From assembly GCA_938083135.1 (NCBI GenBank), contig CALLKY010000033.1, forward strand, positions 1-64,000: a stretch of DNA of 64,000 nucleotides, written 5' to 3'. Of the stretch, positions 1-64,000 are shown piece after piece; the first letter of the stretch is position 1; each line of letters opens with the position of its first letter. The DNA is from an uncultured Alphaproteobacteria bacterium. GTDB taxonomy: Bacteria; Pseudomonadota; Alphaproteobacteria; Bin95. Position numbers and translations under genes: made by a program. Below the pieces are notes generated by a model. The model was not told the origin of the DNA and made no database searches. It saw only the letters and a list, made by a program, of their open reading frames with translations.

Positions 1-255
1 CCCGGCACGGCCGCCAATCAGTCCTCTGCCAACCAGATTAGCCCTTCGGCAGCCATCAAAAGCAAAAGCCTTGCAGATCAAGCCTTTCCCAACCATGCTT
101 TCCTGGTTGGGACGATCCCACATGGGAAATCCCGGGTTATGCCTGTGGTAACCACGCAGGCGCTGCGGTCTGCTAAGCTTCTCAACGTATTGGCGCCGGG
201 ACCGTTAACCGTTAGGGTGCGGCCCGGGGACACAGGGGCTTTGTCCGCTTTATGA
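1..255 (+). CDS. 3' end of an unidentified gene cut by the window edge
   Basis: Frame 1 is open from the first base to a TGA at 253-255, giving 84 codons of a C-terminus that ends VRPGDTGALSAL. Its TGA overlaps the ATG of the next gene in an ATGA arrangement (252-255), typical of translational coupling, so I take it as the tail of an upstream gene in the same operon as the envelope genes that follow. The sequence has Ser/Ala-rich stretches and then a hydrophobic segment, but no domain I recognise. A chance open frame is possible because only 255 bases are visible. Confidence 0.5.
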   Translation, partial: PGTAANQSSANQISPSAAIKSKSLADQAFPNHAFLVGTIPHGKSRVMPVVTTQALRSAKLLNVLAPGPLTVRVRPGDTGALSAL

Positions 256-3200
256 CGCGATTGCACATGCGACTAAAATTGAACCATCCGAGCCGTTTGC
301 GCTGGCGCCTGCTTGCAGGTGCCGCAATGCTGGCACCTGCCTTGCCCAGTGTTGCGACCGCGCAAGACGGCGTTCTGGTGATTGATAGCAGGGGGGCTTC
401 CGTCCAACGGGAGCGCGCGCCTGCGCTTTTGTCTGCTGCTGATGGCTTTGCTGCTGGGTATGATAATGGTGCCGTTGTCGTTGATTTAAGCGTGCTTGAT
501 GGCGGGCAATCCAGCAATCAACCGCTCCGCTTGCGCCCACCGCCGGCGCGTCGCGCCCTTGCCGTGGCACCGGAATACGCCCCGCAGACCAACCAGTTCG
601 CGACGGCTCCACTGCAGCTTAATCCGCCGACCACGTCCTCACAACAGCTTGGCATGCGTTTGCCGCCGCGACGCCCGGCCAGTTTGACAGAACGCGTGCA
701 GCTTGCTGTTGCAGCACCACGGCCCGCATATCAGCCACCGCCACAGATGCCGCCGCCTGCTGTGGCTTCGCGGCCGCGTTCATTTAGTCCAAGTTCCGTC
801 GTGCACGCACCTGCGCCGCTTATTGTTGCGTCTGCACCACCGCCAAAAGCGCGCGTGCAGTCCCGGCATATTGCTGAAACAGCACCACCCATACGGCGCC
901 GTAAACCAACGACGCCGCTGCCCCCTGCCGCGCCTGCACCACTGCCGCTGAGCATCGCCTTGGCACCGACATTGCCTGAGCGTCAGCCTTTGCCGCGCCC
1001 ATCACCAGCCGCACCGCCGCCAAAACAGGCGCCGCTTGTACGCTTGGCTCCTGGACGGCCTGGCTTGCCACCAGCGGCTTCAATCCGCACACCGGCGGCA
1101 CCGCCTGCGCCAATAAAGTTTGCGCCCGTACGGAATACGCCTGCGCCGCCGCCTGCCTATAAGCCTGTGCAGCCACAGGGCCAAGCCGCTGCCGTGCTGG
1201 CCTTGCCGCCAGTCCTGCCTGTTCGGAATGCCCCCATGGCACCGCCACCACCCGCGCTGACTGAGCGCCCGAATATGGTGGCACCTCAATTGCCGTCTGC
1301 CGAGCAGCCCAACCGTCGCTTACCTGCATTCAGCAGCGCGCCGCCACCGGTTTTGCCGCCACCAGTTCTGCCCTCAGCGTCGCAGCCCCGTGTGTCCACG
1401 CCGCCTATTGCTACGCCCCTTCCGCAGCCGCCGATATCTCAACCCACGCCACTCTCGGCGCCGCCATCTGCGAATGACGGTTTGGTCACTCCCTTGCCAT
1501 TGCCGCGATCGACAGCAGCACTGCCGCCGCCGCCAGCATCATCTGGCTTTGGCCCGTTAGAGCAGTTTGATCGGCATCAGCTCGCGCGCTTGCCAGAGAA
1601 GGAACCGCGCCGCCCTGCAGCGCCGCGTTCGCAGGTCCGCCAGATCGCAGCCCTTCCGGTTGCTGAGCCTCTTGGCGCTCAGCCGTTGACGGCACCTGCA
1701 GCACCTGCGCGTTCGAATAGCCAACCGATTGCGTTGCCGACTGCTGATATAAAGCCGGCCCGCGCCGGTGCACTTTCGCTACCGCCACCGCCGCCGCTTC
1801 CAGCAACTCCGCTGCCATTGGCGCCAGTTGCACAGCAGGCGGCATTCCCGCCGGCACCTCCGCCAACACCGCTTGTGTCATTGCCACCGCCGCCATTGAG
1901 CATCGAGTCTGAGGCTGTGACGCGCCCGATGGGCCGGGAAGATAACCCGGAGCTTGCATCCCTGCCGCCCGCATTGCGCTTGGAGCAGTCGCGCCCGGTT
2001 CCAGCGATGGCGCAACCAAAGTCGCCGGCACCCTCAGCGCGGGAATCGCTTTCTCTTCCCGTGCCGCCGCCGCGCTCGACAACACCACCTATGCAAATGG
2101 CATCGGCGGAAGAGTTACTTGGTGGCGATGCCACATCTGGCATTGAAGCGTCTGATGCACTGAAGGCCCGTTTCCCGATTATCTTTGACCGGCAGAAGCC
2201 GCCTGCTATGGCCCAACCCGGTTGGACGCCTGCTGCACCTGCCGTGACAATCGCTGCCGCAAAGCCAGTTAATCTGGCCCCGCTCGCCAGCTTAGCACCA
2301 CCCCGTCAGCCAGATGAACCGCGCCGCCTGCTTGCTGCATTGCCGCCAGCGGCACCTGCAGCACGGACTGTGCAATTGCCGACGCTGACATCTCAACCGC
2401 TGCCAAACCTTATTCAGCGGACTGTTGCCGAACCGCGCCCATTCAACGGTGTTGCGAAGCCAAGCCAGGTCCAACGGCAATTCACACCGAATTTGGAGCA
2501 ATCGCGCTCCATTCAGCCGCGTGCCGACCAGTCCCGTATCGTTAGGCCGCGGATGGCACCGCCGCGCTTGCCAGTGCAACAAGCGCCGAGCCTGGCTTCA
2601 CCGGCGCCATTGCCGCCAGCACCTGCCATTCGCCAAGCCCCGAATTTGACCCCAAGTTCAACGCCAGCGCTGGCTGCGGTTCAACAATCGGAACCACAGA
2701 GCTTCAATGGCGTTCGTGCGCCGGATAGCCTGCCGCCCGCTTCATTGATCCAACCGCCCCAACGCCGCACGTTTGTTCCGGGTGCTGCATTACCGCAGCC
2801 CATCGCATCGCGTGCTGTTGAGCCTGATCTTGGCAATGTAACGCAGCCTGGCTCTGCCGTTTTGGCACCACCGCCGCCGCCCGCCCGTGCGCCTGAAATT
2901 GCAGCCCGGCCTGAAAGCCAAAGCGCGCTCCCTGTCCCTGCGACAGAAGTTTCTAATCAAGCGCCCCGGCGTGGTTTGTCGATCCCAGATGGGTTGGCGC
3001 GCGTAACTGCGCCGCAACAATTTGGTAGCGATGCGCCCCGTCGTTTGCTGACGCCGCCGCCGATTGATGATCTTTCGAAAGCGCCTGGCTTCGCGCCCTT
3101 GCCTCTGCCAGCGCCAATTGCACCCCCTGTCGCTGAAGTACCCCCTGTTGCTGCCGGACAGGCACAGGATTTCAATGCGGTTCCGCCGCCGCGTCTGTCT

Positions 3201-3557
3201 GAGCTTGCACCACCATCTAGGCGCACGGCGTTCGTGCCACCTGTCAGCGGTTCCCAGGATTTCTCCACGGATATCGCCTTTGCCGGCGGCAGCCGCAGCT
3301 TGCCGGGGGACGCTATGCCCGCGCTATCTGCGATTGCGGACCGGATGAAATCCAATCCTGGCCTGCAGGCTCGCGTCGGTGGCGCCGCGGCTGCTGGTGA
3401 TCCTGGTGAAGCGCGCGATGTAGCCCTTGCCCGTGCGCTTGCGGTGCAACGCTATCTTTTGAGCCGTGGTGTGATGAGCGACGCGATCAAGGTGCAGCCT
3501 GTTACAGGCGGGCAGGGCCGCGATGGCGTGTCCGTCACGCTCGTCGTCCCTGCGTGA
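252..3557 (+). CDS. Giant Pro/Ala-rich exported protein with C-terminal OmpA-like domain
   Basis: The protein has 1101 residues. Residues 1-37 look like a signal peptide: basic N-terminus, hydrophobic core LLAGAAMLAPALP, and a likely cut after ATA at Ala37. Roughly residues 90-990 are low complexity, dominated by Pro and Ala with PPP runs and scattered RRL/RRTFVP blocks. The last 100 residues are ordered, start near DIAFAGGSRSLPGDAM and resemble an OmpA/MotB peptidoglycan-binding fold (strand, helix, then the ARALAVQRYLLSRGV helix). A periplasm-spanning tether anchored to peptidoglycan is the natural inference. The ATGA overlap with the upstream frame supports this start. MotA- and MotB-like genes follow immediately, so the three probably work together. 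The signal peptide and OmpA-like end are readable; the partnership is inferred. Confidence 0.8.
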   Translation: MTRLHMRLKLNHPSRLRWRLLAGAAMLAPALPSVATAQDGVLVIDSRGASVQRERAPALLSAADGFAAGYDNGAVVVDLSVLDGGQSSNQPLRLRPPPARRALAVAPEYAPQTNQFATAPLQLNPPTTSSQQLGMRLPPRRPASLTERVQLAVAAPRPAYQPPPQMPPPAVASRPRSFSPSSVVHAPAPLIVASAPPPKARVQSRHIAETAPPIRRRKPTTPLPPAAPAPLPLSIALAPTLPERQPLPRPSPAAPPPKQAPLVRLAPGRPGLPPAASIRTPAAPPAPIKFAPVRNTPAPPPAYKPVQPQGQAAAVLALPPVLPVRNAPMAPPPPALTERPNMVAPQLPSAEQPNRRLPAFSSAPPPVLPPPVLPSASQPRVSTPPIATPLPQPPISQPTPLSAPPSANDGLVTPLPLPRSTAALPPPPASSGFGPLEQFDRHQLARLPEKEPRRPAAPRSQVRQIAALPVAEPLGAQPLTAPAAPARSNSQPIALPTADIKPARAGALSLPPPPPLPATPLPLAPVAQQAAFPPAPPPTPLVSLPPPPLSIESEAVTRPMGREDNPELASLPPALRLEQSRPVPAMAQPKSPAPSARESLSLPVPPPRSTTPPMQMASAEELLGGDATSGIEASDALKARFPIIFDRQKPPAMAQPGWTPAAPAVTIAAAKPVNLAPLASLAPPRQPDEPRRLLAALPPAAPAARTVQLPTLTSQPLPNLIQRTVAEPRPFNGVAKPSQVQRQFTPNLEQSRSIQPRADQSRIVRPRMAPPRLPVQQAPSLASPAPLPPAPAIRQAPNLTPSSTPALAAVQQSEPQSFNGVRAPDSLPPASLIQPPQRRTFVPGAALPQPIASRAVEPDLGNVTQPGSAVLAPPPPPARAPEIAARPESQSALPVPATEVSNQAPRRGLSIPDGLARVTAPQQFGSDAPRRLLTPPPIDDLSKAPGFAPLPLPAPIAPPVAEVPPVAAGQAQDFNAVPPPRLSELAPPSRRTAFVPPVSGSQDFSTDIAFAGGSRSLPGDAMPALSAIADRMKSNPGLQARVGGAAAAGDPGEARDVALARALAVQRYLLSRGVMSDAIKVQPVTGGQGRDGVSVTLVVPA

Positions 3558-3597
3558 GGTTGACGAGGATGCAGTGGTCATTCTGTAAGCAATCGGC

Positions 3598-4806
3598 GTG
3601 ACCCGTCCTCGCAGATATCTGATCCGGATGGCGCTGTTCGTTATCGCCGCCGCCGCTGCAGTCTATGTGCTGCGGGTTCCAGCGATGGCCGCATTTTTGG
3701 CCAATCCAGCACTTAATGGCGTGATCCTTGGCGTTCTGCTTGTCGGTGTATTTGTATGTGTGCGTCAAGCAACCACGCTGAATGCAGAAATCGCCTGGGT
3801 GGAAGGGTATCAACGCCAGGCCGCTGGTGCCCCGCCACCACATCCGCCGCGCTTGATGGGGCCAATCGCCCGCGCATTGGGTGAAGATGGGCGGAAGGCA
3901 ACGCTCACGACATTTTCAACCCGCGCCTTGCTGGACGGGGTCGGGACGCGGCTTGATGAGGGGCGCGAGCTTGCGCGTTATCTGGTAGGCCTGCTGATAT
4001 TCCTAGGCCTGCTTGGCACGTTCTGGGGCCTCCTGGAGACCGTTCGATCCATAAGCAGTGTTGTGGACGGATTGACCGTCGACAGCACAGCGAAAGACGC
4101 CGGTAGCCAGATGTTTGACCAATTGCGGTCCGGATTGCGCGCACCTTTAGACGGCATGGGCACAGCCTTCAGTTCCTCGTTGCTCGGACTTTCTGGCGCA
4201 CTGGCCTTGGGTTTCTTGGACTTGCAGGCTGGGCAGGCGCAGAACCGATTTTACAATGATGTGGAAGACTGGTTGTCCAGCATGGCGCGCTTTCGTGCGT
4301 CGCCTATGGCTGGTGATGGCGACGGTGAGGGCATGCGCCCCTCTGCATTCACAGAAGCGTTGTTGCAGCAAACTGCAGAAGCGCTGGATGATCTGCGTCG
4401 TCTGGTCTCCCGGTCAGAAGAGGGCCGCCGCGAAACCGGCCAGGGCCTCGCTCGTATGACGGACCGCTTGCAGGATCTTGGCGACAAGCTTGAATCGCTG
4501 GGTGTGATCGTTGAGCGCCAACAACGCGTTATTGATGGTGCCACGGACCGGCAGGCGGATATTGGCGGCGCACTGACGGCACTGACGGCACAAATGGCGG
4601 CACCCAGTCCGGGTGATCCGGATGCCCGGCGCCAGCTGGCGCAGATCGAACGGCTACTGACCCGCATTGGCGATGGTGCTGAATCTGGCCGGGCTGAACT
4701 TGCTAAAGAACTCCGCAGTGAGATCAGGCTGCTTGGGCGCACGCTGCTTGGTGGCGCTGCGGCTGTGGAGAGCAAGCGATCTGATTCCGACACCTGGCCC
4801 GGCTGA
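3598..4806 (+). CDS. MotA/TolQ/ExbB-family proton-channel protein
   Basis: The protein has 402 residues and a GTG start; an ATG at 3628 is an alternative. Hydrophobic segments lie near residues 11-30, 35-55, 125-147 and 183-205. The last two match the MotA/TolQ/ExbB channel domain, with LLGTFWGLLETV and a Ser/Gly-rich helix GTAFSSSLLGLSGA. After residue 230 the chain becomes a long charged, probably coiled-coil cytoplasmic tail. Family members form a pentamer around a dimer of a MotB/TolR/ExbD protein and convert ion flow into motion. The next gene, 11 bases downstream, supplies such a partner. No flagellar or tol genes are nearby, so a flagellar stator is unlikely. Confidence 0.85.
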   Translation: MTRPRRYLIRMALFVIAAAAAVYVLRVPAMAAFLANPALNGVILGVLLVGVFVCVRQATTLNAEIAWVEGYQRQAAGAPPPHPPRLMGPIARALGEDGRKATLTTFSTRALLDGVGTRLDEGRELARYLVGLLIFLGLLGTFWGLLETVRSISSVVDGLTVDSTAKDAGSQMFDQLRSGLRAPLDGMGTAFSSSLLGLSGALALGFLDLQAGQAQNRFYNDVEDWLSSMARFRASPMAGDGDGEGMRPSAFTEALLQQTAEALDDLRRLVSRSEEGRRETGQGLARMTDRLQDLGDKLESLGVIVERQQRVIDGATDRQADIGGALTALTAQMAAPSPGDPDARRQLAQIERLLTRIGDGAESGRAELAKELRSEIRLLGRTLLGGAAAVESKRSDSDTWPG

Positions 4807-4817
4807 GAGCATTCGCC

Positions 4818-7148
4818 ATGCGCGCCCGCCGCCGTCGTTCCCCCATAGGCACTGACATTTGGCCAGGCTTTGTGGATGCGCTCGCCAGCCTGCTGATGGT
4901 GGTGATCTTCCTGTTGATGGTGTTCGCACTCGCCCAACATTTCCTGAGTGATGCCTTGAGCGGACGTGACGAAGCGCTTGCCGCCGCCACGGTCCAAGCG
5001 GCGGAAGATGCAGCGGCAAAGGCTGCCGCCCGCGCCCGCATCGCAGCGCTCGATAAGGATTTAGAAACGACTGCCCGTGGATTAGATGCGGCCAAGATCA
5101 AAGCCATCGAAGATGAAAACCAGATTTCCTCGCTGGAGTATGCGCTGGCGGCCGCCGTTCAAAAAGCGTCTGAGACCTTGGCCAAGCTAGAACGGACTGA
5201 AGCCCGTCTGGCAAGCGCTAGAGATGCCGGGCAAGCGGCTTTAGCAGATGCGCAGGCCCAAGCGGGCCGGGCGGATTCGGCGGAGGCGAAGGCATCCGAT
5301 CTTGCGGTGGAATTAGCAGCGTTGCAGGCGCAGGCCGCTAGCTTGAGTGCGGCGCTAGCTGAAAAATCGGCGGAAAGTGCAGAACGATCCGACGCCCTCA
5401 CAGCCTCCGCCGCATCGGTTGCCAGCTTGGAGGCGACGCTCCAGGCGTTACAAGCATCTGCCGCGAGCTTGGAAGCTGCACTCGGCGCTAAGACCCGAGA
5501 AAGCCGGGAACGGGGGCTGTCCTTGGCGGATGCAGCAACGGCTGCCGCGCGCCAGGATGATCAAATTGCAGCACTGCAACGGGATGTCGCTGCTCTGCAG
5601 TCTGCACTTCAGGATAAATCTAGGGAGAGTGCGGCACGACAGGCGGCATTGGCTGCTGCGACGGCAGAGCAAGCCCGGTTGGATCAAACGATTGGTAACC
5701 TGGAGGGCGCAATTGCCGCACTCGAAGCTCGATCCCGCCAACAGGAATCTGAGCTGGCAGCAGCGGCCAAGGCGGCTGATTTACAGGCCAATGATCTTGC
5801 GAGCCAAACTACGGCATTGGCTGCTGCTGAAGTCACCAACGAGGCGCTCGGTGTTGAACTTGCGGCACTTGAGCTTCGCATTAAGGCTTTGTCTGGAGAC
5901 CTGCAGCAGTCTCAAGCAACGGGGGAGACGGCGGCGGCGCTGGCAGGGCTTCGTGCGGCGGAAATTGAGACGCTATCTGTGGCCTTGAAAGCCGCGAATG
6001 CCACACGCGCGACCCTGGAAGATGCGCTTGCAAAAGCAGAAGGAGAGCGCGACGCGCTATCTTTGCAGGCGGCACGGCAAGCTGCGACGTTGGCAGACCT
6101 GAAAGAAAGCGGGATTGCGGCCAAGGCTTTGGCTGAATCGGACAATGCTGCGCTCGCCAAGCGCGTTCAGATACTGGAACAGGAATTGGCCCAGAGCCTC
6201 CGTCTGGTCGGGGCAGGGGAGGGGCGGCAAGCCGCACTGCTAGAGCAAGTCCAGGCGCTGCGCCAGGACCTGAAGGACGCGCAGCGGGCCAGTGCTGGTG
6301 CGGATGCGGCACGGCAAGCGCTTTCGGCGCGATTGGCGGAACGGGGGGCCGCGCATACAGCCGCCATCTCCGAATATCGCTTGAGGATTGAGGCGCTTGA
6401 GGCGCAGATTTCAGCGCTGAACGCTCGGGCGCGCGCACTCCAAGAGGCAGCGGATGCGGCGGAGACTGGATTGTTGCAAGCGCGCCGCGCGGCGTCCGGC
6501 CTTGAGGCGGATAAGACCCGTGCCGTTGATGAACAAAAGCGCATTGCGCGCCTGAATGATGAATTGCAAGAAAAAGTCGACAGCCTCAACAACGCCCTGG
6601 ACGCCGCTTTGACTGATGCCAAGACGCGGGGAGCCACTATTTTGCAATTGCGCGGGAAGCTGAATGCCGCGCTGGCTGCGAAAGTCGGTGAGTTGAAACG
6701 GTACCGGTCTGACTTTCTTGCGCGCTTGAGCGAAGTGCTAGGCGACCGGAAAGATATCCGCGTGGTTGGTGATCGGTTTGTGCTTCAGTCAGAAGTGCTG
6801 TTCGCAACGGCTAAAGCGGACCTTGGGCCACAAGGGCAAGCGAGCATCCGTGCGGTTGCGCGGTCACTGGCTGAAATCGTCAAATCCATTCCGGCTGATG
6901 TGGATTGGGTGCTGCGGGTGGATGGCCATACAGACCAGCGCCCCATCGCCAATGAGCAGTTCCCGTCAAACTGGGAACTGTCTGTCGCCCGCGCTGTCGC
7001 CGTTGTGCAGGCGCTGGCGGACGCTGGCATCCCGGCTGATCGTCTGGCGGCGGCAGGGTTTGGGCAGCATCATCCGCTTGATCCGGCTGGGTCGGCGGAA
7101 GCGGATCGGCGGAACCGGCGTATTGAGTTCAAGCTGACGACCCGCTGA
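4818..7148 (+). CDS. MotB-like OmpA-domain protein with very long coiled coil
   Basis: The protein has 776 residues. A short basic N-terminus leads into one membrane helix (about residues 18-40) with an acidic residue at its start (D20 in PGFVDALASLL), the place where MotB carries its proton-binding Asp. Residues 45-620 are an Ala/Glu/Arg/Leu-rich coiled coil with loosely repeated blocks such as LEAAL-AKTRESRER. The C-terminus is a clear OmpA-family peptidoglycan-binding domain: VDGHTDQRP, FPSNWELSVARA, AAGFGQ and NRRIEF. MotB proteins are usually about 300 residues, so the coiled coil is the unusual part and could act as a spacer across a wide periplasm. It starts 11 bases after the MotA-like gene and is surely its partner. 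Confidence 0.88.
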   Translation: MRARRRRSPIGTDIWPGFVDALASLLMVVIFLLMVFALAQHFLSDALSGRDEALAAATVQAAEDAAAKAAARARIAALDKDLETTARGLDAAKIKAIEDENQISSLEYALAAAVQKASETLAKLERTEARLASARDAGQAALADAQAQAGRADSAEAKASDLAVELAALQAQAASLSAALAEKSAESAERSDALTASAASVASLEATLQALQASAASLEAALGAKTRESRERGLSLADAATAAARQDDQIAALQRDVAALQSALQDKSRESAARQAALAAATAEQARLDQTIGNLEGAIAALEARSRQQESELAAAAKAADLQANDLASQTTALAAAEVTNEALGVELAALELRIKALSGDLQQSQATGETAAALAGLRAAEIETLSVALKAANATRATLEDALAKAEGERDALSLQAARQAATLADLKESGIAAKALAESDNAALAKRVQILEQELAQSLRLVGAGEGRQAALLEQVQALRQDLKDAQRASAGADAARQALSARLAERGAAHTAAISEYRLRIEALEAQISALNARARALQEAADAAETGLLQARRAASGLEADKTRAVDEQKRIARLNDELQEKVDSLNNALDAALTDAKTRGATILQLRGKLNAALAAKVGELKRYRSDFLARLSEVLGDRKDIRVVGDRFVLQSEVLFATAKADLGPQGQASIRAVARSLAEIVKSIPADVDWVLRVDGHTDQRPIANEQFPSNWELSVARAVAVVQALADAGIPADRLAAAGFGQHHPLDPAGSAEADRRNRRIEFKLTTR

Positions 7149-7177
7149 CCGATAAAGCGCAATGCCATACATGCAAA

Positions 7178-7209
7178 TACGGGCGCGCAGCCTTCGCCGC
7201 ACGCCCGTA
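7178..7209. terminator. Hairpin between convergent genes
   Basis: Perfect 8-bp arms TACGGGCG and CGCCCGTA are separated by 16 bases. They lie between the end of the coiled-coil OmpA gene (+) and the small minus-strand gene. No clear U-tract follows, so a bidirectional terminator is inferred mainly from position. Confidence 0.45.
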
Positions 7210-7241
7210 AACGCAGTCAATCATAGTGGAAGTGTCAGGCG

Positions 7242-7607
7242 CTACTTACCCGATTCCGTTGATGTTGCGCCCAGGCTTGCCTGGAACATCACCACAGCTT
7301 TTGCCGGTGGTGGTGATCGGAGCGGCTGGGCCGCAGCAACAGCATCAGCCTCGCTCATGCCAGTTGCAGATGCGACTTCTCTCGCACTCTGCACAGCGCG
7401 CTCCGCGCGTTCTTCGCCTTTCGCGCGGGCGGTCGTGAGCGTTTGCAATGCGGCTTTTGCTTCTGCCGAAAGCACAATCTCGACACTGGGAGACTCAACG
7501 GCTTTCGGCGCAGCGGCTTCAGCAGTATTGCGCTGCTGGGACGGATGGAACGTAATACTGCCGCGCGTTGGGGAGACGCGGACGCTCTCCTCGAGCATGT
7601 CCGACAT
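7242..7607 (-). CDS. Small hypothetical protein
   Basis: The protein has 121 residues, starts MSDMLEESVRV and is followed by an Ala/Glu-rich helical half with VEIVLSAEAKAALQ. I prefer the ATG at 7607 because AAAGGATT lies just upstream; an open frame extends further to 7661 without a ribosome site. There is no signal peptide, no membrane helix and no domain I recognise. It lies 143 bases downstream of the IlvD/Edd gene on the same strand and could be cotranscribed. The opposite strand is also open here, but its Ser/Arg-rich product looks like a shadow. Function unknown. Confidence 0.55.
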   Translation of the reverse strand: MSDMLEESVRVSPTRGSITFHPSQQRNTAEAAAPKAVESPSVEIVLSAEAKAALQTLTTARAKGEERAERAVQSAREVASATGMSEADAVAAAQPLRSPPPAKAVVMFQASLGATSTESGK

Positions 7608-7750
7608 GACTTTAATCCTTTCAAATGCAGGCCCAGGAATTCGGGCGCTTCGCAATTCCACAAAAGTGGTTTCCAGATAAGAGTATCGTCGGGAAGACTG
7701 AATCCGGGCTTAACAGGAATCAAATAATTCCGTGTGTTTTCCGCAGCCTG

Positions 7751-9496
7751 TTAAGGCGTGGATTGGCCCGTGCGTGCGGGCATCAGGAAGCGGAAATCGG
7801 CACCGTCTTCAGCCTGGGTAACTTCGTCCAGGTAAAGTTTAAGATAACCGCGCTCTTGGCCTTTGTGGGTAACTGGCTTCCAGCTCTTGCGGCGCTCGGC
7901 GAGCACCGCTTCGTCTACCAGCAAATCGAGCCGCCGTGCCTCCACATCCAGCACGATCCTGTCGCCATTTTCGACCAATCCCAGTGGCCCGCCTTCCGCC
8001 GCTTCTGGTGAGATGTGCAGGACGATGGCACCGAACGCTGTACCGCTCATCCGTGCGTCAGACATGCGCAGCATATCTTTGACGCCCGCCTGTGCCAGCT
8101 TACGCGGGATCGGGATATAGCCCGATTCCGGCATGCCCGGTGCGCCCTTCGGTCCCGCATTCTTGAGCACCAGAATGTCGTCCGCGGTCACATCCAGGTC
8201 TGGGCTATCGAGGCGTTCTGCCATATCAGCCAAGTCATCGAACACAACAGCGCGGCCTTCATGCTTCATCAGATGGGGGGCTGCTGCGGACTGCTTAATG
8301 ATCGCCCCATTGGGTGCCAGCGATCCCCGGAGTACGGCGATGCCGCCCTTTGGGAAAATTGGATCAGCGGCAGTTTTGACGACCTCCTGCCCCCAATCAG
8401 CAGGGGCAGCATCAATATTGTCGCCGAGCGTCTTGCCGGTGACCGTCAAGCAATCTGTCGCAAGCTTCTCACGGATCTCACGCATAATCGGTGCAGCGCC
8501 GCCCGCGTTGTTCAGGTCTTCCATATAGTGTTGGCCGGATGGTTTGAGATCGACCAGTACTGGAATTTCATCAGAGAGCTTATCGAGCGCGTCTAGATCA
8601 ACCTCAATGCCAAGCCGCCCGGCAACAGCCGTCATATGGACGAGGCCGTTGGTGGACCCACCTGTCGCCAGCAGCATCTTGAAGGCGTTGGCGAAGGCAT
8701 CTGGCGTCATGATCTGATCTGGCGTCAACCGTTCTGCCGCCATGGCAACGGCGCGTGTTCCGGTAGCTTCAGCATGGCGGAGGCGGTCTGCATGGACGGC
8801 GGGAATAGCAGCACCGCCGGGCAACATCATGCCCAAAGCTTCAGACATCAGTGCCATTGTGGAGGCTGTGCCCATGACCATGCAGGTGCCAGCGGTCGGC
8901 ATGAGCCGGTCGCCAGCGTCCGCGATTTCTTCGGCATCCAACTCGCCCGCGCGATGCATGCCCCACATGCGGCGGCAATCGGTGCAGGCGCCCAGGCGCT
9001 CGCCACGGAAGAAGCCAGTGATCATAGGACCAGTGACTTCCAGGATGGCAGGCACGCCAGCACTGGCCGCACCCATCAGCAATGCTGGAACGGTTTTATC
9101 GCAGCCGCCGATCAGCACAACCGCGTCCATGGGCTGCGCGCGAATCATTTCTTCCACATCCATTGCCATCAGGTTCCGCAGGAACATGGATGTCGGCGCG
9201 GAGAAACTCTCGTGGATGGAGATCACGGGGAAATCGACAGCTATGCCCCCCGCCATCATCACGCCGCGGCGGATGGCGTCCACCAGCTCCGGCACATTGC
9301 GGTGGCAGGCGTTATAGCCAGAATAGGTGTTGACGACGCCAATGATCGGGCGTTCCAGCGCATCATCGGAATAGCCCATGGCCTTGATGAAGGCTTTGCG
9401 CATGAACAGGGAGAATTCAGCGTCGCCATAATTGACGAGGCCCTGCTTCATGCCGGTTTTGGGCTTCATGCCGGTTTTGGCGTCATCTGCACTCAT
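7751..9496 (-). CDS. IlvD/Edd-family dehydratase
   Basis: This Fe-S dehydratase of the dihydroxy-acid/6-phosphogluconate dehydratase superfamily has 581 residues from the ATG at 9496. Three expected cluster cysteines are visible in NACHRNV, GGCDKT and AGTCMVMGTA, and the family block TGGSTNGLVH is present. The segment GACTDCRRMWG is more like the sugar-acid dehydratase branch than IlvD proper, so a 2-keto-3-deoxy sugar acid route is as likely as branched-chain amino acid synthesis. The start at 9496 lies 4 bases after the stop of the upstream hydrolase gene, and an open extension to 9568 would overlap that gene. The family is certain; the substrate is not. Confidence 0.85.
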   Translation of the reverse strand: MSADDAKTGMKPKTGMKQGLVNYGDAEFSLFMRKAFIKAMGYSDDALERPIIGVVNTYSGYNACHRNVPELVDAIRRGVMMAGGIAVDFPVISIHESFSAPTSMFLRNLMAMDVEEMIRAQPMDAVVLIGGCDKTVPALLMGAASAGVPAILEVTGPMITGFFRGERLGACTDCRRMWGMHRAGELDAEEIADAGDRLMPTAGTCMVMGTASTMALMSEALGMMLPGGAAIPAVHADRLRHAEATGTRAVAMAAERLTPDQIMTPDAFANAFKMLLATGGSTNGLVHMTAVAGRLGIEVDLDALDKLSDEIPVLVDLKPSGQHYMEDLNNAGGAAPIMREIREKLATDCLTVTGKTLGDNIDAAPADWGQEVVKTAADPIFPKGGIAVLRGSLAPNGAIIKQSAAAPHLMKHEGRAVVFDDLADMAERLDSPDLDVTADDILVLKNAGPKGAPGMPESGYIPIPRKLAQAGVKDMLRMSDARMSGTAFGAIVLHISPEAAEGGPLGLVENGDRIVLDVEARRLDLLVDEAVLAERRKSWKPVTHKGQERGYLKLYLDEVTQAEDGADFRFLMPARTGQSTP

Positions 9497-9500
9497 GGGT

Positions 9501-10391
9501 TTAGGCCCGGTCTGTGTTGTCAGCGATTGCGCCGACGATTTCTTCGATCCCGCCCGCCGGATAATCATGCGCCATGCCCTGAATGACGGTCATGGTGGCA
9601 CCCGGAATACTGTTCTTGGCATCCTCGCCGCAGCCGACCGGTACCAGCGGATCATCGGACCCGTGGATGATGGTTGTCGGCGCTTTGATCTCACTCAGAT
9701 GCGGCACGCGGCCATCGGCAGAAGCGATGGAGGCTAGCAATTGCCGACCATGGCCGAACGGCTTGTAAGCGCGGTCATACATGGCACCAGCGCGGGCGGA
9801 TACAGCCGCGTCATCTTTCGGAAAGCCAGGGCTGCCGTTGATGCTGGCAGTTTCCAAAGCTTCCGCTATGAACTCATCACGGGTGGCGTCCTGCTTGCGG
9901 ACTTTGTTCAGCCAAGCCGTTGCGGCTTCCGATGGGCGTGGCAGGCCACGACGCCCGGATGTCGCCATGATGGACGCGAGAGAGAGCGTTTTATCCGTAT
10001 GGCGATATGCAAAGATTTGCGCAATCGCCCCGCCATTAGAACTGCCGACGATATGCGCCTTTGGAATGCCCATTGCATCAAGCAGGCCTGCAGCGTCATC
10101 AGCCATGGTTTCTAGATTGTAGGGCGCGTTCACAGGTTCTTTGGCGCGGGCAGCTTTGAAAGCGGCGGGGATATCGGCAGGGCCAAAATCATCGAAATCC
10201 GTCGAAAGACCGGAATCGCGATTGTCATAAACAATCACGTAGAACCCGGCTTCAGCCAGTTCATTCAGTAACGCTTCCGGCCAGGAAATCAGCTGCGTTC
10301 CCAGTCCATTAATCATCAGCAACGGTTTGCCCGAAGCCTCCCCCCAGGTCGCGTACTCAATTTTAATTCCATTAGCGGCGACGTTTGGCAT
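9501..10391 (-). CDS. Alpha/beta hydrolase
   Basis: The protein has 296 residues with a complete alpha/beta hydrolase fold. The HG-loop region is NGLGTQL, the nucleophile elbow is GSSNGG (Ser flanked by an unusual Asn where Met is common), the acid lies in HGSDDPLVP and the catalytic His in GMAHDYP. There is no signal peptide, so it acts in the cytoplasm. It sits directly upstream of the IlvD/Edd dehydratase with a 4-base gap, which suggests a joint catabolic role such as lactone or ester opening before dehydration. That pathway link is inference from adjacency only. Confidence 0.85.
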   Translation of the reverse strand: MPNVAANGIKIEYATWGEASGKPLLMINGLGTQLISWPEALLNELAEAGFYVIVYDNRDSGLSTDFDDFGPADIPAAFKAARAKEPVNAPYNLETMADDAAGLLDAMGIPKAHIVGSSNGGAIAQIFAYRHTDKTLSLASIMATSGRRGLPRPSEAATAWLNKVRKQDATRDEFIAEALETASINGSPGFPKDDAAVSARAGAMYDRAYKPFGHGRQLLASIASADGRVPHLSEIKAPTTIIHGSDDPLVPVGCGEDAKNSIPGATMTVIQGMAHDYPAGGIEEIVGAIADNTDRA

Positions 10392-10461
10392 TGGGATGCG
10401 CTCCTGTAACTCGGTTATGGCGATAGTTTAGCGGGGAATGCGTTCAGCCAGCAATGCGGCT

Positions 10462-11478
10462 CTAAGCCTTGCACCCCGCCACAAACGAAGCCCAACGCTC
10501 ATCAGGGTCATTTGGGTCAACGGGGAAATAGAGGCTGACGCGGTCTAGGACGCCATCTGCGCGGGCGCGGAGTTTGGCGGGGAGGGTGTTGAAGTCTCCG
10601 TGGATCGCGAGTTCGTCCATCAGGTGATCCGGGACGAGGCGGGGCATTTGGTCAAATTCGCCGTTCCGCATGTAGTGGGAAAGCTGGCGGGCTTCATCGC
10701 CTGCACCGTGGTGCTCGAACAGGCGGCGGTAGTTGGGGGTGGAGCCATAGAACGCGATTTGCTGGCGGATTTCGGCTTCAGACTTCGCGCGCTCAGCCTC
10801 TGTGTCGCCCCATACGGCGAACACAGGGGCGTAGAGGTCAATATCGGCGACGGTCTTGCCACGCTTGCGCGCGCCCTCATCAATCGCTGGGCGGACGACC
10901 TCATTCAAGTAGCTTCTAGAATGCATGGGATGGACGTGAAATCCATCTGCCGCTTCGCCTGCCGCACGGGCCATGCGGGGATTGAGGCCTGCTAGATAAA
11001 TCGGAATATCGGGCTTGTCATTTGGGCCTGGATTGAAGAACGGGTTCATCAGCCGGAATTGATAGAACTCGCCCTGATAGTTTGGGCGCTCGTCCGTTTG
11101 GAACGTCTGCCAGATCGCCCGCATGCAGTGGATATAGTCAGTGACGCGTGCGGCTGGGCGATCAAACGGCATGGATAGGCGACGTTCAACATGGGCGCGC
11201 ACCTGGGTTCCGACACCAAGGCGCAAGCGGCCTTTGCTGGCGCGCTGCACATCCCACGCAGCTTGCGCCATGGAATAAGGGCTGCGGGCGAAGGCGACAG
11301 CGATATTGGTGCCGACTTCCATCGTCTCGGTCGCGGCGGCGGCGAAGGCCAGCGGCAGGAAAGGGTCATGCTTGGCTTCAAACGTCCACACGCACTCAAA
11401 GCCCATTGTCTCCAGGCGTTTCGCCTCGGCACCAACCTCGCCCAGGTCCATGTCGCGGATTTGTGTGTCTATCTGCAT
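10462..11478 (-). CDS. LLM-class (luciferase-like) flavin/F420 oxidoreductase
   Basis: The protein has 338 residues with a TIM-barrel luciferase-like monooxygenase sequence: MGFECVWTFEAKHDPF near residue 30, GTNIAVAFARSP, and RLRLGVGTQVRAHVERR, close to the TIGR03617-type F420-dependent subfamily. The ATG at 11478 has AAGGGC upstream. Members reduce or oxygenate substrates with F420 or FMN; which cofactor applies here cannot be read. It points the same way as the hydrolase and dehydratase but is 70 bases away, and it is divergent from the PLP decarboxylase at 11544. Confidence 0.8.
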   Translation of the reverse strand: MQIDTQIRDMDLGEVGAEAKRLETMGFECVWTFEAKHDPFLPLAFAAAATETMEVGTNIAVAFARSPYSMAQAAWDVQRASKGRLRLGVGTQVRAHVERRLSMPFDRPAARVTDYIHCMRAIWQTFQTDERPNYQGEFYQFRLMNPFFNPGPNDKPDIPIYLAGLNPRMARAAGEAADGFHVHPMHSRSYLNEVVRPAIDEGARKRGKTVADIDLYAPVFAVWGDTEAERAKSEAEIRQQIAFYGSTPNYRRLFEHHGAGDEARQLSHYMRNGEFDQMPRLVPDHLMDELAIHGDFNTLPAKLRARADGVLDRVSLYFPVDPNDPDERWASFVAGCKA

Positions 11479-11543
11479 GATGAAGCCCTTGATTCGATAA
11501 CCTGATATGTTCGGTGTCGGATTGTAGACAGGAGACGCCGTTC

Positions 11544-12962
11544 ATGGAAATCGAAGAATTCCGCGCCCATGCCCATGAGCTTGTGGATTGGATGGCCGAC
11601 TACATGACGGGTGTGGAGGCGCTGCCTGTCCGTGCCCAGGTAAAACCAGGCGAGATCACCGCGAAATTGCCGCTCGGTCCCCCCACAGCGCCGGAGCCAA
11701 TGGACGCCATTATGGCGGACTTCAAGCAAGACATACTGCCCGGTATGACCCATTGGCAGCACCCGCGCTTTTTCGCCTATTTCCCAGCAAACTCAAGCCC
11801 ACCGTCTGTCTTGGCGGAGATGCTAACGGCGACTTTGGGTGCGCAGGGCATGTTGTGGCAGACATCGCCTGCCGCGACCGAAATGGAAACGCGCGTCACG
11901 GATTGGCTGCGTCAGATGATCGGCCTGCCGGAAGGCTTTCATGGCGTCATCCAGGACTCTGCCTCCAGCGCGATTCTATGCGCAATTCTAACGGCGCGAG
12001 AGCGGGCGACCGGGTGGCAGGCGAACGAGGCCGGATTGGCTGCGGGGCCGGAGATTGTTGTCTATACGTCGGACCAGACCCATTCTGCGACGGAGAAAGG
12101 GGCCAAAATCGCTGGGCTGGGCCGCCAAAACGTGCGGCTGATCAAAACGGACCCTGAAACCTTCGCGATGGACCCGGCAGCCTTTGAGGCCGCAGTGCTG
12201 TCAGATAAAGCGGCGGGCCGAATTCCAGCCTGCCTGGTCGCGAACCTGGGTGCCACGGGTGTGGGTGCGATGGATGACTTGGCGGCACTGGGCGCTATCG
12301 CCAAGCGGCATAATATCTTCGCCCATGTGGACGCCGCCTGGGCCGGGGCCGCGCTTATACTGGACGAATATCGGCATCTGATGGCGGGCATCGAATATTT
12401 CGATAGCTTCGTATTCAATCCGCACAAGTGGCTGCTGACGAATTTTGATTGCTCAGCGCATTTCGTGCGGGATCCGGATGACCTGGTGCGGACTTTGGCG
12501 ATCCTCCCGGTTTTCCTGAAAAGCCGGGAACATGGTGCGGTCATTGATTATCGGGATTGGTCCGTGCCGCTCGGCCGTCGCTTCCGAGCACTGAAGCTCT
12601 GGTTCGTCATTCGTAGTTATGGCGTTGAGGGCCTGCAGCGGATACTGCGAAATCATATTCAGATGGCAGCAGAATTGGAGGCGCGGATCGCTGCGTCCAC
12701 AGAGTTTTCACTCATGGCACCGCGTGTACTGTCACTCATAAACTTCAGATATGCGCCTGATGGCATAGCGGCACCAGAGGCGTTGGATGCCCTGAATGAG
12801 CGCCTATTAAACGCCGTGAATGACGATGGCTTCACATATCTTACCCAGAACCGCGTGCATGGCCGCTATGTCATTCGCTTCCAGATTGGTCATACCAGTA
12901 CGGCGCAAAAGCATGTCACCGAAGCCTGGGAGCGGATTGAAGCTATTGCAGCGACGCTCTAG
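11544..12962 (+). CDS. PLP-dependent aromatic-L-amino-acid decarboxylase family protein
   Basis: The protein has 472 residues and belongs to group II decarboxylases. Landmarks are HPRFFAYFPANSS near residue 75, DSASSAILCA, the HVDAAWAGAA block, and the PLP lysine at about residue 295 in FNPHKWLLTNFD. It matches aromatic amino acid decarboxylases over its whole length and would release CO2 from tryptophan, tyrosine or related substrates to give an amine. The ATG at 11544 follows AGGAGA; an in-frame GTG at 11514 has no ribosome site. The exact substrate is not readable. Confidence 0.88.
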   Translation: MEIEEFRAHAHELVDWMADYMTGVEALPVRAQVKPGEITAKLPLGPPTAPEPMDAIMADFKQDILPGMTHWQHPRFFAYFPANSSPPSVLAEMLTATLGAQGMLWQTSPAATEMETRVTDWLRQMIGLPEGFHGVIQDSASSAILCAILTARERATGWQANEAGLAAGPEIVVYTSDQTHSATEKGAKIAGLGRQNVRLIKTDPETFAMDPAAFEAAVLSDKAAGRIPACLVANLGATGVGAMDDLAALGAIAKRHNIFAHVDAAWAGAALILDEYRHLMAGIEYFDSFVFNPHKWLLTNFDCSAHFVRDPDDLVRTLAILPVFLKSREHGAVIDYRDWSVPLGRRFRALKLWFVIRSYGVEGLQRILRNHIQMAAELEARIAASTEFSLMAPRVLSLINFRYAPDGIAAPEALDALNERLLNAVNDDGFTYLTQNRVHGRYVIRFQIGHTSTAQKHVTEAWERIEAIAATL

Positions 12963-12979
12963 GGTCCTGACTCCAACGC

Positions 12980-13189
12980 TTAAGCGCTGATATCTGGCGT
13001 GTTGCCGCCTTCAATTTGGTCGATCATGTCTTTGAGGCGCAGTTTGCGTTTTTTCATACGCTGGACCTGCACCTGGTCGATCATTGGCTGCTCAGCCATT
13101 GTGGCAATAGCGGAATCCAGATCACGATGTTCCGCTTTCAAGCTTTCGAGCCGAGCGTGGGTTGCCGGATCAAGGTCTGCATCTTTCAA
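12980..13189 (-). CDS. DUF465 / YdcH-like small coiled-coil protein
   Basis: The protein has 69 residues. The pattern LESLKAEHRDLDSAIA followed by VQRMKKRKLRLKDMIDQIE is the helical hairpin of the DUF465 (YdcH) family, which is common and often present in several copies in Alphaproteobacteria. Its function is unknown. The coding strand is supported by family resemblance and it converges on the decarboxylase gene 17 bases away. Confidence 0.85.
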   Translation of the reverse strand: MKDADLDPATHARLESLKAEHRDLDSAIATMAEQPMIDQVQVQRMKKRKLRLKDMIDQIEGGNTPDISA

Positions 13190-13336
13190 CGGGCAATCTC
13201 CTCAGTGGTTAGCCTTTGGCAAGGGCCATGGGCCGCACAAAGCGCGAATAGTATGGCATGCCTTGGGGGCAGGTGGGGCGAGAAAACGAAATTATCTTGT
13301 GAAGAAAGCCTTAAAATACTGTAACGGCAGGGCATT

Positions 13337-13813
13337 ATGAATTGTGGAAATAACCAGGTGTTTTGGGCTTTCGCATTGGACCTATATGCAGTTCCAGGTG
13401 CCCAAAATGCACTGCTCACTGTGCAAGATGCTCATGGCGGTGACGTTATGGCCGTGCTTTGGGCGCTCGCAGCCTCAGCTGAAGGCCGCCGCCTCTCGCA
13501 ATCGGACATTGCCGCCTATTCTGATGCCACGACAGCCGCCGCCCAAGCTGCCATTGACTGTAGATTGGTCCGTCGGCGGCTGAAATCTGGCCCAGAAGCC
13601 GCCTATAAGGCTGCAAAGGCGGATGAATTGGCGGCGGAGCGAGCCGTAGCCGCATCAGCGCCCGATCCGTTCGAGGCGGGAACCCCGTCACCGGATCACG
13701 TCAATGAATTAGCGGCATTCAATCTGGCCCTATTTCTGGATGCGCTGACGCCGCCTGTTCTGCCCACGCTTCGCAAAACGCTTATTGGGTTGCCAACAGC
13801 ACAGAAGGCTTAA
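13337..13813 (+). CDS. TIGR02444 family protein
   Basis: The protein has 158 residues. Its opening VFWAFALDLYAVPGAQNALL and QDAHGGDVMAVLWALA match the TIGR02444 family (short proteobacterial proteins of unknown role). The C-terminal half is Ala-rich and helical. GCAGGG a few bases before the ATG serves as the ribosome site. There is no signal or membrane segment. The neighbours (DUF465, PilZ, YciB) do not suggest a function. Confidence 0.75.
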   Translation: MNCGNNQVFWAFALDLYAVPGAQNALLTVQDAHGGDVMAVLWALAASAEGRRLSQSDIAAYSDATTAAAQAAIDCRLVRRRLKSGPEAAYKAAKADELAAERAVAASAPDPFEAGTPSPDHVNELAAFNLALFLDALTPPVLPTLRKTLIGLPTAQKA

Positions 13814-13885
13814 CCTGAAAGCAATAATTTCCTGCCCATAGTCTTCTTGCTAGAAGCCGCTTCCAGCCGCTGCAAGGGTACGCCA

Positions 13886-14254
13886 ATGCAAGAGTCTTTT
13901 GAGCCGTCTGTGACGCAATCTAATGTTCTGCCGCTTGATGCGGGCGATGGCGCTGACCGGCGCCAATATCGCCGCTATCCAATCCTGGAATCTGGGCTGA
14001 TCTATACAGCAGATGGCTGCATTGACTGCCAGGTCGTAGACCTTTCTGCCAGTGGCGTTCGCGTGCGTCCGGTTGGGAAGCTGAAGGAACAGCAGGGTAC
14101 GTGTCGCTTCCTCCTGGGGCGCCTTGGTGCCTTCGAAGCTGAAGTGTGCTGGGAAGGTAAAGACAGCATTGGTATCCGATTTGGTGATGAGCCTGAGACG
14201 GTTGCGCAACGCTATAGCGATCTACTCCCGCCCGACTGTTTGGCTGCGGCATAG
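13886..14254 (+). CDS. PilZ-domain protein
   Basis: The protein has 122 residues. The c-di-GMP binding signature is present: an Arg-rich RRQYRRYP (RxxxR) near residue 29 and DLSASGVRV (D/NxSxxG) near residue 53. It is a single-domain PilZ receptor, so it probably carries the c-di-GMP signal to an unknown partner. I chose the ATG at 13886 because the upstream TTG frame has no clear ribosome site and the family usually starts shortly before the Arg motif. A chemoreceptor gene lies nearby, but no diguanylate cyclase is in the window. Confidence 0.85.
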   Translation: MQESFEPSVTQSNVLPLDAGDGADRRQYRRYPILESGLIYTADGCIDCQVVDLSASGVRVRPVGKLKEQQGTCRFLLGRLGAFEAEVCWEGKDSIGIRFGDEPETVAQRYSDLLPPDCLAAA

Positions 14255-14362
14255 CGGTAGAGTTCCAAGCAAGACTTGACCATCTGACCAAGAAAGGTCA
14301 TTTCAAGCCGGAAGCAGTATGCTCTCCGGCTTTAACTTTTGAGGGCGAAAGGTTTTTAGAAC

Positions 14363-14920
14363 ATGTCCAAACCCGCACCGCCCTGGTTGAAGCCGTTGAC
14401 CGATTACGGTCCGATCGCCGCTTTCATGGCCGGGTACTTCACTGCTGACCTGATGACCGCCACAGTCTGGCTGATGGTGGCGACGGCTATTGCTGTCATT
14501 TTGAGCCTAGTGATTGAGCGCCGTGTTCCCTGGATGCCGCTGACGACGGCAATTATTGTCGGCGTGTTTGGCGGCCTGACGCTGTGGCTGAATGATGAAA
14601 CTTTCATCAAGATGAAGCCGACGATTATCCAGCTTATTTTTGCGGGCGTGTTGCTCGGCGGCCTGGCGTTCGGAAAATCGTTCTTGAAGCCCATGCTGCA
14701 ATCTGCCTGGACCTTGAGCGACGCTGCATGGCGCACACTGACAGTCCGCTTTGGCCTATTTTTCATTGGCACGGCTGCGCTGAATGAAGTGGTTTGGCGC
14801 ACCCAATCAACGGATTTTTGGGTGACATTCAAAGTCTTTGGCTTGATGGGCCTGACATTGTTGTTCTTTCTTGCGCAAACACCATTCATTCTGCGGCAAA
14901 ACAAGGCTGGCGATGCGTAA
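14363..14920 (+). CDS. yciB: Septation protein A / inner-membrane protein YciB
   Basis: The protein has 185 residues with about five hydrophobic helices and the family blocks YFTADLMTATVWLM and LPLTTA-like PWMPLTTAIIVGVFGGLTL, then NDETFIKMKPTIIQ and GLAFGKSFLKPMLQ. IspZ/YciB proteins are inner-membrane proteins linked to septation and envelope synthesis. The length is normal and the family assignment is firm. There is no operon partner; the next gene is a chemoreceptor 90 bases away. Confidence 0.9.
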   Translation: MSKPAPPWLKPLTDYGPIAAFMAGYFTADLMTATVWLMVATAIAVILSLVIERRVPWMPLTTAIIVGVFGGLTLWLNDETFIKMKPTIIQLIFAGVLLGGLAFGKSFLKPMLQSAWTLSDAAWRTLTVRFGLFFIGTAALNEVVWRTQSTDFWVTFKVFGLMGLTLLFFLAQTPFILRQNKAGDA

Positions 14921-15010
14921 GTCGGCGATACAAGTTATTCCTGACGCCCTGTTCTTTTAATCTTCAGCACACTTTAACGGCTCCAACCGACACTGCAGCT
15001 CGTCTATTGG

Positions 15011-17197
15011 ATGAGGGGCAATCCGTTTTTGCGGAATGCGGAGGATCAGGCTGTGCTGGCGCAATTAAAACTCTCTATCAAGTTACCGATGCTGATTGGC
15101 GCTGTGGGCGTCATTGCGGCTGGGGCAACGACCTTAGCTGGCTATCTGTCGTCTTCATCGACGATCAAACATCAAGCCGAACGTCGTGTTGTAGGGATTG
15201 TAAGTGACCGCGCAGCCTCAATGACGCGCTGGCTTGGCGATGTTGAGCGCACATTGTCCATTACGGCGACAAGCCCTGCAACGCTACAGGCGATCTCTGA
15301 TTTCACGGCGGCGTGGAATATTATGGGGGGCTCCCGGTTCGCTGAGCTGCAGTCTGCCTTCATCACCCAGAACCCCTATCCTGTCGGCGAGAAGCAGAAA
15401 ATGCGGGCGTCCGGGAACCTGCCGTTTTATGACGAAATGCATATCGTGCATCATCCAGAATTTCGCAAACTGCAGGAAGCTAGCGGGTACTATGATATCT
15501 TCCTATTCGACCTAGCTGGGAACATGATCTATTCCGTCCGTAAAGAATCGGACTTTGCGACAAGCCTCAAAGACGGACCATTCAAGGACACAGCGCTTGG
15601 CGCGGTCGTCATGGATGTTCTGGCTAAGCAGGATGGCGAGCATACAGCGTTCCAGGATTTCACACCCTATGAGCCATCTGCCAGCTCACCCTCTGCATTT
15701 ATGGCGCACATCGTCATGGATAATAACGGCGACGCGATCGGCGCTGTAGCATTTCAGTTGCCAATCAGTGTTGTTGGTAGGATCGCGGCGCAGGACACGG
15801 GGCTTGGGAAAACAGGCGATATTTTCGTGTATGGCGAAGACAAACTGCTGCGCAATGATCTCGCCGATACGGAAGCGCTGGATATCCTGACAGCAGCCCC
15901 CAACGGCGCATGGCTGCGTGCTGGGGACGCGCCAGCGCATATGGGCGGCGCTTTTGACCGCTCTGGCGCGCCTGCGCTTATCGCCACTGCGAAAGCTAAG
16001 TTTGCAGATGCCAGCTGGACCTTCGTCGCAACGGAGCGTCTGTCTGAGGCGATGTCTGCAGCCAATGCTGTTGCGGTCGCATCTTTGCAGACGCTTGCAG
16101 TTGCGACTGTTTTACTGCTGATCCTTGCCGTGTTCATATCCCGCTCGCTCACCAGGCCACAGCGTGAGTTGACAGCGGCAATGGCGGCAATGGCGGAAGG
16201 TGATCTTACGGTGGATGCGCCTGGCCAAGATCGCGGTGATGAAATTGGCGACATGGCTAGAATGACGGCGGCTTTCCGCGACAGCATGATTGACGCTGAA
16301 CGGGTTAAAGAAGCCGTTGCGGAACGCGAAACCGCGCAGATGGAACGCCGACGCGCTACGCAGCTTCGCCTATCGGAAGCATTTGAGAACACGGTTGGCG
16401 GGGTCATCCACGCCGTCAATGCGGCATCCGAGGAGCTGCATGTTTCAGCCCAATCTATGGCGGGCATGGCGCGGGCATCTGGCGCTGAGGCCAGCCGGGC
16501 TGCAGAGGCATCAGAGGCCGCAGCGGCATCAGTTGGCTCCATGGCAACATCGGCAGACCAGTTGAATGCGTCGATCTCAGAAATCGCGCAACAGGTCGAT
16601 GCGTCGTCTCGGATTGCTGATGTGGCGACGGATAAAGCCGCTCACACCAGCCAAACCGTTGAAGCGTTGAGCGCTGCTGCCAATAAAATCGGTGAAGTGG
16701 TCAGCCTGATTTCAGATATCGCTGCGCAGACTAACCTACTGGCGCTGAATGCCACCATTGAGGCTGCGCGTGCAGGCGAGGCGGGTAAAGGCTTCGCGGT
16801 CGTTGCAGCCGAAGTAAAATCACTTGCAACCCAAACGACCAATGCTACCGGCGAGATCGCATCGCAAATTGGTTCCATCCAGCAGGCGACGGAAGTCGCC
16901 GTAACATCCATTGCCGATATCCGTGAGACAATTGACCGGATGAGCGAGACCTCCCAAAGTGTCGCTGCTGCCGTCAGCCAGCAGCGCATCGCCACCCAAG
17001 GGATTGCGGCCAGTGCCAGCGGGGCGTCATCGTCCTCGGGCCAGGTAGATCGCAGCATTGCGTCTGTGCGGGGTTCTGCCCTGGATACCGGCAATGCGGC
17101 TGAGCAGGTTGTTGATGCCGCACAGGAACTCGGTGGTCAGGCCGCCACCTTGCAGACCGAAGTCGAGAAATTCCTGGCGACAGTGCGCGCCGCCTAA
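15011..17197 (+). CDS. Methyl-accepting chemotaxis protein
   Basis: The protein has 728 residues. The first membrane helix is at about residues 22-45, followed by a large periplasmic sensor of about 310 residues (probably dCache-like, with [18 protein letters not shown] and [18 protein letters not shown]). The second helix is near residues 355-378, then come a HAMP segment ([19 protein letters not shown]) and a signalling domain whose hairpin tip contains [20 protein letters not shown]. No C-terminal NWETF-type tether is seen. No che operon is in the window, so its array partners are elsewhere. The ligand is unknown. Confidence 0.9.
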
Positions 17198-17267
17198 GAG
17201 CTAGCTTGACTGGCGCTGGCTGGCGCACGACCCTCTTTGCTAACCAATGCAAAGAGGTACCGCCAGT

Positions 17268-18674
17268 ATGTCAAATGATCAGTCCAATCCCGCATTCATG
17301 CCCGCCCATGCGCTGAGAGACGCTTATGACGCTGGCAATTTGAGCCCAAGCGATGTTGTTGAGGCACAGCTTCAACGGATCGATCAATATGAGCCGCAAT
17401 TGGCCGCGTTTACGGAAGTATATGCCGATGACGCCCGCAAGGCCGCTGCCGCTGCAACCGATGCCATCCGGGGCGGATGGCGCGTCGGCCCGCTGCACGG
17501 CATCCCCATCGCCCTCAAAGATCTGATTGAGATCAAAGGTCGGGAAACCAAGGGCGGGACAGCGGCCAATAAGGGGCGTATCTCAGAATATACCGCAACC
17601 CTGGCGGCGCGCGCGCTGCAAGCCGGTATGATCGTCATTGGCAAGACCCATACGGTCGAGTTTGCAATGGGCGGATGGGGCACGAATAAGGGCCTCGGTA
17701 CGCCCTGGAACCCGTGGGATGGGTCGGCAAAGCGGGCACCTGGCGGATCAAGCTCAGGCTCCGGTGTGGCGACGGCGGCTGGATTCACGACAACAGCTAT
17801 CGGTACCGATACGGGCGGCAGTGTGCGTTTGCCCGCAGCATGGTGCGGCCATGTGGGGCTAAAAACATCGCTCGGTCGGATCAGCGTTCATGGTGTCCTG
17901 CCGCTTGCGGAAAGCTTGGACTCACCGGGCCCAATGACGCGGTCCGTGGAAGATGCAGCCCTGCTGTATGTCGCAACTTCAGGCCCGGACCTCAATGACC
18001 CGCTGACCTACCGACCAGCCTATGTCGACCCTATGCCTGCTCTAAAGCACGGTGTTGCTGGCATGCGTATTGCGCGGATGCCGGATCATGATCGGGCAGG
18101 CGTCGATGCTGAAGTGCTGGCAGCCTATGACGAAGCGCTGAAGCTGCTGGAAAAGGCTGGCGCGTCCGTCGTGTCGATTGAGCTTCCAGAGAAGCTGGCG
18201 GATATGGCTGATCCACTTGGACAGATCATCTATGCAGAAGGCTACGCCCATTATAGCCACCTGATTGACGACCCAGACGCGCCGCTTGATGAAGATGTGC
18301 GACCACGGCTCGCCAGTGGGCGGACCATCACATCGAAGGATTACCTGCTTGCCAAGCGGGACCAGCAGCGCTGTATCCAGGCATTCCATCAGGCCATGGC
18401 GGATGTGGATATTCTGTTGACACCAACCACCGCTACACCTGCACCGGTCGTCGACACCATTGACCAGAAAACCACGCCAGCGCTCTTCACCCGCGCTGTA
18501 AACATGGCAGAGATGTGCGCCTGCGCCGTGCCTGTCGGGTTCACCAAGGCTGGCTTGCCGCTCTCTGTCCAGTTCGTTGCCCGCTACGGTGCGGAAGATG
18601 TGGCGCTTAGGGCCGCATGGGCCTACGAGCAGGCGCGCGGGTTCACCATTGGCGCACCCTCTATGACCCCGTAA
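17268..18674 (+). CDS. Amidase (amidase-signature family)
   Basis: The protein has 468 residues. The Ser-cisSer-Lys triad can be placed: K84 in IALKDLIE, S161 in PGGSSSGSG and S185 in GTDTGGSVRLPA; the 24-residue spacing of the two serines fits the family. It hydrolyses an amide bond and resembles GatA and general amidases, but no gatB/gatC are adjacent, so a catabolic amidase is more likely. The ATG at 17268 follows AAAGAGG. It converges with the selenoprotein gene, the stops being only 7 bases apart. Confidence 0.88.
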   Translation: MSNDQSNPAFMPAHALRDAYDAGNLSPSDVVEAQLQRIDQYEPQLAAFTEVYADDARKAAAAATDAIRGGWRVGPLHGIPIALKDLIEIKGRETKGGTAANKGRISEYTATLAARALQAGMIVIGKTHTVEFAMGGWGTNKGLGTPWNPWDGSAKRAPGGSSSGSGVATAAGFTTTAIGTDTGGSVRLPAAWCGHVGLKTSLGRISVHGVLPLAESLDSPGPMTRSVEDAALLYVATSGPDLNDPLTYRPAYVDPMPALKHGVAGMRIARMPDHDRAGVDAEVLAAYDEALKLLEKAGASVVSIELPEKLADMADPLGQIIYAEGYAHYSHLIDDPDAPLDEDVRPRLASGRTITSKDYLLAKRDQQRCIQAFHQAMADVDILLTPTTATPAPVVDTIDQKTTPALFTRAVNMAEMCACAVPVGFTKAGLPLSVQFVARYGAEDVALRAAWAYEQARGFTIGAPSMTP

Positions 18675-18681
18675 ACCCTGT

Positions 18682-19899
18682 TCAGCCGAGCCTGTGTTGC
18701 TGCGCCCGCGGGACAAGCTGGCCTTTCCCGACTTGGCGAAGGCGCGGGCTGGTGCTTTCTAACAGCACGGGATGCAGCGCCAGCGCCAGTGCGCCCGTCG
18801 CCGTTTCCCCCCAGAACCAGTCTGCCAGCGTTTTCGATGATGGCTTCGGACCTGGCTGCGCCGTAATCGCTTCCAGTCGCCAATTGCGCAAGTCTTCAAT
18901 CGCAAAGCGGAGAGTTGATGCCTGGTCTCTGCCTTCGGGCGGCTCTGGGTTTGATCGTGGTTCCAAAAATGCGGCGGCATAGCGGGCGGCGGCATCGATA
19001 TCGAGGCCGCTGACAGTGGCAATGCTCCGCCCGTGGGTTTCCATGAATAGCGCGTGCCAAGGTGCCAGGCTGGCCGTTTCCGCTAGCACTGCGCGCAGCA
19101 GATCACTTTCATCGGGATTGGGTGGTTTGGGGAAGTTGACGGGGCAGACGAGCGATGCGGTACTGTCGCTCTCAGGGGCGTCATCCGGAAAATCCTCCAG
19201 AATCACCGGCCCGTCGGTGCGATCCAAAAGGGCCAGCGCGGACAGTAGCACGCGCATCTGAAACGCTGGTGCGTGGGGCGCGCCGAAGGGGCGGCCCAGC
19301 TCAAACGGTACCCAGAGCGCGCGTGGCGGCCGCATCAGTTCCGTGTTTTCACGCACTAAGCTGATGCCTGCTGTCGCGATGCCTGCGGTTTCGAGAAAAT
19401 GCCCAAGCGCGCTCACGGCGCGGGTGCAGTTCGGTCAAACAGGGACGAGTAGGGCGGCGTCGACATTATCCTGGTGCAGGAGGGCTGCCATCTCCAGCGC
19501 TGTCGGCTCAATTTCATGGGGCTCCCATCCCGCACCCATGACAGAGTAGTGGAAATCCGCCATGGCACCAATTTCGCCTGCCGCTTTCATTTCGCGCAAC
19601 CGGTCAATGGGGAAGACTACGTTCACGTCATCCTGAAACCCAGACCGGTCAAAATTGACGGAGGCATGGCTCATCGCCAGGTCTGCCGCTTGGACATTTC
19701 CAGGAATGACCCGGTAGCCAATATCGGTCAGGTCAAACACCGTATCCGTTGTGCGATGTAACCCGGCTGTGGTGACGATCGCGACGCGGCGCTCTTTTAG
19801 CGGTGGTCCAGCCACGAATGGTTCACCTGGAAAACTGGGGCAATTCTTGGACAAGAGATGGGCTGCATCATCCGCTGTCATATCAGAAAGTCTGACCAT
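18682..19899 (-). CDS. GrdB/PrdB-like selenoprotein with in-frame TGA (Sec155)
   Basis: One continuous frame from the ATG at 19899 (GAGG 8 bases upstream) is interrupted only by TGA at 19435-19437, then runs on to a TGA at 18682-18684: 405 residues with selenocysteine at 155. The protein belongs to the glycine/betaine/D-proline reductase selenoprotein B family: VNFDRSGFQDDVNVVFPIDR and ADFHYSVMGAG precede DAALLVPV-U-PNC, a UxxC redox motif (Sec155, Cys158), and ETAGIATAGISLVRENTE follows. A hairpin of bacterial SECIS type starts 6-13 bases after the TGA. The two halves alone would each be broken proteins, so recoding explains the data better than a nonsense mutation. It is the last gene of an operon with the 90-residue protein and hydroxypyruvate isomerase. 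The substrate is unknown; SelA/B/C/D genes are not in the window. Confidence 0.85.
19400..19428 (-). promoter_or_regulatory. Bacterial SECIS element (selenocysteine insertion hairpin)
   Basis: Reading the minus strand after the TGA, bases 13-27 form a perfect 5-bp stem CGCGC/GCGCG with loop CGUGA, placing a loop GU at positions 19-20 after the TGA, about where the conserved loop G/U sits in the Escherichia coli fdhF SECIS. An imperfect lower stem (bases 7-12 with 31-35) extends it. This is the expected binding site for SelB within coding sequence. Confidence 0.8.
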
Positions 19900-19909
19900 T
19901 AGTTTGGCC

Positions 19910-20182
19910 TCACAGGCATTTAAAGGGGAACCATTTCAGGGAGAATTGGATGGCGTCTGTCTGGTCCTCGAACCAGAAGATTGGCGTGTCGTCGTGATCC
20001 CGCTCTGCGGTCCAACGGCCTTTTGATTGCTTGTCGGACCAGGTGAGCATGTCGTTGATGCGGCGGGATTCGGGCGGAAATCCGCGGGAGCGGGCACCGT
20101 TCAACTCATCCAGAATATGCACGCAATACCAAGTTTCGCGATCCAGTGCGGCCCGGTCTTTTTGGAAATCAACCGAAGCCAT
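19910..20182 (-). CDS. 90-residue protein of unknown function
   Basis: The protein has 90 residues, is soluble, and is rich in Trp and charged residues, with [15 protein letters not shown] near residue 15 and [19 protein letters not shown] near the end. I do not recognise a family. It overlaps the 3' end of the hydroxypyruvate isomerase gene by 14 bases and ends 10 bases before the selenoprotein start, so all three are very probably one transcript and translationally coupled. Its conservation alongside GrdB-like genes in other genomes would be informative. Confidence 0.7.
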
Positions 20183-20954
20183 ATTCGCTGCCCCAACGCG
20201 CTAGGCCTTCCAGCGTGCCTGCGGCAGGCCGATATTCGCAACCGACCCAGCCTGCATAGCCAAGATCATCGAGCATCTTGAAAAGATAAGGATGATTGAT
20301 TTCACCAATGTCTGGCTCATGGCGACCCGGCGACCCGGCGATCTGAATATGGCCGACGCCCGCTTGATGCTTCTGGAAGCGCATGGCGATATCACCTTCC
20401 ATGATCTGGACGTGATAAAAATCCATTTGGACCATCAGATTATCGGCACCTACAGCCGCCAGCACATCATGGCCATCCTGCTGATAGTTGATGAAATAGC
20501 CCGGGATATCGCGGGTGTTGATGGGCTCAATCAGGCCCGTCAGGCCGGCATCTGCAAGCTTCGGTGCAGCGAATTTCAGATTGTTGACATATGTGGCGCG
20601 GCATTGGGCCAAGTCTGCGCCCTCGCCTGGGATACCAGCCATCATATGCAGGCGCTTGCACCCAAGTGGAACGGCGTAGCTGATGGCTTTTTCCAAGGCT
20701 TCGGCAAAGTCAGCCTCGCGTCCGGGCATTGCCGCTAGGCCGCGTTCCGCCTTTTCCCAATCGCCTGGTGGCAGATTGAAGAGCGCGATCTCAACACCGG
20801 CGCTTTTTGCAGCATTTTCGACGTCTTCAATTGAGAAATCATAGGGAAATAGGAACTCAACGCCTTTGAACCCGGCGGCGGATGCTGCAGCGAAGCGGTC
20901 CAGGAATTCGTGCTCCTGAAACATCATCGAAAGATTGGCGGCGAAGCGAGGCAT
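20169..20954 (-). CDS. hyi: Hydroxypyruvate isomerase family (Hyi/OtnI)
   Basis: The protein has 261 residues, a xylose-isomerase-like TIM barrel. Family blocks include [69 protein letters not shown] and GCEYRPA, carrying the metal-binding Glu, Asp, His and Glu residues. Known members interconvert hydroxypyruvate and tartronate semialdehyde or isomerise 2-oxotetronate. It is the first gene of the operon that ends in the GrdB-like selenoprotein, an unusual partner, so its true substrate in this organism may differ. The ATG at 20954 has AAGGATT about 10 bases upstream. Confidence 0.88.
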
Positions 20955-21081
20955 GGGCTTGCAATCCTTTTTAGCATCTTGGGTTAGGGCGGCATTAAAC
21001 CGAATTGGGCTCTAATAAGCCAGTTCGCCTGCACTGTATCGCGTTTGGGCGTTTGCTTGGTCTTATCTCAATAGGGTTCGC

Positions 21082-23733
21082 ATGCCTGACACTGTATCCG
21101 CTATTGAAGACCCGACATTGTCGGCTGACGCGCCGACTGGCCCGATTGGCCCGAGTGTGCGGCTATCGCCACAGCGTGCGCGCCCCACAGCACTGCTTAG
21201 CAGTCCACCTCATCGCACGGGGATTTTCTTCGGCGCCATCTTCACAGTCATTGCTCTGCTTGGGTCTGTCGCCCTGGCAATCTTTGCAACCTTCCAGGCT
21301 GCCCCTTATCTGATGGGTGTGCATATGCCGCCTGTTGCAGATACATTGCGGCTCGCAGGCTTGTCCGCAGCGATTACCGCTTTGCTTGTATTGCCGATTG
21401 CAATGATCCGAGGTCGGCGATCTGCCATTAATGCACTCAAACCATTTTTGAAACTGCGCACCGATCTTGAAGCCGCCAGTCAGTCGGATTACCCGCAACT
21501 TGGCCGCTATCAGACAACCGCGGCCAATGATGTCGCCACGGCGATCAATCGCTTGTCTGCTGACCTTCGAGACCGGGACATTGAGCTGGAAGCGCGCCGC
21601 CGCAAGCTGGACCACGATGTCGAACATCGGATGGCAGAGATCAAAGACGTCTATGCCGATATGAAGGTGTCGCTGGCAGAAGCCGGACGCGTCCGCCGTG
21701 AAGCTGAGCGGGCCAACCACGCGAAATCTGACTTCCTGGCGAAGATGAGCCATGAAATTAGAACGCCGCTGAACGGCATTCTTGGCGCTATGGATCTGAT
21801 GCTGAATACAGGCCTGACGCCCCGCCAGCAGAACTACGCCACAACAATTCGCGCATCTGGCACAACGCTGCTGGATCTTTTGAACGGCATCCTCGATCTG
21901 GCGAAGATTGAATCAGGCGAGGTCACGGTCGCAAAGACTGAATACGACCCAACCGTCATGCTGGACGATATCGCAATTGCTTTTGCGCCATCTGCGAGCG
22001 GTAAGGGGCTGCATATCGTTTCCATGCCGGACCCTGATCTGCCGCACTGCCTTGCTGGTGATTCGGCCCGGGTACGCCAGGTCGTGGTCAACCTAGTTGG
22101 CAATGCCGTTAAGTTTACGGCTTCCGGCAGCGTAGCGATTTCTGCTGAATGGATTGAGGGTAGCGGGGAAAGCGACGGGCGACTCGATATCGATATTAGC
22201 GATACCGGCCCAGGTGTGCCCGCTGCCGCGCGGGACCGCATCTTTGAGCGGTTCGAGCAGGGTGACGGCTCTATGAGCCGGAAGTTCGGCGGCGCTGGCC
22301 TTGGGTTGGCGATTGCGCGTGACTTGGCCCGGCGGATGGGCGGCGATGTAACGCTGGTGCGGTCTGAGCGTGGCGGATCGACATTTCGATTGTCTGTGCC
22401 GGCAATGCTTGTCGTTGCGGATCCGCCAACACTCCAGAGCAACTTGTTCGTTCTGGCCGCAGAAGCGACACCGGATGAACAGCAATCCTTGCTTGGGCGC
22501 CTTGCCCGGCGCGGGGTTGAGTCCGCAGAAGCGCAAGGTGCGGCCCAGGCCGCGGCGATGCTTGAAGGCGCGCTTGGCCTTGGTGAGCGCATCCCTGACG
22601 TTATCATTACGTCTGGTGACGATGAGCAGGGTCTGAAACGTCTGCGCACCCGGCTGTTGAAAATAACTGGTGATGCTCGGCCAAAGCTTTGCATTTTGAC
22701 AGAATTTGGCAGTGATCCGGTCGCTGATGAACTTACTGATGTCGTCGATTGGGCGATGATGCGTCCTTTGGGGGACGTGGACCTTGGCAGCATGTTACAG
22801 GCCCTGGCCAACGGCTCTGAAGCAGCCGAGGTCGTGCGGGAGCCGTTCAATCTGAATATTCTGATGGCGGAGGATAATCCGGTAAACGTACTTGTGACAG
22901 AAGGGTTGCTGGAAGACCTTGGCTGTACTGTGACGATCGCCGAAAACGGCCTGGCCGCTGCTGACGCGGCTGCTGAACAAGACTTCGATTTGATCCTGAT
23001 GGATTGCCAAATGCCGATCATGGACGGTTATGAGGCAACCAGACAAATCCGTGCGATGGAAGATGGCACACGTCCAACGCCCATCATCGCCGTCACTGCG
23101 AATGCGTTTGCAGAGGACCGTGACGCGTGTTTTGAAGCTGGAATGACGGATTTTCTGGCGAAGCCTGTCACCAATGCGGCACTGATCCAGATATTGAAGC
23201 CCCATGCAATTCGCCTGAACAAGATCCAACCGGATACAGAACATGACCGCACTGCCGCCGTTCGGGCGACATTGGGCAGCGCTGCGGTGCGCAGGGACGT
23301 GGTTGAACCGCCAGCGCTGGCGGAGATCAAAGCAAAGCAGGCCGCAATGCCGCACTCCGCTGCGATTGCGGATGATGGTTTCCCGGAAGCGCTGGACTAT
23401 GACGTGATCCAATCGCTCCGCAAGGTTGGGCGGGATGGCGACAAGATGGTGCAACGGGTGATCGATACCTTCCTGAAAAGCTCCCCAACCCTTGCGGAGA
23501 ACATTTCTGCGGCGGCTAAAGTAGGTGATTTGACTGCCGCTGGGCGCAATGCGCACGCATTGAAATCTGCCAGCGGAAACGTTGGCTCCCGCGCATTACC
23601 GACCATCCTGACGGATATCGAAGCCATGGCGAAGGCGGGTGACGGCGACGGTGTGCAGCAGCTTGCTGATGAGGTGAATACGGCTTTCGATGACCTGACA
23701 ATGGCCTTGAAGACGCTGAAAGCGCGAGGTTGA
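21082..23733 (+). CDS. Hybrid sensor histidine kinase (HisKA-HATPase-REC-Hpt)
   Basis: The protein has 883 residues. Two membrane helices (about 46-70 and 88-108) have almost no periplasmic loop between them. Then come a coiled linker, HisKA with H224 in KMSHEIRTPLNG, an HATPase with N, G1 and G2 boxes (NLVGNAVKF, DTGPGVP, GAGLGLAI), a degenerate receiver-like segment around 440-580, a canonical REC with D641 in LILMDCQMPIMDG, and a C-terminal Hpt with H825 in NAHALKSASGNVGS. It is a complete His-Asp-His relay protein with little sensory domain, so input probably comes through the membrane region or a partner. The next gene starts 2 bases after its stop. Confidence 0.92.
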   Translation: MPDTVSAIEDPTLSADAPTGPIGPSVRLSPQRARPTALLSSPPHRTGIFFGAIFTVIALLGSVALAIFATFQAAPYLMGVHMPPVADTLRLAGLSAAITALLVLPIAMIRGRRSAINALKPFLKLRTDLEAASQSDYPQLGRYQTTAANDVATAINRLSADLRDRDIELEARRRKLDHDVEHRMAEIKDVYADMKVSLAEAGRVRREAERANHAKSDFLAKMSHEIRTPLNGILGAMDLMLNTGLTPRQQNYATTIRASGTTLLDLLNGILDLAKIESGEVTVAKTEYDPTVMLDDIAIAFAPSASGKGLHIVSMPDPDLPHCLAGDSARVRQVVVNLVGNAVKFTASGSVAISAEWIEGSGESDGRLDIDISDTGPGVPAAARDRIFERFEQGDGSMSRKFGGAGLGLAIARDLARRMGGDVTLVRSERGGSTFRLSVPAMLVVADPPTLQSNLFVLAAEATPDEQQSLLGRLARRGVESAEAQGAAQAAAMLEGALGLGERIPDVIITSGDDEQGLKRLRTRLLKITGDARPKLCILTEFGSDPVADELTDVVDWAMMRPLGDVDLGSMLQALANGSEAAEVVREPFNLNILMAEDNPVNVLVTEGLLEDLGCTVTIAENGLAAADAAAEQDFDLILMDCQMPIMDGYEATRQIRAMEDGTRPTPIIAVTANAFAEDRDACFEAGMTDFLAKPVTNAALIQILKPHAIRLNKIQPDTEHDRTAAVRATLGSAAVRRDVVEPPALAEIKAKQAAMPHSAAIADDGFPEALDYDVIQSLRKVGRDGDKMVQRVIDTFLKSSPTLAENISAAAKVGDLTAAGRNAHALKSASGNVGSRALPTILTDIEAMAKAGDGDGVQQLADEVNTAFDDLTMALKTLKARG

Positions 23734-23735
23734 GC

Positions 23736-24932
23736 ATGACGGATCCAAATACTCACAGCGACGCAAATACGCCTGCGACGGTCTTGATCGCAGATGATGA
23801 CCCTGTGCAGCTCATGCTGACCAGTGAGACGCTGGCCGCTGAAGGATACAAGGTTATTGAAGCCGAAGATGGCGACGCTGCCGTGCGCCTGTTCCTGGCT
23901 GAACAGCCGGATATGGCCATATTGGACGTGATGATGCCAGGCCAGACGGGGTTTGAGGTCTGCACGCTGATCAGGCGGAACAGTGACCCGGATATGGCAA
24001 TGATACCGGTGGTGCTTGTCACAGGGCTTGAAGACGAAGACTCCGTCCAGACGGCGTTTGAGGTAGGTGCCACAACGTTCATCGCTAAGCCGGTCCAATG
24101 GGCGTTACTCGGCCATCAGGTTCGGTACTTGCTGCGGTCTGCAGCGATGGAGAGCGAGCTGCGTCATGCTAAGGCGCAGGTCGAAGAAGCGAGTGTGTTG
24201 AAAAGCCGCCTCTTCGCGACGCTCTGCCATGAGCTGCGGACGCCGCTTAACGGCGTAATCGGCTTTGCGGATGTGATGTTGGGACAAGGCCTTGGCCCCA
24301 TCGGTAACCCGGGATATTTGGAATACGCGCAAGACATTCGCCAATGTGGCGATGATTTGTTGTCCCAAGTGAACCGAATGCTCCTGCTCTCCCGCCTCGA
24401 AGCAGGTTTGGCCCCCCTTAAAGCAAGCGCAGCCAATGCTGATCTGCTGCTGGAACAAGCTGTTAAGCGCTTCCGGAAAGCAGCGGAACCACGGGCGGTC
24501 GCGATCAATGTGCGCCCACTGGCGGCACCCCTCCGGCTTTGGTGTGATGTTGAAGTCTTGAATGCTGGCATCTCGGCGCTTGTCGATAATGCCGTGAAGT
24601 TCTCCCCGTTCGGCGGAACCGTTGAGGTTTCAGCGGAGGAGATGGGTGACCAGGTCGTGATCACGGTTTGTGATCAAGGGAATGGTGCCAATGTCGGAGA
24701 TTTAGAGAAGTTGATGCGGCCCTTCAGCCAGGCTGAAACGGGCCTGGACCGGGCGCATAATGGCCTTGGTCTTGGCCTGCCAATCGCGCGTTTGGCGGCG
24801 GAACGACACAAAGGTCGATTAGCGATCGCGAACGCTTCTACCGGTGGATTTGTCGCTTCGATGATCTTGCCGCCAAGTGTGCGCGCTACAGACCGTCGTG
24901 GCACAGGGGACCGCAGGAATGCAGCCGCCTGA
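23736..24932 (+). CDS. Response regulator fused to a histidine kinase
   Basis: The protein has 398 residues from the ATG at 23736 (GAGG upstream). An N-terminal REC domain carries D64 in AILDVMMPGQTG and a switch Lys in FIAKPVQW. A HisKA follows with H165 in TLCHELRTPLNG, then an HATPase domain (NAVKFSPFG, GLGLGLPIA) and a short Arg-rich tail. There is no membrane helix. It lies 2 bases after the hybrid kinase, whose Hpt His825 is a natural phosphodonor for D64; the pair would then form a relay whose output is another kinase. No DNA-binding output domain is present, so the final target is elsewhere. Confidence 0.9.
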   Translation: MTDPNTHSDANTPATVLIADDDPVQLMLTSETLAAEGYKVIEAEDGDAAVRLFLAEQPDMAILDVMMPGQTGFEVCTLIRRNSDPDMAMIPVVLVTGLEDEDSVQTAFEVGATTFIAKPVQWALLGHQVRYLLRSAAMESELRHAKAQVEEASVLKSRLFATLCHELRTPLNGVIGFADVMLGQGLGPIGNPGYLEYAQDIRQCGDDLLSQVNRMLLLSRLEAGLAPLKASAANADLLLEQAVKRFRKAAEPRAVAINVRPLAAPLRLWCDVEVLNAGISALVDNAVKFSPFGGTVEVSAEEMGDQVVITVCDQGNGANVGDLEKLMRPFSQAETGLDRAHNGLGLGLPIARLAAERHKGRLAIANASTGGFVASMILPPSVRATDRRGTGDRRNAAA

Positions 24933-24942
24933 TCCTGCCTAA

Positions 24943-25003
24943 AGCATATTCGCCTAAGATTGGCTCAAGGCCACGAAATGACCCAATCTGAACCGAATAT
25001 GCT
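24943..25003. repeat. Long palindrome between convergent genes
   Basis: Outer arms AGCATATTCG (24943-24952) and CGAATATGCT (24994-25003) are perfect, and inner arms AGATTGG and CCAATCT pair at 24957-24963 and 24983-24989. The end reads CTAGAGCATATTCGG on the minus strand, resembling the CTAGGGCAATTCCCG end of the dispersed element at 39160 and 49666. It is probably a related palindromic element acting as a bidirectional terminator. Confidence 0.55.
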
Positions 25004-25012
25004 CTAGCCAGC

Positions 25013-26278
25013 TTAGTTACTGGCGATGAGCGGGTTTGCTTGCTTGGGGGCGTCTGCCGTCTTGGGCGTATTGGGCATGAAGCTTTCGCCAAGCTTGGCT
25101 GTATTCAAAGCTGTTAGTTGATTGGCCCGGATCAAGCTCTTTAACGCTTTGACGTAACGATTGCCGATCGCGGAATAGCCCAGTAGCTCTTCTGTCAGGG
25201 CAACACCAGTGAGTGCTTTCCCAGCCTTGCGGCGCTGCTGGCGGCGTTCCCGTAGGCCGCCATAGGCGCGGTTGGCATTCAGGTTCAGCATATAGGCGCG
25301 GGTTGCATCCAGGATGTTATCAAACGCGCGCACCCGGTAGGTTTTGCCCTTGGGGCGTTCCTTCGGGATGATGCCTTTATGGGCCGCATTCCATGTCCAT
25401 TGACCGTAGAGCGCGTTGCCAGCTTGGGCAAAGCGGGACCCGCCCCAGCCGCTTTCTTTCGCAGCCTGGGCAATCGCGAGCGCTGGTGGAATGATATCCA
25501 TCCGTGCAAGCAATCGATCCGTACTCAGGTCTTTGACGCGATAGTCCGTGAACTTGCTGAACAGCCAGGTGATATCTTCATGGCTGGGGCCAATCGGACC
25601 GTCAAAACTGGCAATAATGAATTGGAGCCGCTGCCGTTCTGCTTCAATTTCAGCATTCGCGGCGAGGATGTGCGGCAGCATCACGCTGATAAACAGACGT
25701 TTACGCCGCGGAATGTCCCGTCCGTCCGCGAGCGTGCGCGGTAAGGTCTTCAGAAACAGCGGCGGGGTGGGGACTGCCTTGCCTGCACGACTAAGCGTGA
25801 AGCCGTGGGCATCATAATAGGCATCGAGGGTATCAAAATCCGGGGCATCGGTGAGGGTATCAAACCGATGCTTATGGATCTCTTCCTGCAAATCATGGGC
25901 GGCGGACGCCATCAGGACGTCGAACCTGGACAGCACCGGCGCGCCAACGACTGGCGGGGTTACGCTTCCAGTTGGCAGTGTGGCAGTGGCGTCATGCAGT
26001 AATGCTAGTGGCAGGCGATGCAGGTCGCCTTGTGTGCTTTCTGGCAGAATACTGGCATTGGCATTGGCGGGGGTGGGGCGCATGTCATTGCCGTCTTCCC
26101 GTGCCTTATCGTTCATCGCATTGGTGGCGGCAGGTCTTGGAATGATATCGATGCTTGCGTTCGAAAGGTCACCCATAGATGTGGCACCAGCACCGGCTGA
26201 TAGCATAATGCCGGTAAGTGCAGCGAAGCCGTAGGTGGCACGGGAACAAGCGGATTTGAATGTCGGCATGAACAGCAT
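25013..26278 (-). CDS. Bax-like glucosaminidase-domain protein
   Basis: The protein has 421 residues. A signal-like N-terminus (CSRATYGFAALTGIMLSAGAG) leads to a low-complexity stretch, then from about residue 150 to 380 the Bax family: RRKRLFISVMLPHILAANAE, DIIPPALAIAQAAKESGWGG with the likely catalytic Glu, NALYGQWTW, and YMLNLNANRAYGGLR. Such proteins are predicted N-acetylglucosaminidases acting on peptidoglycan. The C-terminal 40 residues are a Lys/Pro/Ala tail. The ATG at 26278 is used; 26269 is an equally possible start. The gene stands alone, converging on the kinase pair. Confidence 0.85.
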   Translation of the reverse strand: MLFMPTFKSACSRATYGFAALTGIMLSAGAGATSMGDLSNASIDIIPRPAATNAMNDKAREDGNDMRPTPANANASILPESTQGDLHRLPLALLHDATATLPTGSVTPPVVGAPVLSRFDVLMASAAHDLQEEIHKHRFDTLTDAPDFDTLDAYYDAHGFTLSRAGKAVPTPPLFLKTLPRTLADGRDIPRRKRLFISVMLPHILAANAEIEAERQRLQFIIASFDGPIGPSHEDITWLFSKFTDYRVKDLSTDRLLARMDIIPPALAIAQAAKESGWGGSRFAQAGNALYGQWTWNAAHKGIIPKERPKGKTYRVRAFDNILDATRAYMLNLNANRAYGGLRERRQQRRKAGKALTGVALTEELLGYSAIGNRYVKALKSLIRANQLTALNTAKLGESFMPNTPKTADAPKQANPLIASN

Positions 26279-26409
26279 CTGGGATCAGGCTCGCGTCTTT
26301 AGGCCCTGGGATTAACCAGGGTCGGTTAGTTTTGCGCAGCCGCCTCCAGGCGAAAATCGCCTGCCCCAAATTTAGCGATCTCGTGCGCGTCGTAATTTAG
26401 CTGAACGGA

Positions 26410-26967
26410 TCAGAAGGGCGCTGGGCGCACTTCTTGCACTTCCGGGATGTAATGACGAAGCATGTTCTCAATGCCCATCTTCAACGTCGCGGTAGAGCTT
26501 GGGCAACCGGCGCAAGCGCCTTGCATGGACAGGTATACGATCCCGTCCTCAAAGCCCCGGAATACAATATCGCCGCCATCGCCAGCGACAGCAGGGCGGA
26601 CACGGGTATCCAGCAGTTCCTGGATCTGCTCGATCACCGGATCACCATCAGCAGAAACAGCTTCCGCCATCTGCGCGCCAGCCGCCATCACTGGCAGATC
26701 ACGGGTGAAATGCTCCATGATCGCGCCAAGCACAGCGGGCTTCATCACGGCCCAATCGGCAAGGTCAGCCTTGGAGACTGAAATAAAGTCGCTGCCGAGG
26801 AATACGGCGGTCACGCCTTCAACGGCAAACAAGCTATCCGCCAATGGCGAGCGCTCTGCTGCGTCTTCCGGGTTACGGAAGTCAGCGGTGCCAGTTTCCA
26901 GCACGGTCAGACCAGGCAGGAATTTCAACGTCGCCGGATTCGGCGTCGCTTCGGTTTGGATAAACAT
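26410..26967 (-). CDS. NifU-family (Nfu-type) Fe-S cluster protein
   Basis: The protein has 185 residues in two domains: an N-terminal Nfu_N domain (MFIQTEATPNPATLKFLPG, GSDFISVSK) and a C-terminal NifU domain with the cluster-binding CxxC in GACAGCPSST. Nfu proteins carry 4Fe-4S clusters to client enzymes. GAGGG lies a few bases before the ATG. The Fe-S-rich SoeABC genes lie just upstream on the same strand, but a 200-base gap with a hairpin separates them, so independent expression is likely. Confidence 0.92.
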   Translation of the reverse strand: MFIQTEATPNPATLKFLPGLTVLETGTADFRNPEDAAERSPLADSLFAVEGVTAVFLGSDFISVSKADLADWAVMKPAVLGAIMEHFTRDLPVMAAGAQMAEAVSADGDPVIEQIQELLDTRVRPAVAGDGGDIVFRGFEDGIVYLSMQGACAGCPSSTATLKMGIENMLRHYIPEVQEVRPAPF

Positions 26968-26984
26968 CCGAGCGCCCTCGCTCT

Positions 26985-27007
26985 AAAACTGTGAAAAACA
27001 GCGTTTT
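26985..27007. terminator. AT-rich hairpin between soeC and nfu
   Basis: Arms AAAACTGT and ACAG(C)GTTTT form a short stem with one bulge around a GAAAA loop, with U-rich sequence on either side. It could end the soe transcript on the minus strand before nfu. The stem is weak. Confidence 0.3.
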
Positions 27008-27170
27008 TTATTGTTGACCGAGCGCACTTCTGCGACGGCCTCCCTTGGAACCTTTATGGCTCTCATGGTTTAATAATGGCTGTTGTGACCAGAAATTTCA
27101 AGGTTTCAGAGTCAGTTGCGCCTATCTGCCGCCGCTGCAGGGGCGCTGAATTTGCAGCCAGCAGCTAAGC

Positions 27171-28106
27171 TCAACGCTCACCATAGAAATTCATGACGGC
27201 ATGCTTCGCTTCAGCGAAGAAGAGCCAGCGTTCAGCAATCGCGCCGACCATCGCCGCCAATACGCCAATTGTCGCCAGCAGCGCAGACGGCCCAGTGATC
27301 AGCATGAGCATCGCTACAAGAGTCGGAACGCCAAAGCCAATGGCATAGACAATCATCCGCAGCTTTGCCGCATGCTTACGCGCAACTTTGAAGCCCATCT
27401 CCCGCGTGATGTAGTTCTCTGTCACGTGAGGCGCTTCTAGCTGGCGAACCTTGCCGAACCGGCCTAGGCCCGTTGCACTTTCCGGCGTTGAAAAAGGCGT
27501 CGCCGTATCAACAGACCGCCAGTACATGAGCTTCGCGATCGCCAATGCAACGGTCAGGATCAGCGCCGCACTTGCTTGCCAGGACGCGCCATAGCCGAAC
27601 CATGCAGCCAGTGCGGCCACGGCATGGGCGCCTGTCATCAAGGCGAATAGCAGATAGATCGGCGTCGTCCATCCAGTCGCCCAAGCCTGGATCGGCTTCA
27701 AGGACTGATAGATCATACCGGTGCAGTACACGGTGATAAGCGCCAAGGCGGCACCTAAAAGCGCCACAAAAGCCCAAATACCGCCAGTGGCACCAAGCAT
27801 CCACGCAAGCCATAACAGCCCAAGCGGAATGAACGTCACAACAGCGGCCACGCCTTCACGGGACAACCAGGAAGTCCGCCATTGGCTGAATGCGCGCCAT
27901 GCCCGTTCTGGATGGCCAAGATGTGCCGTTGACGAGAGTAGGCCGGCTGAAACCAGGGCCAATGCGACGCCAAGGCTTATTGCACCGAACCAGGGTGTTT
28001 CAGCAGGGATCGCGCCAAATGCCCGCGCGATGGCAAGCCAGAATGCCAGCCCGTAGCCAAGCCCAGATAGAGTCGTGAAAAAGATAACTGAAGGTGCAGG
28101 GTTCAC
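27171..28106 (-). CDS. soeC: DmsC/NrfD-like membrane anchor of the sulfite dehydrogenase
   Basis: The protein has 311 residues, a GTG start and about eight hydrophobic helices. It begins APSVIFFTTLSGLGYGLAFW and contains HLGHPERAWRAFSQWRTSWLSREG, a hallmark of DmsC-type quinone-interacting anchors. In SoeABC this subunit passes electrons from sulfite to the quinone pool and holds the two cytoplasmic subunits at the membrane. It follows soeB by 55 bases. A DMSO- or polysulfide-reductase anchor is the alternative, but the sulfur-handling neighbours favour SoeC. Confidence 0.75.
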   Translation of the reverse strand: MNPAPSVIFFTTLSGLGYGLAFWLAIARAFGAIPAETPWFGAISLGVALALVSAGLLSSTAHLGHPERAWRAFSQWRTSWLSREGVAAVVTFIPLGLLWLAWMLGATGGIWAFVALLGAALALITVYCTGMIYQSLKPIQAWATGWTTPIYLLFALMTGAHAVAALAAWFGYGASWQASAALILTVALAIAKLMYWRSVDTATPFSTPESATGLGRFGKVRQLEAPHVTENYITREMGFKVARKHAAKLRMIVYAIGFGVPTLVAMLMLITGPSALLATIGVLAAMVGAIAERWLFFAEAKHAVMNFYGER

Positions 28107-28161
28107 GGTCGGCGGCTCCAGCGGCCAGAGAAATTAGATATCAGGGCGGGCATTGTCATGA

Positions 28162-28887
28162 TCAGATTGACAGCATCCGGTCGACCCACTTCAGCAGGCC
28201 TTGCGGCTCGCCCGCTGCCTCTGCGGCGGCAGGCGCACTGGGCATCCGTTCACGCGGTGGCAGGTATTTGTTGGTCGGCTTGTAGTCAAATTCTGGTGCC
28301 AGGTCATATCCACCGCGTTCGGCAACCAGTTTGGACACATCTGAATTCGGGTCGCCCAAATCACCGAAATGCCTGGCGGACGCCGGGCACGTCGAAACGC
28401 AAGCAGGCACACGTTCGGCTTCTGGAATGGTTTCGTTGTAGATGCGGTCCACGCACAGCGTGCATTTCTTCATAACGCCAACGGTTTCATCAAACTCACG
28501 CGCGCCATAGGGGCAGGCCCAGGAGCAGAGCTTGCAGCCGATGCACTTGTCTTCGTCCACCAGCACGATGCCGTCTTCTTCGCGCTTGTAGGATGCACCT
28601 GTTGGGCAAACCGTGACGCAAGCGGGCGTCTCGCAATGGAGGCAGGAGCGCGGGAAGTGGACCGTGCGCCCATTGGCACCGTCGCCAGCCTCATAGCCGT
28701 GCACGCGGTTGAACCACACACCTTCAGGCTCTGCGCCGTACGGATCCATATCCGTCAACGGGGCCATTTCGCCGCCAGTGTTCCATTCCTTGCAATTGAC
28801 GGCACAGGCGTGGCAACCGACGCAGGTATCCAGGTCGATAACCAGCCCCAGCTTTTTCATGGGCGCGGTCGCAGGCAAACTGGTCAT
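28162..28887 (-). CDS. soeB: 4Fe-4S ferredoxin subunit of the sulfite dehydrogenase
   Basis: The protein has 241 residues with four ferredoxin-type cysteine clusters: CVGCHACAVNC (residues 22-32), CLHCETPACVTVCP, CIGCKLCSWACPYG and CTLCVDRI with ACVSTCP. That is room for four 4Fe-4S clusters, the normal wiring of DMSO-reductase-family beta subunits. There is no twin-arginine or other signal, so it is cytoplasmic, as in SoeB. Its ATG overlaps the soeA stop as ATGA, showing tight coupling. Confidence 0.8.
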   Translation of the reverse strand: MTSLPATAPMKKLGLVIDLDTCVGCHACAVNCKEWNTGGEMAPLTDMDPYGAEPEGVWFNRVHGYEAGDGANGRTVHFPRSCLHCETPACVTVCPTGASYKREEDGIVLVDEDKCIGCKLCSWACPYGAREFDETVGVMKKCTLCVDRIYNETIPEAERVPACVSTCPASARHFGDLGDPNSDVSKLVAERGGYDLAPEFDYKPTNKYLPPRERMPSAPAAAEAAGEPQGLLKWVDRMLSI

Positions 28888-31763
28888 GAGCGGGTCTCCT
28901 TGCGGCCACGGAAGGCCGCACCGAAGCCTAGGCGGCTTGGATTAGGCTTGCCGCCAGGGTTATTGGGCAGTGCAGGTATCACGGGCTCGCTCACCTGGGC
29001 TGTATCCGCGGGTGCGGGCTCAATATTGACGCGGAGGTCGTACCAAGCTGCCTGTCCTGTCACCGGATCAGCGTTTGGCCAATGGCCACCTTGGCCGTCG
29101 GGCAGCAGTTCGGAAATCAAGTGGTTCAGCAGGAAGCCCTTGGTTGCTTCTGGGGCGTCTTTGTCCAGGCCCCAAGCGCCTTTGCGCTTGCCGATCGCAT
29201 TCCAGGTCCAGACGGTGCGGGGGTTCACCCCTTCCATCGCCTTGATCTGAGCTTTGATTTTGCCGTTCGGGCTGGTGACATAAACCCAGGAATCGTCTTT
29301 TAGCCCCATCTCCTCCACCAACTCCCGCGCCATAAACAGGCGGTTGGCGGTGTGGATTTGACGAAGCCAGGCGTTCTGAGAACCCCAGGAATGATACATC
29401 GCCATTGGGCGCTGCGTGATCGCGTGCAGTGGAAACGCGTTATCCGCATCCTCCAAGCCGTTTAGCGGCGGACGCCAGCTGGCGATGGGATCGAAGTTCT
29501 TCAGCACGCGCTGACGGGCGGCGTCAGTCGGTGGTTGGATATCGCCATGCCCTTCAGCCGCCAGGCGGAATTTTTGCAGCGGCTCCGAATACAAATGCAT
29601 CACGATGGGATCAGCGTTCGGGATGAAACCCATGCTCGCAGACCATTCCAGATAGGACTTATTGGAATGCTTGAAGTAGCGCTGTTCCGGCTCAAGCTCA
29701 TGCCTCCAGAAGCAGCCGTTCTCAATATATTTGTCGAGTTGATCGGGGTTCTTTGCGCCAACCCCTCCCTTGTCGCCGTCCTCACCACGCCAGCCTGCAA
29801 GCGGGCCAACGCCTGGCGTGCGCTCGTGGTTGACCAGGTAATCCTTATAGCCACCGGGGAATTTGGCGGTGCCGTCTTCATTGGTGAAGGCGGGCAGGCC
29901 CAATCGGTGGCCAAGGTCAATGACGACTTCCTGGAATGGGCGAACGTCACGATCTGGTTCAAAGATCGGCTGGCGGATAGCGTCCGCCGGGCCGTCTGCA
30001 TCCGAAATCGGGCGGTCAAGCAAGGAGATCGCGTCCCATCGTTCCAGATAGGTGGTGTCTGGGAAGATCAGGTCCGCGTAGGCCACGGTTTCAGACCAGA
30101 ACGCGTCTGAATAAATGACGTGTTTGATCTTATACTCGCCGGTTTCTTCGTCCTTCGCCGTCAAGCCTTTAAGCGCGTTCTCAACGCTCATGGACGAATT
30201 CCAGCCCATATTGGCCATGTACATAAACAGCACGTCGATGGGGTTCGGGTCCTGCTTTGCGGCGTTTTCGATCACCATATGCATCAGCCCGTGGGCGGCG
30301 ACGGGCGCTTCCCAGCTATAGGCATGGTCGATGCGTCGTGGTGTGCCGTCTGGGTCAACCAGCAGGTCTTCTGGGCCAGCGACAAATCCAAGCGGTGGGC
30401 CAGCCATGGGCCTGCCAGGACCAATCTGATCCGCCTTACCGGCGGGCTTCGGGCCGGGCGGCACAGGTTTCGGGAACGGCGGTTTGTAGCGGAAGGACCC
30501 TGGCGCATCGATCGCGCCAAGCAGCATCTGCAGCACATGGATCAAGCGGCATGTATCAAAGCCGTTGGAATGCGCCGAGATCCCGCGCATGGCGTGGATC
30601 GCGACAGGGCGGGCGACCATGGTTTCATGGCGTTTGCCGGTCCAATCGGTCCAGGGCTGCGGGATTTCCATCGGGTCATCAAGGGCCGCCGCCGCCAGAT
30701 CATTGGCGAGATTGCGAATGGTTTCCGCAGAAACATCCGTGATCGCTGCCGCGGCTTCGGGGCTATTGGCACCGTCCAGAAAGCGCTCCGCCAGAAGCTG
30801 GAATACGGTCTTGGCTTTTCGGCCATCGGGCAATGTGCGCTCACCGATGAGGGAGAGATTGGCACCAGGTGCGCGCGCAGGTGTCGGCGCATCAGCGGCA
30901 CTGTCCCAGCCAAGCGGTGCGCCATCAGCATCTTTGATGACAAGCCCATGGTCCGCCGCGCCTGGGTTCTGGTTGATCAGCCAGGAGGCGTCCGTTGTGC
31001 GGGCCAGGAATTCCAGATCAATCCGGTCCTGGCGCAGCAATTCATGGATGAGCGCGGATACCAACGCGCCGTCTGTGCCAGGGCGAATCCCAACCCATTC
31101 ATCAGCGATGGCGGAATAGCCTGTACGGACCGGGTTCACGGAAACAACTTTGGCACCGCGCGCTTTCAGCTTGCCAAGGCCGATTTTGATTGGGTTGGAA
31201 TCGTGGTCTTCTGCAACGCCAAACATCAGCAGCATGCGCGCATGCTCCCAGTCCGGTTCGCCAAATTCCCAGAATGACCCGCCGATGGAATATATCCCCC
31301 CGGCGGCCATATTGACCGAACAGAATCCACCATGTGCGGCATGGTTCGGCGTGCCGAACTGCGTCGCCCAGAAGCCGGTTAAAGATTGTGATTGGTCGCG
31401 TCCGGTAAAGAACGCCAAGCGGCGTGGGTCTGTGTTGCGGACTTCAGAGAGCCAGGAGGTCGCCATTGTCAGCGCCTCGTCCCACTCAATTTCCTCAAAC
31501 TCGCCAGCGCCCCGCGCGCCCTTGCGGCGGAGCGGTTTGGTCAGCCGTGCTGGGGAATAATGCTGCATGATCCCAGCCGCACCCTTGCCGCAGAGCACGC
31601 CGCCGTTCACAGGATGATCTGGATTGCCGTCAATATATCGGACCCGGCCATCCTTCAGATGCACGCGAATGCCGCAGCGGCAGGCGCACATGTAGCAGGT
31701 GGTTGTCTTGATCTCATCCCCGGTCGGGCGGTTGTAGTCGATAGGCTCAAGCGGTGCGTTCAT
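28884..31763 (-). CDS. soeA: Molybdopterin oxidoreductase, probable sulfite dehydrogenase catalytic subunit
   Basis: The protein has 959 residues and belongs to the DMSO-reductase family. A 4Fe-4S motif lies at C23, C26, C30 and C58 (TTTCYMCACRCG, GGVLCGKG), and the molybdenum-site region HGGFCSVNMAAGG carries a Cys ligand, not selenocysteine. No twin-arginine signal is present, so it faces the cytoplasm like SoeA of Allochromatium and Ruegeria. AGGACTT stands just before the ATG. The set SoeA-SoeB-SoeC with a TauE/SafE permease upstream supports sulfite oxidation to sulfate. A different oxyanion or formate substrate cannot be excluded from sequence alone. Confidence 0.78.
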   Translation of the reverse strand: MNAPLEPIDYNRPTGDEIKTTTCYMCACRCGIRVHLKDGRVRYIDGNPDHPVNGGVLCGKGAAGIMQHYSPARLTKPLRRKGARGAGEFEEIEWDEALTMATSWLSEVRNTDPRRLAFFTGRDQSQSLTGFWATQFGTPNHAAHGGFCSVNMAAGGIYSIGGSFWEFGEPDWEHARMLLMFGVAEDHDSNPIKIGLGKLKARGAKVVSVNPVRTGYSAIADEWVGIRPGTDGALVSALIHELLRQDRIDLEFLARTTDASWLINQNPGAADHGLVIKDADGAPLGWDSAADAPTPARAPGANLSLIGERTLPDGRKAKTVFQLLAERFLDGANSPEAAAAITDVSAETIRNLANDLAAAALDDPMEIPQPWTDWTGKRHETMVARPVAIHAMRGISAHSNGFDTCRLIHVLQMLLGAIDAPGSFRYKPPFPKPVPPGPKPAGKADQIGPGRPMAGPPLGFVAGPEDLLVDPDGTPRRIDHAYSWEAPVAAHGLMHMVIENAAKQDPNPIDVLFMYMANMGWNSSMSVENALKGLTAKDEETGEYKIKHVIYSDAFWSETVAYADLIFPDTTYLERWDAISLLDRPISDADGPADAIRQPIFEPDRDVRPFQEVVIDLGHRLGLPAFTNEDGTAKFPGGYKDYLVNHERTPGVGPLAGWRGEDGDKGGVGAKNPDQLDKYIENGCFWRHELEPEQRYFKHSNKSYLEWSASMGFIPNADPIVMHLYSEPLQKFRLAAEGHGDIQPPTDAARQRVLKNFDPIASWRPPLNGLEDADNAFPLHAITQRPMAMYHSWGSQNAWLRQIHTANRLFMARELVEEMGLKDDSWVYVTSPNGKIKAQIKAMEGVNPRTVWTWNAIGKRKGAWGLDKDAPEATKGFLLNHLISELLPDGQGGHWPNADPVTGQAAWYDLRVNIEPAPADTAQVSEPVIPALPNNPGGKPNPSRLGFGAAFRGRKETRS

Positions 31764-31810
31764 AAGTCCTCACGGTGGAGCGGGCCGGGTACAAGTGGTG
31801 GGTCATAGGG

Positions 31811-32308
31811 TTAAGCAAATGACCGAATTTCATCGTCTGACATATTCCCTGGAACAACAACGACGGGAATATGCAGGCTGCCAATATGGCGGCTGGTGAT
31901 TTGGGTAACCAATGGTCCAGGTCCTTGGCCTTCGGTGTCGGCAGCCAGAATCAAGAAGGCAATGTCCCGGTCCTCATTGATAAGGTCGATGACAGCCTGA
32001 GATGGCTCGCCCTCGCTGATATAGAGGATCGGTGTTTGCCCGCTTAGCCGTTTGACGACTTCTGCGGCTTGCAGTAGCAACCGTTCAGCCTCTGCCCGGG
32101 CTTCTTCCCGCATCAGTGCAGCGACGCCTGCCCAATGGCCAAATTCGTCCGCTTGTTCAAGTACATAGAGCAGCCCGACGCGCGCGCCGGTGCGCAGTGA
32201 GCGCATAGATGCATAATGCAGCGCGATAGACAGCTCTTCACTGCCATCGAGCACACAGAGCAGCACGCGGTTCTTGCGCACTGGATCCGACATCGGCTCC
32301 TTGGTCAT
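31811..32308 (-). CDS. Universal stress protein (UspA family)
   Basis: The protein has 165 residues from the ATG at 32308, chosen because GGGGG lies 7 bases upstream and longer starts would overlap the preceding gene. It begins its Usp fold with RVLLCVLDGSEELSIAL, has YISEGEPSQAVIDLI, and ends ITSRHIGSLHIPVVVVPG; the usual ATP-loop G-2x-G-9x-G(S/T) is only partly kept. It lies between the TIGR02186 gene and soeA, so it may be part of the response to sulfite stress. Confidence 0.82.
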   Translation of the reverse strand: MTKEPMSDPVRKNRVLLCVLDGSEELSIALHYASMRSLRTGARVGLLYVLEQADEFGHWAGVAALMREEARAEAERLLLQAAEVVKRLSGQTPILYISEGEPSQAVIDLINEDRDIAFLILAADTEGQGPGPLVTQITSRHIGSLHIPVVVVPGNMSDDEIRSFA

Positions 32309-32342
32309 GGTCATACCCCCACGGAATTCAGGAACGCGCTCA

Positions 32343-33086
32343 TCATGATTTTCGGAACGCCCATCCGCCAAACCATCCTGCAACGAGGGCGATCAGAATA
32401 GCAACTATTCCATAGAGTGCGGGATGCTTGTGGGCCGTGTTGTAGACGAACGCGCCAAAGCCCGCTTTTCGGACGCGTAAAGGCGTCTCTGCCCCCAAGA
32501 CAGGCCAGCCATCAATCACTTCATATACGGTGACAGTGTAGTCACCGATCGGGGTGGAGGAGGGAAACGGCACCTTGGTGCGGAATAGCCTGTCGTCCCG
32601 CATCAGCACGTGACCGGGTTCTTTGGCGTAGAGCTGGTCACGTTGGCGGAGGGTTATAAGGGCTTCCCTGAATTCATCGACCCGTTCTGGACTAAGTTCG
32701 CTGTCAATCGGCGTCATGCCGAGATAGCGTGGGCCAACGCCTAGGCTCTCCAAAATCGTCTCGAGTTCACCGTCCCCACGGAGGCCTTCCGTTGTCGCAA
32801 CGAAATAGAAGCTCGGTGCGTTCTTGAACGTCACTTCGTCCTGGTTGATCCATATGCCTGCTGTGCGTTCCTTCTCGCGGACAGAAATGGTTTCTGGTGG
32901 GCCGCGAACGATGACCACGACCTCTGCACCTTTGCTATCATAGCCAAACAGCAGGAGTTCGGCACCGTCAAAGCCAGAGGTGATCTCAATCTGGTGCTTT
33001 GAAAGGTCTATGGCGATTTGTGCGGTTGCCGCGCGCGCGAGCAGTGCGGCGGCGACTAAGGCGAGAATGAAGCTAAGGGCTCTCAA
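32343..33086 (-). CDS. TIGR02186 membrane-anchored protein
   Basis: The protein has 247 residues with a TTG start that overlaps the permease stop as TTGA. A signal peptide covers about residues 1-22 (LSFILALVAAALLARAATA), then comes a periplasmic domain with SKHQIEITSGFDGAELLLFG and a C-terminal membrane helix (GIVAILIALVAGWFGGWAF). This is the alphaproteobacterial TIGR02186 family, regularly found next to TauE/SafE-type permeases. The role is unknown; the topology suggests a periplasmic partner of the permease. Confidence 0.85.
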   Translation of the reverse strand: MRALSFILALVAAALLARAATAQIAIDLSKHQIEITSGFDGAELLLFGYDSKGAEVVVIVRGPPETISVREKERTAGIWINQDEVTFKNAPSFYFVATTEGLRGDGELETILESLGVGPRYLGMTPIDSELSPERVDEFREALITLRQRDQLYAKEPGHVLMRDDRLFRTKVPFPSSTPIGDYTVTVYEVIDGWPVLGAETPLRVRKAGFGAFVYNTAHKHPALYGIVAILIALVAGWFGGWAFRKS

Positions 33087-34003
33087 TGTCCGCCTCCCAA
33101 GGCGAGGGAGAATGGATTGCCTGGGGTCGCGACCAGATCAAACGCCAGTTTGCCACAGGTCAACAACACAAGTATCGCCAGCAATACACGGAACTGTTCG
33201 CTTGGGAGTTTCGCGCCAAGCCGGATGCCGACCTGCACACCAAGTACGGAACCCACCAGCAGCAGCAATGCCAGCAAAATATCAACAGTTTGGTTCTGCC
33301 AAGCTTGTAGGAAAGTAACGTTGGCGACGACGAATAAAATCTGGAAAAGCGATGTGCCCGCGACGACGGACGTTGGCATGCCGATCAAATAGATCATTGC
33401 CGGCACCATAATAAAGCCACCGCCGACACCCATGATCGCCGCTAGGACGCCAACCAGCACGCCAACAAAAAGTGGCAGCAATGCGGAGACATAAAGTCTG
33501 GATTTATGGAACCGCATCTTGAACGGCAGGCCGTGCACCCAGGTATGCTTATGCAGCTTGCCGCGCCTGGCGACGCCGCGTTTCTGTTTCAGCATCGAAC
33601 GCATGGATTCTGAGAACATCAGCAGGCCGATAATGCCCAGGAAGACAACATAGCAAAGTGAAATCACCAGATCGATCTGGCCAAGCTTTTGCAGTGCCTT
33701 AAATAGGAACACGCCGCCTGTAGAGCCGATCACACCGCCCACGAGCAGCACAGATCCCATTTTGAAATCGACGCTTTTTCGTCGCCAATGGGCAAGCACG
33801 CCAGTGATAGAGGTTGCGACCAACTGGTTCGCTTCTGATCCAACAGCGACAGCGGGGGGCACGCCGATGAAAATCAGCAGTGGCGTCATCAAGAATCCGC
33901 CGCCGACCCCAAATAAACCAGACAGGACGCCGACGCCCGCACCCATTCCCAGCAGCAGGAATACATTGACTGAAATTTCCGCGATGGGCAGGTAAACGTG
34001 CAT
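33083..34003 (-). CDS. Sulfite exporter TauE/SafE family permease
   Basis: The protein has 306 residues from the ATG at 34003, where related proteins start (MHVYLPIAEISVN); an open extension to 34078 has no family support. The two TauE/SafE half-repeats each show a Gly-rich block: GLFGVGGGFLMTPLLIF near residue 30 and IMGVGGGFIMVPAMIYLIG near 190, with about eight membrane helices. These proteins move sulfite, sulfoacetate or other sulfur anions. It is the first gene of the run TIGR02186-usp-soeABC, which supports a sulfite substrate. Confidence 0.87.
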   Translation of the reverse strand: MHVYLPIAEISVNVFLLLGMGAGVGVLSGLFGVGGGFLMTPLLIFIGVPPAVAVGSEANQLVATSITGVLAHWRRKSVDFKMGSVLLVGGVIGSTGGVFLFKALQKLGQIDLVISLCYVVFLGIIGLLMFSESMRSMLKQKRGVARRGKLHKHTWVHGLPFKMRFHKSRLYVSALLPLFVGVLVGVLAAIMGVGGGFIMVPAMIYLIGMPTSVVAGTSLFQILFVVANVTFLQAWQNQTVDILLALLLLVGSVLGVQVGIRLGAKLPSEQFRVLLAILVLLTCGKLAFDLVATPGNPFSLALGGGH

Positions 34004-34094
34004 TCTGGCGCCGTTTTGGAGAGATTTTCGAACAAATGCGTCCGGATTTAAGGTTGGCGCACCATGCGCCGCACACACAAGTGACGCAAGTACT

Positions 34095-34433
34095 TTACAG
34101 CATCTCTGGGTCGAGCGGATGGCTTAATGCGTCATTTTGTATCTCAATAATCCAGATGTCTGGGTCAAACTTGCGCTCGCGGGCAAGCCTCTCATCAGCC
34201 GCCGCTTCTGGTACAGGGCTACGGCCTGTTGGGCGGAACCAGACGGGCCGTCCATCCGGGTCGCGGGTCTGACTGTAAATAACGGATTGCCCCGTGCGGT
34301 CCATCACCTTGATCATAATGATGCCGGAGCCGGGGTCGCCGCGCTTCAATACCATGGCACCACCACCCTGGGCTTCAGCTGCGCGTATGACTGCCATTGC
34401 GACTGTCCGGGCGGGGAGGCTGTCCTGGGTCAT
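34095..34433 (-). CDS. DUF1491 family protein
   Basis: The protein has 112 residues. LPARTVAMAVIRAAEAQGGG, VLKRGDPGSGIIMIKV, and a C-terminus ERKFDPDIWIIEIQ match the small alphaproteobacterial DUF1491 family of unknown function. There is no signal or membrane segment. It is divergent from the ceramide operon and shares its long upstream region, and lies 91 bases ahead of the permease gene. Confidence 0.82.
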   Translation of the reverse strand: MTQDSLPARTVAMAVIRAAEAQGGGAMVLKRGDPGSGIIMIKVMDRTGQSVIYSQTRDPDGRPVWFRPTGRSPVPEAAADERLARERKFDPDIWIIEIQNDALSHPLDPEML

Positions 34434-34547
34434 GGGGCGTGTGGTCCAGTCGGCATGAGTTGAGGCATAGAAATCATGCCATGAGGGCTAAGTTGTCGCC
34501 CGGGTTTTGCCTGTGGGCAACTCCCCCGTTTACCTCTGACTCCTCAC

Positions 34548-34562
34548 CCGTTAACTTAACGG
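34548..34562. promoter_or_regulatory. Perfect 15-bp palindrome, operator-like
   Basis: CCGTTAACTTAACGG is symmetrical around a single central C. It lies about 230 bases before the first ceramide gene and 115 bases from the DUF1491 start. It may be a dimeric regulator site; no regulator is encoded next to it. Confidence 0.4.
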
Positions 34563-34674
34563 CAACAGATGGGGAGGGGTCAAATAGGGCCATGTGGCGT
34601 CGAGCCGCATTGGCGAGCGCCCAGGGTTTATGCGATTGAGCCGCCTCGCGCGGACCCAATTCGCGTATGTGCCC

Positions 34675-34694
34675 TGTGATGGAACGCCATCACA
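34675..34694. promoter_or_regulatory. Perfect 20-bp inverted repeat, operator-like
   Basis: TGTGATGG and CCATCACA are perfect 8-base arms around AACG. It lies about 50 bases upstream of the putative promoter of the ceramide operon, a sensible place for a regulator. The half-site resembles that of CRP-family proteins, but the spacing is too long for a standard CRP site. Confidence 0.45.
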
Positions 34695-34741
34695 GCTTTG
34701 GTCGTTGAATATTAATCCATTAGAGATGATGGGCTCAGGCG

Positions 34742-34768
34742 TTGACTTTTTGCGCCGGAATCTATTTT
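34742..34768 (+). promoter_or_regulatory. Candidate sigma-70 promoter of the ceramide operon
   Basis: TTGACT (34742-34747) and TATTTT (34763-34768) are separated by 15 bases, slightly short. Transcription would start near 34775, just before the ATG at 34793, which argues against the in-frame TTG at 34742 being the gene start. Confidence 0.35.
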
Positions 34769-34792
34769 GTCACAAACTTGTTGGGCGATTCA

Positions 34793-36619
34793 ATGAATAC
34801 CGAACCTGAACCGGGACGCACCTTAACGGCCATGCAAAAAACACTGCCGACGGTTAACTCCGGCCTCCCATTCCGTTCAGAAGGCTTCCGCACAGTCGTT
34901 GAAGCCCTGGATTACGCGGCGGGCGGCAAAACGGGCTTCAATTTCTTTGACGGGCGCGGCGACTTCTCTGAATCGCTGAGCTATGCGGATCTGCGCGAGC
35001 GCGCCGTCGATCTGGCAGGCCGCCTTTGCGGCGCTGGCCTCAAAAAAGGCGACCGCCTCGCTGTCATCGCAGAGACCACGCCGGACTTCCTGACATTCTT
35101 CTATGGCTGCCAATATGCTGGCCTGATTCCAGTGCCATTGCCGTTCCCGATGCATTTGGGCGGGAAGGATGCTTACATTGGCCAGCTCAAGCGGATGATG
35201 CAGAGCGCGCGCGCCGCTGCTGCCGTCGCATCTGAAGACTTGATTGGCTATCTGCGCGAAGCTGCCGAAGGCTTGCAGACCCCGATGGTCGGCACGCCAG
35301 ACGAATTCTACCGCCTGCCAGCCGGCAAGAACGGCCTGCCCAAAATCACCGAAGACGACATCTGCTACATTCAGTACTCATCAGGCAGCACGCGTTTCCC
35401 GCACGGGGTGGCAGCGTCGCATCGCTCAGTTGCAGCGAATGTGCAAGGCATCGTGAACCATGGCGTTAAAGCTGGACCCGGCGATCGCTGCATGTCCTGG
35501 CTGCCGCTTTATCATGACATGGGCCTTGTTGGTTGCTGCCTTACGCCTGTGTTCGGTCAGCTTTCAGTCGATTACGTTGCGACGCCGGACTTCGCGCGTC
35601 GCCCACTGACATGGCTGAAAGTGCTGTCTGAAAATGGTGGCACGATCTCGTTCAGCCCAACCTTTGGCTATGATATCTGCTTTCGCCGCGCTGGTCGCGC
35701 CCGCGCCGATGACTATGATCTGTCTAAATGGCGGGTCGCGGGCATCGGTGGTGAGATGGTGCGCGCCGATATTCTTGAGCGCTTCTCCGAAACATTTGCA
35801 CCCAGCAAGTTTGACCGCCGTGCCTTTGTCGCCAGCTATGGTTTGGCAGAATCGACGCTCGCAGTATCGTTTGCCCCGCTGAATACGGGCATTGAAGTTG
35901 ACGCAATCGTAAAGCGCGACTACTCGCTGACGGGACAAGCCAAGCCTGGCAATGATGATGACGGTGAGAACGCTGTGCGCCCGTTTGCGTTCTGCGGCGG
36001 CCCGATGCCTGGCCATAAGCTGGCTATCCGTGATGATCACGGTAATGATCTGCCAGATCGCTTGATTGGTCGGGTTTATATCTGGGGCCCAAGTGTCATG
36101 AATGGCTACTTCGGCGATCCAGCTGCAACGAAGAATGTGCTCTCCAAAACCGGTTGGCTTGATACCGGCGATATGGGGTACACGGTTGCTGGCAAGCTGG
36201 TGATCACGGGTCGTGGCAAAGACTTGATCATCTGCAACGGTCGGAATATCTGGCCGCAAGATATCGAATGGGCTGTCGAAGGTCTGGGCGGCATCAAGCG
36301 TGGTGATGCTGCAGCATTCTCTGTCGAAGACAAAGACGGTGCGGAAGGCGTTGTCGTTGTCGTGCAGTGTCGTGCGACGGAAACTGAAGCGCGCAGTCAG
36401 CTGATGCGTGAAGTTCGTGCTGCTGCCCGCTTGGTAGCAGGTGTTGATTGCACGGTGGTTTTGGCGCAACCGCGCAGCCTGCCCATGACCTCTTCCGGCA
36501 AGCTCAGCCGCACTGCGGCGCGTGAGAACTATCTGGCCGGTCGGTATGACGCACCCGAGGCCGATATGGGCTTGCGCCATGCAGCGTATTCGACCCTGAC
36601 CGCCGCCGGCGGCGACTAA
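34793..36619 (+). CDS. Fatty acyl-AMP ligase / acyl-CoA synthetase of ceramide synthesis
   Basis: The protein has 608 residues from the ATG at 34793 (34832 is an alternative start). It is an ANL-superfamily adenylating enzyme of FAAL type: the P-loop is YIQYSSGSTRFPHGV, then WLPLYHDMGLVG, GIGGEMVRADILERF, and the hinge region LDTGDMGYTVAGKLVITGRGKDLII. FAAL enzymes load fatty acids onto an acyl carrier protein, and an ACP gene lies two genes downstream. The order acyl ligase, epimerase, ACP, serine palmitoyltransferase is that of the Caulobacter ceramide cluster (mirrored on the map), so this is probably the step that primes the ACP with the acyl chain used for ceramide. Confidence 0.85.
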   Translation: MNTEPEPGRTLTAMQKTLPTVNSGLPFRSEGFRTVVEALDYAAGGKTGFNFFDGRGDFSESLSYADLRERAVDLAGRLCGAGLKKGDRLAVIAETTPDFLTFFYGCQYAGLIPVPLPFPMHLGGKDAYIGQLKRMMQSARAAAAVASEDLIGYLREAAEGLQTPMVGTPDEFYRLPAGKNGLPKITEDDICYIQYSSGSTRFPHGVAASHRSVAANVQGIVNHGVKAGPGDRCMSWLPLYHDMGLVGCCLTPVFGQLSVDYVATPDFARRPLTWLKVLSENGGTISFSPTFGYDICFRRAGRARADDYDLSKWRVAGIGGEMVRADILERFSETFAPSKFDRRAFVASYGLAESTLAVSFAPLNTGIEVDAIVKRDYSLTGQAKPGNDDDGENAVRPFAFCGGPMPGHKLAIRDDHGNDLPDRLIGRVYIWGPSVMNGYFGDPAATKNVLSKTGWLDTGDMGYTVAGKLVITGRGKDLIICNGRNIWPQDIEWAVEGLGGIKRGDAAAFSVEDKDGAEGVVVVVQCRATETEARSQLMREVRAAARLVAGVDCTVVLAQPRSLPMTSSGKLSRTAARENYLAGRYDAPEADMGLRHAAYSTLTAAGGD

Positions 36620-36631
36620 TCGCTGGCGCGC

Positions 36632-37612
36632 ATGTCGGCGCGTTCTGAACCTCACATATCCTCTCCTATAGCGGACGGCGCTGGCCGGTTGCTTGCGCTG
36701 ACTGGTGCTACTGGCTTTCTGGGCGGGCGCATTGCGGCGCTTGCGGGTGGGGCCGGGTGGCGTGTGCGCACATTGCAGCGCCGCCCTGATGTCGCTTTAG
36801 ATGGTGTCTGGGAGGTTGTGCCTGGCGATTTGGCCGATGGCAGGGCGCTCGCACGGCTTGTTGATGGCGCAGATGCAGTGGTTCACAATGCAGGTTTGGT
36901 CCGCGCGCCATCCCCCGGTGCCTTCATGGCGGCTAATGCGCTTGGTGCCAACGCTGTTGCTCGGGCGGTGTTGGCTGTGGGCGGGCCGCCCTTCGTACTT
37001 GTCTCATCCCTTGCAGCCAGTAGACCGAGCGTATCGCCCTATGCGGCGAGCAAGGCCGTCGCAGAGGCTGGTCTGCGCCGTATTTTGGCAAACCATCCGT
37101 TCGCGATCCTCCGTCCGCCAGCAATCTACGGCCCGGCAGATGCAGCAACGAAGCCGATGTTTCAGGCAATGGCGAAAGGCTTTGCGCCCATGCCAGGGCC
37201 AGTCGATGTCCGCTTAGCCATGATTTATGTGGATGATGCTGCGGCTGCGGTCCTCGCTGCGCTCGGCACTGCTTCACCCTTCCATCCGGTATATGAGGTC
37301 GATGATGGGGCCTGTGGATATACCTGGCGTGAAATTCGCAGCGCTGGTGAGGCCGCGGCTGGGCGGCGCCTCCGCCCAATACGATTGCCGATGCCGCTGA
37401 TCCGCACGATTGGTGAACTCGGTGGCATTGGCGCATGGATGAGCGATACCCTGGGTTTTCAGCCACCATTTTTAACACCTGGCAAGGTCGCAGAAATGCG
37501 CGCGGGCGACTGGATCGCGGACCCTGCGCGAAGCCTTCCACAATGGCAGGCGGAAGTTTCGTTAGAGGCGGGTTTCAGGCGAACGCTGGCATGGTATAGA
37601 GAGGCTGGATAA
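36632..37612 (+). CDS. cerR: NAD-dependent epimerase/reductase, ceramide reductase-like (CerR)
   Basis: The protein has 326 residues and is an extended short-chain dehydrogenase: nucleotide loop GATGFLGGRIAAL near residue 24, LVSSLAASR with the catalytic Ser, and YAASKAVAEAG with Tyr and Lys; ILRPPAIYGP follows. In Caulobacter the equivalent gene of the sphingolipid cluster reduces the 3-oxo group of 3-ketoceramide. Position between the acyl ligase and the ACP, all on one strand, supports that role. The fold is certain; the substrate is by synteny. Confidence 0.8.
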   Translation: MSARSEPHISSPIADGAGRLLALTGATGFLGGRIAALAGGAGWRVRTLQRRPDVALDGVWEVVPGDLADGRALARLVDGADAVVHNAGLVRAPSPGAFMAANALGANAVARAVLAVGGPPFVLVSSLAASRPSVSPYAASKAVAEAGLRRILANHPFAILRPPAIYGPADAATKPMFQAMAKGFAPMPGPVDVRLAMIYVDDAAAAVLAALGTASPFHPVYEVDDGACGYTWREIRSAGEAAAGRRLRPIRLPMPLIRTIGELGGIGAWMSDTLGFQPPFLTPGKVAEMRAGDWIADPARSLPQWQAEVSLEAGFRRTLAWYREAG

Positions 37613-37615
37613 TCC

Positions 37616-37635
37616 GCGCGCCGCACCGGGCGCGC
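37616..37635 (+). repeat. GC-rich hairpin inside the ceramide operon
   Basis: Arms GCGCGCC and GGCGCGC flank a 6-base loop, just after the cerR stop and 24 bases before the ACP start. There is no U-tract. It may protect or process the mRNA and so adjust ACP and SPT dosage. Confidence 0.4.
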
Positions 37636-37658
37636 CGCTGTTCTAAGTGAGAGTGAAC

Positions 37659-37916
37659 ATGGTCGGCACTGCTGCGCATGACGAGTTGATGGGCGAATTG
37701 GCCGGGATGCTGGACAAGCTGAATAAGAGCGGCGTCAAGATCACCCGCGCCACAGATTTCAACGCGGACCTGAACGTTGACTCCGTCGCCGTGATGGATT
37801 TCGTGCTTGAGGTGGAAGACACCTACGATATTTCAATACCGATTAATCTGTTGAGCGAAGTGACGACGGTCGGCGACTTCGCTGATGTGGTCGCCCGCGC
37901 CCGCGCTGATAACTGA
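37659..37916 (+). CDS. acpR: Acyl carrier protein dedicated to ceramide synthesis
   Basis: The protein has 85 residues from the ATG at 37659; GTG codons at 37647 and 37653 could add four residues. The phosphopantetheine serine is S42 in DLNVDSVAVMDFV, differing from the usual DSL of fatty-acid ACP, which suits a specialised carrier. It sits 14 bases before the serine palmitoyltransferase gene. In the Caulobacter pathway the equivalent ACP delivers the acyl group to SPT. Confidence 0.85.
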   Translation: MVGTAAHDELMGELAGMLDKLNKSGVKITRATDFNADLNVDSVAVMDFVLEVEDTYDISIPINLLSEVTTVGDFADVVARARADN

Positions 37917-37930
37917 TCTGAGGACCGGGC

Positions 37931-39133
37931 ATGGATCTATTCGACAAGTTTAAGCCGATTGCGGAAGCCTATGCCGGGCTGCGCGCAATCGGTGCGGACC
38001 CGTTCAAGGTCGCGTTTGACCGTATCGTCTCGCCGACAGTGGGAATGATAGGCAATTCGGAAGTCGTGCTGGCTGGCACCAATAATTACCTCGGGCTGAC
38101 GTTCGATCCGAATGTTATTGCAGCAGCTCAAAAGGGCGCGGCTGAATTTGGCGCTGGCACGACCGGCTCCCGCATCGCCAACGGTACCTACAGCCCACAC
38201 AAGCTGCTGGAAGAAGAACTAGCGGCGCATTTCGGCCTGGATCAAGCGATTGTCTTCACGACCGGCTATCAGGCCAATCTTGCGGTTGTGGCAGGTCTTG
38301 CTGGGCCGCAAGACGTCGTGCTGATCGATGCTGATTGCCACGCCAGCATCTATGACGCTTGCAAGCTTTCCGGTGCGCAAATTGTGCGGTTCGCGCACAA
38401 TGATCCGGCATCGCTTGATCGCCGCTTATCGCGCCTGGACCGTGATGCCTCGAACAAAATGGTGATCACCGAAGGCCTCTACAGCATGTTCGGTGATGTA
38501 GCACCTTTGGCGGAATTCATTGAGGTGAAGAAACGCCACAATGCCTATTTGGTGGTTGATGAGGCACATTCTTTCGGCGTGTTTGGTCCGAACGGCCTTG
38601 GCCTCGCGGAAGCTGAGGGCGTGCTAGCGGATTGCGATATCCTGGTCGGCACATTCTCCAAGAGCCTTGCGGGCATTGGTGGATTTGCAGCCTCGAGCCT
38701 GCCGCAGTTTGATCTGTTGCGCGTGGCTGCCAGGGCTTACATGTTCACGGCCTCGTCTTCCGCCGCCAGCATTGAGGCGACACGCGCCGCGTTGCGAGAA
38801 ATCAAAGCGCAGCCAAAGCTTCGGGACCAGATATGGTCCAATGCCAAGCGCCTGCATGCAGGGCTTGCGGGCGCGGGCTTCAAGCTTTGCGCGAGCCCCA
38901 GCCCGGTGATCGGCGTTGATATGGGTGATCCGGGCAAAGCGGCGGCGTTCTGGAATGCGCTGCTGGCTGAAGGCGTTTACGTGAACTTGGCGATCCCCCC
39001 GGGCACACCGAACAGCACGTCACTTCTGCGCTGCTCTGTGTCCGCTGCGCATACGCCAGATCAGATCGACTTCATCGTGGAACGTTTCACGACGGTCGCA
39101 GCCCGCTTTGCGGCTGCAGACGCGGCTGAATAA
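37931..39133 (+). CDS. spt: Serine palmitoyltransferase
   Basis: The protein has 400 residues and belongs to the alpha-oxoamine synthases. The PLP lysine is K244 in VGTFSKSLAGIGGF; this GTFSKS form is typical of bacterial SPT, whereas AONS and KBL have GTLGKA. LYSMFGDVAPL, VVDEAHSFGVFGPNG and WSNAKRLHAGL also match Sphingomonas-type SPT. It condenses L-serine with an acyl-thioester to 3-ketosphinganine, the first committed sphingolipid step. It is soluble with no membrane helix, as bacterial SPTs are. It closes the four-gene operon; its ACP partner is immediately upstream. Confidence 0.9.
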   Translation: MDLFDKFKPIAEAYAGLRAIGADPFKVAFDRIVSPTVGMIGNSEVVLAGTNNYLGLTFDPNVIAAAQKGAAEFGAGTTGSRIANGTYSPHKLLEEELAAHFGLDQAIVFTTGYQANLAVVAGLAGPQDVVLIDADCHASIYDACKLSGAQIVRFAHNDPASLDRRLSRLDRDASNKMVITEGLYSMFGDVAPLAEFIEVKKRHNAYLVVDEAHSFGVFGPNGLGLAEAEGVLADCDILVGTFSKSLAGIGGFAASSLPQFDLLRVAARAYMFTASSSAASIEATRAALREIKAQPKLRDQIWSNAKRLHAGLAGAGFKLCASPSPVIGVDMGDPGKAAAFWNALLAEGVYVNLAIPPGTPNSTSLLRCSVSAAHTPDQIDFIVERFTTVAARFAAADAAE

Positions 39134-39159
39134 AAGACGCGCCCCCTAGGCTCCTAACC

Positions 39160-39267
39160 CTAGAGCGCCGTGCGTGACTTGCGACGCAGCCCGGCGCTCT
39201 ATCACATTGATTGCGGGCAATTCCCGACTAATCTGATTCAGATTGGTCGGGAATTGCCCTAGCTGCT
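39160..39267. repeat. Dispersed palindromic element, copy 1
   Basis: This has two hairpins. Arms AGAGCGCCG (39162-39170) and CGGCGCTCT (39192-39200) form the first. Bases 39215-39236 pair with 39238-39259 in a 22-bp stem with one G-T pair, the second, reading GGGCAATTCCCGAC at one end. A near-identical copy in reverse orientation lies at 49666-49781. It sits between the convergent spt and pmbA genes, where the long stem could stop transcription from both sides. The ends both read CTAG followed by RGC, as in a small non-autonomous element. Confidence 0.8.
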
Positions 39268-39278
39268 ATTGCGGCTGT

Positions 39279-40628
39279 CTATTGGCCAGCGATCGTCATG
39301 CCGTCAATTCGAACCGTTGGCGCGTTGACGCTGCCACGGCGCACAAGATCGTTCGCAGGCGTGAGTGCCAGGAACATGTCTTTCAGATTGCTGGCGATCG
39401 TCAGTTCGTTGACAGGGTGGGTGATCTCCCCATTTTCAATCCAGAACCCGGACGCGCCCCGGCTGTAGTCACCCGTAGCGATATCTGCACCATTACCGAT
39501 CAGTTCGGTGACGTAGAACCCATTCTCAATTTCGCCAATCATCGCTTTTGGCGTTACGGTGCCCGGCTGCATGTCGAGGTTGGATACGGCTGGGCTTGGT
39601 GGTGAGCCAATGCCGCGACTAGCGCGCCCATTGCTTTCAAGCCCAAGCTTGCCTGCACTGCGTAAATCCATCACCCAGGCCTGCAGTATGCCATCCTGAA
39701 TGAACGCAAACGCGGAAACGGGCAGACCTTCGGCATCAAATGGTCGGGAGGCCATGCCGCGCGGGCGAAGCGGATCGTCTATTATCGTGACACCCGGCTG
39801 GAACAATTGTTCGCCCATCTTATCCTTTAGGAATGACACGCCGCGCGCGATGGCGGCACCATTGATGGCACTGGAAAGGTTGCGCAATAGCCCGCCAGCA
39901 AGGCGTTGCTCGAACACAACTGGCACAGCTTGGGACTTGACGCGTTTTGCCCCCAAGCGCCGAACAGCCCGCTGGCCAGCCGTGCGGCCAACCAGTTCCG
40001 CCGCTGCCAGATCGCTCATATGGGTGGCAGAGGAATAGTCGTAGTCCCGCTCCATCAACCCATCCTGCTCAGCGATGGCGGTGGAGGAGAATCCGGCACT
40101 TGTGCGCCCGTAAGCGCCGGTGAACCCGTTGGTGGTGGCCAGCGCAATATCCGTCCGCCCCCAGCTGGCACCGGCACCTTCAGAATTCGTAACGCCAGAC
40201 ACTTCCAGCATGGCCGCCTCAGCAGCTTTCGCCATTTCAGACAATGCCTCAGGCGAAGGCTCGCCGGGGCCGATGAGATCGAGGCCCGGCGGCATGGAGC
40301 CATCGGATAACTGATCTGCCTTCGCCAAAAGCACAGATGGATCAGGCGGTGCGGCTTTCGCCATGGCCACGGCGCGCTCGACAAGGGCGGCCAATGTTTT
40401 TTCCGACAGATCGCCCGACGCGACAGAGGCCGTGCGGTCACCTACGAACACACGCAGGCCCAAATCCATGCTCTCAGCGCGTTCCAAGCTTTCCCGTTCG
40501 CCCATGCGATAGGCCACTTCCAGGCCTCGGCTTTGGGCGACGACGGCGTCTGCCGCGTCTGCGCCGGCACGCGTTGCTTGATCGACAAGGCTCGCCAGGC
40601 GGTCGAGCAGGTCTGGGGTCTGGGTCAT
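39279..40628 (-). CDS. pmbA: PmbA/TldE-family metalloprotease subunit
   Basis: The protein has 449 residues and is full length for PmbA. Recognisable blocks are DAVVAQSRGLEVAYRMGERES, DLGLRVFVGDRTASVASGDL, NSEGAGASW, PVVFEQRLAGGLLRNLSSAI and NGADIATGDYSRGASGFWIENG. PmbA/TldE pairs with TldD in a complex that processes small peptides such as microcins and CcdA; TldE subunits lack the metal-binding HExxxH, and none is seen here. TldD is not in the window. It is divergent from the MoxR gene. Confidence 0.9.
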   Translation of the reverse strand: MTQTPDLLDRLASLVDQATRAGADAADAVVAQSRGLEVAYRMGERESLERAESMDLGLRVFVGDRTASVASGDLSEKTLAALVERAVAMAKAAPPDPSVLLAKADQLSDGSMPPGLDLIGPGEPSPEALSEMAKAAEAAMLEVSGVTNSEGAGASWGRTDIALATTNGFTGAYGRTSAGFSSTAIAEQDGLMERDYDYSSATHMSDLAAAELVGRTAGQRAVRRLGAKRVKSQAVPVVFEQRLAGGLLRNLSSAINGAAIARGVSFLKDKMGEQLFQPGVTIIDDPLRPRGMASRPFDAEGLPVSAFAFIQDGILQAWVMDLRSAGKLGLESNGRASRGIGSPPSPAVSNLDMQPGTVTPKAMIGEIENGFYVTELIGNGADIATGDYSRGASGFWIENGEITHPVNELTIASNLKDMFLALTPANDLVRRGSVNAPTVRIDGMTIAGQ

Positions 40629-40776
40629 CAGTGTTCAAACTTTCTCAAAATCATGTACTCGGGACATAGCGCCCTATTCGACGCGCGCCAAGCCGTGCTT
40701 GCAGCTTTGGTCACAGGCCATTACCGTTCACACATCTGAATATCACCTCAATCCCACGAAAAGGTTGCTGTCCGCC

Positions 40777-41622
40777 ATGCGCTTTACCGGCTCCGACGAT
40801 TATGTCGCCACAGATGATCTCATGCTCGCCGTCAATGCGGCGATTACCCTTGAACGCCCGCTGCTGATCAAAGGCGAACCCGGCACTGGTAAAACCGTCC
40901 TGGCGTTTGAAGTGGCAAAGGCGCTTGGCCTCGAAATGATCACCTGGCACGTTAAATCCACCACGAAGGCGCAGCACGGCCTGTATGAATATGATGCAGT
41001 GTCTCGCTTACGCGACAGTCAACTTGGCGATGATAAAGTTCACGATATCAAGAACTACATCCAAAAGGGTAAGCTCTGGGAAGCGTTCACTGCTGGCGAG
41101 CGGGTTGTGCTGCTGATCGACGAAATCGACAAAGCCGACATCGAATTCCCGAACGATTTGCTGCAAGAACTCGACCGGATGGAATTCTTTGTCTATGAGA
41201 CGGGCGAAACGGTTAAAGCCGATATCCGCCCCATCGTGATCATCACATCGAACAATGAAAAAGAGCTGCCGGACGCATTCCTGCGTCGCTGCTTCTTCCA
41301 CTACATCCAGTTCCCGGACAAAGACACGATGAAAGAAATCGTCGATGTCCACTTCCCGGAAATTAAAAAGGACCTGCTGACTGCGGCGATGGAAGCCTTC
41401 TTTGGCCTGCGGGAAATCCCGGGTGTGAAGAAGAAGCCGTCCACTTCTGAATTGTTGGATTGGCTGAAGCTTCTGGTCGCGGAAGATATTCCGCCGGAAA
41501 GCCTCAAGGGCAAAGAAAACTCCAACGCCATCCCACCCCTCTACGGCGCGCTGCTGAAGAACGAGCAGGATGTGCATATGGTCGAACGGCTGGTGTTCAT
41601 GAGCCGGCGTGAACGGGGATAA
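40777..41622 (+). CDS. MoxR-family AAA+ ATPase (CoxD-like)
   Basis: The protein has 281 residues from the ATG at 40777, where the family begins (MRFTGSDDYV). It has Walker A GEPGTGKT near residue 37, Walker B VVLLIDEIDKADIEFPN, sensor 1 IVIITSNNEKELPDAFLRR, and the arginine-finger region. MoxR ATPases act with VWA proteins as chaperones for cofactor insertion or complex assembly; the VWA partner follows after a 204-base structured spacer. In CO dehydrogenase clusters the CoxD/CoxE pair matures the molybdenum enzyme, and a CoxMSL-like operon lies 4 kb away. Confidence 0.88.
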   Translation: MRFTGSDDYVATDDLMLAVNAAITLERPLLIKGEPGTGKTVLAFEVAKALGLEMITWHVKSTTKAQHGLYEYDAVSRLRDSQLGDDKVHDIKNYIQKGKLWEAFTAGERVVLLIDEIDKADIEFPNDLLQELDRMEFFVYETGETVKADIRPIVIITSNNEKELPDAFLRRCFFHYIQFPDKDTMKEIVDVHFPEIKKDLLTAAMEAFFGLREIPGVKKKPSTSELLDWLKLLVAEDIPPESLKGKENSNAIPPLYGALLKNEQDVHMVERLVFMSRRERG

Positions 41623-41633
41623 AGACTGGTTCC

Positions 41634-41773
41634 TGCTGCAGGTGCCCCCCTCACCCTGCCCTCTCGCCCCTATAGGGGCGAGGGTTCTAGAAAGTTGGGA
41701 GGCGGCCTGCGTGAGGGTCCCCTCGCCCCCAAAGGGGGGAGAGGGAACAGGGTGAGGGGGGCACCTGCGGAAG
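41634..41773. repeat. 140-bp inverted-repeat element between moxR and vwa
   Basis: Perfect 21-bp arms lie at 41638-41658 and 41748-41768 (one reads GCAGGTGCCCCCCTCACCCTG). Inside are two hairpins: CTCGCCCC-TATA-GGGGCGAG (41663-41682) and a second C/G-run hairpin with AAA loop at 41719-41745. The layout is that of a small palindromic mobile element. It splits a gene pair that is normally tightly linked, so it probably inserted within an operon. Confidence 0.75.
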
Positions 41774-41826
41774 CAGAGTAATCTCCACCACCAAGACATT
41801 GCATTCCGGCCCGGAGGCCATAGACG

Positions 41827-43008
41827 ATGTTCATCGAGTTCTTCTTTAAAGTGAAAGAAGCCAAGATTCCGGTGACGATCCGGGAATTCTTGATGTTGTT
41901 GGAGGCGCTGGATAAGCATGTCGCCGGGTTCAGCGTCGATGATTTCTACTACCTGTCCCGCGCAGCGCTGGTGAAGGATGAGAAGTTCTTTGACCGGTAT
42001 GACCGCGTGTTTGGTCAGTTCTTTAAGGGCATTCAGGACATGACCGAAGGCATGTTCGGTGCCGACATCCCTGAAGACTGGCTTGCCAAGCAGGCGGAAT
42101 TGCTGCTGTCCGATGCGGATAAAGAGCAGATTGAGGCCATGGGCGGCTGGGACAAAGTGATGGAGGAGCTGAAAAAGCGCCTCGAGGAGCAAAAAGGCGA
42201 GCATCACGGCGGTAATAAGTGGATCGGCACGGGTGGCACATCGCCGTTCGGCACCGGCGGCTTCAACCCGGAAGGCGTTTCCATTGGCGGCAAGCAGCGC
42301 CGCCAAGGCAAAGCGCTGAAGATTTGGGAAAAGCGCGAATACAAGAATTATGACGATTCGATCCAGCTTGGTATCCGCAATATCCAAATCGCGCTCCGCC
42401 GCTTGCGGGAATTTGCGCGCATGGGCACGGAAGAAGAGTTGGACCTGAAGGAAACCATCGACAAGACGGCGAAGAACGCTGGCATGCTTGATATCATCAT
42501 GCGGCCTGAACGCACCAACCGCGTTAAAGTGCTGATGTTCTTTGATGTTGGCGGGTCGATGGATGACCATATCCGCGTCTGCGAAGAACTGTTCTCTGCC
42601 AGCCGCACAGAATTCAAAAACCTTGAGTTCTACTACTTCCACAACTGCATATATGAGGGCCTGTGGAAGGACAATCGCCGCCGCTTTGATGAGCGCGCAC
42701 CGACATATGACGTCATCAATAAGTTCCCGCAGGATTACAAAGCGATCTTTGTCGGCGATGCCTTCATGAGCCCCTATGAGGTCACCTATAAAGGCGGATC
42801 TGTGGAGCATTGGAACGAGGAGCCGGGCGCACTTTGGCTCTCCCGCATGCTGGACCATTGGCCGGATTCGATCTGGCTGAACCCGCGCCCTGAACAGCGC
42901 TGGGACCACACCCCCTCCACCCAGATCATCAAAGAACTCATGACCAACCGCATGTATCCTTTAACGGTTGATGGCCTTGATCGTGGATTGAAAGCGCTCA
43001 CCCGATGA
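41827..43008 (+). CDS. VWA-domain protein, CoxE-like
   Basis: The protein has 393 residues. The N-terminal helical region (KVKEAKIPVTIREFLMLLEA) is typical of CoxE-like partners of MoxR, then come a Gly-rich linker near residues 130-160 (GTGGTSPFGTGGF) and the VWA domain from about 215. The metal site reads FFDVGGSMDD, so the first Ser of DxSxS is Gly. PQDYKAIFVGDAFMSPYE follows. It acts with the MoxR ATPase upstream, and its stop overlaps the peptidase start as ATGA, so all three are likely cotranscribed. Confidence 0.87.
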   Translation: MFIEFFFKVKEAKIPVTIREFLMLLEALDKHVAGFSVDDFYYLSRAALVKDEKFFDRYDRVFGQFFKGIQDMTEGMFGADIPEDWLAKQAELLLSDADKEQIEAMGGWDKVMEELKKRLEEQKGEHHGGNKWIGTGGTSPFGTGGFNPEGVSIGGKQRRQGKALKIWEKREYKNYDDSIQLGIRNIQIALRRLREFARMGTEEELDLKETIDKTAKNAGMLDIIMRPERTNRVKVLMFFDVGGSMDDHIRVCEELFSASRTEFKNLEFYYFHNCIYEGLWKDNRRRFDERAPTYDVINKFPQDYKAIFVGDAFMSPYEVTYKGGSVEHWNEEPGALWLSRMLDHWPDSIWLNPRPEQRWDHTPSTQIIKELMTNRMYPLTVDGLDRGLKALTR

Positions 43009-44411
43009 CCTTGCCGACAGCAGATGTTCTCGCCGCCGTAGATGCAGATATCGACGGCTCGCTGGAGCGGCTGTTCGATTGGCTGCGCATCCCGTCCATC
43101 TCCACTGACCCCGCCTATAAGGCGGATGTGGAGCGGGCTGCGGATTGGGCCGTCAAAGAACTTTCGGGTCTAGGGTTCACTGGCGGCAAACGGCAAACGC
43201 CGGGCCATCCGATGATCGTGATGCACCATCCGGGGCCAAACACAGGTGGTGCAAAGTCCGCGCCCCATATCCTGTATTACGGCCATTATGACGTGCAGCC
43301 GCCAGAGCCGTTGGAGCTTTGGGACGCGCCGCCGTTTGAACCGCAATTGATCGATGCCGAACGCGGTAAGCGCATCGTGGCGCGGGGTGCAGTGGACGAC
43401 AAAGGCCAAGTGATGACGTGGCTTGAAAGCCTCCGCGCCTGGCACAAGGTTAACGGCGCGCCGCCGTGCGAAGTCACTGTCCTGCTTGAAGGCGAAGAGG
43501 AAACCGGTAGCCCGAATCTAGAGCCGTTCCTGGAGGCAAACGCCGAAGAACTCTCTCGTCCCGACGTCGCCATTGTATGCGACACGCCCATGTGGAGCTT
43601 GGAAAAGCCAGCAATCACCTGGCTGTTGCGCGGCATGTGCTATGTCGAGGTCACGCTTGAAGGCCCCAGCCATGACCTGCATTCAGGCCTGTATGGCGGT
43701 GCCGTGCTGAACCCGATCAATGCGCTGACAAGCATCCTGGGCGATCTGCAGGATGACCAGGGCCAGGTCCAAATCCCAGGCTTCTATGATGATGTTGAAG
43801 AACCGCCGGAAGCCGTTAAAGCCAATTGGGCCGCCCTTGGTTTCGATGAGGACGCCTTCCTTGCGGGGGTTGGCCTAACGGTTCCCCATGGTGAGGCTGG
43901 CCGCACACCTTTGGAGCGGCTCTGGTCCCGCCCGACGGCAGATGTGAACGGCATCTGGGGCGGATATACGGGCGAAGGCTCTAAAACCGTGATTGCGTCC
44001 CGCGCGTCCTGCAAACTTTCTTGCCGCTTGGTGCCAAACCAGGACCCACAGAAGATCAAAGCTGGCGTAGAGGCCTTCTTCCGCGCCCGTGCGCCGAAAG
44101 ACGCCAAGCTGACGTTCCGCTTTTTCGGCGTGAACCCTGGCCTCAAAGTCGCGACGGACACCGCGTATTTCCGTGCGGCGGAGCAAGGCCTGCAGGATGT
44201 ATTCGGCGTCGAGCCAGCACTGATGGGCTGCGGCGGATCAATACCCGTCGTCGGTTCCATGCAGCGGATTTTAGGCCTCGACAGCCTGCTCGTCGGTTTC
44301 GGGCTTGAGGACGACCGGATGCATAGCCCGAACGAAAAGTTCGAACGGGCCTGCCTGCACCAGGGCATCCGCAGCAACGCCGCGATCTTGGCGAGGTTGG
44401 CAGAGGGCTAA
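43005..44411 (+). CDS. M20-family metallopeptidase (dipeptidase)
   Basis: The protein has 468 residues. Metal-binding residues are visible in YYGHYDVQPPE (His, Asp), GAVDDKGQ (Asp), EGEEETGSPN (the Glu-Glu pair) and near the end in a His of RMHSPNEKFER. The dimerisation domain (about 190-350) contains HDLHSGLYGGAV. This is the carnosinase/CPG2-like branch acting on dipeptides or N-acyl amino acids. There is no signal peptide. It starts in an ATGA overlap with the VWA gene; a functional link is not obvious. Confidence 0.9.
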   Translation: MTLPTADVLAAVDADIDGSLERLFDWLRIPSISTDPAYKADVERAADWAVKELSGLGFTGGKRQTPGHPMIVMHHPGPNTGGAKSAPHILYYGHYDVQPPEPLELWDAPPFEPQLIDAERGKRIVARGAVDDKGQVMTWLESLRAWHKVNGAPPCEVTVLLEGEEETGSPNLEPFLEANAEELSRPDVAIVCDTPMWSLEKPAITWLLRGMCYVEVTLEGPSHDLHSGLYGGAVLNPINALTSILGDLQDDQGQVQIPGFYDDVEEPPEAVKANWAALGFDEDAFLAGVGLTVPHGEAGRTPLERLWSRPTADVNGIWGGYTGEGSKTVIASRASCKLSCRLVPNQDPQKIKAGVEAFFRARAPKDAKLTFRFFGVNPGLKVATDTAYFRAAEQGLQDVFGVEPALMGCGGSIPVVGSMQRILGLDSLLVGFGLEDDRMHSPNEKFERACLHQGIRSNAAILARLAEG

Positions 44412-44437
44412 CGCTTCTCGCGAAGAGAGTTAACGCC

Positions 44438-45193
44438 CTACACCATCGAAAACCCGCCGTTCACGCTGATCGTTTGCCCCGTTACCCACGCGGCTGCGTC
44501 TGATGCCAGGAACGCTATCATCGGTGCCACGTCGTCTGGCTTGCCAATGCGGCGGAGCGGGTAGTTGCGGACGATTTTGTCCATATTCTTCGCCAGGAAT
44601 TCAGCATCCGAATGGGATGTCTGCACGAGCCCGAGTGAGACTGTGTTGACGGTGATGTTGTTCCGTCCAAGCTCCTTCGCCAGTGACTTACCAAGCGCCA
44701 TTGTCCCAGCGCGGGTGGCAGCGGCCATGGAGATATTGGCCTCGCCAATGCGGGAACTGTCGCCGATCAGGCTGATGATGCGACCGCTGTTCTGTTTTAC
44801 CATATGGGGTGCGGCGGCGCGGCAGCAGTGGATGGCACCGTAGAGGCAGGTGTCGATCTGTGGTTTCCAATCTTCCGGCCCGGACTCTAGGAATTTCTGT
44901 ACTTTCACGTATCCGGCATTGTTGACCAGTACGTCGATCCGCCCGAAATCCGCGACAACACTGTCGACCATGGCGGTGACAGCGGCGTAGTCGGCGATGT
45001 CTGCGCCATAGGCTTTCGCACTGCCGCCAGCCGCTTCGATGTCCCGGACAACTGCCGCCGCTTCGTCTGCGGATCGGTTGTAGTTCACGGCAACATACGC
45101 GCCTTCTGCTGCAAGCTGCAGCGCAATTTCGCGGCCAACGTCCCGCCCGCCGCCGGTTACTAGGGCCGTTTTGCCGGTCAAGTTCAAGTCCAT
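44438..45193 (-). CDS. Short-chain dehydrogenase with altered active site
   Basis: The protein has 251 residues from the ATG at 45193, which follows GAAGGAGAT and lies 1 base after the CoxL-like stop. The Rossmann loop is TGGGRDVGREIAL and the NNAG motif is intact (VLVNNAGYV). Where active enzymes have a YxxxK pair, the sequence reads ISMAAATRAGTMALGKSL, so Tyr and Lys appear to be Ala and Arg; the preceding Ser is kept in IGDSSRIG. It may be inactive, use other residues, or serve as a binding protein. It is the last gene of the CoxMSL-like operon. Confidence 0.85.
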   Translation of the reverse strand: MDLNLTGKTALVTGGGRDVGREIALQLAAEGAYVAVNYNRSADEAAAVVRDIEAAGGSAKAYGADIADYAAVTAMVDSVVADFGRIDVLVNNAGYVKVQKFLESGPEDWKPQIDTCLYGAIHCCRAAAPHMVKQNSGRIISLIGDSSRIGEANISMAAATRAGTMALGKSLAKELGRNNITVNTVSLGLVQTSHSDAEFLAKNMDKIVRNYPLRRIGKPDDVAPMIAFLASDAAAWVTGQTISVNGGFSMV

Positions 45194-45194
45194 G

Positions 45195-47558
45195 TCAGGT
45201 ATCTCCTTCAATCGCCTGGGTCACCAAGCGGTAAATGCGTTCGGGCGTCGCTGGCAGTTGGGATATGTTGATATTCAAATGGGATAGCGCGTCTGTGATG
45301 GCGTTGGCGATAGCCGCGGGCGCGCCGATTGTGCCGCCTTCGCCCATGCCCCGATATCCGCCGAGCGTGCCGCGTGCGGCTGTATCCAAGTGCAGCACCT
45401 CCAGTTTTGGCACCTCTGCGGCGGAAGGGGCTACGTAATCGACCAGACTGGCAGAAAGCGCTTGGCCATTCTGATCATGCACGACCTCCTCAAAAAGTGC
45501 GGCACCTATGCCTTGCACGATGCCGCCATGGACCTGCCCATCCACGATCATCGGGTTGATCAGCCGCCCGCAATCTTCCGCCACTAGGAAGCGTTTCACT
45601 GTGACAATGAAAGTCTCCGGGTCGATCTCGACGGCGGCGATGTGGGTGGCGGATGTGGTGGTACCAAATTCTGGATCGTAGAATTTGGTGGCCCGTAGGT
45701 CGAGTTCCGCCCGCATATCAAGCGGGAACCGGCCCATTTCGGAATATACGGCCCGGCCAACTTCCGCGAGGCTAAGGGTTTTATTGGTGCCACGCTCGCT
45801 GATGATCCCGTCTTCGATGTCGAGATCATCGGCATCCGCTTCCAGCATGAATGCGGCCGCTTCCAGCACCTTGGCACGGACGGCCTGGCCGCTCAGATGC
45901 GCAGCTCCGCCCGCCAGCACGGCGCTGCGGCTGGCATAGGTGCCGGTGGAGTGGGTAACAGCGGCACTGTCGCCGTGGATGACCTGCACGCCGTCCACAG
46001 GCACGCCCAATTCGTCCGCAACAATCTGCGCCAGGGTCGTTTCCAAGCCTTGGCCGTGGGATGCAACCCCGAACGTCGCGCGGACAGCGCCGGAGGCATC
46101 GATCTCCACTGTCGCAGTTTCGGTCCCGGTATTGATTGGCATGCCGGGCGCGGCAGACATGCGGGAGCCAATGCCGGTCAATTCCGCGTAAGATGCGACG
46201 CCAACACCAAACCAGCGTCCGGCCTGGCGTGCTGTGTTCCGCTCTGCCTGAAATGCCGGGTAGTCCACGCCCTTGCAGGCAAGCTCCAAGCATTCCGTAA
46301 AGCCGGATTGGTCCCATACGATGCCAGAGCCCGTGCGATAGGGAAATTGGTGCGGCTGCACGAGATTCCGGCGCCGCATCTCCACCGGGTCCAGGTCCAA
46401 GCGCTTGGCCGCCATGTCGATCAGCCGTTCCAGCACGAATGCGGCGGCGGGGCGGCCAACGCCGCGATAGGGACCAGCCGGTGTTTTATTGGTGGCGACA
46501 GCAACGACTTCCGCCTGATAATTCGCAAGCTGGTATGGCCCGGGCAGGAAGCCCGCCACCTGCATTGGTTCCAACGCTGCGGTCCATGGATAGATGGAAT
46601 ACGCTCCGACATCGCCCAGGATTTCGGCCTTCAGCCCAAGCAGGCGTCCGTCTTTGTCGACGGCAAGCTCGGCGTCGATGGTTTCATCGAAAGCTTGGGA
46701 GGTGGTTAGCAGGTCCTCAAGCCGGTCGCTGGTCCATTTGACCGGCTGACCAAGCCTGCGGGACAGCAGCGAGACCAGGATTTCTTCGGGATACAGCGAA
46801 GCCTTACCGCCAAACCCGCCGCCAACATCCGGAGCGACGACGCGCACACTATGCCCTGGCATTGCCAGAATCTCAGCCAACGCATCGCGGATAACGCCCG
46901 GAACCTGGGTCGAGGAATAGAGGGTTAGCGCTTGCTTGCCCTTATTGAAGTCCGCCAGATAGCTGCGGTTTTCAATTGCCAGTGGCGTTTTGCGATGGAA
47001 ACGGAAACTATCTTTTACGCGCACTGATGCATTGGCGAAGGCTTCGGCTACATCGCCGCGCGCAAACTTGCGGGAAACCAGAATATTGCTGTCGTGATGC
47101 TCATGCAGCAGCACATTGCTGGCAGCGGCAATACGAGGATCAACGAGGTCTGGCAGTGGCGCGTAGTCGACCGTGATGAGGCTGGCTGCGTCTTCTGCAA
47201 TATAGCGGCTCTCCGCCACGACGGCAGCAATGGCTTCGCCGACATACCGCACTTTGCCATCCGCCAGTGCTGTGATCCCAGTGCTTTGATAGCCCTTCAT
47301 GCGGGATGTGGCGTGCAGCGGCTTGGCTGAGAAATCATCTGCCGTATAGACGCCCAGGACGCCTGGAAGTGCCTCTACAGCGCTCACATCAATGGTCAGG
47401 ATACGGGCATGGGCATGGTCGCTGCGGACCAAGGCAACATGCAGGGTATGCGCCAATTGAATATCGTCAACGAAGCCGCCAGCGCCGGTCAGCAGGCGGG
47501 GGTCTTCCAGCCGTTGCACGCGGGAACCAATGAGTTTAGGGCGCGCATCATCCTGCAT
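45195..47558 (-). CDS. Xanthine dehydrogenase/CO dehydrogenase-type molybdenum subunit (CoxL-like)
   Basis: The protein has 787 residues and is a full-length molybdopterin hydroxylase large subunit. It has [20 protein letters not shown] at the start, [32 protein letters not shown] in the substrate loop, [13 protein letters not shown], and the catalytic Glu in [11 protein letters not shown] near the end. Form I CO dehydrogenases carry AYxCSFR with a copper-binding Cys; here it is PYRGVGR, so CO oxidation is not supported and an organic or aldehyde/purine-like substrate is more likely. It overlaps the 2Fe-2S subunit gene by 11 bases. Confidence 0.88.
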
Positions 47559-48057
47559 TGGGGGCGCTCCCCGTAGCTGCGCCGCCTAAGCGCTCACTCA
47601 ATGCTTCGCTGACAGCGCGGACGATATGTTCATACCCCGTGCAACGGCAGAGATTGCCGGAAAGCGCTTCCCGGATTTCTGCGTCTGTCAGCGGTGCTGC
47701 ATCGTTCAGAATTTCATGGGCTGTCGCCAACATGCCGGGGGTGCAAAAGCCGCATTGCAGGGCGTGATGCTTGCGGAATTTCTCTTGGAGCAGGCTGAGC
47801 GCGCCAATTTCCCCCATGCCCTCTACCGTCGTCACGTCCCGGCCATCGGCCTGCACCGCAAGGCAAAGGCACGCACGGGCGGAGTTGCCGTCCAGCAAGA
47901 CAGTACAGGCACCGCATACGCCGTGCTCACACCCAACATGGGTTCCAGTCAGGCCAAGGTCTTCGCGCAGAAAATCTGTCAGCAGGCGCCTGGGTTCGAT
48001 ATCGCGGGCGTAAGTGCTGCCATTGACGGTCAGGGTGATGGGGCGTTTGCGGATCAT
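47548..48057 (-). CDS. 2Fe-2S subunit of the molybdenum hydroxylase (CoxS-like)
   Basis: The protein has 169 residues with two 2Fe-2S domains: the plant-type cluster [16 protein letters not shown] with a further Cys, and the C-terminal CGFCTPGM plus [10 protein letters not shown]. It passes electrons from the molybdenum site to the FAD subunit. Its ATG overlaps the FAD-subunit stop as ATGA, and it overlaps the large-subunit gene at the other end, giving the classical M-S-L order. Confidence 0.92.
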
Positions 48058-48923
48058 GGCATGTGCCCCTTGGCCCAGGCTGTATCCAACGCGCGCCCTG
48101 CAACAACACCGGCTAGGTGACGGCGGTAATCGGCAGAGGCTTGGAGGTCGCTCATCGGGTTAACCTGTTCTCGTACCTGCCGCACTGCCGAAGCCCGCAC
48201 GCCCGCATCCCAGGCGCGGCCAAGCAACATTGCCTCAATGGCTGGCAAGCGACGTGGCGTTTCATCGACGCCCATCATGGCAAGTCTAACATCGGCGATC
48301 ACGCCATGGTGGAGGGTCAGTACCGCACCGGCACCTGCAAGGGCGAAATCGCCAGTCCGCCGTGCGATCTCCTCAAAGCCCCAGCCGGAGCCTGCAGCCA
48401 GGTTTGGGAAGGTGACGGCGGTAAGGATTTCGTCCTCGCTCAGATCAGTGGTCAGCGGGGCCAGGAAAAAATCCTCAGCGCGGGCGGTTCGGTCACCTGC
48501 TGGGCCAGTGATGTGTATGTCTGCATCCAGCAATACTGCCAGCAAAGGCAGTTCCGCCGCTGGGTCGCCATGGGCCAGGCTGCCGCCGATGGTACCCCGG
48601 TTGCGGATCGCCATATGGGCGACATACTGCATGGTATGATTAATGATTGGCAGACGTTCTGCCAATTCTGGTGACCGCATAAGGGCATGGTGGCAGACAC
48701 CTGCGCCGACAGTTATCCCGCGCCCGCTCGCAGTGATTTGGGCGAGGTCGGGCAGGCGGCTGATATCCACCAACAAGGCTGGATCAAGCAGGCGGAAGTT
48801 CAGCATTGGCATCAGGCTTTGTCCGCCCGCAATCAGCTTTGCCTCACCCCTATGGCTGGCCAATAATTGGACGGCCTCTGCGATGGATGCAGGGGCGGCG
48901 TAATCAAATGCCGGCGGCTTCAA
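48054..48923 (-). CDS. FAD subunit of the molybdenum hydroxylase (CoxM-like)
   Basis: The protein has 289 residues. FAD-binding motifs are AGGQSLMPMLNFRL near residue 33 and TIGGSLAHGDPAAELPL near residue 112, both standard for CoxM-type subunits. The start must be the TTG at 48921-48923: a TGA lies five codons upstream in frame and no ATG or GTG is in the right place before the FAD motif. It is the first gene of the operon. There is no strong ribosome site, which may keep the complex at a low level. Confidence 0.9.
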   Translation of the reverse strand: MKPPAFDYAAPASIAEAVQLLASHRGEAKLIAGGQSLMPMLNFRLLDPALLVDISRLPDLAQITASGRGITVGAGVCHHALMRSPELAERLPIINHTMQYVAHMAIRNRGTIGGSLAHGDPAAELPLLAVLLDADIHITGPAGDRTARAEDFFLAPLTTDLSEDEILTAVTFPNLAAGSGWGFEEIARRTGDFALAGAGAVLTLHHGVIADVRLAMMGVDETPRRLPAIEAMLLGRAWDAGVRASAVRQVREQVNPMSDLQASADYRRHLAGVVAGRALDTAWAKGHMP

Positions 48924-49080
48924 AGGCTGGCCCGATCAATTAAGTGGAGGAGGCGGGAATCGTAGCGGACGATTGGCCAATGCGGCAAGCACGCCCCCTG
49001 GGTTTCTTTTTGAAATCCCGGCATAATATGTGAAGCAAGTTGGCGTTCCGCCTTTCCGATAGAGATCTTCAGGTCCCACC

Positions 49081-49674
49081 ATGAGCAAACGCGCAATGAT
49101 TGGCTTTGGTATTGTCCTGGGGGCGGCTCTCGTCGCAGGCCTGACCTATAATGACAGAGTGGACCCAGATACCAGCCTCTATGACCTCGCCTGCACGCGG
49201 GTGCTGGAAGACAATAAACCGGCACCGGAATGGAGCAGCTCCGAACTTCTGGCGAAAGATGCCTGTGCTGCAGCGAAGCAGGCGGATGGGTCATTTGACC
49301 AAGGGCCGGAACTGTTGAAGCTCGCGCGGCCCCATGGCTATACGCATTATTCTGGCTTCATCATCACAGAGCGGACAATCCATACGGTGCTGGCGCAAGG
49401 ATTCGTCCACGGTGTTACCTGCGCCAATGATTTCTACAAATATGGCACGGCTGAAGACCGCTCCCTTGGCGGCGAGTGGGCACCAGACGAGCGCCGTCGC
49501 CGCTGTGTTGAAGCCCATGCCGACGGGTTGACGGAATACCAGGTCCTGGCCGGGCCGAATGAGGATGATTATTTCATCACCGCCATCCGCCACCGGTATA
49601 GGCTGTACATTGGCTGGACCTTCATCCGCGCCCTCGATTTTCAGGAAACCGTTGACGCGGACGTTAGCAGCTAG
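49081..49674 (+). CDS. Hypothetical membrane-anchored or secreted protein
   Basis: The protein has 197 residues. An N-terminal hydrophobic stretch (MIGFGIVLGAALVAGLTY) is a signal peptide or anchor. The rest is soluble with four Cys residues (DLACTRV, AKDACAAA, GVTCAND, RRRCVEA), possibly two disulfides in the periplasm. I do not recognise a family. Its TAG stop (49672-49674) lies within the dispersed repeat, so the last residues may have been shaped by that insertion. It is divergent from the CoxMSL-like operon. Confidence 0.7.
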   Translation: MSKRAMIGFGIVLGAALVAGLTYNDRVDPDTSLYDLACTRVLEDNKPAPEWSSSELLAKDACAAAKQADGSFDQGPELLKLARPHGYTHYSGFIITERTIHTVLAQGFVHGVTCANDFYKYGTAEDRSLGGEWAPDERRRRCVEAHADGLTEYQVLAGPNEDDYFITAIRHRYRLYIGWTFIRALDFQETVDADVSS

Positions 49675-49781
49675 GGCAATTCCCGACCAATCTGAACCAG
49701 ATTAGTCGGGATAAATTGCCCGCAATCAATGTGATAGAGCGCCTGGCTGCGTGGCCAAGCGACGACGCGCGGCGCTCTAGC
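49666..49781. repeat. Dispersed palindromic element, copy 2 (inverted)
   Basis: This is the same element as at 39160-39267 in the opposite orientation. The reverse strand reads GGCGCTCTATCACATTGATT followed by GCGGGCAATT, identical in both. One arm of the long stem has 3 extra bases (ATA near 49712). The short hairpin arms are AGAGCGCC (49736-49743) and GGCGCTCT (49771-49778). It lies between convergent genes and includes the stop codon of the upstream gene. Confidence 0.8.
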
Positions 49782-49784
49782 CTG

Positions 49785-50594
49785 CTATGCCCGCTTGGCG
49801 ACCATGAAGAGGCGGGCGAAGGGGTAGAGTGTCGTCCCGTCTTCCCGGCGCGGATAGGCATCGCGGAGTGCCGCCCCATATTCGACCAAATATTTCGCCG
49901 CCATCTTTGGTCCAAGCTCCGTCAGTACTGGCCGCAAGGCGGAACCCTTGACCCATTCCAGCACAGGATCATCGCCGGATAAAACCTGCTGATAGGTCAC
50001 TTCCCAGATGTCGACGTCACTGGCATGGGGGCGGAGACGGTCATAATAGACAGCGGCTTCATCCACCCATTTGCGAGCAACCGTTTGGCGCAGCGTATCT
50101 GTGCCATAGCCTTTGCCGCCATTACCTTCGTTCAGTATTTCCCGCAATAATCGGTGGGAGGCCTGCCCCCAGGAGAGCGGCATTTGCGCCGCGAACACAC
50201 CGCCTGGGGCAACGCACTGCATGAGGCGCGGGAATAATGTCTCGTGATCGGTCAGCCATTGCAGCGTGGCATTGGTGTAGATCACGTCTGCTGGCTCGCT
50301 GGGTTCCCAATTGCTGATATCGGCTTGGCGCCAATCGACCTTGTCGCTGCCCGGCTGTGATTTCGCCTTTTCCAGCATTTCTGCAGAGGCATCGAGGCCG
50401 ACAACCTGTGCTGCCGGCCAGCGCTCCGTCATAGCCCGGGCAATTTCGCCATTGCCGCAGCCGATGTCCCAGCAGCGGACAGGCGCGTCCAGGTCCACCC
50501 GTTGAAAGAGTTCAATGGCCGGGCGGAGGCGATGGCCGCCATAGCGCAAATATTGGCCGGGATCCCACACACCTTCGGGCCGGGTATCGTTCAT
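49785..50594 (-). CDS. tam: Trans-aconitate 2-methyltransferase family protein
   Basis: The protein has 269 residues and is a class I SAM methyltransferase: VRCWDIGCGNGEIARAM is motif I, VVGLDASAEMLEKA motif II, and DVIYTNATLQWLTDHETLFP matches Tam, as does the N-terminal WDPGQYLRYGGHRLRPAIEL. Tam methylates trans-aconitate, a by-product that inhibits aconitase. The ATG directly follows the TAG of the kinase gene, so it is the third gene of the VTT-kinase-tam operon. Confidence 0.87.
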   Translation of the reverse strand: MNDTRPEGVWDPGQYLRYGGHRLRPAIELFQRVDLDAPVRCWDIGCGNGEIARAMTERWPAAQVVGLDASAEMLEKAKSQPGSDKVDWRQADISNWEPSEPADVIYTNATLQWLTDHETLFPRLMQCVAPGGVFAAQMPLSWGQASHRLLREILNEGNGGKGYGTDTLRQTVARKWVDEAAVYYDRLRPHASDVDIWEVTYQQVLSGDDPVLEWVKGSALRPVLTELGPKMAAKYLVEYGAALRDAYPRREDGTTLYPFARLFMVAKRA

Positions 50595-52004
50595 CTAAAT
50601 GCGCTCCAGTGACTTCGGCAATGTGATCACAAATTCTGCGCCATCAGGGCCGGACCGGGCAAGTGTGATGTCGCCGCCATGGGCCGTTGCGATTTCTTTT
50701 GCGATGGCCAGCCCAAGCCCGCTGCCATCTGCTTTGGACGTGCCGGAGAATGGCTGGAACAGCCGGGGCTCCATGGCACCTGGAATACCGGGGCCGTTAT
50801 CCGCAATGGAAATGCGGACGCCAGCACCGCCTGTCGTCGTGGCTGCTGCTGTGACGGTTTGCGCACCGGCTTCATAGGCATTTCGCGCCAGGTTTTCGAT
50901 GGCGCGGGCCAACTGCGCACGATCCACACGCGCATTGAGCCGCTCGGGTGCGAGGTTCTGAAACTGGCGTTTGCCGTTCGCACCACTGCCTGCGAGGGCG
51001 GCCTCGCCCGCGTCTTCTATGAGGTCGCGGAGGTCGCATTCGGATTTCTGCAGCTTGGCCTCACCTGTCCGAGCATACCGCACGACGTCCCGGCAAAGAG
51101 CGACCGCACGGTCGATAGCACGCAGCATGGTCGGGGCGACACGGCGGACTTCCGGATCGTCGCTATCCTCAATCCGCTCAGACACGAGCTGTGCCGTCGA
51201 TAGGATGTTGCGGAGGTCATGATTGATCTTAGCGACAGCCTCACCCAGTGCAGCAAGCCGTGTTTTCTGGGCAAGGGCTTGGCGGAGATCCCGCTGCATT
51301 TCAGCGAATTCCCGCTCTGCAACGCCGATTTCATCCCGTCTCCGGGTTGGCTGAACGCCACGGTCCGCGTCTTCAGGCAGCGCGCGGAAGTCTGTCATCG
51401 CTTCGGTCAACCGGCCGAGTGGGCGGACCATCAGCCATTGCAGACTGAAGTAAACCAAGCACGCTGTGATCAGGGAGATGATGATGGACAGCTCAAGAAT
51501 ACGCCTTGAGTAGTCGATCAAAGACGCCCGCATCGGCGCTTCGGCCATAATGATGCTGACCAGGACAGACGGATCAGACGGCGAGCGGCCAGTAATGCGG
51601 ATGATGGCATTGTTATCGCGCCGAATCGTCTCAAACGCTTCTAGGATCATGATCATTGGCGTTTCACGGTCCAGGTTGAACACGTGATCAACGGCGGGCG
51701 GTGTTTCTTTGCCAAGCATTCGGGTCATCAATGGGCCAAGATGAAGATCGATCCCAAAAGCCCCAACGTGCCGGAGCAACTGCGCTTCAAGCGCAGGGCT
51801 TACCTGGCCAGAGGGCGTGGCTTCCAATGCCAGGCCGGCCAAATGCGCATCGGCCAAGCGTTCTTGAAGATACATGGCACGGTAACGGCCAGCAGAGGGC
51901 GCAAAGATCAGCACTTCCGCCAGCATGACGAAGAAAATCGTCAGCACGAGCAGCCGAGCCGAAAGGCTGGCAAAAAGTTTCCGAATGCGCCAGACGGCGG
52001 CCAT
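50595..52004 (-). CDS. Sensor histidine kinase
   Basis: The protein has 469 residues. The first membrane helix is near residues 14-36 and the second near 172-195, with a periplasmic domain of about 135 residues between them. Then come a HAMP-like segment (RPLGRLTEAMTDFRAL), HisKA with the phospho-His in KINHDLRNILSTAQ, and an HATPase with NLARNAYEAG, DNGPGIPG and GSGLGLAIAKE. No response regulator is adjacent, so it is an orphan kinase by position. It lies 11 bases after the VTT-family gene and touches tam. Confidence 0.9.
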   Translation of the reverse strand: MAAVWRIRKLFASLSARLLVLTIFFVMLAEVLIFAPSAGRYRAMYLQERLADAHLAGLALEATPSGQVSPALEAQLLRHVGAFGIDLHLGPLMTRMLGKETPPAVDHVFNLDRETPMIMILEAFETIRRDNNAIIRITGRSPSDPSVLVSIIMAEAPMRASLIDYSRRILELSIIISLITACLVYFSLQWLMVRPLGRLTEAMTDFRALPEDADRGVQPTRRRDEIGVAEREFAEMQRDLRQALAQKTRLAALGEAVAKINHDLRNILSTAQLVSERIEDSDDPEVRRVAPTMLRAIDRAVALCRDVVRYARTGEAKLQKSECDLRDLIEDAGEAALAGSGANGKRQFQNLAPERLNARVDRAQLARAIENLARNAYEAGAQTVTAAATTTGGAGVRISIADNGPGIPGAMEPRLFQPFSGTSKADGSGLGLAIAKEIATAHGGDITLARSGPDGAEFVITLPKSLERI

Positions 52005-52015
52005 GGTGCGTTCCG

Positions 52016-52777
52016 TTATTGTTTAGCGGTCTTATCCAGGCGCTTGCCAGTGACCTTCTTATAGAGAATCGGCGCGAGCGATAGGATCGCTAATAGCACG
52101 AGTGGCAGGATGACCTTCCATTCAAAAATCACATCCAGGTTGGGCGTGCCGCCTTTAGCGAATACAGCGCCAAGTCCAGCGCCGACGCTGGCATACACAA
52201 ATGTGCCGGGAATGATCCCAAGCGCCGTTGCCGCAACGAATGATTTCAAAGACGCGCCAGCCAAGGCCGGAGCGACATTCACCACGAAAAACGGAAACAC
52301 TGGCGCTAAGCGGAGGGCGAGAATGTAGGAAAACGCGTTTTCCTCAAAGCCTTTCCGCATTTTCCCAAGCGCTTCACCAACCTTGTCCCGGAAGAAGTCA
52401 GCAAAGGCATTGCGGGCGGCAAGGAACAGGATGGTGGCACCGATTGTAGCGCCAATGACCGTCATGCTGCCGCCGATCAGTGTGCCAAAAACAAATCCGC
52501 CTGCTAGCGTCAACACCGTCCCAATGGGTAGGGATGCGGCAGTGGATATGATGTAAACGAGGATGTAAGCCGCACCCGCTTTGAAGGGGTTCGCGGCAGT
52601 CCAATCAGCCAGGGCAGTGCGATTCTCTGCCAGCGCATCGAGGCTGATGTATTTTCCGCCACCTGCTGCGAAGAATGCAATGAATGCGGCAGCTAATACG
52701 GCGAGCGGTAAATAGCGTTTCCAAGCGGGCGCTTTGTCGGCTGTGTCTGCGGCGTCATTCACGGGCGTAAGTCGCAA
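52016..52777 (-). CDS. TVP38/TMEM64 (VTT-domain) membrane protein
   Basis: The protein has 253 residues with about six hydrophobic segments. The VTT/DedA-like core contains LPIGTVLTLAGGFVFGTLIG, GATIGATILFLAARNAFADFF and LRLAPVFPFFVVNVAPALAG with the FVAATALGIIPGTFVYA helix. Related proteins are proposed lipid scramblases or transporters at the inner membrane. It heads an operon with a histidine kinase and tam. Confidence 0.88.
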   Translation of the reverse strand: MRLTPVNDAADTADKAPAWKRYLPLAVLAAAFIAFFAAGGGKYISLDALAENRTALADWTAANPFKAGAAYILVYIISTAASLPIGTVLTLAGGFVFGTLIGGSMTVIGATIGATILFLAARNAFADFFRDKVGEALGKMRKGFEENAFSYILALRLAPVFPFFVVNVAPALAGASLKSFVAATALGIIPGTFVYASVGAGLGAVFAKGGTPNLDVIFEWKVILPLVLLAILSLAPILYKKVTGKRLDKTAKQ

Positions 52778-53057
52778 GTATAGGGCATAAGACTGGGGGT
52801 CCGTTGGCTATGTCACTCTGTTATGGAGCAGCAATCTAATGCCGCCTATTCAGGATTCCGTGAATGGCGATGGCGTGGAGAGGCAAGGTGCCGCATTTTA
52901 CACCGCTGTCATTGACGTTCGCCGCTGAAATCGACTATACACCGCCTTCCGCATTTACCGGCAGCGGGCCCGGCGCGTTTACGCATGCGCCTTCGTTGGG
53001 TTGCCGCCGTTGTAGGCTGTATGCAGATGCAGTCGTGATAGTTTGGAGTTCGATGCT

Positions 53058-53192
53058 ATGAAACGCACCTATCAGCCGAGCGTGATCGTTCGCAAGCGCC
53101 GCCATGGTTTCCGCTCACGGATGGCCACTGTTGGTGGTCGCCGCGTGTTGAGCAACCGTCGCGCCAAGGGCCGTAAGCGCGTTTCCGCTTAG
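53058..53192 (+). CDS. rpmH: 50S ribosomal protein L34
   Basis: The protein has 44 residues, beginning [18 protein letters not shown] and ending [11 protein letters not shown], the invariant highly basic L34. It is full length. It is followed by rnpA 37 bases later, the universal bacterial pairing. The 280 bases upstream, back to the divergent VTT gene, carry no gene; I see no convincing DnaA-box cluster there. Confidence 0.97.
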
Positions 53193-53229
53193 GTCTTTCT
53201 ACAGCAGCGTTGAAGCGCAGGCGGCTGTG

Positions 53230-53619
53230 ATGGATGAGAATGCATCCACCCCAACGCTGCTGCGCCTGAAAGAACGCAAGGATTTTCTGGCCGCCGCCAA
53301 AGGGCGGAAGGCCGGGTCGGGCACGCTCTCCCTGCAGGGACGTCGGCGGCGAAGCTACGAATCCGACAAAGCCGACCCAAGCGCAATCCGTATCGGCTTC
53401 ACCTGTTCAAAACGTGTTGGCAATGCCGTCGCCCGCAATCGCGCGCGGCGCCGCTTGAAAGCTGCCGCTGCGGAAATCGCTCCAGCGCTGGCTGCAACGG
53501 GCTGTGATTACGTTCTGATTGGTCGCCCCCAGACAATTGATTGCCCGTTTGACACGCTTCAGGCGGATATGCGCCGGGCGTTTCAACAGGTCACGGCGAA
53601 ATTGCAGGACAAGCGTTAA
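53230..53619 (+). CDS. rnpA: Ribonuclease P protein component
   Basis: The protein has 129 residues from the ATG at 53230 (a GTG one codon earlier is also possible). The RNA-binding motif is [25 protein letters not shown]. It helps the RNase P RNA cut tRNA precursors. An insertion of Arg/Ser-rich sequence near residues 35-50 is common in Alphaproteobacteria. Its TAA shares a base with the yidD ATG. Confidence 0.95.
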
Positions 53620-53897
53620 TGCGCCGGGTACTCATCCAGATGCTATCCGCACCGGTGCATGTGTATCGCTATTGCATATCGCCCTTCACACCGATGGCCT
53701 GCCGCTTCAATCCCACCTGTTCCGCCTATGCGCTGCAGGCGTTGAAGGTGCATGGGCCGCTGAAGGGTGGGTGGCTGGCCGTTCGCAGGCTTGTTCGGTG
53801 CCACCCTTGGGGCGGCAGCGGTGATGACCCGGTTCCGGCCTCAACCCGTCATCCGACCGCACCGCTCACAAAGAAATGCGGGCATTCCGGCCCATAA
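53619..53897 (+). CDS. yidD: Membrane protein insertion efficiency factor YidD
   Basis: The protein has 92 residues. [27 protein letters not shown] and [17 protein letters not shown] are the YidD signature with its conserved cysteines. It is a peripheral inner-membrane protein that aids YidC-dependent insertion. It overlaps rnpA by one base and is followed by yidC after 120 bases. Confidence 0.95.
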
Positions 53898-54017
53898 GCG
53901 ACCATATGCGCAAGTATTGGGGTGGAGACTGGATGATTTCCGGGCTAGAACCCTTCAACAGATTTAAGCAGGGCGTATCTCGCCCCTTCCCAAATAGACG
54001 GTTTAGGACTTCGCGCG

Positions 54018-55805
54018 ATGGAGCAACGCAATCTTTTTATAGCGATGGCGGCGTCGCTTGTGATTTTGCTCGGCTGGAATGTTATGTTTCCGCCGCCGAA
54101 ACCAGCACCCAAGCCAACAGCAGCCATCACGGCTGATGGAACGCCTGCGGCACCCGCAAGCGACGCAGCTATTCCCGGCCCACCCAGAGAAGCGACCGGA
54201 CCAAGTGCGATCACCGCCGATGGCGGACAAGCCCGCGGCCTGACCCGGACAGCAGCGCTGAACCAAAGTGCCCGCGTGACGATTTCAACGCCGCGCCTCG
54301 CCGGTTCTATCTCGCTTACGGGTGCTAGCCTGGATGATCTGACGCTTTCCACCTACAAGCAGACCTTGGCTGAAGACAGCCCGCCAATCACGCTGCTGTC
54401 CCCATCCGGCGGGCCAGACGCCTATTTTGCCCGTTTCGGTTGGTCCGCAACTGCCGGCAAAGAAGCCAGCGTGCCGACCAGTAAAACCGAATGGCGCTCG
54501 AACGATCGAACGCTGACGGAAAATGGCTCCGTCGTCATGACCTGGGAAAGCCCGGACGGCATGCTCTATGAGCGCACGATCGCGCTTGACGACGGCTATA
54601 TGTTCACTGTCACGGATGTTGTGAAGAACAATAGCGCTGACGCCACAACGCTCTATCCGTACAGCTTGGTTTCCCGTGCTGGCGAGCCCGAGACATCTGG
54701 TCTTTATGTGCTGCATGAAGGGCCGATTGGGGTCCTCAATGATACCCTCGAAGAACTCTCATACGACGATCTGTTTGACGACGGTAAGTCTGAAATCATC
54801 ACCCATGAGACGACTGGCGGATGGATCGGCATCACGGACAAGTATTGGCTTGCAGCGCTTGTGCCGCCATTCGATCAACCCGTGAAAGCGCGCTTCCTGC
54901 ACACAAATGCAGGCGGCGTTAGTCGCTATCAGACCGATTATCTAGGTGGTGCAGTGTCAATTGCGCCGGGTGCTTCCCATGAAGTTACGCACCGGTTCTT
55001 CGGTGGTGCCAAAGAAGTTGGCCTACTGGATCGCTACGAAGAAAATTTGAACATTCCGCTGTTCGATAAAGCGATTGATTTTGGCTGGTTCTATTACCTG
55101 ACCAAGCCGTTCTTCTATGCGCTGGAATGGTTCTATCATCTGCTTGGCAACTTCGGCCTTGCGATCATGGCGTTGACGGTTTGCGTGAAGATCGTGTTCT
55201 TCCCGCTCGCCAATAAGTCCTACAAGTCCATGGCGGCGATGAAGGGCCTGCAGCCTGAAATGCTGAAACTGCGTGAGCGTTATGGCGATGACCGTCAGAA
55301 GCTCAATCAGGAAATGATGGCGCTTTATAAGAAAGAAAAGGTCAATCCTGCATCCGGCTGTTTGCCGATTATCGTGCAGATTCCGGTGTTCTTCTCGCTC
55401 TACAAAGTTCTGATCGTGGCGATTGAAATGCGCCATGCGCCATTCTTTGGCTGGATTCAGGATTTGTCGGCACCAGACCCAACCAACATCTTCAACGTGT
55501 TCGGGTTGCTCCCATTCACGCCGCCAAGCTTTATGCATATTGGTGCTTGGGCGGTTATGATGGGCATCACGATGTTCCTGCAGCAAAAGCTGAACCCGCA
55601 GCCGACGGATCCGATGCAGGCACGGATATTCATGCTCATGCCGCTGATTTTCACGGTGCTGTTGTCCGGTTTCGCAGCGGGCTTGGTCATTTACTGGACC
55701 TGGAACAACCTGCTTTCAATCTGCCAGCAGGCGATTATCATGACGCGCGCTGGTGTGCCATTGGGCGGCGGGACGAAAAACAAGCCCGCAGCAGGCAAAG
55801 CGTAG
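54018..55805 (+). CDS. yidC: Membrane protein insertase YidC
   Basis: The protein has 595 residues. The first membrane helix is near residues 7-24, followed by a Pro/Ala-rich linker, a large periplasmic beta domain (about 90-340), and the conserved five-helix core from about residue 355: YYLTKPFFYALEWFYHLLGN, SYKSMAAMKGLQPEMLKLRERY, NPASGCLPIIVQIPVFFSLYKVL. It is the Gram-negative form with the periplasmic domain. It inserts and folds inner-membrane proteins with or without Sec. Confidence 0.97.
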   Translation: MEQRNLFIAMAASLVILLGWNVMFPPPKPAPKPTAAITADGTPAAPASDAAIPGPPREATGPSAITADGGQARGLTRTAALNQSARVTISTPRLAGSISLTGASLDDLTLSTYKQTLAEDSPPITLLSPSGGPDAYFARFGWSATAGKEASVPTSKTEWRSNDRTLTENGSVVMTWESPDGMLYERTIALDDGYMFTVTDVVKNNSADATTLYPYSLVSRAGEPETSGLYVLHEGPIGVLNDTLEELSYDDLFDDGKSEIITHETTGGWIGITDKYWLAALVPPFDQPVKARFLHTNAGGVSRYQTDYLGGAVSIAPGASHEVTHRFFGGAKEVGLLDRYEENLNIPLFDKAIDFGWFYYLTKPFFYALEWFYHLLGNFGLAIMALTVCVKIVFFPLANKSYKSMAAMKGLQPEMLKLRERYGDDRQKLNQEMMALYKKEKVNPASGCLPIIVQIPVFFSLYKVLIVAIEMRHAPFFGWIQDLSAPDPTNIFNVFGLLPFTPPSFMHIGAWAVMMGITMFLQQKLNPQPTDPMQARIFMLMPLIFTVLLSGFAAGLVIYWTWNNLLSICQQAIIMTRAGVPLGGGTKNKPAAGKA

Positions 55806-55815
55806 AGCTTGGCTG

Positions 55816-56475
55816 ATGCCAGAGATAGACAGCCCTAGTTTCGACGATCCCGATACGCCGGAACGGCTGGAAGAGGGGCGCTTGCTGTTCACCAAGGAAT
55901 GCGAATTCCTTTGGGAAGCCAAGGCGCTCGACAACCTGCCGCCGCTGGGGTTGCCGGAAGTGGCGTTTGCTGGCCGTTCCAATGTCGGCAAATCTAGTTT
56001 GGTGAATGCATTGACCGGCCAGAAGGCGCTCGCGCGCTCTTCGAACACGCCAGGGCGCACCCAGTCATTGGTGTTCTTTGAGCTAGGCCAGCGCTTGCGA
56101 TTGGTTGATCTGCCGGGCTATGGCTATGCTAAAGTTTCCCGCACCAAAGTGGCGGATTGGACAGAACTGACACGGGATTTTCTGCGTGGCCGTTCAACCC
56201 TCGCACGGCTTTATTTGTTGGTTGATGCGCGACATGGTTTCAAACCCAGTGATCATGAAATGATGGATATGCTGGATGAATCCGCGCTGTCCTATCAGAT
56301 CATTCTGACCAAAGCCGACAAGCTGAAACCAAACCAGCAATCAACAATGTTGGCAGCGACGGAAGCGGTGGCCAGAAAGCGCCGCGCCGCGCATCCAGAA
56401 GTTTTGCTGACCAGCGCTGGCAAGAACATTGGCATCGCCGCATTGCGTTCGCGTATGGCGGCCCTGGCTGTATAG
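55816..56475 (+). CDS. yihA: Ribosome biogenesis GTPase YihA/EngB
   Basis: The protein has 219 residues from the ATG at 55816, ten bases after yidC. G motifs: G1 GRSNVGKSSLVNAL, G3 DLPGYGYAKVS and G4 TKADKLKP; NTPGRTQ lies in switch I. It is required for assembly of the large ribosomal subunit. The position after yidC is the usual one in Alphaproteobacteria. Confidence 0.95.
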   Translation: MPEIDSPSFDDPDTPERLEEGRLLFTKECEFLWEAKALDNLPPLGLPEVAFAGRSNVGKSSLVNALTGQKALARSSNTPGRTQSLVFFELGQRLRLVDLPGYGYAKVSRTKVADWTELTRDFLRGRSTLARLYLLVDARHGFKPSDHEMMDMLDESALSYQIILTKADKLKPNQQSTMLAATEAVARKRRAAHPEVLLTSAGKNIGIAALRSRMAALAV

Positions 56476-56510
56476 TCTCCCCCTGAATTGACCAGAATAC
56501 GAGAAGCGTA

Positions 56511-57407
56511 ATGAGCGATATTTCTGCGGATAGAATGGCCCGTGTCGACATGCTGTCGGAGGCGTTGCCGTTTATGCGCCGTTACGCTGGCGAAACCATC
56601 GTCATCAAGTATGGCGGCCATGCGATGGGTGATCAGGACTTAGCGGACAACTTCGCGCGGGATATTGTGCTGCTGAAACAGATCGGCGCCTTCCCCATCG
56701 TTGTTCACGGTGGTGGCCCGCAGATCGGCGATATGCTGAAGCGGCTGCAGATCAAAAGCGATTTTGTCGACGGTCTGCGCGTCACTGGTGCCGATACAGT
56801 GGAAGTCGTGGAAATGGTGCTGTCTGGCGGCATCAATAAGGGCATTGTCGCCGCGATCAATCGTGCTGGTGGCCGCGCGATTGGTCTTTCTGGCAAAGAT
56901 GCGAACCTGATCCGCGCCAGCAAGCTTGGCCACAAAACCCGTGATAGCGACAGCAATATCGAAAAGATCATTGACCTGGGCTTTGTTGGAAAGCCTGAAG
57001 AAGTGAACGGCCAAGTGCTGGCGGAACTGGCGCGCACAGGTGTGACGCCTGTGATCGCACCGGTTGGCTTCGATGCCGCTGGCAATACCTACAATATCAA
57101 TGCTGATACGGCGGCAGGTGCTGTTGCATCTGCCGTGAAGGCCAAGCGGCTGTTGATGCTGACCGATGTCGCCGGAGTCTTGGATGCCAAGGGCAAGCGG
57201 ATTGAGGATATTGCGGCAGATACGGCCCGACGCATGATCAATGAAGGCGTTATCAAGGGTGGCATGATCCCCAAGATCGAAACCTGCCTGGAAGCTGTGG
57301 CTGAAGGCGTTGAAGCTGCTGTTATCCTGGACGGGCGTGTTCCCCACGCCATCCTGCTCGAAATCTTCACAGAGCGCGGCGATGGAACCTTGATCCGCCC
57401 AGGTTGA
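56511..57407 (+). CDS. argB: Acetylglutamate kinase
   Basis: The protein has 298 residues and belongs to the amino acid kinase family: [11 protein letters not shown] near residue 28, [22 protein letters not shown], and VGKPEEVNG, with the [11 protein letters not shown] nucleotide region. It phosphorylates N-acetylglutamate in arginine synthesis and, in this long form, is usually inhibited by arginine. GAGAAGCG precedes the ATG. It converges with the HNH gene, the ends being 4 bases apart. Confidence 0.96.
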
Positions 57408-57411
57408 GGCG

Positions 57412-57969
57412 CTAATCGCTTTCGAGAACAGAATCCCAATAGAGATAGTCCCGCCAGCTCTCGTGCAGGAAGTTTGGTGGGAAGGCTTGGCCGCGCGCTT
57501 GTAGCTCGTACACTGTTGGCTCCGTAGGTGTGTGACGAAGCGGCATGTGGGCTTCTTTTGGCGTGAGGTTGGCTTTTGCCAGATTGCAGGCACCGCAAGC
57601 GGTCGCGACATTGGCCCAGTCCGTGCGGCCGCCACGGGAGCGGGGGATAACGTGGTCGAACGTTAGCTCAGACGTCACGGCCTTCACGCCGCAATAGGAG
57701 CAGCAGAATTGATCCCGCAAAAACACATTAAAGCGGGTGAAGGCTGGCCGTTTCGCCGGAGCGATATATTCTTTAAGGGAGATAACGCTTGGCGCGTGCA
57801 TTTCGAAAGTAGGGGAGCGGACTGGCGCATCGTCATATTCAGCCAGCACATTGACCTTTTCCAGAAAGACAGCCTTAACAGCATCGCGCCAGGACCAAAG
57901 CGACAATGGAAAGTAACTCAGCGGCCTGAAATCGGCGTTCAGGACCAAAGCAGCACGATTATCAAGCAT
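57412..57969 (-). CDS. HNH endonuclease family protein
   Basis: The protein has 185 residues from the ATG at 57969, where the family starts (MLDNRAALVLNADFRPLSY); an open extension to 58053 is unsupported. It has SLWSWRDAVKAVFLEKVNVL, a zinc knuckle CSYCG with CGACN, and the HNH core TFDHVIPRSRGGRTDWANV. Members are widespread chromosomal HNH proteins of unclear role, not restriction enzymes. It is divergent from the Atm1-type transporter. Confidence 0.87.
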   Translation of the reverse strand: MLDNRAALVLNADFRPLSYFPLSLWSWRDAVKAVFLEKVNVLAEYDDAPVRSPTFEMHAPSVISLKEYIAPAKRPAFTRFNVFLRDQFCCSYCGVKAVTSELTFDHVIPRSRGGRTDWANVATACGACNLAKANLTPKEAHMPLRHTPTEPTVYELQARGQAFPPNFLHESWRDYLYWDSVLESD

Positions 57970-58054
57970 GGTAGTCAGAGCCCTCCGTCGTGGTGGGATG
58001 AAACAAAGCCTCTCGTAAGCTACATATTGGGCCATAAACAGTGATTGTGACAAG

Positions 58055-59899
58055 ATGAAGACAATGACCGCCCCAGAAAAATCGGCAGAAGCTGGGGATG
58101 AAGCAGAAACGAAAGATAAGCCACGGCTAAGTGTTGTCCGTCTGCTGATGCCCTACCTTTGGCCCAAAGACCGGCCAAGCTTCAAGCTGCGCATCATTCT
58201 GGCCACGATTTGCCTCGTGCTGGCGAAAGTGTCGAACGTCTACGCCCCGCTGTTCTTCAAAGATGCTATTGATGCGTTGGAGAACAAGCCGGAACTCGCG
58301 ATTGCTGCACCCTTGGGCATTATCTTCGCGTATGGGCTCGTGCGGATTGGTGCGACGCTGTTTGGAGAAATTCGCGAAGCGTTGTTTGCCGCTGTCGCCC
58401 AAGGTGCAATTCGTGGCGTTGGGCTGGACGTATTCCGCCACCTCCATAACCTCTCATTGCGCTTTCATCTAGAACGCCGCACAGGTGGGCTAAGCCGGGC
58501 GATTGAGCGCGGCGTGAAGGCAATTGAGACGCTGCTGCGGTTCGCTGTATTCAGCGTGTTGCCGACGATTTTCGAAATCATCGTCGTATTGGCGATCCTT
58601 TGGAACATGCTGGATTGGCGGTTCGCAGCCGTCACCGCCGCCACAATCGTCATCTACGTGACGTTCACAAAATACGTCACCACTTGGCGTCTTGGCATTC
58701 GGCGGACGATGAATGAAGAAGACAGTCGCGCCCATTCCAAAGCTGTCGATAGCCTGCTGAACTTCGAAACAGTCAAATATTTCAACGCCGAAAAACATGA
58801 AGCTGGGCGCTTCGACCAGGCGCTCGGCGCATACGAAAAAGCTGCTGTAAAAAGCTCGCTTTCACTGTCTGCGTTGAATGTGGGCCAGGCTGCGATCATC
58901 TCAATCGGTCTGGTTGCGGTAATGATGATGGCAGCGGTCGGCATTCAGAAAGGCACGATGACGCTGGGCGAATTCGTGATGGTGAACGCCTATCTGATCC
59001 AGCTTTATCAACCGCTCAATATGTTCGGCTTTGTGTATCGTGAGATCATGCAAGCGCTGATCGATATGGAGAAAATGTTTGGCCTGCTTGATGTGAAGCC
59101 GGAAGTGCCGGACAAGCCAAACGCGCCACAGCTGACAGTGGCGGAAGGGGCGATCGCGTTTGAGGATGTGCATTTCGCCTATGATCCTCGCCGGCCTATT
59201 TTGCAGGGCGTTTCGTTTCAGGTTCCGGCCGGTAAAACGGTTGCGGTGGTTGGCCCGTCCGGTGCGGGCAAGTCCACCATTGGGCGGCTGCTATATCGGT
59301 TCTACGACGTGCAAAAGGGCCGAATCACGATTGATGGCCAAGACCTGCGGGATGTTGATCAAACCAGCGTGCGCGCCGCCATTGGCACGGTGCCGCAGGA
59401 TACGGTGCTGTTCAACGATTCCATCCTCTACAACGTGCTCTATGGTCGCCAGGACGCATCGCCGGAGGAGGCCAAGGAGGCGGCCCGTCTCGCGCGCATT
59501 GCGGACTTTGTTGAAGGCCTGCCAGATGGATGGGACGCGGAAGTGGGTGAGCGCGGACTGAAGCTTTCCGGTGGTGAAAAGCAACGTGTTGCCATCGCTC
59601 GTACGATCCTCAAGAACCCGCCAATCCTAATCCTAGATGAAGCGACATCCGCATTGGATACCGCGACGGAGCGGGAAATTCAGACCAATCTGGAAGAACT
59701 TGCTGAAGGGCGTACGGCCATCGTCATCGCCCATAGGCTTTCAACGGTGGTCAATGCTGATGAAATCCTGGTCTTCCAGGGCGGCAAGATTGTGGAGCGC
59801 GGGACGCACCGGGTACTCATGGCAGCAAACGGTGTCTACGCCGAAATGTGGGAACGCCAGCAGGAAGACCGCGAGGAAATCGAAGCCGTTCCTGCTTGA
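58055..59899 (+). CDS. atm1: ABC transporter, Atm1/ABCB7 type (membrane plus ATPase)
   Basis: The protein has 614 residues and is a half transporter. The membrane domain of about six helices (35-335) contains RTGGLSRAIERGVKAIETLL and NFETVKYFNAEKHEAGRF, hallmarks of the Atm1/ABCB7/HMT1 branch. The ATPase has Walker A GPSGAGKST, signature LSGGEKQRVAIAR, Walker B ILILDEATSALD and the His switch. It works as a homodimer; relatives export glutathione- or persulfide-linked species and heavy metals. An ATG at 58064 is an alternative start. Confidence 0.92.
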   Translation: MKTMTAPEKSAEAGDEAETKDKPRLSVVRLLMPYLWPKDRPSFKLRIILATICLVLAKVSNVYAPLFFKDAIDALENKPELAIAAPLGIIFAYGLVRIGATLFGEIREALFAAVAQGAIRGVGLDVFRHLHNLSLRFHLERRTGGLSRAIERGVKAIETLLRFAVFSVLPTIFEIIVVLAILWNMLDWRFAAVTAATIVIYVTFTKYVTTWRLGIRRTMNEEDSRAHSKAVDSLLNFETVKYFNAEKHEAGRFDQALGAYEKAAVKSSLSLSALNVGQAAIISIGLVAVMMMAAVGIQKGTMTLGEFVMVNAYLIQLYQPLNMFGFVYREIMQALIDMEKMFGLLDVKPEVPDKPNAPQLTVAEGAIAFEDVHFAYDPRRPILQGVSFQVPAGKTVAVVGPSGAGKSTIGRLLYRFYDVQKGRITIDGQDLRDVDQTSVRAAIGTVPQDTVLFNDSILYNVLYGRQDASPEEAKEAARLARIADFVEGLPDGWDAEVGERGLKLSGGEKQRVAIARTILKNPPILILDEATSALDTATEREIQTNLEELAEGRTAIVIAHRLSTVVNADEILVFQGGKIVERGTHRVLMAANGVYAEMWERQQEDREEIEAVPA

Positions 59900-59965
59900 G
59901 GTTCGACAGCGCAGTATCGTCGCGATACGCTTTTCCTTGGGGACAAGCGAAAGGCGGGTTGCGGG

Positions 59966-61000
59966 ATGAGCGATAAGGCGGCGGGAGCAGAGATCAGCGA
60001 GATCGCGATTGTTGATATGGGTCCATTGTCGGATGGTGATGCTGCTGGCCAGCAGGCTGTAGCGGCGGCGCTGCGCCATGCGCTTGAAACGGCAGGATTT
60101 CTAATTCTGACCAATCATGGCATCCCCCAAGACCTGATTAAGCGCACATTCGCTGAAGCAGAACGTTTCCACAATCAGCCAATGGAGGCCAAACATGCCC
60201 TGCTGATGAATGAGCATAGCAACGGCTATATGGCGATGAACCGTTATAACGTCCGCACATCCCGCGTTAGCGAGTCGAGCGCCAAGCCGGATAGGAACGA
60301 GGCGTTTTTCTTGAAGCGGGAACGGTCGCCGGATGATCCGCTGGTGAAGGCTGGCAGGCGCTTTGCCGGGCCGAATGAGTGGCCGGACAATCTGCCTGGG
60401 TTCAAAGAAACCGTGCTGGAATACACGGGCGCGGTAGAGGCGATGACGCAACGCCTACTGCCCGCGCTCGCTGTATCGCTTGATCTGCCGAAGGATGGTT
60501 TCAGCGATGCCTTCGCGGAATGCATGTTCACCTTCCGCCTTTCCCACTACCCTCCAGTTCCAGCGCACGAGGCTGGGCAATACGGGATCGCACCGCATAC
60601 AGACGCCAGCTTCATGACCTTCCTGCCGCAATCTGGCGTTCCCGGCCTGCAAATCCGCGTGGGGGAGGATAAGTGGCTGGATGTACCTTACGTGCCGAAC
60701 TCTTTCGTTGTGAATGCAGGCGACACGCTGCAGCGCTGGACGAATGGGCGCTATAAATCCACGCCGCACCGTGCCTTGCCGCCCATTGGCGAGCGCCGCT
60801 ACGCCATTCCTTATTTTTTGGCACCGCATCTGGACACAGTCATCGATTGCCTGCCGTCCTGCCAAAGCCCCGAAAACCCCCCACAATACCCGCCGATCGC
60901 CTACAGCGACTGGCTCGCCTGGTGGTATGACCGCAATTACAACACGGACGATCAGGCAGATCTGGCGAAAGATCATGCGGCTCTGCAGACCAATGCCTGA
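59966..61000 (+). CDS. 2-oxoglutarate/Fe(II) oxygenase, isopenicillin N synthase-like
   Basis: The protein has 344 residues. The N-terminal DIOX_N region reads TAGFLILTNHGIPQDLI. The double-stranded beta-helix carries the iron ligands in APHTDASFMTFL (HxD) and STPHRALPP (distal His), and the 2-oxoglutarate-binding Arg lies in ERRYAIPYF, lacking the RxS serine of isopenicillin N synthase. It should hydroxylate or otherwise oxidise a small molecule. Its last 8 bases overlap the next gene, so the two are translationally coupled. Confidence 0.88.
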   Translation: MSDKAAGAEISEIAIVDMGPLSDGDAAGQQAVAAALRHALETAGFLILTNHGIPQDLIKRTFAEAERFHNQPMEAKHALLMNEHSNGYMAMNRYNVRTSRVSESSAKPDRNEAFFLKRERSPDDPLVKAGRRFAGPNEWPDNLPGFKETVLEYTGAVEAMTQRLLPALAVSLDLPKDGFSDAFAECMFTFRLSHYPPVPAHEAGQYGIAPHTDASFMTFLPQSGVPGLQIRVGEDKWLDVPYVPNSFVVNAGDTLQRWTNGRYKSTPHRALPPIGERRYAIPYFLAPHLDTVIDCLPSCQSPENPPQYPPIAYSDWLAWWYDRNYNTDDQADLAKDHAALQTNA

Positions 61001-61829
61001 AAGCGCGCACCCCCAAGCCGTGACCGTTGAATCGGCGGACGGACGTATCGTTGTGATGGATTCAATGACCTATGTGGATGGGCGGAACGGCCCGGGCGAT
61101 GTCCTGATCGCCGCCTCATATTTCGGCTCAATGCCGGTATGCCATTGGGTGCTACCGGTCCGTCCCAAAGGCGTGATCGCGCAGGAAGCGGGTGGCGGCA
61201 AGAACATGGCTGGCGTTAGCGGTCTATGGGCGCTTGACGGACACGGCATTCCGGGTGCGGCGACCACGACGGCCTCCTGCCGGATTTCGGATGGTGCGGA
61301 TATGTACGTGAACGGCATCATTGCCCAAGTGAACGCCAGCGCTGAACGCCTCAATATAAAGCCAGGGATGGGCGCGGGTGCGGCAGCTGAATTAATGTTG
61401 CACGCCGCCAGATTAGAGGCCGAGCCCGGAGGGTCTTATGACGTGGTTTATGAAGGTGCCCACGGGCGGATCATGGCACTCGGCTCCACATCGTTCATCT
61501 CTAACGCATATGCGGGTGATGTGATCTGCGCTGGATCAGCCTTCAGCGAACCTTCAGCCGCTTATGCGGCACCTTATGCGATTCGTGGTCTGATCTGTAA
61601 TGACGCTGGGCGCTGCAAGGATGATTCTGGCATTGCAGGTCTGGCAGTTATGGAGGCCAAATCCATTCCTGCCGCTGCTGTCTCTGCCACTAGCGCAGAA
61701 ATTGGCGACGGTCTCAGCACGTATCGGGACGGCGCGATCTCCGCTCTCAACGCGTCCGCCCGCGCTCTTGGCGTCACCGAAGGCATGGCCGCAAAACAGG
61801 CGTCGCTGCTGATGCTAAGTGCCGGGTGA
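60993..61829 (+). CDS. Internally duplicated protein of unknown function
   Basis: The protein has 278 residues from the ATG at 60993, inside the end of the oxygenase gene. It is made of two homologous halves (about 17-139 and 158-278): GDVLIAASYF matches GDVICAGSAF, GVSGLWALDGHGIPGAA matches GIAGLAVMEAKSIPAAA, and AQVNASAERLNIKPGM matches SALNASARALGVTEGM. There is no signal peptide or membrane helix. I do not recognise the family. Coupling to a 2OG oxygenase and closeness to a hydantoinase/oxoprolinase pair suggest small-molecule (perhaps cyclic amide) catabolism, but that is only context. Confidence 0.78.
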   Translation: MPESAHPQAVTVESADGRIVVMDSMTYVDGRNGPGDVLIAASYFGSMPVCHWVLPVRPKGVIAQEAGGGKNMAGVSGLWALDGHGIPGAATTTASCRISDGADMYVNGIIAQVNASAERLNIKPGMGAGAAAELMLHAARLEAEPGGSYDVVYEGAHGRIMALGSTSFISNAYAGDVICAGSAFSEPSAAYAAPYAIRGLICNDAGRCKDDSGIAGLAVMEAKSIPAAAVSATSAEIGDGLSTYRDGAISALNASARALGVTEGMAAKQASLLMLSAG

Positions 61830-61837
61830 GCGGCGGA

Positions 61838-63424
61838 TTACTCCGCCTTCCCCCACCCGCCAGCGCCGGGCGATTCGACCAGCGCCATGGACCCGTCCGG
61901 AACCAGTCGGTCGCCGGTTTTACCGGGCAATGGCGTTTCATCGCCATTGGCACCGATAAAGCCGAACCGGCCTTTGCCGCCGTCTCCACCGCCTTGTAGG
62001 CCCCAGGGCGCATGGCGGAAGCGTTCGCCGACGCCGTTGAAGGTGCAAGCGTGATCTACGGGTTTCACGACCCTACGAATGCCGCGCCCGCCTGGATGCT
62101 TGCCTGCACCCCCTGAATTCGGCACGAGACCGTATTCCAGCACCATCAACGGATATTCCATTTCGATGGCTTCAACGGGCAAGTTGGATGTATTGGTAAT
62201 GCCGGTTTGAACGCCATCCTTGCCGGGCTTGGTGGGCCTGCCACCCGCACCGCCGCCAATGGTCTCCAGATACACATATGCCTCACCATTGCGGGGATCG
62301 ATCCCAGAGAAAACGGCCATTGTATTGGCGCCGTTAGGGGCGGCGGGCACTCTGTCTGGCAGTGCCGGGGCCAGGGCTCCCATGACAACATCGATGACCC
62401 GTTGGCAGGTATGGGCCCGTCCAGCGACAGGGGCTGGGAACACGGCGTTGCATACAGTTGCTTCGGGGGCAGTGATAGGCGCGCAGTCAATAACAGCCTG
62501 GGTGTTCGGCGCTTCCGGGTCCAGCAGCGCTTTGATCGCGTAGATCACGGCGGCCTGTGTGGCGTTCAGTGTCATGTTGACGTTGCCCGGCACTTGCGGG
62601 CTGGAGCCGGCAAAGTCGAAGCTAAGCTTGCCGCCCTTCGCCACAATCGTCACTTCAAAAACGATGTCGAACGTCTCAACGCCGTCATCATCCATCATGT
62701 CGCGGAAGTTATAGGTCCCGTCTGGCACCTGCTTTAGCGCGTCGGCGATGCGGGCGGCGGAGCGGTCCAGCAATTGGCGGAACCCGGCGCGCATCGTTTT
62801 CGCACCGTAGCGCGCGCCCAATTCCTGCATGCGGCGAACGCCAAGCTTGGCAGCGGCGATCTGGGCGTAGTAGTCGCCCCGGCGTTCTGTTGGCGCGCGG
62901 GCGTTCAGCAGGAAGATGTCCAGGATTTCCTGGTTGATTTCATCCTTAGTTCCAATACGCGTGACGGGAATACGCAGGCCTTCCTGGAAAATCTCCGTCA
63001 TCCCGCCAGACATACTACCAGCGGCCATGCCGCCAATATCAGCATGGTGCGCGATGTTGCAGACGAAGCCGACCAGGAGCCCATCAACGAATACGGGTGC
63101 TGCGAAATTCACATCCGGCAAGTGCGTGCCGCCCGCGGTATGCGGATCATTGGCGACAAATAGGTCGCCTGCGTGAATATCATCGCCGTATTTTTCGATC
63201 ACACAGCGCATCAGGCCGCTCATGGAAGCGACATGAATTGGCAGGCTCATATCCGCCTGGGCGATCAGGTCACCGTCGGCATTCATGATCGCGGTTGAGT
63301 GGTCGTGACGTTCTTTAATATTCGTGGAATAGCTCGCCTTCATCAGCGCGACGAAGCTTTCGTCATTAATGGATTTGAGCGCATTGGTGAGGATTTCGAG
63401 GCCGATAGCGTCAAGTTCAGCCAT
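61838..63424 (-). CDS. hyuB: Hydantoinase B/oxoprolinase family protein
   Basis: The protein has 528 residues and is full length for HyuB: LDAIGLEILTNALKSINDE at the start, KERHDHSTAIMNADGDLIAQ, FVANDPHTAGGTHLPDVNF, and FDFAGSSPQVPGNVNMTLNA; the C-terminus has NSGGAGKHPGGRGI. HyuB pairs with HyuA in ATP-dependent hydrolysis of hydantoins, oxoproline or related cyclic amides. It starts 2 bases after the HyuA stop and converges with the duplicated unknown gene. Confidence 0.92.
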   Translation of the reverse strand: MAELDAIGLEILTNALKSINDESFVALMKASYSTNIKERHDHSTAIMNADGDLIAQADMSLPIHVASMSGLMRCVIEKYGDDIHAGDLFVANDPHTAGGTHLPDVNFAAPVFVDGLLVGFVCNIAHHADIGGMAAGSMSGGMTEIFQEGLRIPVTRIGTKDEINQEILDIFLLNARAPTERRGDYYAQIAAAKLGVRRMQELGARYGAKTMRAGFRQLLDRSAARIADALKQVPDGTYNFRDMMDDDGVETFDIVFEVTIVAKGGKLSFDFAGSSPQVPGNVNMTLNATQAAVIYAIKALLDPEAPNTQAVIDCAPITAPEATVCNAVFPAPVAGRAHTCQRVIDVVMGALAPALPDRVPAAPNGANTMAVFSGIDPRNGEAYVYLETIGGGAGGRPTKPGKDGVQTGITNTSNLPVEAIEMEYPLMVLEYGLVPNSGGAGKHPGGRGIRRVVKPVDHACTFNGVGERFRHAPWGLQGGGDGGKGRFGFIGANGDETPLPGKTGDRLVPDGSMALVESPGAGGWGKAE

Positions 63425-63426
63425 AA

Positions 63427-64000
63427 TTATGCCCCCTTCAGAGCGATGAGCATTGAGCCGTCTGGGCGGACATCTACTATGTCTCCCGGATGCACCGGCG
63501 TCGTTGCGTCTAATTGGTCGATGATGGCGGGGCCGGTGAACGTCATGCCCGGTGCCAGGGTTTCCCGGCGATAAATCGGCGTTTCCATCGAATCCTTGCC
63601 ATCAAACCATACCGGGCGATGGCCGGTTGGTTCCGGCATAGGCTGGGCCTTGCCCGGTTCTGGCATGTCCTCGGCATCGTAAAGCCGCCCACGGGCTGTC
63701 ATGCGGAAGTTGACGATTTCAATCGCCGCCCCCGGGTCATGGAAGCCGTAAGCGCGGTCATGGGCAGCGAAGAATGCGTTCGCCAGCGCTGTGGTATCCG
63801 GCATGTCAGTGCCAGATAGGCTGGGCGCAGAGGCGACGGGAACGATCAGCTCAAAGTTCTGGCCGACATAGCGAAGATCCAGCGCCAATTCCATGGTGCG
63901 GGTTGCATCGGGCAGGTTTTCAGCATCGAACCATTCTGCAGCGCGGGTGGCGAGGCTCGTCACCGTATTCGCCGCAACGCTCATCTGATCCGCATGGAGG
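63427..64000 (-). CDS. hyuA: Hydantoinase A/oxoprolinase family protein, C-terminal part
   Basis: The frame is open from the window edge to the TAA at 63427-63429, showing about 190 C-terminal residues. ALDLRYVGQNFELIVPV and FFAAHDRAYGFHDPGAAIEIVNFRM, then GPAIIDQLDATTPVHPGD, match the end of HyuA. The remaining, larger N-terminal part with the ATPase motifs lies beyond base 64000. An ATG at 63984 is internal to the family and not the real start. Confidence 0.9.
   Translation of the reverse strand, partial: LHADQMSVAANTVTSLATRAAEWFDAENLPDATRTMELALDLRYVGQNFELIVPVASAPSLSGTDMPDTTALANAFFAAHDRAYGFHDPGAAIEIVNFRMTARGRLYDAEDMPEPGKAQPMPEPTGHRPVWFDGKDSMETPIYRRETLAPGMTFTGPAIIDQLDATTPVHPGDIVDVRPDGSMLIALKGA

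Follow-up and report, generated by a model that had tools for sequence, protein, structure and literature searches.

Is a 405-residue reading frame that is interrupted once, by an in-frame UGA, one gene or two, and if it is one, what kind of protein does it encode? The question arises at positions 18,682 to 19,899 of a 64,000-nucleotide stretch of DNA from an uncultured alphaproteobacterium, the whole of which is called the window here. The original prediction, made from the letters of the DNA, proposed that the UGA encodes selenocysteine (Sec) in a GrdB/PrdB-like protein and is followed by a SECIS hairpin.

Selenoproteins of the broad 'PrdB' kind are already known; counts of them in marine metagenomes go back to 2005. 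With 42 genes in the Sargasso Sea (PMC1088965) and 235 sequences in the GOS data (PMC2398784), the PrdB type ranked among the commonest selenoproteins of both surveys. Recent reviews place PrdB-type selenoproteins under D-proline reductase (PMC13188914, PMC9312934). In this study, we examine how the UGA at this locus is read, how the protein relates to the known reductases of the superfamily, and what chemistry it might perform.

The reading frame and its in-frame UGA

The coordinates first proposed are correct but came without a strand; the gene is carried by the minus strand, and the plus strand has many stops across 18682-19899. The features are as follows.

18682..19899, minus strand: selenoprotein gene, 405 aa, with Sec as residue 155; start codon ATG at 19899-19897 and terminal stop TGA at 18684-18682; homologues alignable over the full length, from M1 across the UGA to the C-terminus
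19435..19437, minus strand: in-frame UGA, the predicted Sec155 codon; UGA in 29 of 29 public loci, and a Cys codon in three long-family exceptions

With the TGA read as U, the frame from 19899 to 18682 runs MVRLSDMTADDAAHLL...ALLVPV-U-PNCTRAVSALGHFLE...PRAQQHRLG and then reaches its final TGA. As had been claimed, one frame holds both halves of the protein, and the TGA at 19437-19435 is its sole interruption. The motif around Sec155, PV-U-PNC (PV-U-PNCTRAV), is of the UxxC type, with the codon of Cys158 at 19428-19426. The expectation that gene callers would split the gene was also borne out: a mechanical ORF caller yielded two ORFs, one at 19435-19899 (154 aa) and one at 18682-19416 (244 aa).

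Selenocysteine machinery and paralogues in the same genome

The window genome (4.15 Mb, 163 contigs, 99.99% complete) contains selA, selB, selD and a gene for tRNA-Sec. SelA (532 bits) is directly followed by SelB (452 bits) on contig C138, with a gene overlap of 4 bases. The tRNA-Sec, on C98, has the anticodon TCA and scores 67 bits, over the cut-off, and SelD (289 bits, C35) lies in a 761-aa frame that is long enough for the oxidoreductase fusion known from relatives. Seven matches to the molybdenum-enzyme family PF00384 were found in the genome; none has an internal stop, and no Sec formate dehydrogenase was seen among them.

Five UGA genes of the GrdB/PrdB kind are present in this genome. 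Two are long, C33 (the window gene, 405 aa) and C69; three shorter paralogues are without the C-terminal domain, namely C97 (276 aa), C106 (318 aa) and C99 (294 aa), with lengths taken from the longest frame. C106 and C99 share the motif U-PVCH. C97 (G000:C97, L109:7375-8205; L044) reads U-PLDH, with Asp instead of Cys at +3, so that no UxxC pair is usable there. The C97 gene stands directly after hydantoinase A and B genes.

Conservation of the UGA and its replacement by cysteine

A search with peptide patterns from outside the UGA retrieved 29 public loci, whose record titles name Alphaproteobacteria and Desulfobulbaceae-type bacteria, and all 29 have UGA at the same site. Within the order, the family is present in 14 of 14 genomes, with TGA in all matches that span the site. 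The long family occurs in 33 genomes of a class-wide sample of 385, in the UGA form in 30 and without the stop in three. SelA, detected by TIGR00474, was found in 29 of the 30 UGA-form genomes, in none of the three others with the long family and in 27 of the remaining 352 (UGA form against all the rest, Fisher 6e-27). Within its class, the family is thus confined almost entirely to species with selenocysteine machinery.

In the three long-family members without Sec, the site reads TGC, TGT and TGT; cysteine replaces the UGA there, in genomes that all lack selA. The tree joins these Cys members in one clade (100/100) close to the clade of the window gene; starred support places it within the Sec members. 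Because of this nested position, a change from Sec to Cys is the simplest direction.

Several individual loci deserve separate mention. One genome (G275:C98; L126, L100) has the UGA form and no detected selA although it is called 100% complete; its copy lies on a 6-kb contig, and contamination or recent selA loss are possible explanations. At L036:10001-14202 a homologue is interrupted after about 200 residues by roughly 3 kb with two ORFs, apparently a mobile element inserted into a selenoprotein gene. Tandem selenoprotein gene copies, all of one clade, occur in L011, L013 and L037 at about 8.8-11.2 kb, and in a locus of the same tandem clade (L015:9741-10450) the first copy is without its middle, Sec site included. 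Only short relatives were found in plasmid records. Those on Roseomonas and Haematobacter plasmids (L047:5863-6771, L048:5713-6639) belong to the GrdB family and are annotated 'selenoprotein B family', and the Roseomonas protein has Cys at the Sec site.

The SECIS hairpin

A short hairpin follows the UGA.

19408..19422, minus strand: SECIS hairpin, 5-bp stem CGCGC/GCGCG, loop CGUGA, with GU at 19416-19415; covariation; covariance model R1, E = 5.5e-14

The proposed geometry is present in the sequence to the letter. Counted from the UGA, CGCGC occupies +13 to +17 and GCGCG +23 to +27, enclosing the loop CGUGA, whose GU falls at +19/+20. The folding energy of this single hairpin was no better than that of shuffled sequences (z = +1.06), and all five pairs survive in about 7% of synonymous re-codings; energy was therefore dropped as proof. 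The hairpin is taken as real on the comparison of homologues, not on its own stability. Across 31 different sequences, 90.9% of the cells of a six-pair stem are paired, and double-sided stem changes were observed in 40 cells as compared with 13.8 +/- 2.5 in shuffles, although related sequences may beat shuffles without any structure. Stronger evidence comes from slid registers, none of which is more than 57% paired, and from the existence of two main stem types, CGCGC/GCGCG and CAGAC/GUCUG, which have in common the loop GU, usually within CGU, at equal distance. A hairpin with an apical-loop G just after the UGA is thus supported by stem covariation around a fixed loop, even though its single-sequence energy is not significant.

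The five UGA genes of the window genome are the top matches of covariance model R1, which was built without any sequence from this genome; E is below 1e-8 for four of them and 0.0125 for the fifth. Three further R1 matches in the genome were rejected as chance, being weak, in short frames and without the loop GU. An Rfam search returned nothing relevant.

The codon for Val162 begins with this loop GU. Every Sec member of the long family has Val here, whereas the three Cys members have Thr, Thr and Ala, so Val162 appears to be held by the RNA rather than by the protein. The simplest reading of the tree is that Sec gave way to Cys together with the absence of selA and the loss of the SECIS-loop valine.

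How the UGA is read

General recoding (e.g. UGA as Trp) or leaky suppression would look identical to Sec insertion in a protein alignment, but hardly merits consideration given that TGA is the true terminal stop of the window gene and of several homologues, that the recoded site aligns with Cys rather than Trp in genomes without selA, and that a co-varying hairpin and a tRNA-Sec with anticodon TCA are present.

Only slightly less remote is the reading of the UGA as a real stop, a sequencing error or the mark of a decaying gene, the halves being separate ORFs or a pseudogene. The two ORFs of a standard gene caller and a hairpin that, taken alone, equals shuffled sequence are what this reading would lead one to expect. 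However, dozens of species keep this UGA, a conservation that already refutes the reading, and the UGA form co-occurs with selA while Cys occupies the site where selA is missing. Between the window gene and its nearest relative, moreover, dN/dS is 0.073 upstream of the UGA and 0.066 downstream; purifying selection that is equally strong on both sides opposes two independent halves or decay.

Taken together, the sel genes, the kept UGA, the co-occurrence with selA, the SECIS covariation and the selection past the UGA lead us to regard 18682-19899 as almost certainly a single intact selenoprotein gene whose UGA is decoded as Sec. The claim that this organism decodes UGA in this way, made from the sequence alone, is upheld by selA, selB, selD and the tRNA-Sec, by the Cys replacement and by the covarying SECIS.

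Gene neighborhood and linkage to sel genes

Two genes lie upstream of the selenoprotein gene.

20169..20954, minus strand: OtnI, 2-oxo-tetronate isomerase, upstream neighbor; NF043033 367 bits, cut-off 325
19910..20182, minus strand: 90-aa ORF without known family; overlaps the end of otnI and ends 10 bases before the selenoprotein start codon

The 90-aa ORF may be part of one transcript. On the other side, an amidase adjoins the selenoprotein gene in convergent orientation. An amidase is a neighbor in 3 loci, and TauD, a lipase and an oxoprolinase were seen elsewhere. One clade has MutS-GlnD-MurJ upstream and, downstream, a class I W/Y-type tRNA synthetase and a cluster shared with the window's NifU/Nfu-type protein. 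Outside sel clusters, no constant neighbor was found across the loci compared; neighborhood was dropped as a substrate clue for lack of a constant partner.

A recurrent association was seen with the sel genes themselves. In 12 of 29 genomes, no more than 20 kb separate the long gene from selA (p about 4e-17, if the chance is roughly taken as 1% per genome). The sel-linked neighbor of the long gene is an ndh-selD fusion in seven cases; in one the gene lies directly after selD, in two beside selA and in one beside selC-selB. At three loci (L131:11872-11966, L132:11364-11458, L134:6407-6501) a tRNA-Sec gene and the longest ndh-selD frame overlap, at the 5' end of the frame; start-codon choice may explain this.

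Farther away in the window, at 27171-31763 on the minus strand, lie a 959-aa molybdopterin oxidoreductase of the thiosulfate/DMSO reductase type and a 241-aa Fe-S subunit, followed by a 311-aa ORF without an NCBIfam match. All scores in this cluster are below the named cut-offs.

Domains and relation to known reductases

Two domains can be delimited in the protein.

19219..19803, minus strand: PrdB/GrdB-like alpha/beta domain, residues 33-227; TIGR04483 PrdB 103 bits (cut-off 300), PF07355 38 bits (cut-off 22) over residues 72-152
18685..19101, minus strand: C-terminal helical domain, residues about 267-405, with W361/W363/T366 conserved; helices in the AlphaFold model, conservation

The protein belongs to the GrdB/PrdB superfamily as defined by PF07355, where it is above the Pfam cut-off (38 bits against 22). 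It fails membership in the PrdB equivalog TIGR04483 (103 against 300) and is below the cut-offs of all GrdB-type NCBIfam models, including TIGR01918. The C-terminal part beyond the PrdB-like region adds about 140-175 aa, and a Pfam search of the protein past the UGA gave no match. The description 'GrdB-like' therefore holds for residues about 33-227, which resemble GrdB/PrdB, and does not extend to the remainder, which matches nothing. We consider the selenoprotein to represent a PrdB-like subfamily of its own, which has an additional C-terminal domain and is neither GrdB nor PrdB proper.

Similarity to clostridial PrdB (TIGR04483) covers residues 33-227, at about 32-34% identity to database PrdB, and includes Sec at the same site in a U-x-x-C motif. 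The differences are a motif of U-PNC in place of the clostridial U-GTC, some 175 extra C-terminal residues and a genome without PrdA. With GrdB/GrdF/GrdH (PF07355, TIGR01918) the Sec-bearing region is common, but the match is limited to the surroundings of Sec and the window genome is without GrdE and GrdA. FarB of the Cloacibacillus monofluoroacetate operon is a GrdB-like Sec protein with a proposed attack on the C-F bond, which sets a precedent for new substrates in GrdB-like proteins; it differs in being accompanied by the GrdE-like FarE, in an anaerobic host that has glycine reductase (PMC10838667). The marine 'PrdB' selenoproteins resemble the window protein by description, being marine pfam07355 members with UxxC, and by that analogy their sets very probably include the window family. 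They are named proline reductase there, and the available parts of those papers do not describe partner loss, a C-terminal domain or sel linkage (PMC1088965, PMC2398784).

Could this nevertheless be a true selenoprotein B of D-proline or glycine reductase, serving Stickland-type fermentation? The PrdB and GrdB models do match around the Sec site, and UxxC is present. Against this stand the low PrdB score, the extra C-terminal domain and the lack of a conserved Prd/Grd neighborhood. No pyruvoyl partner of the PrdA/GrdE type (PF09338) and no GrdA (GRDA) above cut-off were found in the window genome, a draft of 163 contigs that may still hide a partner gene, while a control search of a Peptoclostridium plasmid recovered three PF09338 copies, one of them, PrdA-like, just upstream of prdB. 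We thus agree with the original prediction that Stickland fermentation is unlikely here, and rate that reading as very improbable. The protein is, with considerable confidence, not a D-proline or glycine reductase, and our confidence is marginally greater still in the combined view of Sec decoding and a partner-less redox protein of the GrdB/PrdB type.

Predicted structure and proposed mechanism

In the AlphaFold model (mean pLDDT 84.7), Sec155 belongs to an alpha/beta half, where strand 148-152 precedes it and helix 156-171 follows; the C-terminal half is helical. Cys252-Pro253 is invariant in 32 aligned proteins and lies in or adjoining a low-confidence loop (245-252) of the model; among the Cys-form relatives, two of the three keep CP and the third keeps the Cys alone. 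Cys252 may be a further redox cysteine. Searches of solved structures, by sequence and by fold, and of viral structures returned no usable match to the selenoprotein.

Our best guess is that the selenoprotein is a partner-independent Sec/Cys reductase. As far as sequence comparison can tell, SelB and tRNA-Sec insert Sec at the UGA (19437-19435), guided by the short hairpin at +13 to +27. Homology and the model suggest, tentatively and somewhat short of an even chance, a stand-alone reductase of the GrdB/PrdB superfamily. The selenolate of Sec155, made reactive by its place between a beta strand and a helix start, would attack a small substrate; Cys158 would resolve the intermediate, leaving a selenenylsulfide that a cellular thiol system could re-reduce. 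The C-terminal helical domain may provide substrate binding or an electron partner. No pyruvoyl subunit or pyruvoyl activation would be involved, and a protein that works without one is not expected to have D-proline or glycine as substrate. We infer this chemistry, with Sec155 as nucleophile, Cys158 as resolving thiol and re-reduction by thiols, from homology and the model. The U-PLDH paralogue in the same genome has no second Cys, so the UxxC mechanism cannot cover the whole superfamily.

The alternative that fares best accepts the selenoprotein but makes it, instead of a metabolite reductase, a redox protein of the thiol-disulfide or peroxide-handling sort. UxxC is common to thioredoxin-like selenoproteins, and marine selenoprotein lists put this kind among thiol oxidoreductases (PMC2398784). 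The sequence, however, is of the GrdB/PrdB kind, the model has no match to a thioredoxin-like fold, and the bonds attacked by known members of that kind are carbon-nitrogen or, in a proposal for FarB, carbon-fluorine (PMC10298544, PMC10838667). We regard this alternative as unlikely, though a good deal less so than the other readings weighed above, and keep a partner-independent reductase as the preferred one.

Discussion

The two-domain architecture, the missing partners, the sel linkage and the replacement of Sec by Cys look new against the available portions of the literature on PrdB-type selenoproteins. There we found no description of a partner-less two-domain family, of its five-fold presence in one alphaproteobacterium, of sel linkage or of Sec-to-Cys replacement, any of which could still be reported elsewhere. 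The 'proline reductase' label on such marine genes is probably functionally wrong, given that the partner subunit is missing.

For protein evolution, the Cys clade, nested in Sec forms and with the loop valine lost, provides a clean natural experiment on how a SECIS element shapes the protein that it serves. For the class, formate dehydrogenase was the sole selenoprotein that a survey of 2006 recorded in Alphaproteobacteria (PMC1794560), whereas in the present genome none of the seven PF00384 matches is a Sec form and five UGA genes belong to the GrdB/PrdB kind, and the link between the selenoprotein gene and selA is class-wide. With a little less than even confidence, we propose that these proteins are a separate, pyruvoyl-free family of partner-independent Sec reductases, in which a PrdB-like Sec domain is joined to a new C-terminal domain, and that this family, whose gene often clusters with the selenocysteine machinery, would go far to explain why that machinery is retained by many alphaproteobacteria, often ones that do not live as strict anaerobes.
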